Assembly: GCA_033030425.1 (NCBI GenBank)
Contig: JAUFSD010000011.1
Location: 682,001 to 746,000, forward strand
Reading direction: 5' to 3'
Source of the DNA: Verpa conica
Lineage: Eukaryota > Ascomycota > Pezizomycetes > Pezizales > Morchellaceae
DNA: 64,000 nucleotides
Shown: positions 1-64,000 of the stretch, piece after piece
Layout: the number at the start of each line of letters is the position of its first letter
Numbering within the stretch: the stretch's first letter is position 1
Notes under the pieces: model-generated
What the model was told of the DNA's origin: nothing
The model's input: only the letters and a program-made list of their open reading frames with translations
Database searches by the model: none
Made by a program: the position numbers and the translations under genes

Positions 1-875
1 GGAGGGCGTGGGGAAATATTGAGCACAATAATTCGCTCTATTCTACCCCGAAGGAAACTTCTTAAGAGGTCTCAGGAGTTTCCGGTAGAATTCGGCTTTA
101 CGAGGAGCCACTTTTTATTCGGTTATTACCAAAGATACCAATGCCCGATGCCCGAGGCTACTGGGTAATACCCGAGTAACTCTGCCATAGTTCATGGTAT
201 CGGTACAAAGCGGAGTGCATTATGGGACAGTCAACAAACATATGAAACACTTTGGCTCCTCCACAATACGGCTACCGTACGCGCGACATGTGTAAGCATT
301 TGCCGGTGAACTGCTGGGGTTTGACGATAGAGCTCTCTCGGTAGCACAGAAAAAGAAAAGCATACGCAACATGGGTCTTGATCCTTCAATGGGAAGATGT
401 GCCTGGGAGCTAAGATCGCACCGGGTGGTGGGGCCAGCAACCTGGGCGTAATTGCAAAGAGTAGCCTCGACTGATAAGGACTCGGGTCGTTTTTTTGGTA
501 CGCCGTGTTAGCGACATCATCGATTTACCCCTCCACAACCCCTCCACAACCCCCAAGAATCCCACCCCCGCCAGCTCTAGGAAGGAAAAGAGCGGCACAA
601 TTGTAGTTTCATGACCCCTAGTTCCAAGCTTTGTTTGGATTCACTGTGTACTTGCACGGGAAAAGAGAAAAAAACAACCCATTGCGTGCCACCGCGCCCC
701 TCCTTCATTAACCTCCCATCCCCGCCTTCTCCCGGCTTCTTTTCTTATACTCTTTCCTTCACCCATCTCCACAGGATACAAGCAGTGATCTCTTCCTCCC
801 TAAGCTGAGCCCTACCTTAATCTTTGTTACTGCCACTTTTCGAAAGCACCTAGCAACTAGGGACAGCAGTGCAAG
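1..875. other. Intergenic / upstream region of pyruvate carboxylase
   Basis: I see no supportable gene here. Only short chance reading frames of under 70 codons occur, and none shows a recognisable family. From about 690 to 800 the + strand is strongly pyrimidine-rich, as is common just upstream of highly expressed fungal genes, so this probably holds the core promoter and 5' leader of the pyruvate carboxylase gene that starts at 876. The assignment as promoter is inferred from position and composition only. Confidence 0.5.
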
Positions 876-3800
876 ATGGAACAATCTTCCCCCGACTATA
901 ATGCAGTCTTTGAGGATTCGGCGGACTCGTCGACGGTGAGGACGGTTCACCGTCTCCGCGCCAATTCAACAATTATGCAAGTTAACAAAATTTTGGGTTT
1001 GTTTTACTCCTTCGATGTAGCTTTTAGGAAGCAGTGAGAAATGCTGATGTGATTTTTTTTGTTGTGATAAGTTGCGAACCGTGGTGAAATTCGTAGGTCT
1101 CAACTTTCTTTATACCGTAATTCTTATTTAGGAGGGTAAACACTGACTTAGTGACTTGGTAGCTATTCGGGTACACTTTTTTTATTTTTTTAAAAAGACT
1201 TTACTGTTATATTTAGTTTACTGATATTTTTTCCTGATGCGTAGATTTTTAGAACGGTAAGTCTACATTATTTTTACCCGCTTTTTTTTTTGAAGATATG
1301 CTCATATGTCATATAGGCACACGAACTGTCTCTCCTCACTGTTGCTGTTTACAGCCATGAAGACCGTCTTAGCATGCATCGCCAGAGTAAAAAACCCTTT
1401 AATATCTACCATATTTACGTGAGGCAGGGAAGCTAACCTTCTTTTACCTGACTGCCAGAGGCGGATGAAGCTTATGCAATTGGTGCAAGGGGACAATATA
1501 CTCCTGTCCAAGCGTACCTTGCAATCGATGAGATTATTAAGATTGCTGTCACCCATGGAGTAAACATGATTCACCCTGGTTATGGATTTCTTTCTGAGAA
1601 CGCCGAGTTTGCTCGCAAGGTCGAGAAAGCCGGCATGATTGTTAGTAACTCTCGCTCTGATAATTAAGATTTATAGTCTAATATGGTATCTTAAGTTCAT
1701 TGGGCCTACCCCCGAAGTCATAGATGGCTTGGGCGATAAGGTCTCTGCACGTACTCTTGCAATTAAATGCAATGTCCCGGTTGTCCCAGGAACCCCGGGT
1801 CCGGTTAGCAAGCTAGAAGAGGCAGAGAAATTCGTTGAGCAGTATGGGTACCCAGTTATCATCAAGGCGGCATTTGGCGGTGGTGGAAGAGGTATGAGAG
1901 TCGTTAGAGAAGGTGATAGCATTCAGGATGCGTTCACTAGAGCAACATCCGAGTAAGTTCCCCAGCTCTTAGCGGAATATATATGCACTTTCTATTTGGC
2001 AAAGAAAACACCCTAGTGCTGACTACTAATTTAGGGCTTTATCTGCTTTCGGTAATGGAACAGTCTTTATTGAGCGTTTCCTTGACCGCCCCAAGCACAT
2101 TGAGGTTCAGCTGCTTGGAGATAACTTTGGAAACGTCGTCCATCTATACGAGCGTGACTGTAGTGTCCAAAGAAGACATCAGAAGGTCGTTGAAATTGCG
2201 CCTGCAAAAGACTTGCCTCAAGAGGTTAGAGAAGCTATCTTGGCGGACGCTGTTCGTTTGGCCAAGTCAGTCAATTATCGTAATGCCGGTACTGCGGAGT
2301 TCCTCGTAGACCAACAGAACAGATACTACTTCATTGAGATCAACCCTAGAATGTAAGGCTCAAACAACCCTCCTGAAATTGATCTTGTTGATTCTGACAT
2401 TTCTTAATAGTCAAGTGGAGCACACTATCACCGAAGAGATTACTGGTATTGACATTGTCGCCGCTCAGATCCAGATTGCTGCTGGCGCCTCATTGGAGCA
2501 ACTCGGTCTCACACAGGACCGTATCTCTACCCGTGGTTATGCCATTCAGTGCCGTGTTACTACAGAAGACCCTGCCAAAGGTTTCCAACCTGACACGGGT
2601 AAGATTGAAGTCTACCGCTCAGCTGGTGGTAACGGTGTCCGCCTCGATGGTGGTAACGGTTTTGCCGGTGCCATCATTACTCCTCACTACGATTCCATGT
2701 TGGTCAAATGTACCTGCCATGGTTCCACATACGAAATAGCGAGAAGAAAAATGTTGCGTGCCCTCGTTGAGTTCAGAATCCGTGGTGTTAAGACAAACAT
2801 TCCTTTCTTAGCTTCATTGCTCACGCACGATACTTTTATTGCTGGAAACTGCTGGACTACTTTTATCGATGATACCCCAGAGCTGTTTGCGTTGATGACC
2901 TCTCAGAACCGTGCACAAAAACTCTTGGCATATCTCGGAGACGTTGCAGTCAACGGCAGTAGCATCAAGGGGCAAGTTGGCGAGCCTAAATTCAAGGGGG
3001 AAATCATCTTGCCTATTCTCCACGACAATGCTGGAAAGGAGATTGATGTTACATATCCTTGCCAAGTTGGTTGGCGCAATATTTTGGTCAAAGAGGGCCC
3101 AGCTGCATTCGCGAAGGCTGTTCGCCAGAACAAGGGTACTTTGATCATGGACACAACTTGGCGTGATGCCCATCAGTCGCTTTTGGCCACTAGGGTCAGA
3201 ACTACTGATTTGGTAAACATCGCTAAGCATACTAGCTACGCCTATGCCAATGCTTTTGCTCTAGAATGTTGGGGAGGTGCTACTTTTGATGTAGCTATGA
3301 GGTTCTTATATGAGGATCCTTGGGATAGATTGGTAAGATATTAGTAAATTCCTGAATATTTCAAGTAAATTCTAATTTGAGCAGAGGAAATTAAGGAAGC
3401 TTGTACCAAACATTCCCTTCCAGATGCTGTTGCGCGGCGCCAATGGTGTTGCATACTCCTCGTAAGTCCAGCATCATCAAGGGTTGATATAATACTAATA
3501 GTTTTAAGACTTCCCGATAATGCCATTGATCACTTTTGTGACCAAGCAAAGAAAAATGGTGTCGATATCTTCCGTGTCTTTGATGCTCTTAATGACCTCG
3601 AACAGCTTGAGGTTGGCGTAAGGGCTGTCAAGAAAGCCGGTGGTGTCGTTGAAGCTACCATCTGTTATAGTGGAGACATGCTTAATCCCAAGAAGAAATA
3701 CAACCTCGAGTACTATCTTAGTCTTGCAGACAAAATTGTTGCTATGGGCACTCACATCCTCGGTATCAAGGATATGGCTGGTGTCATGAAGCCCGCAGCG

Positions 3801-5194
3801 GCTACTCTATTGATCGGAAGTATCCGCAAGAAGTACCCGGATCTCCCCATCCATGTACACACTCACGACTCTGCTGGTACGGGTGTTGCTTCTATGGCTG
3901 CCTGTGCTAAAGCCGGTGCAGATGCGGTGGATTGCGCTACTGACTCCTTGTCCGGAATGACTTCGCAGCCCAGCGTTGGTGCGTTGCTTGCGTCTTTGGA
4001 GACATCTGACGAAGATCCTCTCCTTAACATTGACCATATTCGTGCTATTGATAGCTACTGGGCTCAACTACGTCTTCTCTACTCATGCTTTGAAGCTGGA
4101 TTAACTGGTCCCGATCCAGAGGTGTACGTGCACGAAATTCCAGGTGGTCAATTGACCAACCTTATCTTCCAGGCAAGTCAGCTTGGATTGGGGACATTAT
4201 GGGCAGAAACAAAGAAAGCATATACACAAGCAAATGCACTTCTCGGAGATATCGTCAAGGTCACACCCACTTCAAAAGTCGTTGGTGATCTTGCCCAGTT
4301 CATGGTATCAAATCAGCTCACCTACGATCAAGTCATCGAGAAGGCTGAATCCCTCGACTTCCCTGGATCTGTTCTCGACTTCTTTGAGGGGCTTATGGGG
4401 CAGCCGTACGGTGGTTTCCCAGAGCCTCTTCGTACCAACGCACTCCGCAACCAGCGTAGGAAGCTGACTGAGCGCCCTGGGAAGTCGCTCCCACCAGTCG
4501 ATCTACCTAAGATCAAGCAAGAACTAGAGGCAAAGTGGGGGTTCGCTTCGGAATGCGATGTTTCAAGTCACAACATGTATCCCAAGGTTTTTGCAGACTA
4601 CAAAGAATTCACACAAAAGTATGGTGACTTGAGTGTTCTACCTACTAGATATTTCTTGGCGAGCCCAGTTATCAACGAGGAGTTCCATGTCGAAATTGAG
4701 AAGGGTAAGACCTTGATCTTGAAGCTTCTTGCTGTTGGCCCGTTGTCCGAGCAGACTGGACAGAGAGAGGTCTTCTTTGAGATGAACGGTGAAGTCCGAC
4801 AAGTCACTGTTGACGATAAGAAAGCAGGCAAGTTCCACTATTTGTGTATACTCTGAAGAAAACCGCTAACACACAAGCAGCTGTTGAGAACTTGAGTCGT
4901 CCTAAAGCTGACCCCAATGACTCGAGCCAAGTCGGTGCACCTATGGCTGGTGTTGTTGTTGAACTCCGTGTCCATGTGGGCTCTGATGTCAAGAAGGGTG
5001 ACCCAGTTGCAGTTCTCAGTGCTATGAAGATGGTACGTACACATATTACATTTCTAGTAATTATAATCACTAATATACGTAATTAGGAAATGGTTATCAG
5101 TGCGCCACATTCTGGAAAGGTTGGGCATGTTGAGGTTAGGGAAGGTGATTCGGTTGATGGTCAAGATCTGATTTGCAATATCGAAAAGCCTTAG
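876..5194 (+). CDS. Pyruvate carboxylase (13 exons, 1188 aa)
   Basis: This is the biotin enzyme that carboxylates pyruvate to oxaloacetate, the main anaplerotic step, usually cytosolic in fungi. My model joins 876-996, 1072-1092, 1163-1170, 1245-1256, 1317-1386, 1459-1640, 1696-1952, 2035-2352, 2411-3332, 3385-3461, 3509-4827, 4881-5032 and 5087-5194. All phases agree and give 1188 residues, the usual length. Visible landmarks are VANRGEIPIRIFRTAHELS at the start of biotin carboxylase, the glycine-rich [10 protein letters not shown] loop, EINPRIQVEHT, the carboxyltransferase segment [16 protein letters not shown], the metal-site segment HVHTHDSAG, and the biotin attachment motif AMKM near the C terminus. 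Exons 2, 3 and 4 are only 21, 8 and 12 nt. The intron after 4827 has a GC donor. The biotin motif AMKM is followed immediately by the last intron. Start chosen as the only in-frame ATG of exon 1 that gives a typical N-terminal length. Confidence 0.96.
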
Positions 5195-6089
5195 TATATG
5201 GATAAGCGAATTTCTTAATTAGTCATATTTTTTTGTTTACTAGCTGGAGCTTTTTCTTTCTTTACTATTCGAATGAAATAATTCTTTAGAATGATATGTC
5301 ATGAACAGACATCCATCCGTACTTCCTAAGGTTACCATTTTAGGATATTCCTTAAAGGCCCAGGTCTTAGGCTATGAGTGTATGTAAATCGCGTACCGTA
5401 GCCCGTATCAAGACTAAGAACCCTGCTGGGTAAAAGTCGAGTGATTTCTATGGCAATGTCACGTGTAAATTCTTGGCGTGACGGGAGATCGGAGAAGGAG
5501 GGGCAGGTCGTAGGAGATAAAAATCAGATTAACAAATTCCCCCACTAAATTGACACCCATCCCCTCCTTCATTACCTCACCGATTCTTCCTCCATCGACA
5601 AACATCATCTCCCATCAGGAACAGAGGAGACAATAAAAAGAAAAACCATCGGTTCAAATCTTTAGATAAAGTACTGTGAGTCTAGTATTTTCTCTTTTGA
5701 AATTGTCGCATGTTTCTCTTATCTGTGAGTGCTAAGGCATACAAAACGTAATTCGCGTTAAAATACCTCTATTGGCCCCCCTCCTTCATCTCACCCCCCG
5801 CGTGTCAATTGTGTCTGCCCTACGTAAAATAACAGGCCTTATCTCTGTCAGTATAGTCTAGACGCATAAAGCACATTCGATATCCTTGCTCCTCCCATTG
5901 GCCCAGCAGTCCTAGTCTGAGTTTTTTTTTACCTCTTCCCCTCAGCTGTTTTAGCCTGACGCATTTAATTCCTTTACGGGGGTCTTGTGTTAATTTCTTT
6001 ATAAACTCCTCTTTGTAGTGGGAAACTCTACTCAGCCATCTCATTGACGATTTTTCACCAACAGACGTATTATCATCGCCATAATAACC
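5195..6089. other. Intergenic region with probable enolase promoter and leader intron
   Basis: This holds the pyruvate carboxylase 3' end and the enolase promoter. A GTGAGT donor at 5676 and a pyrimidine-tract acceptor ending at 6064, 26 bases before the enolase ATG, suggest a 5'-UTR intron of about 389 bp. Leader introns are frequent in highly expressed fungal glycolytic genes. The donor choice is tentative. No other gene is seen. Confidence 0.45.
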
Positions 6090-8205
<2,116 letters not shown>

Positions 8206-8865
8206 ACAATCATTACTATAGGTATTGTATGGGGGGAGGGGGAATATTCTGTGAGGGAATGTATTTTGGGGAAGGAAAGCAATAAAACTCTATCCATAGT
8301 AGGATACCTGGCACTTTGTTTTTAGTGGCACGTGGAATAAGAAATTAAGTTTTTTTTATCCATTGAAGTTCTTGGGATTTTTTCGACCCTAAATGCGTTC
8401 TACCTGATAGTATGAGGGCAATACCCCTGTAAATTCGGCTAAATTGTGAGTAAAATTCTAGTGCCTAAGACATACCGAGTGAGAAGTTATGATTTAATAG
8501 ATGTGTGTCAGTGATAGGCCTATGTATTGAGCTAAGTCGGGGGCGATAGGCTATCTATGACGGCAAGGGCAGATGAAGAGTTCTTTCTTTATTTATTTTA
8601 GAGTATTAGGGTCGCTAAGAAGCTTTCCTGTATACTATTTTATCTGCCCCCCATCTCTCTTCTCTGTTATTCAGCCGGCAATGTCCGAGTGATATACTGT
8701 GATATCATTACGGCAATTACCCTGCCTACAACAGAAGCGCCACACCCCACCTTGCCCCTCACTCACACCTAGCCCCAAAGGAAAAAAAACATCTCACCTC
8801 CCTATCACGCATCGTTCATTTGCTTGTTATTTTTTTTGCCAGAATTTATTTACAAATCTACAAAC
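8206..8865. other. Intergenic region between enolase and eIF3j genes
   Basis: This stretch contains the enolase 3'-UTR and the promoter of the downstream translation-factor gene. I see no gene or repeat. The last 100 bases are T-rich and C-rich, as expected of a fungal leader. Confidence 0.4.
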
Positions 8866-9905
8866 ATGGCACCAAAGGATAAATGGGGTATGTAATCTGG
8901 CCGAAAGCTCCTTATACCTTTCTAAGCTAATACACCATAGATGAGGGGAGCGAGAGTAGCGAAGAGGCAGTCGGTGTTGTACCTCGTATTGCACCGAAGA
9001 AGAAATGGGATGATGAAGAGGATGATGAGGTGTGTAGCTAGAAACCGGTTTACTCCTTTTAGCCCTCACCACAAACTTTGTAAGGTCTTTCAAGCCTACT
9101 GACAATTTTATTAGGTTCTCGACTCCTGGGATGCCGCAGATGACTCCGAAGAAGAACGCAAAAAGGAATCTGCTAAGAAAGTCGCTGCCGAGAAAGCCGC
9201 TGCCGAAGCGGCAGCAAATCATAAATCCAAGACTCAGCGGATTGCAGAAAAACAAGCAGAGAAGCAAGCAGCAATCGAACGGGCAGAGCGTGAGCTAGAA
9301 GAAATCGAGAACGAGACTCCTGCTGAACGCAAAGAACGCGAAAGGCTGCGGCAGATCGAGTCCGATCTTGCTCACGCAGAAGACCTATTCGGCAATGTCG
9401 GTATTGGCGCAGGTAGTGGGATCGGAACCAGGGAGAAGAAGATAGCTGTGGTAGATCCAAATGACCCGACTAAAAATATTGATTTGGGCTCTCTATCTGT
9501 TTTTAAGCCGACTACGAAGGACGGATTCTTGCAGCTGAGAGAGATGCTCGTGCCATTGTTAACAGCAAATACGAAGAAAGCGCATTACCCACTTTTCTTG
9601 CAGGAGTTTGCGAGGCAACTGTCGAAGGATATGCCATCAGAGCAAATTAGAAAAGTTGCGAGTGGGCTCACGACTTTGGCCAACGAGAAACAGAAGGAAG
9701 AGAAGGCGGCTGAGAAGGGTGGTAAGAAAAAGGCTGTTAAGAAGACTGCTTTGGCGGCTTCAGGCAAGGAGATGGATAAGTTTGATACTACAAACTACCA
9801 AGAAGCTGGTTATAACGAGTAAGCCTTCAGCCTATTCCCATGGTCTGATTTGTAATTTTTTACTTGTAGAGTACTAATTACGGCCACAGCGACGACTTCA
9901 TGTGA
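8866..9905 (+). CDS. Translation initiation factor eIF3 subunit J (HCR1-like, 276 aa)
   Basis: eIF3j is a loosely bound eIF3 subunit acting at the ribosomal decoding centre in start-site selection, subunit recycling and 40S maturation. Exons are 8866-8887, 8941-9029, 9115-9818 and 9890-9905, in phase, 276 aa. Supporting features are the N-terminal acidic patch with repeated tryptophans (KKKWDDEEDDE, VLDSWDAADDSEEE), a long K/E/A-rich coiled coil, the core region with DPNDPTKNIDLGSLSVFKPTTKD, a lysine-rich segment (GGKKKAVKKT) and the conserved acidic C-terminal end DDDFM. First and last coding exons are only 22 and 16 nt. The start ATG sits in a good context (AAACATGG). Confidence 0.9.
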
Positions 9906-11258
9906 AAGGCTTTACAAAAGATGGACGTGGGGAGCAAAAGTAACTATATGGTGTTTGGGTGCATGCAGAGAGACCGTAAGGGAAATAGAAGCGCGGGAGT
10001 TAAATATCTACTATTGACTTTTCCCTTTCCCCTATTCTTGCCTAGTAGCTTATTTCTCTAATATAGTAAATTTGAATGGCTATAGAAAGGATCTCCTATT
10101 TTCGTTTTCTTGGTCAATCAGTTTACTGTATAGCCAAGTTATTTTTAGCTTTGTAATACCATCTCTTCTAAGCTCTAGATGTTTGGGGCCGTGCATTCGT
10201 CTTCCTAAGGCTATTAAATGCGTTTTGAGTCATATTCCCAAACTATCTTCGCAGATATATGTATTACTACACATGGCTAAAATATCGATAAGATCATCTC
10301 AAACCCCAAACTACATGTATCTTAGCATCTTTGGCTCTTGATACCTCTAGTTATAAAAAAAACTTCTCAACCTAATTATCAAATACCCAAGATTTCTCTA
10401 GAAGTTTTGATACTCCAGCTAGTTCTAAAAGCTCCAAGCAGCCGGTCTTCCAGAGTTATGTTGATGTAAAACTTTTGGCTATTTTGAGCTCTCTATCGAC
10501 CTTGATAAATATCCTTAATATTGCTATAAAGTAAGTCAAGGTCACTAGATACACTGGTTATAGCATATCTTAAGTTATTCCAGCTTGTACTAAACAGACT
10601 ATACCTACCTTCGTCTATTATAATCTCAAAATCTATAGAGCCAGAGATTCTAACAGTTACTGAAAAGGGCTGAGTCTATTATAAAATACTCAAGCATGAG
10701 GGATTGTATATATATTATACGTTACTATAACTATATATACCCAAACATTTATATATATAGCAATAGCGAAAGCGCCTTCAAGCAAGCATTACTATACAAT
10801 CACAATAGCTATAAGTTGACTTTATTTACGCAATTCCTAAGAGCTATAGTAGCTATGACTTTAGCGTAGTTTTTGAGGTCTACCTTTCAAAGTAGAGTTA
10901 TGTGTGATTTGCCTAGGTGCACTCTAGCCACACAATTAGTATTCACCCTGGGGTGGTTTCTTGGCGCGGTTCCTCGATTCTTTTGGGAGCCAACCCCACT
11001 ATGCTCCACAAGTTCAAATAAGTGGTGGCTTAGAGATTTGAAGTCAATAAACACAATTTATTGGAGGGGAGTTTTGTAAAAGGATATATCTAAAGATTCA
11101 TTATAACTTATATCGCGTAAAATACAAATCACTTCATAGAAGCGGGTGCACCTAATTGATGGGTTTTCGTATTTTGCAGAGCCGGGATAGCAAATTTGTA
11201 CGGATTAGAAAAGACGAGTGGCTGACCTAGCGCATTCGCGACGCATCTACATACAGCT
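9906..11258. other. AT-rich intergenic DNA, probable decayed repeat
   Basis: After the eIF3j 3' end the sequence becomes strongly AT-rich, with many TATA and CTATAG tracts from about 10,060 to 11,110. No reading frame is convincing and no family is recognised. The composition contrasts with the flanking genes and suggests an old, mutated transposon or relaxed intergenic DNA. Confidence 0.4.
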
Positions 11259-11432
11259 ACACCTCGCTATAAGAAACGCCAAGTATTCAGCAGATATCGT
11301 TTCTTATAGCAAGTTTTCCAAAGATATCCCTTATAGCAAGGGCAAATTTGGTATATAAAAATCCAGATTAACCTAGAGAAAGTTTCTTACAGCAAGGTTT
11401 TTCTTATAACAATGTTTCTTATAGCGAGGTGT
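11259..11432. mobile_element. Small inverted-repeat element (MITE-like, 174 bp)
   Basis: A 19-bp arm, ACACCTCGCTATAAGAAAC at 11259-11277, recurs as its exact reverse complement at 11414-11432. Between them the motif TTTCTTATAGCAAG or close relatives appears several times, so the whole element is internally repetitive. There is no coding capacity. I could not identify a clear target-site duplication. It lies in AT-rich DNA upstream of the NLR pseudogene. A non-autonomous DNA transposon is the simplest explanation. Confidence 0.6.
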
Positions 11433-12026
11433 GACTATATGTGCACGATAGTAAAACTACGGGAACTTAGTGGCGGGACACAAGCTACATATAGTTACCA
11501 CTAAATTTGAGAATTCCCACCACATCTATTCAACCGTTCAGTGCCTGAAATAACTCAGAATATTTGAAGTATAGTATATCTACCTATGGGATTTCCAAAC
11601 ATGATAGATCTATGCCAAAATTGATCAACGTCGCAATTTCTCGTGCTAGTAACCTAAGATAACTTAATCGTTTAGTCAGATGTAATTTGCTAAACCTGAG
11701 AGAGGGATGTAGTAAATCTCAGATGTGATTGGACCTCCTGAAAATTGCCATGGTTATTGGGATCTTTCTTTCCTGTCAACTATTTGGCTGAAAAACGATG
11801 TTTCCCCTCGTGTCCCGTTACTAAGCGGCCGCGTTTGGCAAATTGGTGCCTGGCAGTCTCGGCTGATAGAGCAAGGCCAAGCGCCCCGCACACTTTCGCT
11901 ATCGCTGCTACTGTATAGCCTGCAGACAAGTTCGAGGCCTGGTCTATTCGAATATAAAATATCGAGTCACTAATATCAAGATTAATTTCGCCTATGCCCT
12001 ACCTCATACAACCACTAAGAATAACC
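11433..12026. other. Upstream region of the NLR-type pseudogene
   Basis: No gene is seen. A GC-richer patch (about 11,815-11,920) interrupts otherwise AT-rich sequence. It may be the former promoter region of the pseudogene that starts at 12027, but nothing specific marks it. Confidence 0.35.
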
Positions 12027-15000
12027 ATGGCCGAAATTCTGGGCCTAACATCGGGTATTATTGGTATAATAGAACTAACAGCCAAAGTGATCAAGTTAAC
12101 TCACGGATATATTGGCGCAGTTAAGCATGCATCAAGAGATATTGCAGAGCTTGAGCAGGAGCTTAGAAGACTGAGTAAAGTCCTCGGAGATGTGCATGCC
12201 TACAACAGGAGATACCCGCAATCACTATCGCTCGCAAAACTTGCAAACGATGACGAATTTCTCCGTGGATGTACACAGGACCTAGAACAACTACAAGAAA
12301 ATCTAATGCCTAAAGAAGGTTTCTTGAAGATATTTAGAAGCCTTAAATGGCCGTTTGACCAAGCCGATACCAAAAGCTTGATAGTAAAGTTTGAAAGACA
12401 TAAATCAACCTTTAATATTACATTGTCTATCGATCATATGTAAGCTTGGGTAGAACTGAGGTATTCAATCAAGCGGGATATGTACTAACCTCAAAGTAAG
12501 ATCACTCACAAGGGAAATCCAAACTGATGCCAAAACATCAGCTAGGGTTATTCAGAATATCTCAGCAAACCAGAAAGCAAAGATAGCGAATGAGAATGCC
12601 CTTCAAATAAGTAAGAAAAAGAGCCGAGATCTTGTTATTTTATATTTACTAATCCACTCAATGACTAGAGGAAAGACGCAACACAGTCCTTGAATGGCTA
12701 AGCCCGAAGGATTTCGAAAAGCAAAACTCGGAAAGACACATTGATATACGCAGCAAAAGACAGCCACACACGGGAGAATGGCTACTAAAAACAGTTGGGT
12801 TTCGAGAGCTGGCCACAAAAAGCTTAGAACACCCTTTATTGTGGGGCTTTGGTATTCATACGTTTAGCACTGCCTACTGTGTTATTGATTTTGATTGTGG
12901 CTAATGTTAATATAAATGGTAACAGCTGGGGCAGGGGAATCATTTTTGAGGTATGTTGCGCATTCTATATTTTAAATTCTTTCCGCAACTAAAAAAACCT
13001 ATTTCTTGTTATAGCCCTATAGTGATCGATCATTTTCTAGCAGTAGAATGCTACGGAGTGACGGAGTGGCCTATATCTACTTCCATTATAAAGAGTGAGA
13101 GAAGCAAAAGCCCATGCACATCCTCGGAAGTTTGGTCAGACAACTCGCAGCCCAAACTACCCTCCTCCCTACAGAGATAGAAAAACTTCACGACAAGCTT
13201 GAGGGCAAAGGAAAAAGACCCACATTAGACGAGCTATATGCAGTCCTCCTTGAAACATTCAAGTCATTTGACCAGGTTTTTCTTATATTCGATGCCTTAG
13301 ACGAGTGCGACCCAAAAAATCAACGAAAAGAGCTCCTCTCTCTATTCCATCGCATAGCAGAAAATGGCGGCAAATTGTTTGTGACTAGTCGCCACTACCC
13401 CGAGGATATCCAGTACTCTTTCCGTAACTCATTGAAAATTAAGCTGTCACCAAAAGAAGGAGACATTGTAATTTACATTCGGGACAGAATTGATCAAGAC
13501 TCATGAGCAAAACGTTTAGTCCACCAAGAAAAGTGCCAAGACAGAATAGTATCTGAACTTGTCGACTGCTCACAGGGGATGTAAGTAACAGAACTCCAAG
13601 GGCTCATTCTCTTACTTATTTCCATCCCTCGCTCAAAATCTAAGGCTGATTTAAAATACCAAATATGAATAGGTTCCTGCTTGCTCGATTCCATCTTGAC
13701 TATCTTTGTAAACAGACGAATGCAAAGCAAATTCTAACTACGCTCAAGGAGCTCAAGACATTTATTGAAGACAAGCCATTAGACCCTACCTACAATAGGG
13801 TCATGGACACACTATACAATCAATCACATAATGATATAGAGCTGGCCCTTAAGACATTCTTATGGCTCATCAAAGCGAAACGGACCCTTACGATTGACGA
13901 GCTTAGACAAGCGGTTTCTACAGAAAAAAACCGATATGAGCTTGATGGGTTAGATTTGCCAGATTTATCAACAATTCTCCATGTCTGTGCTGGCCTAGTA
14001 ACAATAGATGAGAAAAACAATACTATTGGGCTTGTTCATTAAACGGTTGAGGAATACCTTCTCAGGAACTCTATCATCCCCGAGAATGCAGACTTCATTC
14101 TTGCGGTAACTTACGCCACTTTCCTCTCATTTGATATCTTCGCCCAAGGCCCTTGCACTTCTAGTAACTCTCGAGGCATATCCTTTTCTCGAATATGCAG
14201 TCAACCAGTTGCCTTATCATCTCAAAGCTTGTGGTGAAGATATGACAACTAGTATTACTCTCAAATTTCTTGGAAATCCAGCTAGCATTGCTTCCTACCT
14301 ACAGATCCTGCACTTCAGAGATCCATTATACGAGGGCGAGGGGGGTGAGGGGGGTGAGAGAGGCGAGAGACAAAGGGATGACGGTGGGGAAATGGCAGAG
14401 ATTTGGGAGAGTGAAGGTTCCAGGGGGAATGGAGTTTATTCCAGCTTCGACAATTACCCCAAAGAGCGTCATGCTTTACATATAACATCTAATTTAGGAC
14501 ATATTACAATAGTCCTGCTACTACTAAAGGATGCTGATATTTTAGCCCGAGATAGCCATAGAATGACAGCGTTGCATAGCGCAGCCTTCGGAGGACATGA
14601 AGAGGGGTACGGTTGTTACTTGAAAGAGGTGCTGATTACTCTGCTCAAGAGATAACTGGGGATACAGCACTACACATTGTGGCATATGAAGCAGTGGTGC
14701 GCTTGCTACTTAAGACGGGGTCCGATCGCTTGATTGAAGTCAGAGAAAAGCATGGGCAGACACCATTGCATGTGGCAGCATCAGAAGGCTGCGTCGCTGT
14801 GATGGAGCTTCTAATCAAAAAGGGGGCCGATATCACAGTTTCTGGTAATTATGGTGAGACAGTTCTACACATCGCGGCATGGGGAGGAAGCGAAGATGCA
14901 GTCCATCTACTACTTGAGAACGGTGCCGACTGCTCAGTTACCGACAAAGAGGGGGAAACGCCTTTACATGAGGCTGCCCGCAAAGGAAGCAAAAAGATGG

Positions 15001-16055
15001 TAGAAATGCTACCCAACAAGGGCGCCAATATACAAGCTTCGGGTCAACTCGGTTTCACACCAATCCATAGGGCAGTAGAAAACGGACATGAAGCAGTAGT
15101 ACACCTATTGATCGAGAAGGGAGCCGATTTCTCAACCGTAACTAAAGATAGATAGACTCCACTACATAACGCAGCGGCTGTAGGGCATATATCTCTAGTA
15201 AAGCTTCTACTCGAAAAAGGTGCCGATATATCAGCTCAGAACGAACTTGGGATAACGGCACTATCCTATGCAGTATTTGGAGGACACGAGGCAGTGGTCA
15301 AATTACTACTCGAACACGGATCCGATATTTCTTCCCAGAACCCAGATAATGAGGCCACAGCCTTGTACTATGCAGAGTTTAAGGGATGCACTAAGGTGGT
15401 GGAACTACTACTTACGAAAGGAGTCGATATTTCTACTCAAAATAAGAAAGGGTCATCGGCTTTGATTTACGCAGTATCAAATGGTAGTGAGCAGGCAGCC
15501 CGATTGCTTCTTGATAATGGTGCCCATACCCTGGGTATAGACGAGTTTGGGGATACGGCATTTAGTATTACAGCATCCCACGGATACGAAAGACTGGTAG
15601 AAATTCTACTCGAATACGGTGCCGATGTCTCTTTTCGGAATACCGTAAACGGATTCACGGTTTTTCACACTGCAGCAACTTTAGGAAAGCACGCGATTGT
15701 CAAGCTATTGCTTGAGAAGTTCAGAGTAGAGGTCTCGATACAAACTCTCAAGGGAAGCACAGCTCTTCACTGCGCTGCACGGAGTGGTGACCTAAAGACA
15801 GTCCAGCTCCTACTTGAAAAAGGCGTCAATATACTCGTTAAAGACAGTCTTGGACGAACCGCGTTGTATGAAGCAGCAGAAATGGGCTACGTTGCGGTGG
15901 CTCAACTCCTAATCGAGAAGAGAGTTCACATTTCAGCCCAGGAAAGCAAGACTGGAAGAACAGCCAGCCAAGAGGTAGTGTCATTTAAGCACGAAGAAGT
16001 AGCACTTTTAATAGATTCGGCAGAGAAATTAAAGGAAGGTGACATACATAAATAA
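12027..16055 (+). pseudogene. Decayed NLR: SesA/HeLo-like N-terminus, NACHT, about 14 ankyrin repeats
   Basis: Fungal NLR proteins of this layout act in non-self recognition and regulated cell death. The N-terminal part starts MAEILGLTSGIIGIIELT, as in SesA or HeLo-like domains. Exons can be traced at 12027-12439, 12501-12610, 12669-12851, 12926-12950 and from 13015, giving EWLSPKDFEKQNSERH, EWLLKTVGFRE and the P-loop region. The P-loop reads AGAGESFL, with Glu where the Walker A Lys should be. A Walker B-like segment FLIFDALDECD follows at about 13,280. After that come a winged-helix-like region and ankyrin repeats (units such as TPLHVAASEG and VVHLLIEKGAD) to the TAA at 16053. It is broken: in-frame stops at 13096, 13504, 14040 and 15153, a small duplication and frameshift near 13,060, and frameshifts near 14,140 and 14,610. 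A low-complexity Gly/Glu/Arg-rich insertion lies at about 14,330-14,400. It cannot encode a full protein as it stands. Confidence 0.85.
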
Positions 16056-16985
16056 TTACAACGTCCAGGCATCAATACTCGTTGGTAGGACCCCCATACC
16101 TTGCTTCGTCCTTAACTAATACCATTGCTTACAAGAGATAGTATAGTGTAGTTATGGAAGGAGACTCTTGTAGGGTTTTTTTGGGGCTCAGATCATGCTG
16201 CGTAGCCAAAAGAGCAATACATAAATATAAATCTAAATATTTAATCTGGCAGGCTATAGCTTGTGGACCTCTTGTGACGCCCAAACTCCTGTTTCCGCTC
16301 TACCTTTCTGTTTATATAATTCTCTTTTTATTTATTTAGCTAGTTCCTTCTTTCTTAGTGTATTCTTGTCACTAGATCTAGTTGGTTACGTTGGCACCTA
16401 GGAGTATGTTTAGTGGGTAAAGCTTTATTTAACAGGCTAATTAAACGCTTTTACTAATTGTCATGGTATATCACTCGATTATTACTAGCGCGAAGACCTT
16501 ATAATGAATGAATTAATCATAAGTACATGGAGCCACGAAGACCTTGTAATCCTTTACATCATGGCTTTCCTTTCTTTCTTTCTTTCTCTTTGATGAAAAC
16601 ACGCTGAATATAGCTATAAAAGGCTCGCAAAAAAAAAACCTTCAGTGAAGAAGAAACCTGACACTAACGGAGAATATTCACTATAGCAATAATAGTACTT
16701 CATACAATATTAATTAACGTACATAGCTATACATATAATACTAACCTATCGGAGGTGGCTCGCTTCCATATATCACCTACCTTTAGTAATAAATAACAAT
16801 GCAATGGATGTTACACTCAAAGATTATGCAACCAAGTACTATTAGACCTCACGGTCCCCTATAACTTGAAACTAAATGAGATTATTCACATTATAAGTCT
16901 CTTTATTTCTCTAAACCCGCATATATATATATGTTCCCCTTGCGCCAACCCCCCCTCCCCCCCAGTCATGCGCCAAACCTGCAAA
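16056..16985. other. AT-rich region between NLR pseudogene and iPGM 3' end
   Basis: No gene is seen. A fragment of the dispersed GAATGAAT / AAGTACATGGAG repeat lies at about 16,500-16,535, and a pyrimidine TTTC microsatellite at about 16,566-16,590. The end of the region holds an AT dinucleotide tract and a C-rich tract just before the iPGM stop codon. Confidence 0.45.
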
Positions 16986-18910
16986 TCAGTTAGCTTGGTC
17001 TTTAATCAGCAAGTTCCTTCCCGTCATGTCCTCAGCCTGATCAAGCCCCATGCACGCCAACACAGTTGGCGCTACATCACCAAGAACACCACCTTCCTTC
17101 TTCAAGCTCCACCCCTTCGGTGCATTTGCCATGATGAATGGAACTTTATTTGTTGTATGGGAAGTCTTTGGGGTTCCCTCCTCCGTCAACATCTCCTCTG
17201 CATTACCATGATCGGCGGTGATGAAGAGGACATAGCCGTGTTTTTTGCAGGCCTCGTAGACGGTGCCAATAGCGGCGTCTGTAGCGGTGACAGCTTTAAC
17301 AGCAGCATCATAGACACCAGTGTGGCCAACCATGTCCTGGTTTTGTTAGTTATTAGATTTTTTATATATAAGGGCTTCCTAAGGTTGGTAAATTTGAGGG
17401 GTTCAGGGAGCTTACAGGAGGGGCAAAGTTGTTCATAAGAAACTCGAATCCATTCTCGGCAATACGAGAGTTAAGTTTATCGGCCACAGCTTGTGCAGAC
17501 ATCTTCGGTTCGAGATCATAAGTAGCCACACGAGGGGATGGGATCATATCGCGAATTTCATTCTCGAATTGCTTCTCAACACCACCATTGAAGAAGAAAG
17601 TAACATGTGCGTATTTCTCAGTCTCAGCAACATGACACTGCTTCACGCCCTTCTTTGAGAGCCATTCGGCAAGAACATCGTTCATACGTTGGGGGGGGAA
17701 AGCGACGAGGAATGGAAAGTCTGTTTTATACTGGGTCATAGTGGTTATATAGATATCCTTGGGGTATGGAAAGTTGGGAAGAGGTGAGTTGTCTACACCG
17801 AGGAGTTGGGTGATTTCACGGACACGGTCTGAACGGTAGTTGAAGAAGAAGAGGGTGTCGTCATCTATAAGTGGTGTTTAGTAATGTAGTTACTCGGGGT
17901 GAGTGGTAGAATGGTTAAGAACGGCATACTCTTAACTCTGGCGGCATCTCCATTGACAATAATTGGCTTGAGGAACTCGTCATTTTCATCTTTCCCATAT
18001 CTTTCTTTGATGGTGGCTACAGGATCTTCGGAGGCTTGCCCCTCACCGCAGACAATACCCTTGAGCGCAATCTCGACACGCTCCCATCTAGAAAAAGAAA
18101 AACTATTAGCGACACTTTAGTTCGTACTGCAAGAAAAGGGCTATACCTCTTATCTCTATCCATAGCATAGTACCTCCCAACCACAGTTGCAATCTTCGCG
18201 GTTTTCTCCATGCCAAGCTCCTTGATCTTGTCAAGAAGTTCTTGCATATATCCAACCGCGCTCTTGGGATCCGTATCACGTCCGTCACCGAAAAAGTGAA
18301 CATAGACTTCTGGTATCTCCATCTTCTTTGCTGTTTCAAGAAGGGCATATAGATGGTTTTGGTGCGAGTGAACTCCTCCATCAGAAATCAATCCGAGGAG
18401 ATGAAGACGGCCGTTACCGTTTTTGGCATGGGAGAAGGATTCCTTGATGTTGTCGACTTTGGGGAATTCTCCCTTCTTCATGATTTGGTCAATACGAACA
18501 ACCTATTTTTATGTATATTAGAGATCTAGTTCTCGTGACATGAGTTTGCTTTTAGGATATTTATGAGAACATACATCTTGCCAGACCACACGTCCAGCAC
18601 CGATATTCAAGTGTCCAACCTCACTGTTACCCATCAATCCCTCGGGTAATCCAACGGCAAGGGATGAGGCCTCAAGCTCGGTATAGCCTTCGGGATTCGC
18701 CTTGAAAGAGTTCATATTGGGGGTATCAGCGGCCGCAATGGCATCACCTTTCCCACCTTCTCCGATACCCCAACCATCAATGACGACTAGGAGAATTCAT
18801 AGCTCTTTAGCACTTATTTCCCAAGAAATATACATACGAAGAGGGGGGGGGGGGGACTTGACAAGAGAAGGAAACTCACTCAAAACAGCCTTCTGGTCAA
18901 TCTGAACCAT
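16986..18910 (-). CDS. 2,3-bisphosphoglycerate-independent phosphoglycerate mutase (518 aa)
   Basis: This enzyme interconverts 3- and 2-phosphoglycerate in glycolysis, the step just before enolase, through a phosphoserine intermediate and two metal ions (alkaline-phosphatase superfamily). Exons on the minus strand are 18910-18880, 18786-18575, 18502-18147, 18087-17930, 17864-17416 and 17336-16986, in phase, 518 aa, the usual size. Motifs: VIDGWG near residue 14 (metal Asp), MGNSEVGH with the catalytic Ser near residue 65, [16 protein letters not shown], the central [12 protein letters not shown], then [10 protein letters not shown] and HTTNKVPF, which complete the metal site. The first intron carries a long G homopolymer (14 G on the + strand, 18842-18855). 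The gene is divergent from the Med9-like gene, separated by 452 bp. Confidence 0.95.
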
Positions 18911-19362
18911 TTTTCTGTACTTTATTCTGTTCGCAAGCAAATGGAACAATTTAAATTTAAAGTAGGGTATCAATCTCTATCGCAAGTATGCAGAGGGAAG
19001 TAGAATAAAAGGACGAGAAAATTCTACACTAATTATAAGAACTCTATTCCGTAAATCAAAGACAGATGGTGGGAAAGGGTAAAGAAGGAGGAGAAAGAGA
19101 AAGATAAGTAGAGGAGGGGCAATCAGACGTGGGATGTTTAGCGCGGGGTGTTTATCGGCCGTTTCCAAACCCTGACAATTCTCCTACGTAACCCGGTCCC
19201 TGGACCGACGGCGCCCCGACCCGCAGTGGCAAAGTCACTACGCCACACACCCTGTGTTTACTGATCTTCAAATTCACGTCCCCTAGAGTAAAAGAACTCC
19301 AACGAAAACACCCGTATCACTCAACCTCGGTCCTAATCTTCCCTCAACTACACACCCCCACA
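18911..19362. promoter_or_regulatory. Shared divergent promoter region, iPGM / Med9-like
   Basis: This 452-bp gap separates two start codons that point away from each other. It includes a GC-rich block at about 19,190-19,250 and purine-rich DNA nearer iPGM. It must hold both promoters; no specific operator can be named from the sequence. Confidence 0.5.
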
Positions 19363-19734
19363 ATGTCCAGCGATGCCTCCGCTCCCGTAACTTCAGAGTC
19401 ACCCACTGCGCCAACATCCCTCCCGGCAAATGCCTTCGACTTCCTTCCCGATCTCCACGCACTACTACAACGCGTATTCAATGATGAGCTTGACCCAAAA
19501 GATGTGGCCCATGAGTCTAGTCGAATTCGGTTGAAGATGGAGAGAGCGCGGGTGATGGTAGCTGAGTTGCCAGATGTAGATAGGAGCTTGGACGAGCAGA
19601 GAAAAGAGATTAGGGAGCTGGAGCGAAAGATTGAGAGGCAGAGAAGTATCATGAGGGCTGTTTCAGAAATGGAGGTTGTGATGGAAGTTGTACAAAGGAA
19701 AGGGGGGGTAGAGAAGATGGAGATTGGTTCCTGA
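19363..19734 (+). CDS. Mediator subunit Med9-like protein (123 aa)
   Basis: A single exon of 123 codons. The product has a short Ser/Pro/Ala/Thr-rich start and then FDFLPDLHALLQRVFNDELDPKDVAHESSRIRLKMERARVM (in pieces: FDFLPDLHALLQRV, LDPKDVAHESSRIR), followed by a Glu/Arg-rich coiled coil (DRSLDEQRKEIRELERKIER). This two-helix pattern fits fungal Med9 (CSE2), part of the Mediator middle module that links activators to RNA polymerase II. The identification rests on recognising the pattern, and another small coiled-coil protein is possible. The ATG is in good context (ACAATGTCC). Confidence 0.68.
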   Translation: MSSDASAPVTSESPTAPTSLPANAFDFLPDLHALLQRVFNDELDPKDVAHESSRIRLKMERARVMVAELPDVDRSLDEQRKEIRELERKIERQRSIMRAVSEMEVVMEVVQRKGGVEKMEIGS

Positions 19735-19962
19735 GATAGACCTTAGAAGCTAGTGTAGGGGAGGATGCTGTAAAAGGTGCGGTTTAACTTCACTTGCTTC
19801 GGTGTGTGGGACCTACGAATATCTCATAGACTTTTACGGTCAGCGTCCGATTTATTGCTTGTTCTATTTATTATCTCTCTATGAGAGTGCCTCGCCCAGG
19901 TACATAAGATACTATCTAATTACATGAGTTATCACTCAACACTACCAAACTCCGATAGCTGG

Positions 19963-20802
19963 CTACCGTCTCCTACACCCTCTCCCACCCCATCTCTGCT
20001 TTGATATATAAGTCCTCCACTTCTGGATATCATCCCTCCCTAGTAACTTCTCGACCGTATAAAACTCTTTCGCCAACGTCTCATTTGGTGCACTCCTATG
20101 CACCGTCGAATGACAGGCCCTGCCCACCGTAAGCCACGACCCGCAACCGAAACATAACTTCACTTACCTACAAAGCCATGCAACACTATTAAGCATATGC
20201 TCCGGGTGCCACTTCCTTCTCAAAACCTTCGCATGTGTCGATTTCTATCACTCATAAGCACCCCGTTCATATCCTCTCTCAACCACAAGCATACTCACCG
20301 GTATCAAATGGTGATAGGTCAACGGCACAACCCTCTCGCAGATCTCACACTCCTCGGTACGGGTCTCCACCCACACTGGCGGGGGCGCACACACAGCATC
20401 CACATAGTCCTCCATGACGGCCATCACCAGCTTATTTACATCGTCGTCATCCCCCACCAGTCCGTATCCTATCAGGGACTCGGAAAAAGAAAGGGGTACA
20501 CTCTTAAGTGAGAACCTGTCGAGATCCTTTATCGAGGCATCTTCTAAGAAGGCATTATAGTCTGCTTCCTGGAGTCCTGGAGGGAGTAGTGGCCACAGCT
20601 CCGCGGCGAGGTAGTCGATAAAATCGGATAATTCTGAGGCGTCTGTGTCTGCTGTTTCGGCGACAGCGGTTTTGCTCTTGGTAGCCTTTTTAGACAGAGC
20701 AGCTTTACGAATTATTGGTATAGTGAGACATTCTCGGAGGGCGCTGAAGTTGGGGGTATTGGTGATGTGATCCATTGCTAAAGATGAAGGAATTGGTATC
20801 AT
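19963..20802 (-). CDS. HNH-type zinc/nuclease-fold protein (245 aa)
   Basis: Three exons on the minus strand, 20802-20299, 20244-20168 and 20119-19963, join in phase to 245 aa. The C-terminal half holds a CxxC followed by HH (ECEICERVVPLTYHHLIP), then the conserved stretch KVLRRKWHPEHMLNSVAWL and a CRACHSTVH motif, so two Cys pairs and several His form an HNH/treble-clef-like zinc site. The N-terminal half is variable and Ala/Ser-rich. Proteins of this type are widespread in Pezizomycotina; their substrate is unknown to me, and nuclease activity is an inference from the fold. An alternative start at 20775 (MDHITN) is equally plausible. Divergent from the HAD gene. Confidence 0.75.
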
Positions 20803-21131
20803 GTGCGTTTACAGTGTGCTTTTGAAGCTTGCGCCTGTTTCTATATAGGACTGTTAAAACAAATCCATCGCCTATGAGCTTTATGGGGAGCAGAATAGTA
20901 CTGCGGCTGAGAGGTGAATCAAGTGAACCTTGGCATTGCTCATTACCCCACGTTTTCCGTTGTGCATCGTTACATTCGGACATGTCTGCAGATGCAATGT
21001 CATCATTATTACCAAGGGTGAGAGGAGGACTAGGACTAGACGGGTAGAAGATGATGCCTCCTCTGTTCTATCTAGAGATTGATTATTGCTATCTATTTAA
21101 ACTCTTGATATGCTTACCGCACTAATTCACC
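20803..21131. promoter_or_regulatory. Divergent promoter region, HNH protein / HAD dehalogenase
   Basis: A 329-bp gap between two outward-facing start codons. Only short chance frames occur. It should carry both promoters, but no specific motif stands out. Confidence 0.45.
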
Positions 21132-21939
21132 ATGGGCAAAGTTAAAGTCCTCGCATTCGACCTCTATGGAACGATTCTAGACACATCTTCTATTGGGGAA
21201 AATCTCAAAGAACACTTTCCTGTCTCTACAGAAGTTGAAGTATCACACATTGTCCAAGAATGGCGTAAACACCAGCTCGAGTACACCTGGAGACTCAACT
21301 CCATGGGTATATATCCCTCCCATACTCCAGACTAGTAGTTAATTTCTTTCTCCTGTGACAAAAGGTGTCTATCAGCCCTTCGATACCGTAACACGCCTCT
21401 CGCTTATCCACGCGCTTAAAGAGTGCAGTAGCTCCTTATCTACACTTCAAATCGAAAGGACTATATCTTCATACAAAATACTTTCTCCATTCCCTGATGC
21501 AGTAAATCTAGTTTACAAACTACCGGAGGGTGTCCATACTCTCGTCTTTTCTAATGGCTCCCCGAACATGTTAAGGGACACTTTCTTGGGTTCAGAGGCT
21601 CTAAGCGGTATAAAATACCTATCCGTCGACCCAATACGACGCTATAAGCCAGATCCAAAGACGTATGAGTACTTAGTGCAGAGCCAGGTTGTTGAACATG
21701 GGCCAATAGATAAGAGCGAAATATATCTTGTGAGCGGAAATGCATTCGACATTGTAGGTGCATCTATGGCAGGGTTGGGGACGATATGGGTTGACCGTGG
21801 TGGGAAGGGGTGGTGCGATGGGTTGGGGAAGCCAACGTATACGATTGGGAGCTTGGAGGAGGTGGGAGGGGTTATAAACGGGTGCAAAGGCATATCGAGG
21901 GGCTTAGAGGAGGAGGACCCTTGCTGTGGTAGAGGTTAG
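21132..21939 (+). CDS. Haloacid dehalogenase type II-like hydrolase (249 aa)
   Basis: Two exons, 21132-21306 and 21365-21939, join in phase to 249 aa. HAD landmarks are present: motif I FDLYGTILD with the nucleophile Asp, motif II LVFSNGSP, the motif III region RRYKPDPKTYEYL with the conserved Lys, and motif IV-like SGNAFDIVGASMAGLGTIWVDR. The layout and length fit L-2-haloacid dehalogenase type II enzymes, which hydrolyse 2-haloalkanoic acids, although many fungal members have unknown natural substrates. The last 30 residues are Gly/Glu-rich and poorly conserved in appearance. Confidence 0.88.
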
Positions 21940-24075
21940 TACTTTGTGGGAGGGATAAGCGTTGGTTAAGTGCACGCAGACTTTGGAGTACTGTTATAGC
22001 CACAGTAACAAGTTGTTAAGAACTCAAAGATCTAACTCATTTAAGCGGTCTTAAAATCACTCATATTCCTTTTGGTGACTCTAGATCGTCGTGTTCAGAC
22101 TCATAGATAGCCTGCCGCACATTATTGGGTCTAGAGTAACAAATTCCGTACTATCATAAGCAATAATTACCAAGTTTTACCGACAAATTATAGTCTAAAT
22201 CTTGGGAACCATTTGATCGAAAAAGTAACCTCGGTAGATAGAAACCCCTAGATTGACTAATTAACTGAGACGAGGCATAGATTTAGTTAAGTGAGAAGTT
22301 CTGAATCACCCTATTTATATTGCGACCTTTTCTAATATAAAATCTAAAGCTTTCTAATCGCGATTATATAACCCCAAAACACAAAGCTAGAAAGCTTATG
22401 AAGAAGCCTCTCTGAGGACCGATGCCTTCGATTATTCTATCTAGTGAGAGTGCCAATACCAGTGACCGTAACGCGCATGGGTGTGTTATAGGACTCAAGC
22501 AGAATTCTATATCAGCCATCAACTCAGGTTTATTGACGACCTTGAGGGGTGTGACGTTTGAACTTCAACCTAGTAACGAGCAGCCACCCTTAAAACTGTA
22601 CATTTGGTTGCGCAAACCTACATGTAACTTGTGCAGCACAGTACCTAGGGCAAGGTGAGGATTTCGCGGATAACACGACACCTAGGGATATGATACCTTC
22701 TTGATAGATAACATAGGCTTTCCCCCCGTAACCTTTGAGAAAACTAGGATCTGCAACTCCCATTCGCCTATAGACTAGCTTGAGTGATGGAGCGAAAATA
22801 CATGTAAATTCTCCTTCCTAGATCATGCACACGACGTTTAATCTTGGCACAAGCCCAGCTCGAATATCGGGTGCTATGGGCGGTTTCGGAGAAACAAGCT
22901 CTCACTCAGTTTCAGATTGTACAATATCAACTAGCTCATAAAGTTATTCTACTCGCCAGCCCTCTGTAGACCACACGCTCAGCGCGACACGGTACAGTTG
23001 AAAACCCGGATCTATATCATAAAGCCCGACGCGAGGACAGCCCCTCGCGTGGTAGTTTTAACCTTTAAGCAACCAGGGAGATCAAACACCCGACGATTAG
23101 GCCGACAGGGGGCGCCTTATTTACATCCAGTAGCGAGACCCCTCCATCAAGCCAGTAAAAATAGGTACCAACATAAAAACAAAAACCAACCATCCATAAT
23201 TATCTACCCCCCATAAAACGTTACTGAGATTTGGGATCCCTGGATAGCGCTTGCTGTTAATTTTGTGCTTTTTGTAATTTACACTCCATACACAAGGAAA
23301 CTCGTGTTTCGGCCTTCAACGGCTAGGTCGCTTCTGCGTCTCAAAAGCAAATAGCAAGTCATCCTGCCAAGGAGGTGGCGGGGTGAGACAGGTGACGTCC
23401 AGATTCGCTTTGGCCGAATGACTCTCGCGCACCAATAGCCACCACCAGGAAACCTCGCGACATCTTGCTAGAGATCAGGCGCGTGACATGACGGGTATCA
23501 TCGTGGGTGTGTAGTCGAGGCAAGTTAGTCGTACCAAGAACCTCACGAGGAGAACAAGAAAAACGGTCTTGCCTTTATTCTGGCTGTAGTGCATAAGAAC
23601 GGGCACCGCCCCCCAGAACGAAAGGAACACACAAACCCTAGCAGGCAAAAAAACCCTTTTGTTTTATTTCCCTTTCCCTTTCTCTTTCCACCGCATGCGG
23701 CGTGTGGTTGTGCGTATTGAACCCTGCAGACAGATCTCGGACCCTAGAAGAGCCGGGGGAGAGTTGACAGATACTTTTGGTGCAAGCAAGGGGACAGCTC
23801 AGCGTTAAAACTCTCTCTTCGCCGTACCGCCTCCACATACGCAACTTGCCTTGCTTGTTGTGTCTTGAGTTTGGGTTACATATCCGAGCCATTCTACGGA
23901 TCACATCTGCACGCTTTTTTTTTTTTTGCCCGGAGGCTTAGGTTTTCTGAAATATAAACCACGGGGGTCTTCCCTCCATCTGAGATCTCATCTACATCCT
24001 ACGTCTACAAACAAAATAAACTCGCTTCCAATTCTTGTGACACCTTGCTTAAATCCTTAATACATAACCACAAAC
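21940..24075. other. 2.1-kb region without a recognisable gene
   Basis: I see nothing coding. The first half is AT-rich; the second half (about 22,990-23,600) is GC-richer and may be a decayed gene or repeat, but no frame shows a family pattern. A pyrimidine-rich segment at about 23,660-23,690 and a T11 run near 23,920 precede the small membrane or secreted protein gene and probably belong to its promoter and leader. Confidence 0.35.
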
Positions 24076-24441
24076 ATGTTTACTCCTCCAACAATAACTC
24101 TTCGTACATCATTTGCATTTATGCTTCTCCTCCTCGCAATCGCGAGTGTTATCGCTGGCCACCCATTTCAAGCTCTCGCTGACAATTCTGGGAGTGGTCC
24201 TTCAAGAAGAAATGAAGAAGGGATGAGTAAGTTGTCTACTCCCCAGATTCTAATCCCCCCTTCTACTTCACCGGGCTGGGTCGCCTTTCTGACAAGCCTC
24301 TCTTGAGCAGCTTCCTCGGCGCCTTCACTACGATTGTCCCAGATGTACATGCACGAGCCTCGAGAACACCGAATGACACCGGGATTTGTTGCGGTTATTG
24401 TTGGTGGAATGAGTGTGATTATTGCTGGCTTGATGGTTTAA
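24076..24441 (+). CDS. Small protein with N-terminal signal/anchor and C-terminal hydrophobic tail (93 aa)
   Basis: Two exons, 24076-24226 and 24311-24441, join in phase (GTAAGT donor, GCAG acceptor) to 93 aa. The N terminus has a hydrophobic core, SFAFMLLLLAIASVIAG, typical of a signal peptide or signal anchor. A polar, Ser/Arg-rich middle follows, and the C terminus ends in GFVAVIVGGMSVIIAGLMV, a second membrane-length segment running to the stop. It could be a small two-span membrane protein, or a secreted precursor whose hydrophobic tail is a GPI-type signal. I do not recognise the family. The open frame in both exons, good splice sites and well-formed hydrophobic segments support a real gene. 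Confidence 0.6.
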
Positions 24442-25589
24442 TCCATAACACCGGAATACCGAAGCGACCTATACGAGTACATACTAAATGCCCACTCTTC
24501 GACACATTTTCCTCACAGCTACTTACATTACGAATTATAAGCAACGAACATAACGAAATGACTGGGCTCTATTTCATTTTCTCTCGGGGGGGGGTTCCTT
24601 TTTTTTCAGGGCAGCTGCATTTTACTTTCTAAATTGGGTATTAGGGAGTTTACTTATCATCTAGGGCAGTGGGCACAGGGTTGGGTGGCTACAATCGCTA
24701 TTTTCTTTTCTATATAAGTGGTATAGGGGTTGGTTCTTTCGTTTTAGTTTTTTAGCTTGGCGCAATTGGGGAAGGGTGGGCGAGGGTCGAAATTTTTTAC
24801 AATTCACCTTAGAAGGGAGGCCGAAGAGTTGGGGGCGGGTGTTTTTATTTTTTTGTCTATAGTGGCCTGGCTCCTTATGTACGATAGGGTGGCTGAATAT
24901 CCCTTCGCTTTTTCGTTTACATATTTCAACTTCTACTGTATTTACTTGGAGCCGAATTGAGATTCATTTTGAGACGAATTGCCCGCAGCCTGCTAACACA
25001 ACCAAAGTTCGTGCACTAAACTCGGCGGCCGTGGTCATAAACCACGAACCTGCACAGACACAATTAACATGAAAGCTCCACAATGACGTTGCTTAGTGCT
25101 CTCTACTATAAAGGTGCACATCTCGGCATCAGGGCGCAGGAACTGATCCGTGGCTTCGGAGCCGTGAGTGTCCGATAACTCTACTCGTAAACACGAGGCT
25201 GAGTGAATCAGCAGGCGAAGACTCACAGTTGCTGAATTTGGGAAGGAGTCCGTGGGTGAGATAAATGAGGCCTGAATTCAAATGCGGACCACATCGCAAA
25301 ACGCAGGAATCGTTACACAACATCACGAGATGAACCTTTGTCATGCTAATACAAAGACATCACGAACCCTCCAACTCATATGATTATCGGTACCTAAGGA
25401 TATGCACTCGAGCCGGGAACTGCATCACCTCGGGGATCGACATGCAGATACATACTACCTATGCCAGCCTGTCACGGCGATGGAGCTAGTCCATGAAAGT
25501 TTGTGATAGTTATTATATGACTAGCTGAGCGACTCTTTCTTATCTAAGTTTCTCCATGCTTTAGTTTTCCACGTGAATCAGTTGACACC
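24442..25589. other. Intergenic region upstream of the M20 peptidase
   Basis: The first 500 bases are T-rich with G runs, probably the 3'-UTR of the small protein gene. The remainder has mixed composition and no convincing reading frame or repeat. The last 60 bases should be the peptidase leader. Confidence 0.35.
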
Positions 25590-26756
25590 ATGAAGTTTTC
25601 CCTCATTATTCTCTCTCTCGCTGCCATTTCGAGGGCTATGATACCGCACACAGTCAGATTTACGGCTGACAGCACAAAGCTACTTGAACTCCATGAAAAC
25701 CTTGTCTCAATCCCCTCCCTCACCGGCTCTGAATCCGCAGTAACAGAATTTCTATCCTCTTATCTCGAGTCTCAAAACTTCACGGTAGAGCTCCACTCTG
25801 TTTCGGAGGGCAGGTATAACATCTATGCCTACCCCGGCGAATCACGTCAAACCAGGACCCTCCTCACATCTCACATTGACACCGTCACACCGTTCATTCC
25901 TTACACTTTTCTTCCTGACGGTACTATCACCGGGCGCGGATCCAACGATGCGAAAGGATCCATTGCATGTCAGGTCATCGCCCTCAACCAGCTCCTTGCA
26001 GAAGGGATAGTGGAGGGAAACGATGTAGCACTTCTCTACGTACCAGGGGAAGAGATCGATGGTGCTGGTATGATCGCTGCTAACTCACTCGGCCTCTCTT
26101 GGGAATCCGTCATCTTCGGCGAGCCAACAGAGCTTAAACTGGCACTAGGACACAAAGGCGCGATGGTGTTTGAGGTAGAGGCATTCGGGAAAGCGGCACA
26201 CAGCGGGTATCCGGAACTAGGAATTGATGCAAATAAAGCGCTAATCAGGGCTCTCTTTGAACTTGAAGAGTTAGAGCTACCAGGATCAAAGTTACTGGGG
26301 AAGACGACGTTGAATTATGGGTTGATGATGGGCGGGATGGCTGCGAATGTGGTCAGCCCTTACGCGAATGCTACAGTGGCGGTGCGACTAGCTACTAGTA
26401 TGAACGAGGTCAGCGAGGCTGTTGATAAGGCGTTGGAGGGATTAGGAGTACAGTGGAGGTATTATGGGCTAGCTTATGGGCCCCAGATTCTAAACCATGA
26501 TGTTGAGGGTAAGTTAGGCTTATGTCTTTGTCATTCCATACAGAAACTAACTGGTATTATCGCTCTAGGGTTCGAGACAGAAGTAATGTCGTATGGGACT
26601 GATATTCCGAACTTGAAAGGAGATCATAAGAAATATCTCTATGGTCCCGGATCTATTAGGTCTGCCCATGGTGATAATGAATTTGTGACAGTTGCAGACC
26701 TAGAAGATGCGGTAGAGGGGTATAGAAAGTTGATCTTACATACACTTCGCGGTTGA
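25590..26756 (+). CDS. Secreted M20-family metallopeptidase (ArgE/DapE/carboxypeptidase S-like, 368 aa)
   Basis: M20 peptidases are di-zinc hydrolases that remove a C-terminal or N-acyl amino acid. The product begins with a signal peptide (MKFSLIILSLAAISRA). Metal and catalytic motifs are in order: LLTSHIDTVTPF (HxD), GRGSNDAKGSIACQ (bridging Asp), VPGEEIDGAGM (catalytic Glu pair), FGEPTELKLALGHKGA, and near the end GSIRSAHGDNEFV (zinc His). The dimerisation segment HSGYPELGIDANKAL also fits. A 60-bp intron is likely at 26509-26568 (GTAAGT...CTAG). Splicing gives 368 aa and the expected DVEGFETEVMSYGTD. Because 60 is a multiple of three and the intron has no stop, the unspliced form is also open. 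Confidence 0.9.
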   Translation: MKFSLIILSLAAISRAMIPHTVRFTADSTKLLELHENLVSIPSLTGSESAVTEFLSSYLESQNFTVELHSVSEGRYNIYAYPGESRQTRTLLTSHIDTVTPFIPYTFLPDGTITGRGSNDAKGSIACQVIALNQLLAEGIVEGNDVALLYVPGEEIDGAGMIAANSLGLSWESVIFGEPTELKLALGHKGAMVFEVEAFGKAAHSGYPELGIDANKALIRALFELEELELPGSKLLGKTTLNYGLMMGGMAANVVSPYANATVAVRLATSMNEVSEAVDKALEGLGVQWRYYGLAYGPQILNHDVEGKLGLCLCHSIQKLTGIIALGFETEVMSYGTDIPNLKGDHKKYLYGPGSIRSAHGDNEFVTVADLEDAVEGYRKLILHTLRG

Positions 26757-28655
26757 TATACGAGGAATAAATATAGCTTTGGGTAAGAGAGAAAAAGCTA
26801 GTTACTTTTGTTAAATGGTTTCTAGCAAAATAATTAGTTTTTTAGTAGGACCTAATTTTATAGCAGCAGGCTATCTATCTTGTGAGCCTAAATGTATCAC
26901 CTAGATCCCCTACGCAGGGCCCTAAAAGAACATAATCTACCTGAACTACGGGTAGTCATAACGGATAAAACCTACGAGAGTTACTTTATCTCACTGTATT
27001 ACCTCTTAAGATCAATATATATCTAGGACCAAGTATTAGATGGTATGTACCTATCTGTATTATATAACCCAGGACTTATCTAAAAAAAAATAGCGGAGGA
27101 GCAAATACATGTGGCTTAAAGACTCAGATGTTCAATCTTTAGTTGTATAAGATGAGTTTTATAAGCTGCTTTACGCACAACGTCCACCCAAGGAACCCCC
27201 CCCCCCCCGCAGAGAGATTAGCCGGATATCACGGGGGCGAGTGATAATGTGTGAGTATATCTTAGTGAATGAATGAATGAATCAAAAATGCATGGGAGTA
27301 CGTCTTAGTGCTAAAGATTTTAATAGTCCAAGTCATAAATTAATTCTCTAGAATACCCTTAGGTTAGCTATTTCGCCCCTACTAGTAGTTTGACGAATAA
27401 TTCATATGACTGTAGTTTATTCTTACTTTAGAGTAGCCTACCGTCGAGATACAAATGAAATCCGGTCTAGAAGGGGGGCTTGCGATTCTAAGGAGCAACT
27501 CTATATGGAAATATGCTAGATCCCATTTCTGGGCTATATTTGGCAGAAAAAAACGAAAATAGCCAGATAGATCCTAGCTGTCTGATATAGCACTTAGAAA
27601 TAATTCTTTCTACTTAAGGTATTTCACTCATACCAAATGAAGTGCTATATTTGACAACGACTGATGGTTTATCTACAGATACCAGAAAGGTCTACTAAAG
27701 GTAAAAACTATATGTAGTACTAGAATACTATAACTTAAACCCAAAATTCACACCAAAGGTGCCATATTGTATACTTTTTCAGGTACACTACTCAAGGAAT
27801 TCCCATATAATCCTGTATGATGAAACCTAATCATATGTAAAATCACCTTATAGATTTATATGAAATTCTACCCATTATAATCTAGACTTTAGGGGTCCTT
27901 GTAGGGTGGATCTCAGAAAAAGCGCCAAGACACAAGATTTATATAGTCTTAGCATTTTTTGGTCAAATTCATGACCACCCTATTTCTAGTCTACACTACT
28001 ACTCTCATGTATTATGTATATGGCCATTGCATTAGGTATGAGGCCCTTACTAGTATATCCTTCCATCTTACTGAAATTGTAAAATTTGAAGCATAAATGC
28101 ATGCTCTGGAATATTGTGAAAAGTCCCGATTTTAGTGTGCTTAGGCGTTTGACCGATTAAATAAGTCACGGCGCTATAGCAAGTTTATAGCAAAGCACCC
28201 GAGCCTGTAATGAGTTTGAACTAGAATATAGATACAAATAGTCGGAGCTTTAGATATTTGATCGGCGTAAGAATAAAGCAAGGTTTCGAATACCGAGTAA
28301 AAGCCTTAAGTTTTTTTAGACACCCCCCCCTTCCAAATCGTTTTTTCCCTTGCTTTCAAGAAGGATATTATTTTTCCAAATTAATTGAGCGCTTTTGAAC
28401 CCCGGAGGAGGGTTGATAGGTCTGGAACTAGAAATTTCTTTCTCTGTTCCGCTTGAGAGAAGGCTTGCGCGATGGCTTCATGTTGAATTCTACTCCTCCA
28501 AATATTTCCCGTTTGTTTAAGGTACAGAAGTATTTGCCCCCATAGAGAAAAAAAAAAGCAGTATTGCAAAAGAAAACCCAGCCCTAAAACACACCGGACA
28601 ACCACCCAGAAAAGAACTTTTTGTTTTTATTTCATTTCATTTCCGAGACCCCCCT
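26757..28655. other. 1.9-kb AT-rich intergenic region with repeat fragments
   Basis: No gene is seen. A copy of the dispersed GAATGAAT repeat lies at about 27,265-27,300, following a C-run at about 27,200. The remainder is AT-rich with frequent TATA, TCTAGA and CTTAGG words. It looks like decayed transposon DNA, but no protein motif survives. The last 250 bases adjoin the RPL11 3' end. Confidence 0.4.
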
Positions 28656-29524
28656 CTATCTTACAGTGGCATCGTACTTGGATTTGAACCACTTCATGGT
28701 GTCGGCTTGGTGGATTCTGTGAGGAGCACCAACGCGAGACTGACACCTCCTACGCTTGGCAACACGGAGACCAGGGCGGGACCTAGAAGGGGAAAGATGT
28801 CAGCATAGTCTTCTTAGAATTATATCCAACGCTAGAATATCTAGTGGAAGATTTTCGCTATTTATCTATCCCATATTACGTGGTATCGCCCTCCATGGTG
28901 TTGTAAAACTCACATAATGCAGTAAAAGTCCATTCCGTAAATACCAATAGCCGGGTCGTATTTAATACCTAAATCGATGTGCTCTGAGATACCGAAGCCG
29001 AAGTTACCGGTCTCAGAGAAGTTCTTCTTGCGTAATTCGTACTCCTTGACCTTTAGACCACGCTCAATGATCTCCTCGGCCTTAGGGCCACGGACGGTAA
29101 CGTGGACGGCAATCTTTTCGTTACGACGGATACCAAAGGTACGAACGGTGTAACGGGCCTTGGAGTAGACGGGGGTTTGACCAGAAAGCTGCTCGAGTAC
29201 CTTGGCGGCACGGGTAAGCCTATCACCAGATTCACCAACCGAAATATTGAGAACTGGATGAGAGGATGAAAATTAGAGATAATTCTTTGAGTATTGATTT
29301 CTTGGGCTCGAGGAGCAGAGTTTTTGAGAGTAGTATACCAAGTTTCTCAATACGGAGCTCCCGCATGGGGTTGGAGTCCTTTGATTTTGCGTCGGTCTAC
29401 ATTCCATCAAAAGACCTAGTTAGTGATACCTATCTTCAAAAGCTTCAATTGCCAAAATCTAGCAGCAGCAGCCTCCAAGGATAGAGAATGAGGAATGGAT
29501 GAAATATCTTTAGGGACTGACCAT
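28656..29524 (-). CDS. 60S ribosomal protein L11 (uL5), 175 aa
   Basis: uL5 binds 5S rRNA in the central protuberance of the large subunit. Exons on the minus strand are 29524-29522, 29396-29339, 29253-28914 and 28782-28656, giving 175 aa, the normal size. The product reads [20 protein letters not shown] at the start, then [59 protein letters not shown] and a [12 protein letters not shown] end. My model puts only the ATG in the first coding exon, with an intron (GTCAGT donor) directly after it and a phase-0 join to [14 protein letters not shown]. That first exon is the least certain part. Divergent from the SmB gene over 419 bp. Confidence 0.92.
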
Positions 29525-29943
29525 GGCTATAGCGGAAATGTGACGTTGGGCGGTGAGGTTTATGGGGGTCTTTCAGCGTTGGCCGTTGGTCGTTGGTCGT
29601 CGTCGTCTATCGTACTTCGTGAAATTGGGTAGTGTTGCACTCACACCTGGCATGCCACACAAAGACCCCAGTGTGGGAGATTTGGCAGTCACATACCTAG
29701 GGCTAGGTAAGAGAAAGGCAGGGTAACGAAATATATGACTAAGTTCTGTGTCAACTAGTCACTATCTTAATCTGGCCTAGTGGCAGACAAGACACGAGAG
29801 TCAACATCAACGACACCTCTTCCACCTCCCCCAGCCTCTCTGCTACTACGTACGAGCTCCGCATAGTTGAGAGCCTCACCTTATCTACTTATAACCTATT
29901 AAAGGAGAGGATATAGGCTATACGCCTTAACTAGCAATTCAAC
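29525..29943. promoter_or_regulatory. Divergent promoter region, RPL11 / SmB
   Basis: A 419-bp gap between outward-facing start codons of a ribosomal protein and a spliceosome core protein. It includes a short repeated GTTGGTCGTTGGTCGTCGTCG-like stretch (about 29,580-29,605) and a CCTCCCCCAG-rich segment. A shared promoter is possible but not shown. Confidence 0.45.
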
Positions 29944-30835
29944 ATGTCGAAACAACAAGGGAAAATGGTGAGTCTTTTCTTTCCTGTTTGATTTAAGGAA
30001 AACGGTTCGTTGACGTGGATGTGGGGGTAAAAGAACAATGCTGATTGAACGAAACCCATAGGCGAACCTCGTATGTGCAACCAGCCCTGAAAGAGCTCCT
30101 TCCTGAGATCAGAGAAGCCTTTGCGAAATAACGAATGCTAATATACTCATGCTAGATCAATTATCGTATGAGGGTTACACTCGCTGATGGCCGTCAACTC
30201 ACGGGTACTCTCCTGGCGTTTGATAAGGTACATCATCTCTATATACACTCACTCCAATACATGTGTGTTTAGCCAACCACTAACATTAATTACAGCACAT
30301 GAACATCGTCCTAGCTGATACCGAGGAGTTCCGCCGTATTAAACGAAAACCCACCAAGTCCTCTGCCCCTCCTACCACCACAACCCCACAGATCTCCGAA
30401 GAAAAGCGTACCCTTGGCCTTATCATTCTCCGCGGCATTCATATCGTTACTCTTTCTGTCGAGTCCCCTCCCCCCGCCGACCCATCCTCTCGTCTCGGTG
30501 CCGCCCCCACTGGAGCCTCAGGCGCCGGTGTCGCAGCTGCTGGCCCTGGCATCTCTAGGCCCGCTGGGAGAGGCCTCCCTATTATTGGGATGGGAGGGCC
30601 CCCACCTGGTGGGCTTCCCCCGCAGATGGGAGCACCTGCAGGATTGCAGGGCCCAATGAGGAACGTTGGACTTGGCCAGGGTCCCCCACCGATGGGTGGT
30701 CCTCCCCCGCCAGGTTTCCCAGGTGCGCCACCGGGGTTCCAGGGTGCGATGCCAGGTGGTGGGCCCCCGGGGTTCCAGCCACCTCCAGGTTTCCAAGCGG
30801 GAAGAGGATTTCCCCCTCCGCCAGGTTTTAGATAA
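29944..30835 (+). CDS. Sm core protein B/B' (SmB, SNRPB-like), 211 aa
   Basis: SmB is one of seven Sm proteins forming the ring on spliceosomal snRNAs. Exons are 29944-29967, 30156-30227 and 30296-30835, in phase, 211 aa. The Sm1 motif is INYRMRVTLADGRQLTGTLL, followed by FDKHMNIVLADTEEFR. The Sm2 motif is LGLIILRGIHIVTLSVE. The C-terminal half is rich in Pro, Gly and Met (PPPGFPGAPPGFQ type repeats), as usual for SmB. Start chosen as the ATG at 29944, which gives MSKQQGKM before the first intron, matching the family. Confidence 0.95.
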
Positions 30836-32502
30836 GGGCAGGGTTTTTGTTCGATTTTTTTGTTCTGATTTACTCGAGGCAGGCGGGGAGCTTAAAAAGC
30901 TGCATTTCTGTTTAGAGTAGATGGAGGTGAGGGAGGATTAAAATTGCCGAATAAAAGTTACCAGGTGCAGACTTGTCTATTTTTGGTGCGGGTGCTGCTG
31001 AATGAGAAAGAAACACTTTATACGGCAACTAGGTGAGAATGAAGGAAGTAGATGAAACATCCGGAAGCGGAAAGATTGGAGAGCGGGCAAAGAGAACCGA
31101 TAACTGTAATATAACACTCATGCTCTTTTGGTTTGCTTTTCGTAGCATTCTACAACGTTTCCCGTCTATTTTCAAAACCTATAACTTGAACCTGATTGGG
31201 CTAGACGGAGCTATCCTAAACTGTTTTTTTATCTCTGTGAGCGCGTGTATGGCATTAATAAAGGAGTATGATGAAGCTATATCCGGCGTTTATTATACCG
31301 GTCCCGTCCTTGTATATACCGTATTATCTCACTTCGTTCGGACGGTTGCCAAGTAGCCTGGCTTGCAAACTTAACCCCCTGAGGAAGTGATTAAACCAGA
31401 GCACAGAGCAGGAAAGCGAAAATTGAGCCTTTTTGAGAGAGGGATCAAAGCACAGAAGCAAGAATTGTGTGCATTTCACCTAGAAATAGTATAGCATCCC
31501 CAAGCCACGCCCTTGGCAACCGTCCGAACGAAGTGAGATAATACGGTATATGGTAATACCGAGACTGTATCTGATTATCGCAATACTGATCTCTGACAGG
31601 GATCACCCATAGAAAAATAAAAAAATAACAGTTACCCGACCTGTATATTTAGGCCTTCAGCTCACTGCGATAGTCACTCCTGAAATGATAGATTTCGGAA
31701 GAAACAATTGAATTTGCTTAGTTATTATAGACCTATGTAGGCGGGCAGGGGAAGGTAAGGTGCTTGGCTCCATATAGCCCCCCCTCTCTCAGCACACGTG
31801 CGGACTTAGCAGAACATTATTCCCTACCCTCATAAACGCAACAAAAAGCCCCCCAGGTATCTTAAAATGTGCAGCCAATCATTGCGATCGATCTCATACT
31901 GTTGCCAGCCGAAACCCACCGCACCCAAGACTAGCTCCTAACTCCGTTCTCCATCCCCCTAATCCCACCACACTAGTTTCCCCTCGTTAAAGGAAAAACC
32001 CTCCTGAACATGAAGAAGGTCCTGGGCTCAACCGCAATCAAGGGTAAACCTCGCCAGGTGTGATAATGGGGGGGGGGGATGTTGTTATTTGCGTTGTTCA
32101 TGGAGGAGAAAAGGGAGTTGGAGAGTGTGGGTGGAATAAATACCTCTCAATAGCGGCAAAAAAATTGTGGTGCCCTATGCCCTTTTCTTGGCGTGGGGAT
32201 TCGTTGAGGGACAGTAACGTGGGGTGTTATTCTGCCCCTCCTCCACCCCACCATGACATGAAACAAAGAGTGGAAAGCGGGCTGTTGTTTAGAAAACTTT
32301 TGTTTGGCTGGACAACCCCACCTACTTTCAGCCCCCCCCCCACCCTTCTGTAGAAAAAAAACTCCCTTAAAAAGGGTTGGCGGAATTATCACATCATCTC
32401 ATCGCTTTCTCTTGTCTGCAATCTTAAGACTTGTTTCTGTCTTCCTCTCTCCGAAGAAATTTATCTACCTGTAGAAGTGATAAAAGAAGGATCACCCCCC
32501 CA
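30836..32502. other. 1.7-kb intergenic region between SmB and ATIC genes
   Basis: It holds the SmB 3'-UTR, a conspicuous perfect hairpin (listed separately at 31314-31551) and the ATIC promoter with G- and C-homopolymer runs near 32,068 and 32,330. A 107-codon frame at 31033-31356 ends inside the hairpin arm and shows no family features, so I do not call it. Confidence 0.4.
31314..31551. repeat. Perfect 40-bp inverted repeat with 158-bp loop
   Basis: The arm at 31314-31353 is the exact reverse complement of 31512-31551. The pairing continues imperfectly into the loop (TGGCTTG against CAAGCCA). The arm contains CpG-rich sequence (ACTTCGTTCGGACGG) with no mutational decay. A transcript across it would form a long double-stranded stem. 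It may be a recent miniature element or a remnant of one. Confidence 0.75.
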
Positions 32503-34623
32503 ATGGCTTCTACTAATACTCGTCCGGTTGCACAAAAGACTGGTTAGTGTTCCTTCTTGCTTGATTTGTGCCCACTCGCTCCACTCTCCCCGCATTGTCG
32601 CTTCTACAATAGATGTAGTCATAGGAGATCATTCGCCGCCCAACTGTTTGCGAGGCAACGCAATAACTATTGTTTGAATTTCAATTCTAATATAAATAAA
32701 TTCTTATCTATAGCGATCCTGTCCGTCTATAACAAGACTGGACTGTTAGATCTCGCAAAAGGTCTCACCCAGCAAGGCATCCGTCTTTTGGCCTCCGGAG
32801 GTACCGCAAGTCTGATTAGAGATGCTGGTATGCCCGTGGAGTAAGTCCTTAAAAAATACCTAGCCTGGCTCTCTTTTTACATACACATACAACTGAAGAA
32901 TCTAATTGATGTCCCCTAAATGTAGAGATGTCAGCAGCATTACACACGCACCCGAAATGCTTGCTGGTCGTGTCAAAACCCTTCACCCCGCTGTCCACGC
33001 TGGTATTCTCGCCCGCAACCTCGAGTCAGATGAAAAGGATCTTGCCGAACAAAACATCAACAAAGTTGACTATGTTGTCTGTAACCTCTACCCATTCAAG
33101 GACACCATCGCCAAAATCAATGTTACTATTGCTGAAGCGGTCGAAGAGATCGATATTGGTGGTGTCACTCTTCTCCGTGCTGCGGCTAAGAACCACTCTC
33201 GTGTTACTATCCTCTCAGACCCTGTCGACTACCCACTGTTCCTCGAGGAGCTCCGCAAGGGCGAGGTTTCTGAGGCATCTAGGAAATTGTATGCGTTGAA
33301 GGCGTTCGAGCACACCGCCGACTACGACGCTGCTATATCCGAGTTCTTTAGAAAGAGATATGCTGGTGATGGTTCCCAGCAGCTTTCCCTCCGCTATGGC
33401 GCCAACCCCCACCAGAAACCCGCTCAAGCTTTTGTAAAATCTGGTCACCTCCCCTTCAAGGTCCTCAATGGCTCTCCGGGATATATCAACCTCCTTGACG
33501 CCCTTAACTCCTGGCCACTCGTCAAAGAGCTTAAGGAAGCTCTCGATCTCCCCGCCGCCGCCTCCTTTAAGCATGTCTCCCCTGCTGGTGCCGCTGTTGG
33601 TGTGAAGCTCTCCGAGGACGAGAAAAAGGTCTGCTTCGTCGACGACATTGCCAACATCGACAACAGCCTTCTCGCCTGTGCCTACGCTCGTGCTAGAGGT
33701 GCCGACAGAATGTCTAGCTTTGGTGACTGGATTGCTCTTAGTGATATTGTTGATGTTACTACTGCAAAGATTATCAACCGTGAGGTATCTGATGGTGTGA
33801 TCGCCCCAGGATATGAACCTGCTGCACTCGAGATCCTTAAGAAGAAGAAGGGTGGACGCTATACTATTCTTGAGATCGATCCTCTATACGAGCCAGCTCC
33901 AGAGGAGACCCGCCAAGTCTATGGTATCTCGCTCTCCCAGCGCCGTAACGATATTAAGATCACAAACAAGACATTCGCCCGTATTATTACTCCCGAGAAC
34001 GCCGAGCTCCCTGCACAGGCGCTCATCGACCTTACTGTTGCGACTATATCGCTAAAGTATACTCAGTCCAATTCCGTCTGTTACGCAAAAAACGGGCAGA
34101 TCATTGGCCTTGGTGCTGGCCAGCAGTCAAGAATCCACTGTACTAGACTTGCCGGAGACAAGGCGGATAACTGGTGGTTTAGACAACACCCAAAGATCTT
34201 TGAGTTCAAGTGGAAGAAGAGCGCAAAGAGGCCTGATAAGAGCAACGCAATTGATTTGTTTGTCACTGGGCAAGTTCCAAGTAAAGAAGATGGCATCGAG
34301 AGGGAGTTGTATGAGACTGTTTTCGAGGAGATTCCGGTTGAGTTTACAAAGGAGGAGAAGGTCGAGTGGAGAGCAAAGTTGGGTGAGGTTGCTGTCTCAA
34401 GTGACGCTTTCGTAAGCTCTCCCTAGTTTCTCCATCTTATGAGACAGCAGAACCTAACGCGGAATAGTTTCCATTTGTCGATAATGTCTTCCGTGCACAC
34501 AAGTCTGGTGTGAAATACCTTGCTGCCCCTGGTGGCTCAGTAAATGACAAGGCTGTTCACGATGCAGCAGAAAAGTGCGGTATTGTGTTTGTAGAGCAGG
34601 AGACTAGACTTTTCCATCACTAA
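32503..34623 (+). CDS. Bifunctional AICAR transformylase / IMP cyclohydrolase (ATIC), 602 aa
   Basis: This enzyme performs the last two steps of purine synthesis, formylating AICAR and closing the ring to IMP. Exons are 32503-32542, 32714-32840, 32926-34411 and 34468-34623, in phase, 602 aa, close to yeast Ade16/Ade17. The N-terminal cyclohydrolase (MGS-like) domain shows [33 protein letters not shown] and [17 protein letters not shown]. The transformylase domain shows [25 protein letters not shown] with the catalytic Lys-His, [20 protein letters not shown] and a final [19 protein letters not shown]. Intron positions are supported by conserved protein across each join. Confidence 0.96.
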
Positions 34624-35308
34624 GTTGACAAACAGATATGATTGTGGCTGATAGATCTCTTTTGGCTTTTTATTATTATAAAGGTTTGTGCAACAGATGG
34701 GTTGGATAATCTATGAAAGATAAATAAGAATATATAAAAAATATTTTCCCACCATTTATACGCTTCATAGTCCCTATCTAATATAAAGAGTTATACAAGG
34801 AGTTACCTGCATATCACTCGATATGAGCATGGCTCACGCCTGAAGTCTATATAGTTAGGCGTAGTAGATAGATATGACTGAAAGAGGTCAGCCACTATAA
34901 GAACCTTCTTTAGCTTTTCTGTATTTGATTTGTATGTATTCCCTTATCACTCCTTTTGCTGTTGCTGCTCAAAATCACAAAACGTAGACCCAAGAAAGGT
35001 TCCAATAAAACAAGATTAGGACTTTATTCTCTTCGCCCAAGGAAAGCTGGTATAGGTCACCTACGTAATTTCAGAGATTCATGACCTAGAAGTGATATAT
35101 TATCTAGCTTATTGATGGCTTAAATACTAGAATTCATACTAGGTACCGTTATGCTATGCAAATGATGCTTTGGAAGAATTAGGGGCTAATAATGACATTT
35201 GTTAAATTGCTAATCTCTAGGCGAAGAAAATTTTGAGAATAATATATCCTGAGCAGGATGGTGGGTGCATTGTTTATCTCTAAAGTCGCTAGAAATTACT
35301 CTACTAAT
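34624..35308. other. AT-rich DNA between ATIC and the foldback element
   Basis: ATIC 3'-UTR followed by AT-rich sequence with no reading frame of interest. No repeat is recognised before the foldback terminal repeat begins at about 35,309. Confidence 0.35.
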
Positions 35309-38300
35309 ATATATGTTCTGGCCCGTTCGGGGGACGCTGCCTATCGGGGGGACGTCCCCTGGACGGGCCGGCCTGTTGGAGGGATATCCCCCCAATGGGC
35401 TACCTGTTGAGGGGATATCCCTCCAATGGGTAGCTATAAATCAGTTTTATAGGGCATCCCCTCAATGGGCTACCCATTGGAGGGACACACTGCGTCCCCT
35501 GAACAGGTAGACAGCTATTTTACCCTATTAAATCATATTTTACCCAAGTACATCGCTTATAAAGCGCCCATATTTATCAGATAACATATAACCATTATTT
35601 GCTACCAAAAAGTACCCACAATATACTGTAACGGGGGCACTCCCAGGGGAGTACTGCCGTACCAAAAAAAACCAACAACCTCCCTTTCTGACGAGAAGCT
35701 TCAGCAGCGAGGCTTAGAACCGCTCGTCAACACGGAAGGTCGACAGTCCCTAGGCAGAACAGGAATAAGGATTTAATGGATAGATAACTAAAGACTTTAA
35801 AAGGCTCTGCTTCCCAGGGGAAGACAAACGTCTTTAGCAAAGAGTATGAGAGTCTACGAGCAGCGGTTGTTCGTTGACTAGCAAGAATGATTGTCCTGGG
35901 AAGGACGGGTTTAAGCTATGTTTTTGATTGCGAGCAGGCTGCCAAGGAGCGGGGGAACAATTCCTCCGCTTGGAAATCAACTGAGTCTAGGCGCGCAGAA
36001 CTAGCGAGGTCGATAGACTAGCGACTAAAAAGCGTTGGTTACTAAAAGCTCTGTAACTATTGCTAAAATGGTCGATTTCAAATCATTGCCTATGGATTCG
36101 CGCTGTCACATATATCAGGGTTTGGTTCGGTTGGACGAATTTTCCTGACGGTTTTGGGGTTATTTTTGGGGTCCTAAACTTGTCTTTTTGTTAGGGAATC
36201 AGCAACTCAGGGGGGCCCCCTCTGCAAACGGCGGGTGGCACAGTGGGGCGCCTCGGGGGTGTTAGAAAACACAGAGTCCCTAGGTAGTGAATCTGATGAT
36301 GATTCCTGCCGTTGCTTAGATTCCTTTCCCATGTTCCTAGTCCAACCTGGGAGCGTGGCGGAGAGGTAATCTTGATCCATAAGGACCTTAGGGCGACGCA
36401 CAAGGCATAGCCCCATACGGTTCGATTCGTGACGCCACCAGGTTAATTATTTTTGCTGGCGGCCCTAACTACTAAGCATAGCTTTGCTCTCATTTCATAG
36501 CTCTCGGCCTCCCATAAGATTGGCCATCAGCGAAGCTGTTATTATTCCTCCTAGAGGAACAGGAGCTTAACTCTGTCCATGGAGGTAACTGCTTCAGTCT
36601 CATTGCGCTAGTATCTCCCGTAGCTATAAGTGTGACGATTTAACCATCGTCATAACTAGTCTCAAGTACCTCTACATATAGAGACACCTAAATATCTCCC
36701 TTGAGGCATAGGACTAGCTATCCCATTCCGGTCAATAGATACTAAGGAAAGTCATTACTGTGATAGCCCGATCCCTAAGCGAGCTGGCAAGCCCCTAGGA
36801 CGGAGCGAAGCTCACCGTCGTCGGTATGCGACAGAGACCATAGTAATGCGTCTGTGGCCTAGAGCTACAAGAGATACTAAGTGCAATGAGACTGAAGCAG
36901 TTACCTCCATGAACAGAGTTAAGCTCCTGTTCCTCTAGGAGGAATAATAACAGCTTCGCTGATGGCCAATCTTATGGGAGGCCGAGAGCCATGAAACGAG
37001 AGCAAAGCTACGCTTAGTAGTTAGGGCCGCCAGCAAAATAAATAATTAACCTGGCGGCGTCACGAATCGAACCATACGGGCTAGGCCTTGTGCGTCGCCC
37101 TAAGGTCCTTATGGATCAAGATTACCTCTCCGCCACGACCCCAGGTTGGACTAGGAACGTGGGAAAGGAATCTAAGCAACGGCAGGAATCACCAGTGGGT
37201 TACCCTACCTAGGGGACTCTGTGTTTCTAACACCCCCGAGGCGCCCCACTGTGCCACCCGCCGTTTGCAGAGGGGGCCCCCCTGAGTTGCTGATTCCCTA
37301 ACAAAAAGACAAGTTTTGGACCCCAAAAATAACCCCAAAACCGTCAGGAAAATTCGTCCAACCGAACCAAACTCGGAGGGTATATGGGGGACAGTGCTGC
37401 GAATCCATAGGTGCAATCGGATTTGAAATCGGACCATTTTAGCAATAGTTACAGAGCTTTTAGTAACCAACGCTTTTTAGTCGCTAGTCTATCGACCCCG
37501 CTAGTTCTTAGGGGCGCTCTAGACTCAGTTGATTTCCAAGCGCGGAGGAATTGTTCCCCCGCTTCTTGGCAGCTTGCTCGCAATCAAAATCATAGCTTAA
37601 ACCCGTCCTTCCCTCAGGACAATCATTCTTGCTAGTCAACGAACAACCGTTGTTCAGAGACCCTCATACTCTTTGCTAAAGACGTTTGTCTTCCCCTGGG
37701 AAGCAGAGCCTTTTAAAGTCTTTAGTTATCTATCCATTAAATCCTTATTCCTGTTCTGCCTAGGGACTGTCGACCTTCCGTGTTGACGAGCGGTTCTAAG
37801 CCTCGCTGCTGAAGCTTCTCGTCAGAAAGGGAGGTTGTTGGTTTTTTTTTGGTACGGCAGTACTCCCCTGGGAGTGCCCCCGTTACAATAAGCTACAGAC
37901 GCATTACTCTGGTCTCTGTCGCATACCGACGACGATGAGCTTCGCTCCGTCCTAGGAGCTCGCCAGCTCGCTTAGGGATCGGGCTATCATAGTAATGACT
38001 TTCCTTAGTATCTATTGACCGGAATGGGATAGCTAGTCCTATGCCTCAAGGGAGATCCTTAGGTGTCTCTGTATGGAGAGGTACTTGAGACTAGTCATGA
38101 CGATGGTTAAATCGTCACATATACAAATCCCTAGAGACAACAACCCATGGTATAAAATCACAAAAAATCTTAAAATAATCTCAGGATAGGCTGATATTTT
38201 TCTGACTACTCACTTAATTTATTTAGGATTTCCTGTATCAATTGAGCCATGATTTATCACCTGCCCATATGGGGGACACTGGTATCCCTCCAACAGGTAA

Positions 38301-38396
38301 CCCATTCAGGGGATGCCTACCTGTCCGCTCCCAGGCTGGCCCGTTCAGGGGACGTCCCCCCGATAGGCAGGTTCCCCCAACGGGCCAGAACATATA
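35309..38396. mobile_element. Large foldback-type element (about 3.1 kb) with nested inverted repeats
   Basis: The outer ends are inverted copies of each other: about 35,309-35,375 and 38,332-38,396 share GTTCTGGCCCGTT and GCCTATCGGGGGGACGTCCC. Subterminal DNA holds several short palindromes such as GGGATATCCC. Inside, arm A (about 35,629-36,628) is matched by its inverted copy A' (about 36,861-37,886). The segment between them, L (about 36,632-36,856), recurs inverted as L' (about 37,891-38,118), giving the order A-L-A'-L'. Short frames in the arms share N-terminal halves but then diverge, and I recognise no transposase. The arms look nearly identical, so the duplication is recent. It may be a foldback transposon, or a composite in which one non-autonomous element inserted into another. 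Confidence 0.75.
36350..36440 (+). other. tRNA-like Pol III promoter boxes in the foldback arm
   Basis: TGGCGGAGAGG resembles an A box and GGTTCGATTCG, about 60 bases downstream, resembles a B box. The flanks GTGGCG and CGCCAC could pair. I could not fold a proper cloverleaf and the T stem does not pair, so this is not a functional tRNA call. It may mark a tRNA-derived, SINE-like origin. An inverted copy lies at about 37,058-37,140. Confidence 0.3.
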
Positions 38397-40898
38397 CATG
38401 TATGTTGGGATGAGTATAGAATTATATATATATTTATTTTTATCCTTGTAGGTTAATACCAGCACTGGATACTTAGATATTCTTGGTCTGCTAGGGCCCT
38501 TGGTCTCAAAAGAACCATGGATAGCGGTGGTGAGGTGTATTAGGATATTAGTGAATGTGGGAGTGGGTGGGATTCTACAGCTATGATGCGCACGGCCTTA
38601 AAGGCGTACTAGCTAAACTGGGATGTGGAACATCCTTAATATGCCCAAGTGTGCCAAAGTATGCTCAAGTATGCCCAAATATACAAATTCTGCTGACTGC
38701 TTCTCTCTTAAAAATATTAATGTTTGTATATCATTGTCAAAATTTTCCTAATGCTATATTTTAAGCATGGAAGTATTTCTAATATACAGAACAACTTTTT
38801 AATACATAATATTTGAATAGTCACCTTAAGTATATCATGTAGTCATATACTATGTATAATAGAGAATAGTTCCAAATGTCACTTTTTACACCCAAAAGTG
38901 AGGCTTTATTCCACAACAACCATAGCCCTCAATGGTCTACAAAAACTTAGAAAGCTCTAACACTACATCAAAAGACTTCCCAAGTTTACCTGGGAAATTT
39001 ACCTATTATTGGCGTTGTAATATCGGCCTAAAATACCGGTACACTTTTAAGACCAAGCGCATCATACCTAATTCTTGGATTAGAGAGGGGTAAAAAGTAT
39101 ATAACGAGAAGCGTAAATGGTATTTAGTTATCTCGAATATCTCGAGGATTCTAGCACTATATGTAGTTCTGGATTGCGTAATTACCCACCCATTTTTTAT
39201 AGTTATTTTAATTGGACGAAATTCAGGGATAATCTAATATTTCTTATGGGTCAATATTTTGTGAGATACGTGGGTTAAATGTTTCTATATAGACCGAGTA
39301 CCCCAATTTGCGCTTTACTCTTTTCCACTAAACCAATAGGATGAGAGTGGTGACTGAGTGCAGGGGTTGATCTAATCCATTTGATATTGCGGGCTGGGCT
39401 AGAAGAAGGTAAATACAAGGGTAGATTTCTATAATGAGGTACATGTAATTGTGCAAATAGAAGCTGTATTAAACAGTCGTCAGGTTAACCTACATGTACA
39501 TATGTAGACTTGTCATAGGGGCATTATTTTAGAAGTTACGGAGGACCTCCCGTCGTACCAAGAAAAAAACTACGCCTAGTGGTTACGTGCACCTACCAGG
39601 CGGATCAGGGCAATCCAGCATGCGAACAGAAGCCGGAGCCGACCCACGAAGCTGGGTACGCAGGCTGCTATTAATAAATTTAAGGTACCTAGGGATGTTT
39701 CCAAGGACATCTCAAATGCGTGACCAAGACAACTAAAGTAGGTAGGGCTGCCTACGACGTGCAGGATCGTATTCGTGGCTTCTCCCAACTGATGACCTAG
39801 GCGAAGTGTGACTGACTGCTGATTGCGGGGTCGGAGGGGTTAGGTTCCGCTGCATGTCTAGAGTATGACGACGAACATGTAGAGTTACGGTAGGACGTGA
39901 GACAGCAGGAGATGCCCTTAGAGGAAAGGTTCCTCGGTGTCGCAAATTAGGGAAGAAGATACCAGAAAAGATAATTTAGTTACCTGTGAATTAGGGGAGT
40001 AAATTCTATCTGTATTATAGCAAATCCAAGGCATGAGCTTAGTGGAGTACATGTAGAGCACGTCTAGGGCGGTGAAGCCTCTGCTAAAAAAAAAAAAAAA
40101 AAAAAAAAAAAAGTCGCCTGATCGGGACTCAAAATATGGTCTACAGAGGTTATTCATTCTAAAAGAAGGATATTCTTGCGGCCAAGGCGCAGAGTTTTTG
40201 CCACATTGGGGCACAGCCTTAAATTTGACGACGCTCTCAGTCCCAGGCGAGTTTAGGGAGTGGCTTATGTCAGGGTGAGACAATTGTTGGAACAGCTGCA
40301 GAAGGAGGCAGCTGGTGAGGCAACAGTAGCAGGTGGAAAGGTCGGAGGTACATGTAGAGTAGAGTAGGTATACTGTCACCTCACCCTCGCCCTCACTCTT
40401 ACTCTTACTCCCTCTCTCCCTCCCCGGAGTGATCCATGTAAAAGGTGAAGCGTATCTAACTTCCCCCCTTCCCGTCCTCCATTCAAAACAACATCCTTCC
40501 CCCTTGGATGGTAAAGATCTCACACTGCACAGTCCTCCCTACTATTGACTACTTGGCCCCGTCCCTCCCAGCCATCCACCCTCCACTGCCCATACCGTGC
40601 ACTAACCTAACTCCTGCATCATTCAACTCCTCCCTGCTCCCCCTTGACCCACACTCCATCCCTTCTATACCTCCCTTCTACTTCATCTCCTCAAACTCCC
40701 TCCGTCTTTTCTATCTCTCCCAATTCTCTTTCTTTTCGCCCTTTTTATTCTTAGACGCTCCTTCTCGCTTGTTTTTGTTGTAGCTTGATTCTTTTTCTCG
40801 ATAAACACAACCCCCCCTGCCATCAGTTTTCTCCTGGCGGGAAACGCGAAAATAAGTTCCTGCTATATTTTGGTTAGCATATTGAAAATCCCTTCAAG
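38397..40898. other. 2.5-kb repeat-rich intergenic region upstream of the syntaxin
   Basis: I find no supportable gene. At about 38,640-38,685 a short unit of the type GCCCAAGTATGC is repeated imperfectly about four times. A run of 27 A lies at 40086-40112. The words GTACATGTAG and TACATGTA recur. From about 40,490 to 40,790 the + strand is very pyrimidine-rich, which probably marks the syntaxin promoter and 5' leader. Confidence 0.45.
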
Positions 40899-42986
40899 AT
40901 GAGTGTATGTTTCCCCACCCTTACATAGGTTCGAGGCTACGTATTTCGAGCATCAGCTGACAACAGGCTTTTAGGGGGGTTACGGGTATGTTCTGCTGGT
41001 CTTTGTTTTGTTTCTTCAGAATCTAGGATACAAGCATTCGCTTGATGTCTCGGGGCGGAGCGCGACATAGAGACGCGATTCATTCATGAGTCTATCTGGC
41101 CTTCTTTTGGGTGCTTTACTGACAGACTCTGGGCAACTGTTACAGTCAAAACAACCCATACGCGCAGGGCAACTACAACCCCAATGACAACTACGGTGCC
41201 AGTGGTGGATATGGCGGTGGAGCGCCAGGTAAGAGCACCCACCCACCCAAAAAAGGGACTCATCGTGCGCCAAGAGCGTTTGGAGGTTGATTGTGCAAAC
41301 AAACTAAAAGTTGAACCGTACTCCCCGTTAGGCGCAGGGAACAACTACGAGATGGGAAACATGAACGGCGGAGGTTCACCAGGCTATAGTGGCGACTCGC
41401 CACAAGAGTTCTTTGCTGAGGTTAATGAGCTCCGAGAAGGCATCGATACCGTCAAGGCCAACATCTCACGCATCGAATCCCTCCATCAACGCTCCCTGAC
41501 AGATGTCGATGAGTCTGCGTCCTCGCAGACTCAGCACCAGCTAGACTCACTAGTCGCTGAGACTTCGGCACTAAATAAGAACTTGGCGAATAGGATTAAG
41601 AGGCTCAAGAGCAAAGCAGCTTCAGATCCCTCAAAAGGTCCCCAGGTCGGGAACTTAGATAGGAACTTTAAGGATACCTTAAGGAAATATCAGACAGTAG
41701 AAGCTACCTACTCAAAACGGTCTAAAGAACAGATGGCGAGACAATACAGGATTGTCCGCCCAGATGCAACAGAGCAGGAAGTAGAGGAGGCTTGTAACGA
41801 CAGCCAAGGAGCACAGATATTTTCACAAGCAGTATGTTATCATATAGTGAGGGCATTTTCAGGTTTCAGTGCACCGGATTTAACATGTTTTACTGTAGCT
41901 CCTTAGCGGTAACCGTCGTGGTGAAGCTCGTTCTGCTCTCCGTGAAGTCCAGGCCCGACACAATGAGATTCAGCGCATTGAGAAGACTATTATTGAACTC
42001 GCAGACCTCTTCAACCAGATGGAACAACTTGTCGAAGAGCAGGAAGCCATGGTTGAAGTCATTGACCAGCGTGGCGAGGAGATCCAAACCAATGTCGACC
42101 AAGCCCAAGAGCAAATCGGGCAGGCGGTAGAGAAGGCGCGCTCAAGGAGACGCAAGAAGTGGTGGTGCCTATTGGTCGTCCGTAAGTCCAACCCTCACAA
42201 TTTCTTTTTGCAACATATATTTTTCACGATTTTCTTCCCTATCTCCTCTTGCCCTTGTAATTGTAGTTTTAGTATTCTTCCCTTTTTCTTTTCTTTGCGG
42301 TCTCTCCTGGGGTCTCTTCTCCTACAGCGCTTTATCCATGCGCAGGAATAGCCAAGATTTATCCTCCGGTTGGGAATCTGGCAGGACAGCTCTCATTGTC
42401 GTCATTGTTGTGATCGCTGTAGTGGTCACGCAGGCGTGGAAATGAAGATAGTCCCATGACGATGAACTTTGGAGAGCCCACTGTTTTTCTTAGCCCCCCT
42501 TTTAGTTGAACAAAGAAGAAAAAGAAACGGCCCTAACATCGGAACCCTTGCGTTGCGCGTGTTCTTTAGTCCTCATCATCATCGTTGTTATCATCATTGC
42601 CCTTGTGGTGACAAAGGTCAATGGGGTGTGGTGATCGGATATCCTTGGCCGCAAGCGATGTAATGGGTTGGAGGCATGTGTTTATACCTGGTTATGGAGA
42701 GAATATGTATTATTTGAAGGGTTGGTGGGAGGAGGATTAGTTTTTCATTGTTTATTTTTTTACCTTCATTTTCTATTTCCTTTATTGTCTCTTTTACTCT
42801 CTTAACCCCCCCCCCCCCCTACATACTACATTCTCAATCTTGGGCGTATGGATGAACAGTATATTGTGGGTTCTAACTGTTGCATTTTTTACTGGGGGAA
42901 CTGCAGTCCTTATCATCATTGTCGTCATCGTCATCGTGGTCATCGTCACGATGCTTAACAAGAAGGATAACAACAGCAGTGCTTAA
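40899..42986 (+). CDS. Plasma-membrane syntaxin (Sso-type Qa-SNARE) with three alternative terminal exons
   Basis: Sso-type syntaxins are the t-SNAREs for exocytosis at the fungal plasma membrane. Common exons are 40899-40904, 40975-40985 (11 nt), 41146-41228, 41332-41831 and 41899-42181, giving 294 residues. The start is Gly/Asn/Tyr-rich. The Habc domain begins EFFAEVNELREGIDTVKANI. The SNARE helix has EIQRIEKTIIELADLFNQMEQLV with the zero-layer Gln, then a basic RSRRRKKWWCLLVV stretch before the membrane. The last common exon ends in phase 1. Three downstream exons, 42390-42445, 42570-42634 and 42907-42986, each start after an AG in matching phase and each encode a membrane anchor with its own stop. 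The predicted isoforms are 312, 315 and 320 aa. Confidence 0.9.
42390..42445 (+). other. Syntaxin alternative terminal exon A
   Basis: Follows ...GGACAG and joins in phase to give PLIVVIVVIAVVVTQAWK and a stop. It is the shortest anchor, begins with a proline, and leaves a four-residue tail (QAWK) after the hydrophobic run. Confidence 0.7.
42570..42634 (+). other. Syntaxin alternative terminal exon B
   Basis: Follows ...TTCTTTAG and joins in phase to give LLIIIVVIIIALVVTK and then VNGVW and a stop. The intermediate-length anchor has a lysine just after the membrane segment. Confidence 0.72.
42907..42986 (+). other. Syntaxin alternative terminal exon C
   Basis: Follows ...AACTGCAG and joins in phase to give LLIIIVVIVIVVIVTM and then LNKKDNNSSA and a stop. 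It has the longest tail, with a polar and basic C terminus, and the strongest acceptor. It may be the ancestral form. Confidence 0.75.
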
Positions 42987-45900
42987 GCGTGCTTATTGAA
43001 GATCCCGTATATATTTGCGCTATTTCCTTCTGTAGGAGCTTAGATGGGAAGTGGGCTAGACATTCATTTCAGTATACTCAACACAGCAACGATATCGATA
43101 TTTCTCACGATGAGATGCTGGGAGGATGTGGAAAGATGGCATGGCAGGATACTTTCCTAGCTACTCTTTGCAATTACTAGTTACTTTGTTAGTTTTTGTT
43201 GGTGATAATTAACTTTCTTTTTATTGTGCTTTTCTTTAAAATGTCACTCGCGGGTACTTTTTTATATTAATTTACAGTTTTTTTGTCTGGTCGCCTTTTA
43301 CTACTCTGCTTCCTGTGGGGCTTTAACTATAAATTGTCCTAGAGACCTTTTATTTTTATCTCGTCACTAGTTGTGTAACCTTACGTGACCATAGGCGCCT
43401 GGCCCCCTATATCTGTAGGTTCCATGGTTTGATTAATATTTATTAGACTTCAAATAATTCTTTCACACCTAGTGGGAAAAAGATAGTTTGTATCAAAACT
43501 TGATTTACCATGGTTACCTTCACTACTAAAATCTATATATATATCTACACTACCTCTGGCCTAAAAATTGTTAAGTAGTGTTTAAGTACTAAAATTCAAG
43601 AGCAAAGTTAGTAGATTATTATAGATTCTCTTGCATATACTGCTCACGAAAATTCAAACACAAGTAAAAAAAGACAAGTGTATAAGTATATATATTAGCA
43701 ATTACAGTATTCAGTAGGTCGGTATTACCTATGTAGTAATTACCATCTTTACCATAAACACAATGTTTCGACAACTATAGCTAATCCAGTAATATCATTT
43801 ATTGCGCATTTTGAATTCAATGCAAATAATTGAAATTTCAAATCACCCACACGCAATCTACATTATTGTTAACTAACCAGTTGAGTACATAGATAAAATA
43901 ATGAAGTTATCTTGTTTCAGACTACGGGAAAAACAATCCTAAGCACAACTGTACAGGACAAAAGTGGGCAACATGCTCTCTTTCTGGCCTGTTTGTATGA
44001 TTTTATTCCTTGCCGCAACTCAGTCTCTATGATAAAAATAATTTTAGGTTAGCTAAAGAAAACTGATAAGGGAATGACCTAGGGTAAATAGGTAAACAAA
44101 CGCTTTCCTAATATCTCGCTACACCGCCCATATGCCTCGCAATCTTACTAAGACGTCACCCTGTGTACTTGTATATATCACTGATGTCTTGTATTCCCTC
44201 TTACAGTAACTGTATCTCCTGTTACCTTTGCAGAACCATTGATCTCTGGAAGTTAACCTCTGACTGTTCTAACAACACTAATTGTTGTGGCTGGGGCTTT
44301 TCTTGCACTTGGCTGGGATTACAAGCTGGCGGAGTGCCGAAGAGTCATTTTGAAGTATTTTCAGCCGAGGCGCGCTGTAGAGGTTGGAACTGATCAAAGA
44401 TGATAGAGAAAGTTCCTGGGGGCTTTTGGAAGGTGTGCTGCTATGAACGCTGCTTTTGATGTGTTGATTAAATCAAGTGAGGTACTCCGATTCCAGGTAG
44501 GAGTAACATGCCGAGAGCCTTTCTTAACATTTTACCTTCCTCAAAGGCTCCCCAGTAAGTTTAAGCTGGTCTCTCGTTTCCACTGACAACATTATTACAT
44601 ACTCAAAATTTCACAGTCCTTCCGGCATCTTGCCTACAGTATGAAAAAACGGGTGAATTTACTGCCATAGCACTACGGAATTTAGTCGTAAATATCGAAT
44701 TAAATTAGTAATTGAGGTATATTACTGTACCAATACCGTATTTCTCCCATATTGCTAACGTATTGGGGGAGCACCGTACTGATTCCACCCCTCTTTTTGG
44801 TACTGTACCTAAGAAGCGATGACAGCTGTGAGTCCAAGTTATTAACTAATGATATATGTGTCGAGATTGAGGAAAGGTATATATCAAGGTTTGAGTTATC
44901 TGAGTAGCGAAATAAGTTTACTTGTGGCTCGAGTCGAGGCAGATTATCGAAAGAATATTTTTTTCAGTTACTGGCCAGGTTAACTATTGTCTCTATCTTA
45001 TCATTGGGAGCTAGCGTTTAAGGCTTCGGCGTCTATTGGTGGGTGCCAATGATTATGGAAACTAGTGATGTCGCGTTTTTATGTGGGAGTCAGATGTCAG
45101 ACCAGTCCCGTGATTGCTGCATATTTGTTCATGATAAATCACTCACACTCATGTAGTGAATGAATGAATGAATGGGTTGTAAGTACATGGAGCCCAACAC
45201 ACTCATATAGTTAAGAAATGAATGAATAAATTAATCATAGTACATGTAGTCCTGAGGTTATGGTACTCGCACTCTATCAGAGATGCTTTGAAGGCTTCAC
45301 CTAATGGGTGTGGAATACCCTAACTGGCGCAAGGCTAGCAAACACCACCAAACTCACTCCACCTCAGGATGAAGTTTAGAAAGGTGGCTAGGTGAATTAT
45401 ATGAACGATTATATTCATAACAACACTAAAGAGGATATAATCGTATAAGAGGGTCGGATGCAATAGCAAAGGATTATTATTTAAGGTGGATAAAAAAAAG
45501 GAGGGGAAAGAGGGAAAGGAACTGAGAGCTGAAACACTGCTATTATTATTTTAGCCCTCCTTTCATTCATTTGGTATGATTTTTAAATACTAAAGGGCTG
45601 ACATGAAAACCTTCAACCAGTCTGCTAACTAGCTCCTATTAGATACACACTTGAGGAAATCTGGGTGTCCATGCCAGATTATCCCTAAACAAAGAAAATC
45701 CTTGAGCGTTTCATCAAATGATGAATAGTTGGAGTTAACCCCCACAGTGGTGACTGACTTAAGAGTAAATTAATTAGAGAAGGGGAGGAAAGAGGAAAAG
45801 TAAAAGAGATTATTATATTTTAATAATGGCGAGATTTACACCTTCATAATGTAAACACCCCAGTTTTTTCCCAATAATTACTGTGTTAGAGGGTGGAAGG

Positions 45901-46200
45901 AGAGGTAGGTTAGTTTCTGGTCAGTCTGTTTCCCAGAAGATAACATCTGTACTCATGATAAAACAAAAGGAGGATGTTGGCTGCCCATTTCCATCATCCA
46001 GTGGTAAGCAATAAAAGGAAAACGAAATTTTTACAATAATCACAAAGACGAATATAGTAAAGAAATAAAATAAAACGGTATTCAAAAAGTCAATCTGCAA
46101 TAAAGGGCATTTTGTGCTAATCTCTTTCTGTAGGAACATTTTATATAAAGTTAGCAAAGGTATATATATAGATAGAAGTATAAAAATAACTTACATTATA
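42987..46200. other. 3.2-kb AT-rich gene desert with repeats
   Basis: After the syntaxin 3' end there is AT-rich DNA without a convincing gene. Two tandem copies of the dispersed GAATGAAT repeat lie at about 45,145-45,250, each running from CACACTCAT to a TACATG word. A Cys-rich 76-codon frame at 44163-44393 shows no start context or family and is not called. The last 300 bases precede the pheromone precursor stop codon. Confidence 0.45.
45145..45250. repeat. Two tandem copies of a dispersed GAATGAAT / GTACATG repeat
   Basis: Unit 1 reads CACACTCATGTAGTGAATG followed by more GAATG and ending AAGTACATGGAG. Unit 2 follows directly as CACACTCATATAGTTAAGAA and ends AGTACATGTAG. Related fragments occur at about 16,500-16,535 and 27,265-27,300, so this is an interspersed family in this genome. 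Confidence 0.6.
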
Positions 46201-46907
46201 CTAGGTAATATCGCGTCTCACTTCACCCAATGGCACGAACCTCATTGGCTCTGGCGCAGCTTCACGAGCTAGGATCCCGGAGTTCTCGGCCTCGGCCTCA
46301 GGTTCGGCATTGCGACGAGTGATAGTATAAAGAGCTGGTCCAGGTCTTTAGAATGGATTAGTACTGGCTAGATGAAAGTAACAAAAGATAAACCGCTAAA
46401 ATACCTGGGGTGCCATGGGTTTCCTTCAGGCTCAGCTTTACGCCTATAGATTCCGCGCCCTGGTCTCGGTACCCACGGTGCAGCTTCGGGCTCAGGTACA
46501 CGTTTACAGAGTGGAGCTCCGGGTCTATTGCATATTTGTTGCGCTTCCGCTTCCGCTTCCGGTTCTGCTATGGGCTCAGGTAGACGTCTACAGAGCGGAG
46601 CTCCCGGTCTGTTGCATATTTGCTGTGCTCCTGGTTCAGCATCAGGCTCAGCTTCCCGCCTGTAGATCCCACGTCCCGGTCTCGGTACCCACGGTTCTGC
46701 ACTACGGCGGGTCACAGTGTAAAGAGCTGGGCCTGGCCTGTTAAATAATTGTAGTTAGTGCTGTATAAGGAATAAAAAGGTAAAGACAGAATTTATGATA
46801 TACCTGGGGTGCCAAGGGCTTGCTTCGGCTTCTGGTTCGGCGATAGGTATTGCGTTGACCATTGTACTCGACATAATGGATGCTACGATGATGAAAATAA
46901 TCTTCAT
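46201..46907 (-). CDS. Multi-peptide Kex2-processed precursor, alpha-factor pheromone type (193 aa)
   Basis: Three exons on the minus strand, 46907-46804, 46737-46405 and 46345-46201, join in phase to 193 aa. A signal peptide (MKIIFIIVASIMSSTMVNA) is followed by units separated by dibasic KR or RR and by acidic EA, EP and AP spacers, as removed by Kex2 and Ste13-type peptidases in alpha-factor maturation. The candidate peptides in order are WHPRPGPALYTVT, WVPRPGRGIY, QQICNRPGAPLC, QQICNRPGAPLC, WVPRPGRGIY and WHPRPGPALYTIT. All share a central RPG. The first resembles yeast alpha-factor in its WH start, PG core and Tyr end. The two-Cys peptide resembles the disulfide-type pheromones of filamentous ascomycetes. 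Both introns cut the WHPR codon of an A-type unit at the same place. A role in mating or signalling is inferred from architecture. Confidence 0.85.
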
Positions 46908-47994
46908 CCTTGGTTTTTTTTTTTGGTTTTTTTTTTAAAAGAGGGATAAGAATAAGCGTTGGAACGCTTGATATGTATGTAAAAAATGTACTACGCACTA
47001 GGTTTTGGTTTCTAGAGCGACGGATAGACGAAGGTGAGGGTAGCACCTTTTAAGGGAAATCTTACACTCTAGAAAAGAGATCGTGATCAAGATGAAATAG
47101 TACTACCACGTGTATAGTGAGGGGTAATCCATTCAGAGGCGGAGGCGGAGACTTTTTAGAGGTTACTTCTGAGATAAAGAGGAGCCTAGATTCTAGTATA
47201 AATTGTGCAGGTGGCAAGAAGCTATCCTAGTCAGATAGTGAAAAAGATACCATGAAAGCATAAGAAGGCTACTAAATGACCAATAGTAAGTTTGGAGGGT
47301 CTATTCATCTTATCAATCAACCTACAAAAAGAGGTGGGGGTGGGGTGACTAGATGTTAGGAACCTCGTAAAAGGCTCTAAAAGAGGAAAATTAGTACGGA
47401 AGGTGTTAATTCAGTATACACAGATTGAGATTAGTGGTGGAAGTGGGTTGGAATAAAACCAGAACAAGTATCTCTCAATAGATCGACGTACTCGAATGTA
47501 GTGTTTTACGGTAAGAAATCGTTGACAAAGGATCACTATCCCGTTACCTGATGGAGTGTGCATTTGACATTCATACAGGCAAGCTTGAAAAACCAGAGTG
47601 ACCCTTTTTTTTTTTCACATAATGCTCAATAGTTAGTCGTTGGTAGACTACTCTATTGAGAACCATATCGGGAACTAGTGAGGGTTAGGGTTATAGTATA
47701 ACACCAATAAAAGCTGGCTTAATATTTGGCACTTACCACATCTAGTTCTCAATAGAGATTAAGTAAAACACCTTTATATTATTCCTTTCTTGGTAGGTAA
47801 GTCTTTTTAACTGCTGCGACCTCGAAAGGTGCCACAAGGGATAGGATCTAAAGTTATAAATACTTGGAAGGAAAGGGATTAGCTTTAGGAGTCTATGGTT
47901 GAAAGGAAAATATTTCGGGCAAAGCATCAAGCAGTACCCGCATATACGGATCTAAGGTTCTAACCGCCTGTACTTCTGATAAGACGCTAGTAGT
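46908..47994. other. Upstream region of the pheromone precursor and repeat DNA
   Basis: The gene's 5' side begins with T runs at about 46,918-46,936 on the + strand. No other gene is seen. A 13-bp inverted repeat, CTCTATTGAGAAC at 47651-47663 and its complement at 47745-47757, may be a small degraded element. A double TTAGGG at about 47,682 is too short to mean anything. Confidence 0.4.
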
Positions 47995-47996
47995 TA

Positions 47997-48318
47997 TGGA
48001 AGCGTAAATCAGTCAAAAGTATTTTTACCACCGGTGGTAAATTAAAGTACAAAAACGCTAGATTCCAGCACCTTGTAACTAGGTCAAACACTCCTAACTA
48101 GCACTAGCTAATTTAATTAGGTGGCAAAGTGACTAGGCCACTAGAGAGGTAAGCCACTATCACTAATGTCTAAGTGCCTGTCTTAATAAATTAGTTTTAA
48201 CTCAAGTACAGGGTGCTGGATTCAGTGAAAATAGCACGTACAAACGCTGGAATCTAGCATTTTTGTAATTTAATTTATCACCAGTGGTAAAAACACTTTT
48301 GACCGATTTACGCTTCCA
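47997..48318. mobile_element. Tc1/mariner-like MITE (322 bp, TA target site)
   Basis: Terminal inverted repeats of about 75 bp start TGGAAGCGTAAATC and contain TTTTTACCAC and GCTAGATTCCAGC. The element is flanked by TA at 47995-47996 and 48319-48320, as expected for Tc1/mariner insertion. Most differences between the two arms are transitions. It has no coding capacity, so it would depend on a transposase elsewhere. It sits just beyond the 3' end of the FUN14-family gene. Confidence 0.8.
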
Positions 48319-48555
48319 TAGAAGGAGGGGGTGTTAGATGGTGGTGGTTTCTAGATAAAGTATGAGAGGAGATAAAGTGCATGATATGATACAGTACCAA
48401 CCCACTCGATCTCCCCCACCCAAAAAAAAACAGATATCCCAGAAGTATAGTCTCTCCCATTCCTATTTTTTTGAACAGTATGTATCTAGTTATAGATGGC
48501 CGCAATCGCAAAAGTTGCCCCAAAAGACGCCCTATCCCACTTGCATTAGCGATCA

Positions 48556-49113
48556 CTACATCCAAATAGAAGGGGGGATATACTTGAACGCCATATTCCT
48601 CGTTACCAATCCCCTCACATCAATCTTATTCGTAAACTTCTGCAGCCAGTTGTAAGGGACCACATGCAACCCCCTCGAAGCCAAAAACTATACGCATTTC
48701 CCCCGCCGTTAGAACCCCACCGTATCCTATTTGAAATTTAACTGAACGGAGTAGGCTCAAACCTCAATGAGCAACAGTAAACTGCCGATAACAAGTCCAA
48801 TACTTTTGCTAAATTTGCCTACCGCAAAACCTGCAGCCAAACCGAGAAACGACCCGCTTGAGATCTGCCTATAAAGCACAGGTGAAAACTTCGACTGCTG
48901 CGTTTGGGTCGCCGTTGCTGTTGCCGTGCGTGATCTTTCATATTGCTCTAGCGGGGCCTCGCGGGATCCAAACCCCCAACTAGAGAAAGAAGGCCATGCT
49001 GAGGTGGTCTCGCAGCGTATTGGTTGGATGAGGAGGTGCCTCTTAGGGTTGGAGAGGCTGTAGGATGCAAGACCGATGGCGGTGGCAGAGGGGACAATTA
49101 GTCGGTAAGCCAT
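48556..49113 (-). CDS. FUN14-domain mitochondrial protein (160 aa)
   Basis: Two exons on the minus strand, 49113-48763 and 48687-48556, join in phase across an intron with a TTCTAAC branch site and give 160 aa. The N terminus looks like a mitochondrial presequence with Ser/Arg-rich character. The FUN14 core is SGSFLGLAAGFAVGKFSKSI followed by a hydrophobic helix (GLVIGSLLLLIE), and exon 2 continues with FLASRGLHVVPYNWLQKF and a final helix region. FUN14 proteins are small outer or inner mitochondrial membrane proteins linked to mitophagy in animals; the fungal role is less clear. Without the intron the protein would stop at IEV, within the domain. Confidence 0.8.
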
Positions 49114-50453
49114 TTTTATTATTTTATTTATTTATTCTACTCGGAATTGACGTGAGGGGGCAATTGTTCGTGATGGGGGATTGTGTATGGAGGGGTTGAG
49201 GGGAGGGCCTGAGAATGACGTCAGTGATTGCAGGGATAAAGGGCACATCACAAGCTCCAATGCGAGGTGGAAAGGGAGAATTTGCTACTTCTAAGTCAAT
49301 TAATAAGAGAGAATTTGGTTAAACAGATGATTTCTGTTTGGTTTCCAGACGGTTAAAGCTAGGAGTGGGAGCAGGTATGATATATTGTATTATATGTGAG
49401 AGTACTTACCAACGTCTAACCGCATATATGCAGTTAGTGCCCCTAATTATATCCCACTATGAGTTCTCAAAGTGCTTCAAAGCACTTATATGATGATCGA
49501 CTATCAGTCAGTGGGAAAGAAGGATTCTTGCTCCTACACTGAGGTCATTAAATATTAAGAACTATCTCATTTATTACTAAGTATAGTACCTGTATGTACA
49601 TGTAGGTACTGAGAGAATAGTCCCTTGCTTAAGTAAGCTCCAGCGATTTTAACGAGGTCTGGGCTAATATGTGCTACGAGTGTATAAATGTAGTAGCAGC
49701 AGTAACAGCAGTAATGACTACCCTCTTATGACAGCGTATAAATAGAGTAGATTCTCTACACGGGCTTGATTATGAAGGAGATCATGTGGGGTCATATAGA
49801 TATTTTTACTCTCGCTTTAAATTTCCATTAGATATAAGCCTAGAAAGAACTATTTCAATACGAACTTTTTTTCTAATCAACCTCACGATAAAGGAATTAG
49901 AAAGGCTGCAAGGGTTAATTGCAGGGGGGAAGGAGGGTCTACCACGCACACAAGCGATCCTCCGCGCGATAGCAGAGTTTTTTTTTTTTTTTTGCTATTT
50001 TATAGGCTTTGGCCGAACCGTTCGGAATATATCTGGTCGGGTCCATAATTGTCACCGGAGAAGGTGAGGGATCGTTGAGTCGTCATTGCTGTGGGAGGTG
50101 CTCTATGAAACCTCCCGCCGCTTTGTGCGAACTTTTTCCCCACACGCACAAATCCTCGATTTTCACACAGAACTTTTTTTTCCCGCACACAACCACAAAA
50201 ACAACAGTCTCATCTCAGCAGTCACGGCAAACCCTCACTACCTTCGATCAGGGCCGAAAATTACAGTAAGTGAACCCTCATGAATACTATTGAAGCATCC
50301 CCGTGCAAAGCAACCCAACCAAGCGAAAATGTTCTGGCTTCCTCAACAGCCAATTATGAAATTCGAGTCCGCTGACAAAATGTCATCGTCTTCGTCGTTC
50401 TTTCCGCTTCAAGGCGGGGGAGCGACATTGACCTTTGTTTCCGGTTTCTACAG
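49114..50453. other. Intergenic and leader region upstream of the DUF3020 gene
   Basis: No gene is seen. AT-rich DNA with a CAG/TAG-type microsatellite (about 49,690-49,720) precedes a T15 run near 49,980. A GTAAGT donor at 50266 and a CTACAG acceptor ending at 50453, directly before the ATG, suggest a 188-bp 5'-UTR intron for the downstream gene. Confidence 0.5.
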
Positions 50454-53363
50454 ATGAACGAAGAAGATGTCCGCCTGTTGCAGGCTGCTGCAGGCTTTGG
50501 CGAGGATGTAAATGAGATTATGCCGGCCGTTTTAGGTGATATTGTGGTGGAACAGTTATCCGTTGACGATCTTTCCGTTGAACAAATCAACCATGCCCTA
50601 CAATCTTTGGTCGACACTATGGGGGAGGTTGGAACAGAGGAAATCAGCCAAGACCCTGGACAGCGCTCCCAGCAACCACCACATCCACAACCACCGCTAG
50701 AGGAGAGCCTCTCCGGTTCTAGCACTGCTAACAACAGCGAATTTGAATTCAGCGCGAACCTCAACACGGCTAAAGATATTGAAGAGCTTTGGGGAATTAG
50801 AGATCAGAATGGTGGTAGTGCCACTGGAGGGGGCATGGAAGACGGGTCCGATATCGACTATGAGGTTCAGCTTGCGGACCTGCAGAGAAGTCTTGCAGAG
50901 CTGTCTCACCCAGCAACTAGAGCTAATACACCACCAACTACACCTCCAATGGAACATACTCCAATGTCTTCGGAACTAGTCCTCCGATCTGACCAAGACC
51001 GACAAATGATAAGTGAACAGTCCGTTCAATTTGCTGCGAACTGGATCTTTACAAACCTTCAACCCAATAGCAACGCTGGTGCTACTCCTTCGTCTCCGAA
51101 TACGAATGAAGTCAACGGAAAAAATCGCGGTAGACAGCTATCCGTAATCGATCCCTCAGATGACCCTTTGAAAGCTGCCGAAAGAGAGCGGATACGGGTC
51201 GAGAATAGGGAACGAAAGAAGAAGTGGAGAAACCAGAACCAGGAACGAAGTAAGCTTTCTATAGCTTTGCTAACTTATAATATAGGGATATTTTGTCTTG
51301 CTAACACCAAGTTTTCTCCAATAGACAAAGACAATGACCTTCGCTGCCGTGTTACAAAACGCGCCCTACACCTTTATGGGCCGGACATGAGCACTGAGAA
51401 ATCCAACTGGATCGAACGCGAATTTAATCGCCGCCGCTCGAAGCGCGTAACTCGTACGAAAACCCGCGATAATGATCCTAATAGCAACGATCCCAATGCC
51501 GGTTCATCCAGTGTATTCCCAGTCTTCAGCCAGTCCATCTCTAATATTCCACCCAGCGTCCCATCTAGCACTGGAGAAATAGTGCTTCGGAGCCAGCTTG
51601 CGAACTCTTTGAGTAATTCTACATATCCCGAAGGCAGTTCCGACCTTTTTCTCGTGGAGCTGGTCGCACTGCTGTCGACTCAACCTGTACTTCTGCCATA
51701 TATGGCTGATGTTTTGAATCAGATGAAGGCAGACACACGAATAACAGCAATCGTTCAGGGTAGCAACCAAGCAGTTCAAGGCTTTGATAATCGAATTACC
51801 GACGTTTCTGATCACATCCGTACCGACAGCCTCCTCGAGAATAATGAAAAAAATTCTGACCCACATGAGGGGAGACTTGGCGTAGTTAGGGATGACTCGA
51901 ATGCAGGCTGGACGACAGGATCAGCAACCCCGGTGCCTGAAGTGTTCGAGGATGCCACGGGCAGTATGATAGAATTCGATTCAATTGATCGGATCGCATC
52001 TGGGTTCGAAAATCTTGTCGCTAGTCTGGAGAAATCCTTGAGAGATAGACCACATGATCTAGAGATTGATGATACCAACGAGATGTCTCCCTCTCAGGTC
52101 GAAAACAGGGACGACCAAGTTAAGCCAGAATTGAGATCACAGATAGCTGTGAATGGTTTGGATGTGGTCCCTTCACTCGATGAACTACCCCTAGATATTG
52201 ATTTCTGTCATGGGGATATCTCAAATCCTAATAACCTTGACCAAGCACTTGAGGAGCTCATGAGGGAACAGTCTAAGACAACAATGACTCACGAAGAGGA
52301 TAGAGAAGAAGCTCAATTTGATGAAGAAGCGCTAGAGCGGTTGATCACAGAAGGTGGAATTGATGTTACTGAGTTCATGAAATCCATGGAATCCGAATTG
52401 ACACCAGGAAAACAGCAGGATCAATCCAAGGGTATTGATGATTTTACGGCGAGCACCGATACCGATGATAGAAGAGAGCTTGCGCAGCAGTTGCAACAAG
52501 CTGGACACACACCAACACCAGCTACAAGTGAATCTCCTCAATTAAACCTTGAGGATGATGACATCCCTCTTGTTGTGACATCCGGAATGTCCTTAGAAGA
52601 AATCAATAGCCTCATTGCTGATCTTGGCGACGGTTCAGAACTGATGCCTATGCAGTTAGGGGGGCAGTCCACTCAAGGACCGCAACAAGTAGTTCCTCCA
52701 CAGATATCACCACCAGCTCCTTCCCCATCACCATTCAACCCCGATTCCGACACGTCTGCGGTATACACCCCCGAGAACGTTGTTGCGATCCTGAAAACAC
52801 TCATCGAGATGGCTGTAATCCCTGATAAACCCCATATTTCTCCACCATCGGCTTATAACAATGGCTCACAGCGAGGAATAAAACGTTCTTCGCCTGATTC
52901 AAACCTCAACAACTCCCCTACAAAACGTCAACGAGCTCACACTCCAAATAGAGGAACATCAGGGATGACTGCGGCCACCAAGACTGCAATCAATCAACTC
53001 AATGGGTTATTGGTATCAAGCGGTTACCACTCAAACTCCACCCACCCACACGGTTCAAACTACCACAGCCATAGCTCACCTACTCATCATTCATCCCCAA
53101 CCACAAGTGTGAATGGGAGTGGGAGCATGCAGACTCCGGCATACGTTGCAAGCTTCGGAACAACAGATGGCATGAACAAGAGGCTTATGGCGATGAAGCC
53201 ACCTCCGTATAGACCGGCCGGTACAAGTGCTACTGGAGCAGGTATAGGGGGGAACGGAGTAACAGGAGTAGCTATCAAGAGAAAAACTGGAGAGGAAGAG
53301 AAAAAGGTCAGGGCCATGGGATTCCCGCCATTGATGGCAGGGCTGAAACCAAAATCAGGATGA
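50454..53363 (+). CDS. DUF3020-domain nuclear-type protein (944 aa)
   Basis: Two exons, 50454-51249 and 51325-53363, join across a 75-bp intron (GTAAGC donor, TGCTAAC branch, ATAG acceptor) to 944 aa. The fused sequence ERIRVENRERKKKWRNQNQE then RNKDNDLRCRV is the signature of the fungal DUF3020 domain, about residues 240-305, a basic helix-type region reminiscent of DNA-binding proteins. The rest is low-complexity and acidic, with Ser/Thr/Pro-rich stretches, a nuclear-localisation-like SPTKRQR segment near residue 800 and a His/Ser-rich segment. A role in transcription is inferred, not shown. The intron is a multiple of three without a stop, so intron retention would add 25 residues inside the domain. 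Confidence 0.85.
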   Translation: MNEEDVRLLQAAAGFGEDVNEIMPAVLGDIVVEQLSVDDLSVEQINHALQSLVDTMGEVGTEEISQDPGQRSQQPPHPQPPLEESLSGSSTANNSEFEFSANLNTAKDIEELWGIRDQNGGSATGGGMEDGSDIDYEVQLADLQRSLAELSHPATRANTPPTTPPMEHTPMSSELVLRSDQDRQMISEQSVQFAANWIFTNLQPNSNAGATPSSPNTNEVNGKNRGRQLSVIDPSDDPLKAAERERIRVENRERKKKWRNQNQERSKLSIALLTYNIGIFCLANTKFSPIDKDNDLRCRVTKRALHLYGPDMSTEKSNWIEREFNRRRSKRVTRTKTRDNDPNSNDPNAGSSSVFPVFSQSISNIPPSVPSSTGEIVLRSQLANSLSNSTYPEGSSDLFLVELVALLSTQPVLLPYMADVLNQMKADTRITAIVQGSNQAVQGFDNRITDVSDHIRTDSLLENNEKNSDPHEGRLGVVRDDSNAGWTTGSATPVPEVFEDATGSMIEFDSIDRIASGFENLVASLEKSLRDRPHDLEIDDTNEMSPSQVENRDDQVKPELRSQIAVNGLDVVPSLDELPLDIDFCHGDISNPNNLDQALEELMREQSKTTMTHEEDREEAQFDEEALERLITEGGIDVTEFMKSMESELTPGKQQDQSKGIDDFTASTDTDDRRELAQQLQQAGHTPTPATSESPQLNLEDDDIPLVVTSGMSLEEINSLIADLGDGSELMPMQLGGQSTQGPQQVVPPQISPPAPSPSPFNPDSDTSAVYTPENVVAILKTLIEMAVIPDKPHISPPSAYNNGSQRGIKRSSPDSNLNNSPTKRQRAHTPNRGTSGMTAATKTAINQLNGLLVSSGYHSNSTHPHGSNYHSHSSPTHHSSPTTSVNGSGSMQTPAYVASFGTTDGMNKRLMAMKPPPYRPAGTSATGAGIGGNGVTGVAIKRKTGEEEKKVRAMGFPPLMAGLKPKSG

Positions 53364-54461
53364 GGCTGCTGCCCTAGAAAAGGTACTTTTGGATTTTTTT
53401 GGTGCTGACGAACCCTTGAAGTTGAGATGATATTCTTTCTCCAATTTAGAGGGTGCCGTATTCGTCTAATATAGTTACGTTCGTTATCTTTAAAAAATGT
53501 TTTAGGTGATTCTCTTAGTTGAGTAGTTGCGCTTTAGACCAGGTGCTGTAAGTAGTTACTTGTTCTGTGCGGATTAAAAGGTCTTGGTTTTCTTTTTCTT
53601 TTTCACTTGCTTATTTTAGTATTGGGGAGGGTGTTTATTTTTACCTAGTTTGCTTTCTGTTTGGGAGGTATTATCTGGGTTTCTTTTTCCTTTGTTTCGT
53701 GGCTGGTGGATCTGCGTTCATTTATGACCAAAAAAGGTTTTTAGTTATGTATCGGATTGGTTTCTTGTAGATAAAAGTTTGGGATGGGGTTTTCTCCTGT
53801 TTGAGATGTATTTATGACATCATGAGTTTCATGTCTCTATAATGTCGATAGCCTGAGGATTTTCTCTTGGCTTTTGGCTTTTGGCTTCAAGTTTTTCTTG
53901 TTGAGATAGATGTTAGGTTCTATGATGGAGTGAGAGTACTATAAACCCCCTTGCGCTATATAGCAGAAATATAGCTTTAAATCGACAGAGTGCTATAGGG
54001 TGATATTTTACAACTCAGTTGTCAGCATCTATCAGGCGTGTACGTAAGTAGGAGAGCTTGCTACAGTTTAAAATTGGGTTAGGCCCGACCCTTCAACACT
54101 CTATACTTCTATTCCTTAAGTGTCAATAACTTGCCAAATTTACTTAGTTGCTCCTCATATCAATAGTATACACTATAGCACGAGGTATAGCTACATAATT
54201 ATTGGATTGATATATACTATATATAATAGTTGGCGAATATACTTCATACAGGCTCGTGTGATACGCTTTATACGCGTCATAAGGTAAGCACACTCGATTA
54301 TAGCTAGATATTTTACTTAGGTATTCTAAGAGAATTCTTTTTGTGGGACGCACTCTGCATCACCAGGTACCTATATAAGACGTTCTTGCCTAGCTACATG
54401 TATGTGGTATTGGTAAGAAACAACCCTCGCTTTCTTACTAAAAAGTAAATGCTGCACCCTA
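53364..54461. other. 3' region of the DUF3020 gene and AT-rich spacer
   Basis: T-rich 3'-UTR-like DNA to about 53,850, then AT-rich sequence with no gene. No open frame has supporting features. Confidence 0.35.
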
Positions 54462-54663
54462 GGTTTACCTAGGGAGGGTAGCAACCAATTTACCTCATCA
54501 ACTGAGTCTGAATAGTGGCAAAAAGCCCCAACACAAGAAAGAAACTACTAGAGGTAGTGAGGTGAGTCTTAAGAGAATTATCCTACTCAAGGGCTACGTG
54601 GAATTGCGTTGTGAGGTTATAAGCTTGGTGAGGTAAACTGGTTGCTACCTACCTAGGTAAACC
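54462..54663. mobile_element. Small inverted-repeat element (MITE-like, 202 bp)
   Basis: The left arm 54462-54497 starts GGTTTACCTAGG and contains GTAGCAACCA. The right arm 54629-54663 is its near-exact reverse complement (CCTAGGTAAACC end). There is no coding content. The flanks CCCTA and CCCTTA are similar but not an obvious target duplication. It is unrelated in sequence to the MITEs at 11,259 and 47,997. Confidence 0.65.
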
Positions 54664-55003
54664 CCCTTACAAATTTAAAACGCATTGTCTCTAGTGGCCC
54701 CTAAATGCAGACTGTTTATATTCTAATAGAGAGTCTGCTACATTTAGATAAATCTTTTTTTACTCATCAGAGAAAAATTCTTAATGAAATCCATCTCCTG
54801 TCCCGCAGAAATTTTTTTTATATCTTGCACCCATGGATCATTATAGAATAATGCTATATCATACAGTAATACAAATTATAAAAAGCACACCCTAACGCTC
54901 CTAGTGACGAAGAAAGGAGAAAGTATACACAAAAATCCTACCATGCAATTTCACAAGAAAGGAAGAAGAAAACAGGTTAATAGTTATAATCAATCTACAC
55001 CGC
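54664..55003. other. AT-rich spacer downstream of the GH47 gene
   Basis: The 340 bases between the MITE-like element and the GH47 stop codon. I see no gene or repeat. It should include the GH47 3'-UTR. Confidence 0.35.
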
Positions 55004-57304
<2,301 letters not shown>

Positions 57305-57588
57305 TCGCGCGTCATATTATGGGGGGGCTAGGGCAAGTGTAAGTACTACGGATTAACAAATAAACGTTTAGGTGGTCTTAAGGAGCCTGGGTGCAACTGT
57401 CTGGTGTCGCAACGTGCCTGTAGTTGTACAACACTAGTAGGGGGGAATAACGTAAGCTGAGAAGACAGGGTAACGGGTAGTTCCGGAAACATTTTAGAGA
57501 AACAGTCAGAGGAAGTCTATAGAACAGCCATAGACAAGACCAGATCATAGATAATAGGCAGTAAAAGCATCAACCACGCTCTCTCACA
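57305..57588. promoter_or_regulatory. Divergent promoter region, GH47 / uS13m
   Basis: A 284-bp gap between outward-facing start codons of the mannosidase and a mitochondrial ribosomal protein gene. No specific site can be named. Confidence 0.45.
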
Positions 57589-58092
57589 ATGGTTTTCCTC
57601 CTCGGGGTCAACATCATAGAAACAAAGCTGGTTAAGGTATGCAGGCTCATGACTATTTTTGCCAGTGCGGCTGGTGGCATCTAACCGCGATCTAAACTCA
57701 CAGAAAGCACTCGAATCCTTCTACGGAATCGGTCCCAATATTTCCGCCCGCCTCTGCGCAAAACTGTCGATTCACCCTACAGCCAAACTTTCCTCCCTAC
57801 AGACCCCGAAGTTGAATGAGCTGCAGGCAGAAATGGCCAAGATGACTCTTGAAAACGATCTTAGGAGGGAATTGAGGGATAACCTGAATAGGTTAAGGGA
57901 CTTAGGAACCTACAGAGGGAGACGACATGCCCAGGTACTGAAAATTCACCTTTCTGGCGGTATTTGAGGATTTATTAGGGATTTATAGTCTTAAGGCTAA
58001 CGTTTAAATAGGGCCTACCGGTAAGAGGCCAGAAGACGAAGAAGCAAGTTGCAAGTTCCAGACGCTTAAATATGCTAGATAGAAGAGGTTAA
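57589..58092 (+). CDS. Mitochondrial small-subunit ribosomal protein uS13m (S13, SWS2-like), 119 aa
   Basis: uS13m sits in the head of the mitochondrial small subunit, near the P site and the bridge to the large subunit. Exons are 57589-57636, 57704-57934 and 58012-58092, in phase, 119 aa. The product begins MVFLLGVNIIETKLVKKALE, shows the helix-hairpin-helix SFYGIGPNISARLCAKLSIH, a coiled helix pair with ENDLRRELRDNLNRLRDLGTY, the family hallmark YRGRRHAQGLPVRGQKTKKQ and a basic end. There is no separate cleavable presequence in this model, as in several fungal homologues. Confidence 0.93.
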
Positions 58093-58772
58093 TCTGTTCC
58101 TTCTAAGAGATAATGATTAAGTCTTAGAGCCAGCATTTGTCGGGCATCCAAAATCCCTACTCAAGGAAACATCACCTGAATTCGGCTGCCAAATATAGGA
58201 CCTACGAAAAGGGGACTACCTTGATGTGCAGATGTGTATTTATACTTTTATAGCCTCATTTGTAAAGATCACAAATATATTAGACACTAAAAATACCCAT
58301 TTACAGAGTAAACACCGATATTAGAATAAGCCCACTATCTTCAAGAGAGATCCGCACTTTAATCGCATAATCTGGATCAATCTTTTTTTTTTTTTTTTTT
58401 AAGTCAAATCATTATTGATTTCTGGGTATAAAATGTGGCATGCAGTTATAAACTATGGCCTGAAAACACCCATATCTGGATCAATCTTTCTCTGGTCATC
58501 ATATTGTGTAACACTCGCTCAAACTGTAATGCCAAGTTTTAAGCCTCAAAAGGAACAGGTATGATGACATCTTCGCCGTAATCAAAAACATTCTGAACAC
58601 TTTGGCATCTTCACCAACACAGAATTCTCTTTGTACCGGTGCTTCATCCTTTGCACCCAGCATCACGATTGCTAATCTAGGTACGATACTTACTAGAAAC
58701 CTCTCACAGGGGTACCACTAAACGAACCCCCCTTCTCTCCGGATATCCCCTTACCCTAATACTCCTCAAGAA
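58093..58772. other. AT-rich intergenic region between uS13m and SVP26-like genes
   Basis: No gene is seen. A T run of about 20 lies near 58,384-58,401. The phrase ATCTGGATCAATC appears on both sides of a 100-base interval (about 58,369 and 58,470), so part of it may be a small insertion with flanking duplication. Confidence 0.4.
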
Positions 58773-59610
58773 ATGTGGGTCCTCCCGTTCCTCGGTTACG
58801 TAGGTCTAATATTCGGCTTCTCGTTCCTCACTCTCGCTATCGGTACTTCTCCCTCTACTACTCAGCGTCATCCTCTACCCAACTAACTCATTCATATAGC
58901 ATCCGGCCTCTACTACCTTTCCGAACTGGTAGAAGAACACACAGTATTTTGTAAAAGGCTGTTAACACGCCTAATCCAATCTATAATTGCAGTTCACTTT
59001 CTCCTTCTGGTTCTTGATGGATTCCCATTCATGCTCACAGCATTCTCAGCGGCAAGCCATGTCGTCTACCTCATGAATATCACAAGGGCCTTTCCCATGG
59101 TGAAGTTGACAGATGGGATTTTTATCTTAAGTTGCTGTATGTCATATGTTCTCTGCTTTACCCTCTAGTAGCAAAGAAGAAACTAACTTGTCACCAGTGC
59201 TGGTATTAGGAAACCATATCCTCTGGTTCAAACATTTCTCACACCCCCCCCTTCCTCCTCCTTCCTCATATACCACTATCCGTCGCGGAGGCTCTTCAGG
59301 CAATCCCTACGAATCAACTATAACTGGCCCCCGTTTCCCCTCCTTCACAGAAATTAGTGCGTTTTTTGGAATCTGTGTATGGCTTGTTCCGTTCTCGTTG
59401 TTCGTATCCCTAAGCGCCGGGGAAAACGTGCTACCATCCTCTGAGATTGGCGGTGGGGCTACTGGCGGTACGATTGGGATGCAAAATGCGGATAAGAAGA
59501 AGATAGGTATGGCGAAGATGGTATTTGGGGGGGTTAAGGAGTGGATTGGGAGCACGGGACAGGCGTTGGGGGTGGTTAGGGAAGGCGGAAGACATGCAAG
59601 GTTTGAGTAG
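58773..59610 (+). CDS. SVP26/TEX261-family ER-Golgi membrane protein (239 aa)
   Basis: Yeast Svp26 is a COPII cargo adaptor that helps export certain mannosyltransferases from the ER. Exons are 58773-58842, 58900-59136 and 59198-59610, in phase, 239 aa. The product starts MWVLPFLGYVGLIFGFSFLT, continues ASGLYYLSELVEEHTVFCKR, IIAVHFLLLVLDGFPFMLTA, HVVYLMNITRAFPMVKLTD and NHILWFKHFS, then a last helix SAFFGICVWLVPFSLFVSLS. The C-terminal tail is polar and Gly/Lys-rich. Four or five membrane spans and the hydrophobic pattern fit the family. It lies about 1.5 kb from the GH47 mannosidase. Confidence 0.88.
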
Positions 59611-61106
59611 AGCTAATAACTGAATGTGTCAAGGTGATGCTTAGACAAGGATATCTAGAGGTTATGGAGTTGGTGGGAAATGGATGTTATTATACATCCT
59701 TTGGATTCCTTGTTTTTCCTTTCCGACTTATTGGTTTTTAATGCGCTGCTGCATTAGTTTGTTGTACTTTTCTTTAATACCTATAGGGATGGATGAGATT
59801 AGATGCACAGGCGGTAATGGGAATATTGTGTGAGTAGGTGGATTCTTACCTAAGAACAGAAAATCTGAAAGCATTTTTTACCCACTTGCACTGCTTTTAG
59901 TTTTCTTGCTACCCACGTGGCTTAAAACTGCTACACATCGGCTGATACTGAAACAGTTGAAAGACCATTATAATTTTGTTTTGATGTATTTATTTGAGGC
60001 AATCAATATTGTTTTTACTAAGAGTGGAAGAGTTGGCTACTCAAAGGATTGGCACATATCTTAGTTTTCCAGAAAGAATCTCCTTGTACTGGATGCCTTT
60101 GCTGGCCAAAAGACTGCTCCTGTATTGACTGCTTTCCGCGCATTAAAGATAGTAGCTTCTTTTACTCCTAAAGAGTCTCGGCGCCGCCGTCGGTAAGACT
60201 TTGGAGGCTAAAATTAGACATGTGAATGGACGAAAGTCTAGAGCTGTGGGAACTATGGGAGGCAGGAAAATTCGCTATAGGGGGGACAGACAACTATTAA
60301 TGACTTAGATTGTGTGGAAAGCACGGCACTGGCTCTGTTGAGAACTTATTATCAAGTCCTTTTGTTAGGTTAGTATTCCTTATTGGCGGGTTAATTTATT
60401 CTACTAGGTGGGTATATTTATTGCTGTAGATAGCTCAAAAGATTCCGAACTCGAGATTAAAGGTCTCGAAGATCTGGAAATTTGTGACTGAAAAGAAAGT
60501 AGCGTCAATTACAATTTTGACTGCTTGAGGAAAACTAGAATTAGAGCTTCAGTAGGGTAGTTTAGCGCGTACTGATTTTTTGATTCTACTCATAGCTATT
60601 ATCTCACTTATCTTCTCAATAGCTAGCACAAGAGAGGTTTTATGGTGGGTGGGTGAGTGAGTGATCTTGAACAATTGAATTGGTGTAAAGACAATTCCAT
60701 GCCCTAAACTAAATGGTGTCGTCATGACACAGTTGTGTGTTTGCTGGATATTTAGGCTAAATTATAAATGATATATGTTTTAACATTTTATCCCTCTCAC
60801 CACCTGAAAAAGTACAGCTTCACTCCAGATAGTTATCCTAGATAACTCCACCTTAGTACTGAGTACTTACAGCTTTGGGATAGTCTGAAGGTAATTTCCA
60901 AAGGATAATCGTGTAGCACCTCAAAGAGTGCCTCATAGACCTTTGGTGGCTACTTGTCATAAAATCACTCCCAAGAGCTAACCTATATTGACCCTGAGCC
61001 AACATTTTAAGGGTTTCCCAGCAAGACACTTCGTTCATCCCTAGCAAGGCAATATAGAAACTCTCAGAATAGAGTTTCCAGAGCTTGGGCTACCCAATAG
61101 CGTTCC
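59611..61106. other. Degenerate transposon-like DNA upstream of the long ORF
   Basis: No intact gene is seen. About 60,000-60,560 and 60,800-61,060 look like decayed coding DNA: short translated stretches appear on both strands without start or family motif. I cannot assign a transposon class. Confidence 0.4.
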
Positions 61107-64000
61107 ATGCATTTCCCAACGTCATTACCACCAACATCTGGCAGCCCAGCTGCTAAGCTTAGTCTCGAAAGTGGAGGTTCACCACACCCTGAAACCTTTG
61201 ATGGGCCTTTACCACCGCTATCTAGACCTGAATTTTCACGAACAAAATTACCTTTACGCCCAAGGCCAACAGAATCGAGGGTCTTCAGATTAGCAGGGCC
61301 AAGGTTTCCCCCACCAGGACACCTACCTTCTATCCTCCAAAGACCAGTTCCTCTGAGAGGGACCCCCCGGTATAACATGCCAAACCTCCCATTACTCAAC
61401 CCGGATGCGAGTTCAGGGACGATGCCTTCCTCTTTTACTACAGAAAAAATGAAGATAAAGGGAAGTTTACCAACTGAGCGCTTACTTGAGGCGCGGAACT
61501 CGTGGAAAAGGAAACGAAAGGCCAGATTAGACGGTGCAAGAAAGCCAGATCTCGTAGGAAATTTTCATGGCCCTGAGTACGGAGGAGATGCTCCTAGATT
61601 CGAAAAAAAGCAGGAAGATACAGAAAGAGGAAGCTCAGTAATACCGATGAGTTCCAAGTATAATCTGAAGAAGATATTTAGGATAGGCCATGAATTAGAG
61701 AAGCCTATAGCTGAACATAGTCAAAGGATACTCCCGATCCCCACAAAGCTTCCCACTATGGAGCAGCCTCACAGAAACCTTTCTTCAGATACTAGAAATA
61801 GCAGACGCTACTCGGGAAAATTACATAACAGAATGACCCTAAGAGGACCAAGAGAGAAATTAATAGCCAATCGTGCTTCACGGGAGGAAGACAAGGAAGA
61901 TTTTGGAGAAGCTTCAGGTCTAGATGAATTTAATAACTACACATCGGGAAGTGAGCGACGCAGAATGAGTAGCCAGATGAAAAAATTGAGTATAAACGAA
62001 TTTCAAGATCGATACGAAGCCCACCGTGACCGCAAAAGGTCAGAGAAAGAGGCAGAACTTGTGAGGGTCCGGAAGATACCGGAAGAAGTTCATGAGAAAC
62101 ACCACGGATTTACGGAAGCGGTAAAATGTAAAATAATGGTGGCAAAAGAGGAGCTTCAATCGTACCAATCTACTAGGTGCGAGGAGAGGGGAGATACTAA
62201 AGAGAGAGCTGGAGCTCGAATTTTTAACGCTGTGAGGGCAGCGAAGGCACGCCTCGAAGATAGGGAGGCCGAAAGAGAGGACAAAAGACAAGGTATAAGG
62301 CCGAAACCAGGCACACACCAGCGCATAGAATGTCCTAGAGAGCAACTCCAGTTCCTAGAAATGCCTCACCGAGTTCCAATATTCTCTTCTCCGTCTTACA
62401 ATCAAAGAAATTCATCTTCTAGTCCACCACTAGACCAACAAAATACGCCCTATTTTGAAGCCGATGATCTCCAATCCCCAAAAGCTGCAGAAAGCCCACG
62501 CTTTTATAAAACACTCTCTCCGCCTATAGAAAGAAATAGAACCTACCAGCAGGTTTTCCCAGTAAGGCCATCACCTCCGTATCGCCCTACCCTTTCGCCT
62601 GTCTACTCAAAATCTCCAATCCCTACAAACTCCTTAAGTCAGGTTACTTCAATCTCACAAAATCCACCGAAAGCTTTTTTAAATGATCCCAGTTCCTTCC
62701 CTATAGATATACAGGTTGAGATAGTTCCAGCTCCAGTTTCTCTTAACCTGTCACAATCTGCCTCTAAGTCTCCACCCCCTGTGAGAATAGAACATAGACA
62801 CGAAGAAACGTCAAGAACGTCACCGCCATCTTCCATTTCTACAGTAACACGAGAACGAACTGTCCAGTCTACAAACAGAACCCTCAGTTTGAAAAATAAA
62901 GGATCACATAGACACCCTCGGCAATCACTAACGACAGAAGATGAAATACCACCGTTAAAACTTCCTTCGCCTGAAGTTAGACCTGTAAGCCTAAAGGAGG
63001 TCCCTTTCCATAAAATAGCTGATCCAAAACGTACTTCATTCAATACCCAGGCAGTATTTCAGTCACAGAATCCTGAAGCTGAGCTTCAGCAACCTGCAGA
63101 TCCGAAAGACAGTCATGAAGCCATCCACAAAGATATAGATTTTGTAAAGACTCCGACTTCCTCGACACTTGAGTTCTGGGCTGTTGCAGATGCATCTCTC
63201 GTTCCTTCTGAATCTGCTTCTGCACAGCCAGCTAATAGGAGAGGAGAACCGCCTCCAGATATCTGGAAAGATGCCGATAGAACTTTGGACCTTCGGAAAG
63301 CTGGGCCTACAATGGAAGAGTGGGTTGCTGGTTTACCAGGTTTAGGGCTTCGACTTGGACCATGGGCTGAGGATTCGAATCTAGACCCGGGAATCCTTGA
63401 AGATCTCCGGACAAAAAGTCCAGAGTCCTCTACGATATGTGGAGATGAAATCTTGAGGGCTGAGCTTGTTAATAAGCTGAAAGAAATGGATAATAAGGCA
63501 CTTAAACAGGCTGAAGAACTCATACCGGAGGACGAAGTAGAACTAACACCTGAAGAAGTGAAGACCTTAGAGCTTCTAGAATATGATTTAGTCCCGGGAA
63601 ATGCCCCACCTACTGTCATCGATCCCTCTTTGCTCCACCCAGACTATATTCCTAGCCCGTCGCCGTCAATGACTTCAGTGCTAGTCCCTTTCGAAACCCG
63701 TCGATTATCAATTGTACAACAGTCCGATGAGGGGGGGATCCACTCACTTACTAGAGCTCACCTCCCTCGAGCAGCTGCGGAAGAAATGTATGGTTTGATA
63801 GATTCCCCATCCCGACAACTAGAACGACCTTCCGATTTAGCCAGGGATATCACGTCCCGCCTCGATGCACTAGAGAAGTATTGGGATAAACAGGGTATCG
63901 TCGTAGGAACCATATTGAGGAGGATGCTTTGGATCGTAGATACAATGATTATCAAGGAGAGAGAAGATGCCCAGAGACTGGTTAGAAGAAAGGAAATGGG
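61107..64000 (+). CDS. Long unrecognised ORF, truncated by the window end (at least 964 codons)
   Basis: A single uninterrupted frame runs from an ATG at 61107 to the last base without a stop, so the C terminus lies outside the window. An in-frame TAG at 61098 lies just upstream. The first 100 residues are Pro/Ser-rich. Residues about 105-420 are very rich in Lys, Arg and Glu, with likely coiled coil (for example DRYEAHRDRKRSEKEAELVR). Residues about 420-620 are Ser/Pro-rich and disordered in character (SPP and PSP motifs). The later part has more ordered patches such as MEEWVAGLPGLGLRLGPWAE and ITSRLDALEKYWDKQ followed by a hydrophobic helix (GTILRRMLWIVDTMII). I do not recognise a family. 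Almost 2.9 kb without a stop in this composition supports real coding. It follows transposon-like DNA, so a mobile-element protein remains possible. Confidence 0.6.
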   Translation, partial: MHFPTSLPPTSGSPAAKLSLESGGSPHPETFDGPLPPLSRPEFSRTKLPLRPRPTESRVFRLAGPRFPPPGHLPSILQRPVPLRGTPRYNMPNLPLLNPDASSGTMPSSFTTEKMKIKGSLPTERLLEARNSWKRKRKARLDGARKPDLVGNFHGPEYGGDAPRFEKKQEDTERGSSVIPMSSKYNLKKIFRIGHELEKPIAEHSQRILPIPTKLPTMEQPHRNLSSDTRNSRRYSGKLHNRMTLRGPREKLIANRASREEDKEDFGEASGLDEFNNYTSGSERRRMSSQMKKLSINEFQDRYEAHRDRKRSEKEAELVRVRKIPEEVHEKHHGFTEAVKCKIMVAKEELQSYQSTRCEERGDTKERAGARIFNAVRAAKARLEDREAEREDKRQGIRPKPGTHQRIECPREQLQFLEMPHRVPIFSSPSYNQRNSSSSPPLDQQNTPYFEADDLQSPKAAESPRFYKTLSPPIERNRTYQQVFPVRPSPPYRPTLSPVYSKSPIPTNSLSQVTSISQNPPKAFLNDPSSFPIDIQVEIVPAPVSLNLSQSASKSPPPVRIEHRHEETSRTSPPSSISTVTRERTVQSTNRTLSLKNKGSHRHPRQSLTTEDEIPPLKLPSPEVRPVSLKEVPFHKIADPKRTSFNTQAVFQSQNPEAELQQPADPKDSHEAIHKDIDFVKTPTSSTLEFWAVADASLVPSESASAQPANRRGEPPPDIWKDADRTLDLRKAGPTMEEWVAGLPGLGLRLGPWAEDSNLDPGILEDLRTKSPESSTICGDEILRAELVNKLKEMDNKALKQAEELIPEDEVELTPEEVKTLELLEYDLVPGNAPPTVIDPSLLHPDYIPSPSPSMTSVLVPFETRRLSIVQQSDEGGIHSLTRAHLPRAAAEEMYGLIDSPSRQLERPSDLARDITSRLDALEKYWDKQGIVVGTILRRMLWIVDTMIIKEREDAQRLVRRKEM

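Follow-up and report, generated by a model that had tools for sequence, protein, structure and literature searches.

Among known systems, one of the closest to the arrangement reported here is the C. elegans syntaxin gene unc-64, in which alternative exons 8a and 8b give two non-equivalent forms that diverge over the final 14 of 25 anchor residues, with two studies at odds over which form rescues what (PMC4946901). The same source describes the effects of alternative anchors in animal syntaxins as unequal and their basis as debated (PMC4946901). Similar to unc-64, the locus studied here holds a plasma-membrane syntaxin with candidate alternative last exons that would alter its membrane anchor; however, unc-64 is an animal gene with two anchors under splicing control by UNC-75, whereas here there are three candidate anchors in a fungus. 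Mammalian syntaxin 2 is a second precedent, again an animal gene, and common descent of the alternative exons is unsupported at the present locus. Among filamentous ascomycetes, diversity of secretory syntaxins is known from SsoA and SsoB of Trichoderma reesei and Neurospora crassa, and the two T. reesei proteins serve separate regions of the hyphal plasma membrane (PMC2639358). That diversity arises from a pair of genes, unlike here, where one gene carries the candidate anchors and a second Sso-like gene is present as well.

Other fungal work touches the subject from further away. An account of Yarrowia lists three SSO genes and, in the portion available, does not mention anchor isoforms (PMC2241642), and the available part of a Pyronema study describes frq as alternatively spliced but does not mention SNAREs (PMC3778014). 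Mutually exclusive exons of the mushroom Schizophyllum commune are described as lying mostly in untranslated regions (PMC5034255), a pattern against which alternative coding last exons would be notable for fungi. No fungal report of alternative syntaxin anchor exons was found in the open-licence papers searched.

The syntaxin gene and its divided anchor

Judged by homology, the gene at 40899-42181 on the forward strand of the window (the whole 64,000-nt stretch of Verpa conica DNA that was analysed) is an Sso1/Psy1-type Qa-SNARE, a presumed secretory (plasma-membrane) syntaxin of this morel-like fungus. Its best homologue in a protein search is a Morchella sextelata protein with 91% identity over 89% of the query. 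In both the A and C forms described below, Pfam scores lie above the curated cut-offs for the syntaxin domain PF00804 (47 bits, cut-off 26.7) and the SNARE domain PF05739 (42-44 bits, cut-off 26.8). A search of solved structures returned Sso1 and Sso2 chains in its first five rows (E 9e-52 to 1e-37), followed by syntaxin-1A at 2e-18, so that the Qa-SNARE identity proposed in an earlier note on this DNA is borne out. The query gene model used for the homologue searches, Pfam, the structure search, and the quick and 29-row trees described below differs from the final one in its first nine residues.

The final model begins with a coding exon of only Met-Ser (40899-40904, donor GTATGT), followed by an 11-nt coding microexon, GGGGGTTACGG, at 40975-40985, which keeps the phase, is preceded by TAG and followed by GTATGT, and matches GGYG of the M. 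sextelata protein P0001. Joined, these two exons read MSGGYGQNNPYAQ, the N-terminus found in P0001; the microexon is required for this match. Phase and homology place a further coding exon at 41146-41228, and the exon at 41332-41831 holds most of the syntaxin Habc domain (PF00804). The last common exon (41899-42181) carries the SNARE motif (PF05739) and the first part of the membrane anchor, KKWWCLLVV, and ends in phase 1 before a donor, GTAAGT (42182-42187), that would be shared by all downstream exons and fits the GURWGH element of the filamentous-ascomycete splice consensus GURWGH / DYURAY / HAG (PMC6616335).

Three candidate terminal exons

Downstream of this donor, on the same strand, lie three candidate terminal exons: A, of 56 nt (42390-42445), reads PLIVVIVVIAVVVTQAWK and then stops; B, of 65 nt (42570-42634), reads LLIIIVVIIIALVVTKVNGVW and stops; and C, of 80 nt (42907-42986), reads LLIIIVVIVIVVIVTMLNKKDNNSSA and stops. 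Each is preceded by an AG, continues in phase 1 from 42181, encodes a Val/Ile/Leu anchor and then terminates; the locus thereby has the series of phase-matched candidate terminal exons, each finishing an anchor before its stop, that marks syntaxin genes of the unc-64 and syntaxin 2 kind. The coordinates and frames given for them in the earlier note were right, and the interchangeability claimed there holds in the sense of the reading frame. The same note had them differing in anchor length, which amounts to one residue only, as 13 hydrophobic residues precede the Thr in A and 14 in both B and C. Its observation of differing tails stands (TQAWK in A, TKVNGVW in B and TMLNKKDNNSSA in C), and the three differ mainly in these outer tails and in the composition of the inner helix half. 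Third-position G+C is 0.61 in A, 0.71 in B and 0.77 in C, with 0.55 in the common exons and 0.41-0.46 G+C in the stretches between the anchor exons.

Such a series is not readily produced by chance. We defined a site as an AG followed by a phase-1 continuation, a 14-residue mean hydropathy of at least 2.8 in a window beginning within the first three residues, and a stop after 15 to 44 residues; exactly three sites, namely A, B and C, are present in the 919-nt stretch 42182-43100. Among 5000 dinucleotide shuffles of this stretch, 4899 had no site, 96 had one, four had two and a single one had three, which agrees with the earlier view that a chance origin is very unlikely. Scanned on both strands in three phases, the rest of the window yields 8 sites at the 2.8 cut-off and one at 3.2, compared with three here. 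A loose cut-off of 2.0 gives 118 sites there, as many as 4 of them sharing a phase inside 800 nt, and it is therefore the strength of the hydropathy that makes A, B and C unusual.

The splice signals are unequal. C has a likely branch site, TCTAAC (42872-42877), that fits DYURAY and lies 30 nt before the end of the acceptor AG, and B has one at 42533-42537, CTAAC, with one mismatch to the six-base DYURAY and 33 nt before the acceptor. A DYURAY scan found no canonical branch site within 80 nt before the acceptor of A; the four common introns have one in that range in 4/4 cases. The pyrimidine fraction in the last stretch before the acceptor is 0.35 for A, 0.65 for B and 0.47 for C, and from the two signals together C and B would be expected to be in more use than A. 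No donor of the searched pattern occurs inside A, B or C, nor within 120 nt downstream of either A or B, so each would be a last exon; a match to the donor pattern, GTGGGC, is present after the stop of C. Between B and C stands TATGTA (42704-42709) and after C TATATA (43008-43013), motifs whose meaning we presume from yeast and which could mark separate 3' ends.

Taken together, these observations suggest that A, B and C are probably alternative terminal exons chosen by competing acceptors, with B and C real and A real but weaker. This reading draws on the rarity of three sites in the shuffles, the branch sites before C and B, the lack of donors of the searched pattern in the three exons and the animal precedent, and also on the relatives considered below, where B and C tails recur, A has a counterpart and one class of tails does not form a single clade. 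It is weakened by A, which lacks a canonical branch site and has a pyrimidine-poor acceptor (0.35 vs 0.65 for B); alternative anchors are accordingly graded as likely for B and C and as a candidate for A. Mechanistically, the membrane anchor would be split by an intron, the shared part ending after KKWWCLLVV plus one base, and the single GTAAGT donor could be joined to any of the three acceptors. Competition among these would leave one terminal exon per transcript, which would finish the transmembrane helix, add a short outer tail and stop, with B and C as the main forms and A as the weaker one. As has been proposed for animal syntaxin anchors, the differing inner helix half and outer tail might tune where in the membrane an otherwise identical SNARE body gathers, and by analogy the forms might concentrate at distinct sites on the plasma membrane. 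A fungus with up to three natural anchors on an identical SNARE body would provide a matched set with which to probe the inner helix half and the outer tail.

The anchor exons in relatives

The earlier note had proposed comparing the same intron in related species. In P0121, P0122 and P0123, three proteins of close relatives encoded on contigs of 36.7, 10.0 and 65.4 kb, the sequence runs past the last common exon and on into the intron, and in these read-throughs A and the start of B appear in the same order as here; all three end short of C. A was read in them only by back-translation of the out-of-frame proteins. Its exon frame is open for 20 codons from a possible, not certain, AG and then stops (18 codons in the window), the stop being certain in P0122 and P0123 and possible in P0121, and no earlier stop is possible in this frame in P0122 or P0123. 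P0121 crosses A in a different frame from the other two, and hence the intron before A changed length by a non-multiple of three while A did not; moreover, T is obligatory at the second position in five anchor codons of A in P0121. P0121 and P0123 continue into B, P0122 ends where the B acceptor would be, and a CTAAT-compatible branch site, partly hand-read, precedes the B acceptor in the read-throughs.

These data bear on the likeliest alternative, namely that just B and C serve as anchors, A being a fading or rarely used exon kept mainly in close relatives. We regard this as a substantial possibility, if short of an even one: the acceptor of A has the weakest pyrimidine stretch and lacks a canonical branch site, and A here falls two codons short of its counterparts in P0121-P0123, but the loss is of whole codons with phase and stop kept, and the exon frame in P0122 and P0123 admits no earlier stop.

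Further afield, we assigned tail classes to the best 20 of 445 homologous proteins. Eight of these 20 (P0001, P0002, P0003, P0005, P0006, P0012, P0013 and P0015) end in a W-type tail as in B, which is the annotated anchor type of P0001 (Morchella sextelata) and P0006 (Tuber indicum), and seven (P0007-P0011, P0014 and P0019, with P0007 and P0014 only loosely) in an NK-type tail as in C. The end of P0009, TLVNKKSNGTA, is near the tail of C, and Asn-Lys-Lys tails similar to that of C are found in other Pezizales and in outgroup fungi. The remaining five (P0004, P0016, P0017, P0018 and P0020) run on into the intron or lose the phase; for P0004 and P0018, a hand reading that is not certain would allow a W-type exon in a different frame. 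These five public models, from Tuber magnatum, Ascodesmis, Sphaerosporella, Geopyxis and Pyronema, apparently lack a proper anchor because they run into the last intron or enter the exon out of phase, tiny last exons being easily missed. P0002 (W) and P0008 and P0010 (both NK) come from contigs of 1278, 1342 and 1247 bases, which are too short for the coding length plus introns as long as those here, and are probably spliced transcripts.

Conservation of the other anchors in relatives, which the earlier note had made a point on which its reading depended, is seen in part: B-type and C-type tails both occur in relatives, but in different species and with one tail in each protein, and among the proteins compared B and C stand together in this species only. 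One tail per protein, together with the B type of the M. sextelata protein, would be expected if a single anchor, most likely B, were used and the others were relics of former last exons that are no longer spliced. We consider this unlikely, as C has good splice signals and a tail type shared with other Pezizales and outgroups, and unused stretches would be expected to lose their frame or hydropathy.

A core tree from which the tail was left out, built on the 8 W rows that were read directly together with 15 NK rows (the 7 among the best 20 and 8 picked further down), needs at least 2 tail changes and rejects the W rows as one clade (p-AU 0.0003). When the W set is enlarged by the hand-read P0004 and P0018 and by the syntaxin of the window (29 rows, with a long-branch warning), 3 changes are needed (p-AU 0.0012). 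Several forks are weak, and the groups were named once the tails and a quick tree were known. This interleaving of W-type and NK-type tails points to an old age of the two anchor types within Pezizales, their old coexistence being the simplest reading and repeated tail change the alternative. At present it is a tentative extension, which we put forward as possible, that Pezizales inherited from a shared ancestor at least two alternative anchors (Trp-stop and Asn-Lys-Lys) for the principal syntaxin of their plasma membrane, with morels having a third. Were this true, a fungal splicing switch of syntaxin anchors would have evolved in parallel with that of animals, and would act beside or instead of gene duplication in specialising sites of secretion.

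Origin of the exons and other SNARE loci

Exon duplication, which the earlier note had named as the natural explanation of the three anchors, is plausible given the LLIII..T pattern common to A, B and C, but their similarity is not clearly above that of codon composition: the observed DNA similarity was reached in 331 of 5000 membrane-codon shuffles for A-B, 116 of 5000 for A-C and 1082 of 5000 for B-C. A looser control reached it in 36, 1 and 25 of 3000, respectively. That A, B and C are instead simple-repeat-like ATC and GTC runs reading as hydrophobic by accident is highly improbable, for although they are rich in ATC, GTC and GTT, the A stretch of P0123 resembles a GTC run and the DNA similarity among them does not stand clearly above codon composition, three sites arose in just 1/5000 shuffles, B and C finish with specific tails shared by real homologues, and the phase and stop of A are kept in relatives. 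With few strong sites elsewhere in the window, we judged both chance and simple repeats unlikely as the origin of the series.

The genome searched comprises 45.8 Mb in 25 contigs. From searches with exon C, PF05739 and PF00957 we scanned SNARE loci L001-L011 (L001 and L003 being this gene, and L008 and L011 overlapping), requiring neither an acceptor nor a phase. Among them only this gene has three stop-ended, anchor-type hydrophobic segments in a row; L004 has two stop-ended hydrophobic segments, the second of them weak. An anchor series as a general habit of this genome's SNARE genes was rejected on the basis of these loci.

The second Sso-like gene lies at G000:C6:874995-875845 (L014, L015 and L017) and has a long Asn- and Thr-rich tail. 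The gene, matched at G000:C6:875549-875845, shows 40% identity in the SNARE region, and its single anchor is in the same exon and open frame as the SNARE motif. Upstream of the syntaxin in the window, 35800-38119 is occupied by a long nested inverted repeat with seven arm pairs of 72-231 nt that are 95-99% complementary, which may be a mobile element.
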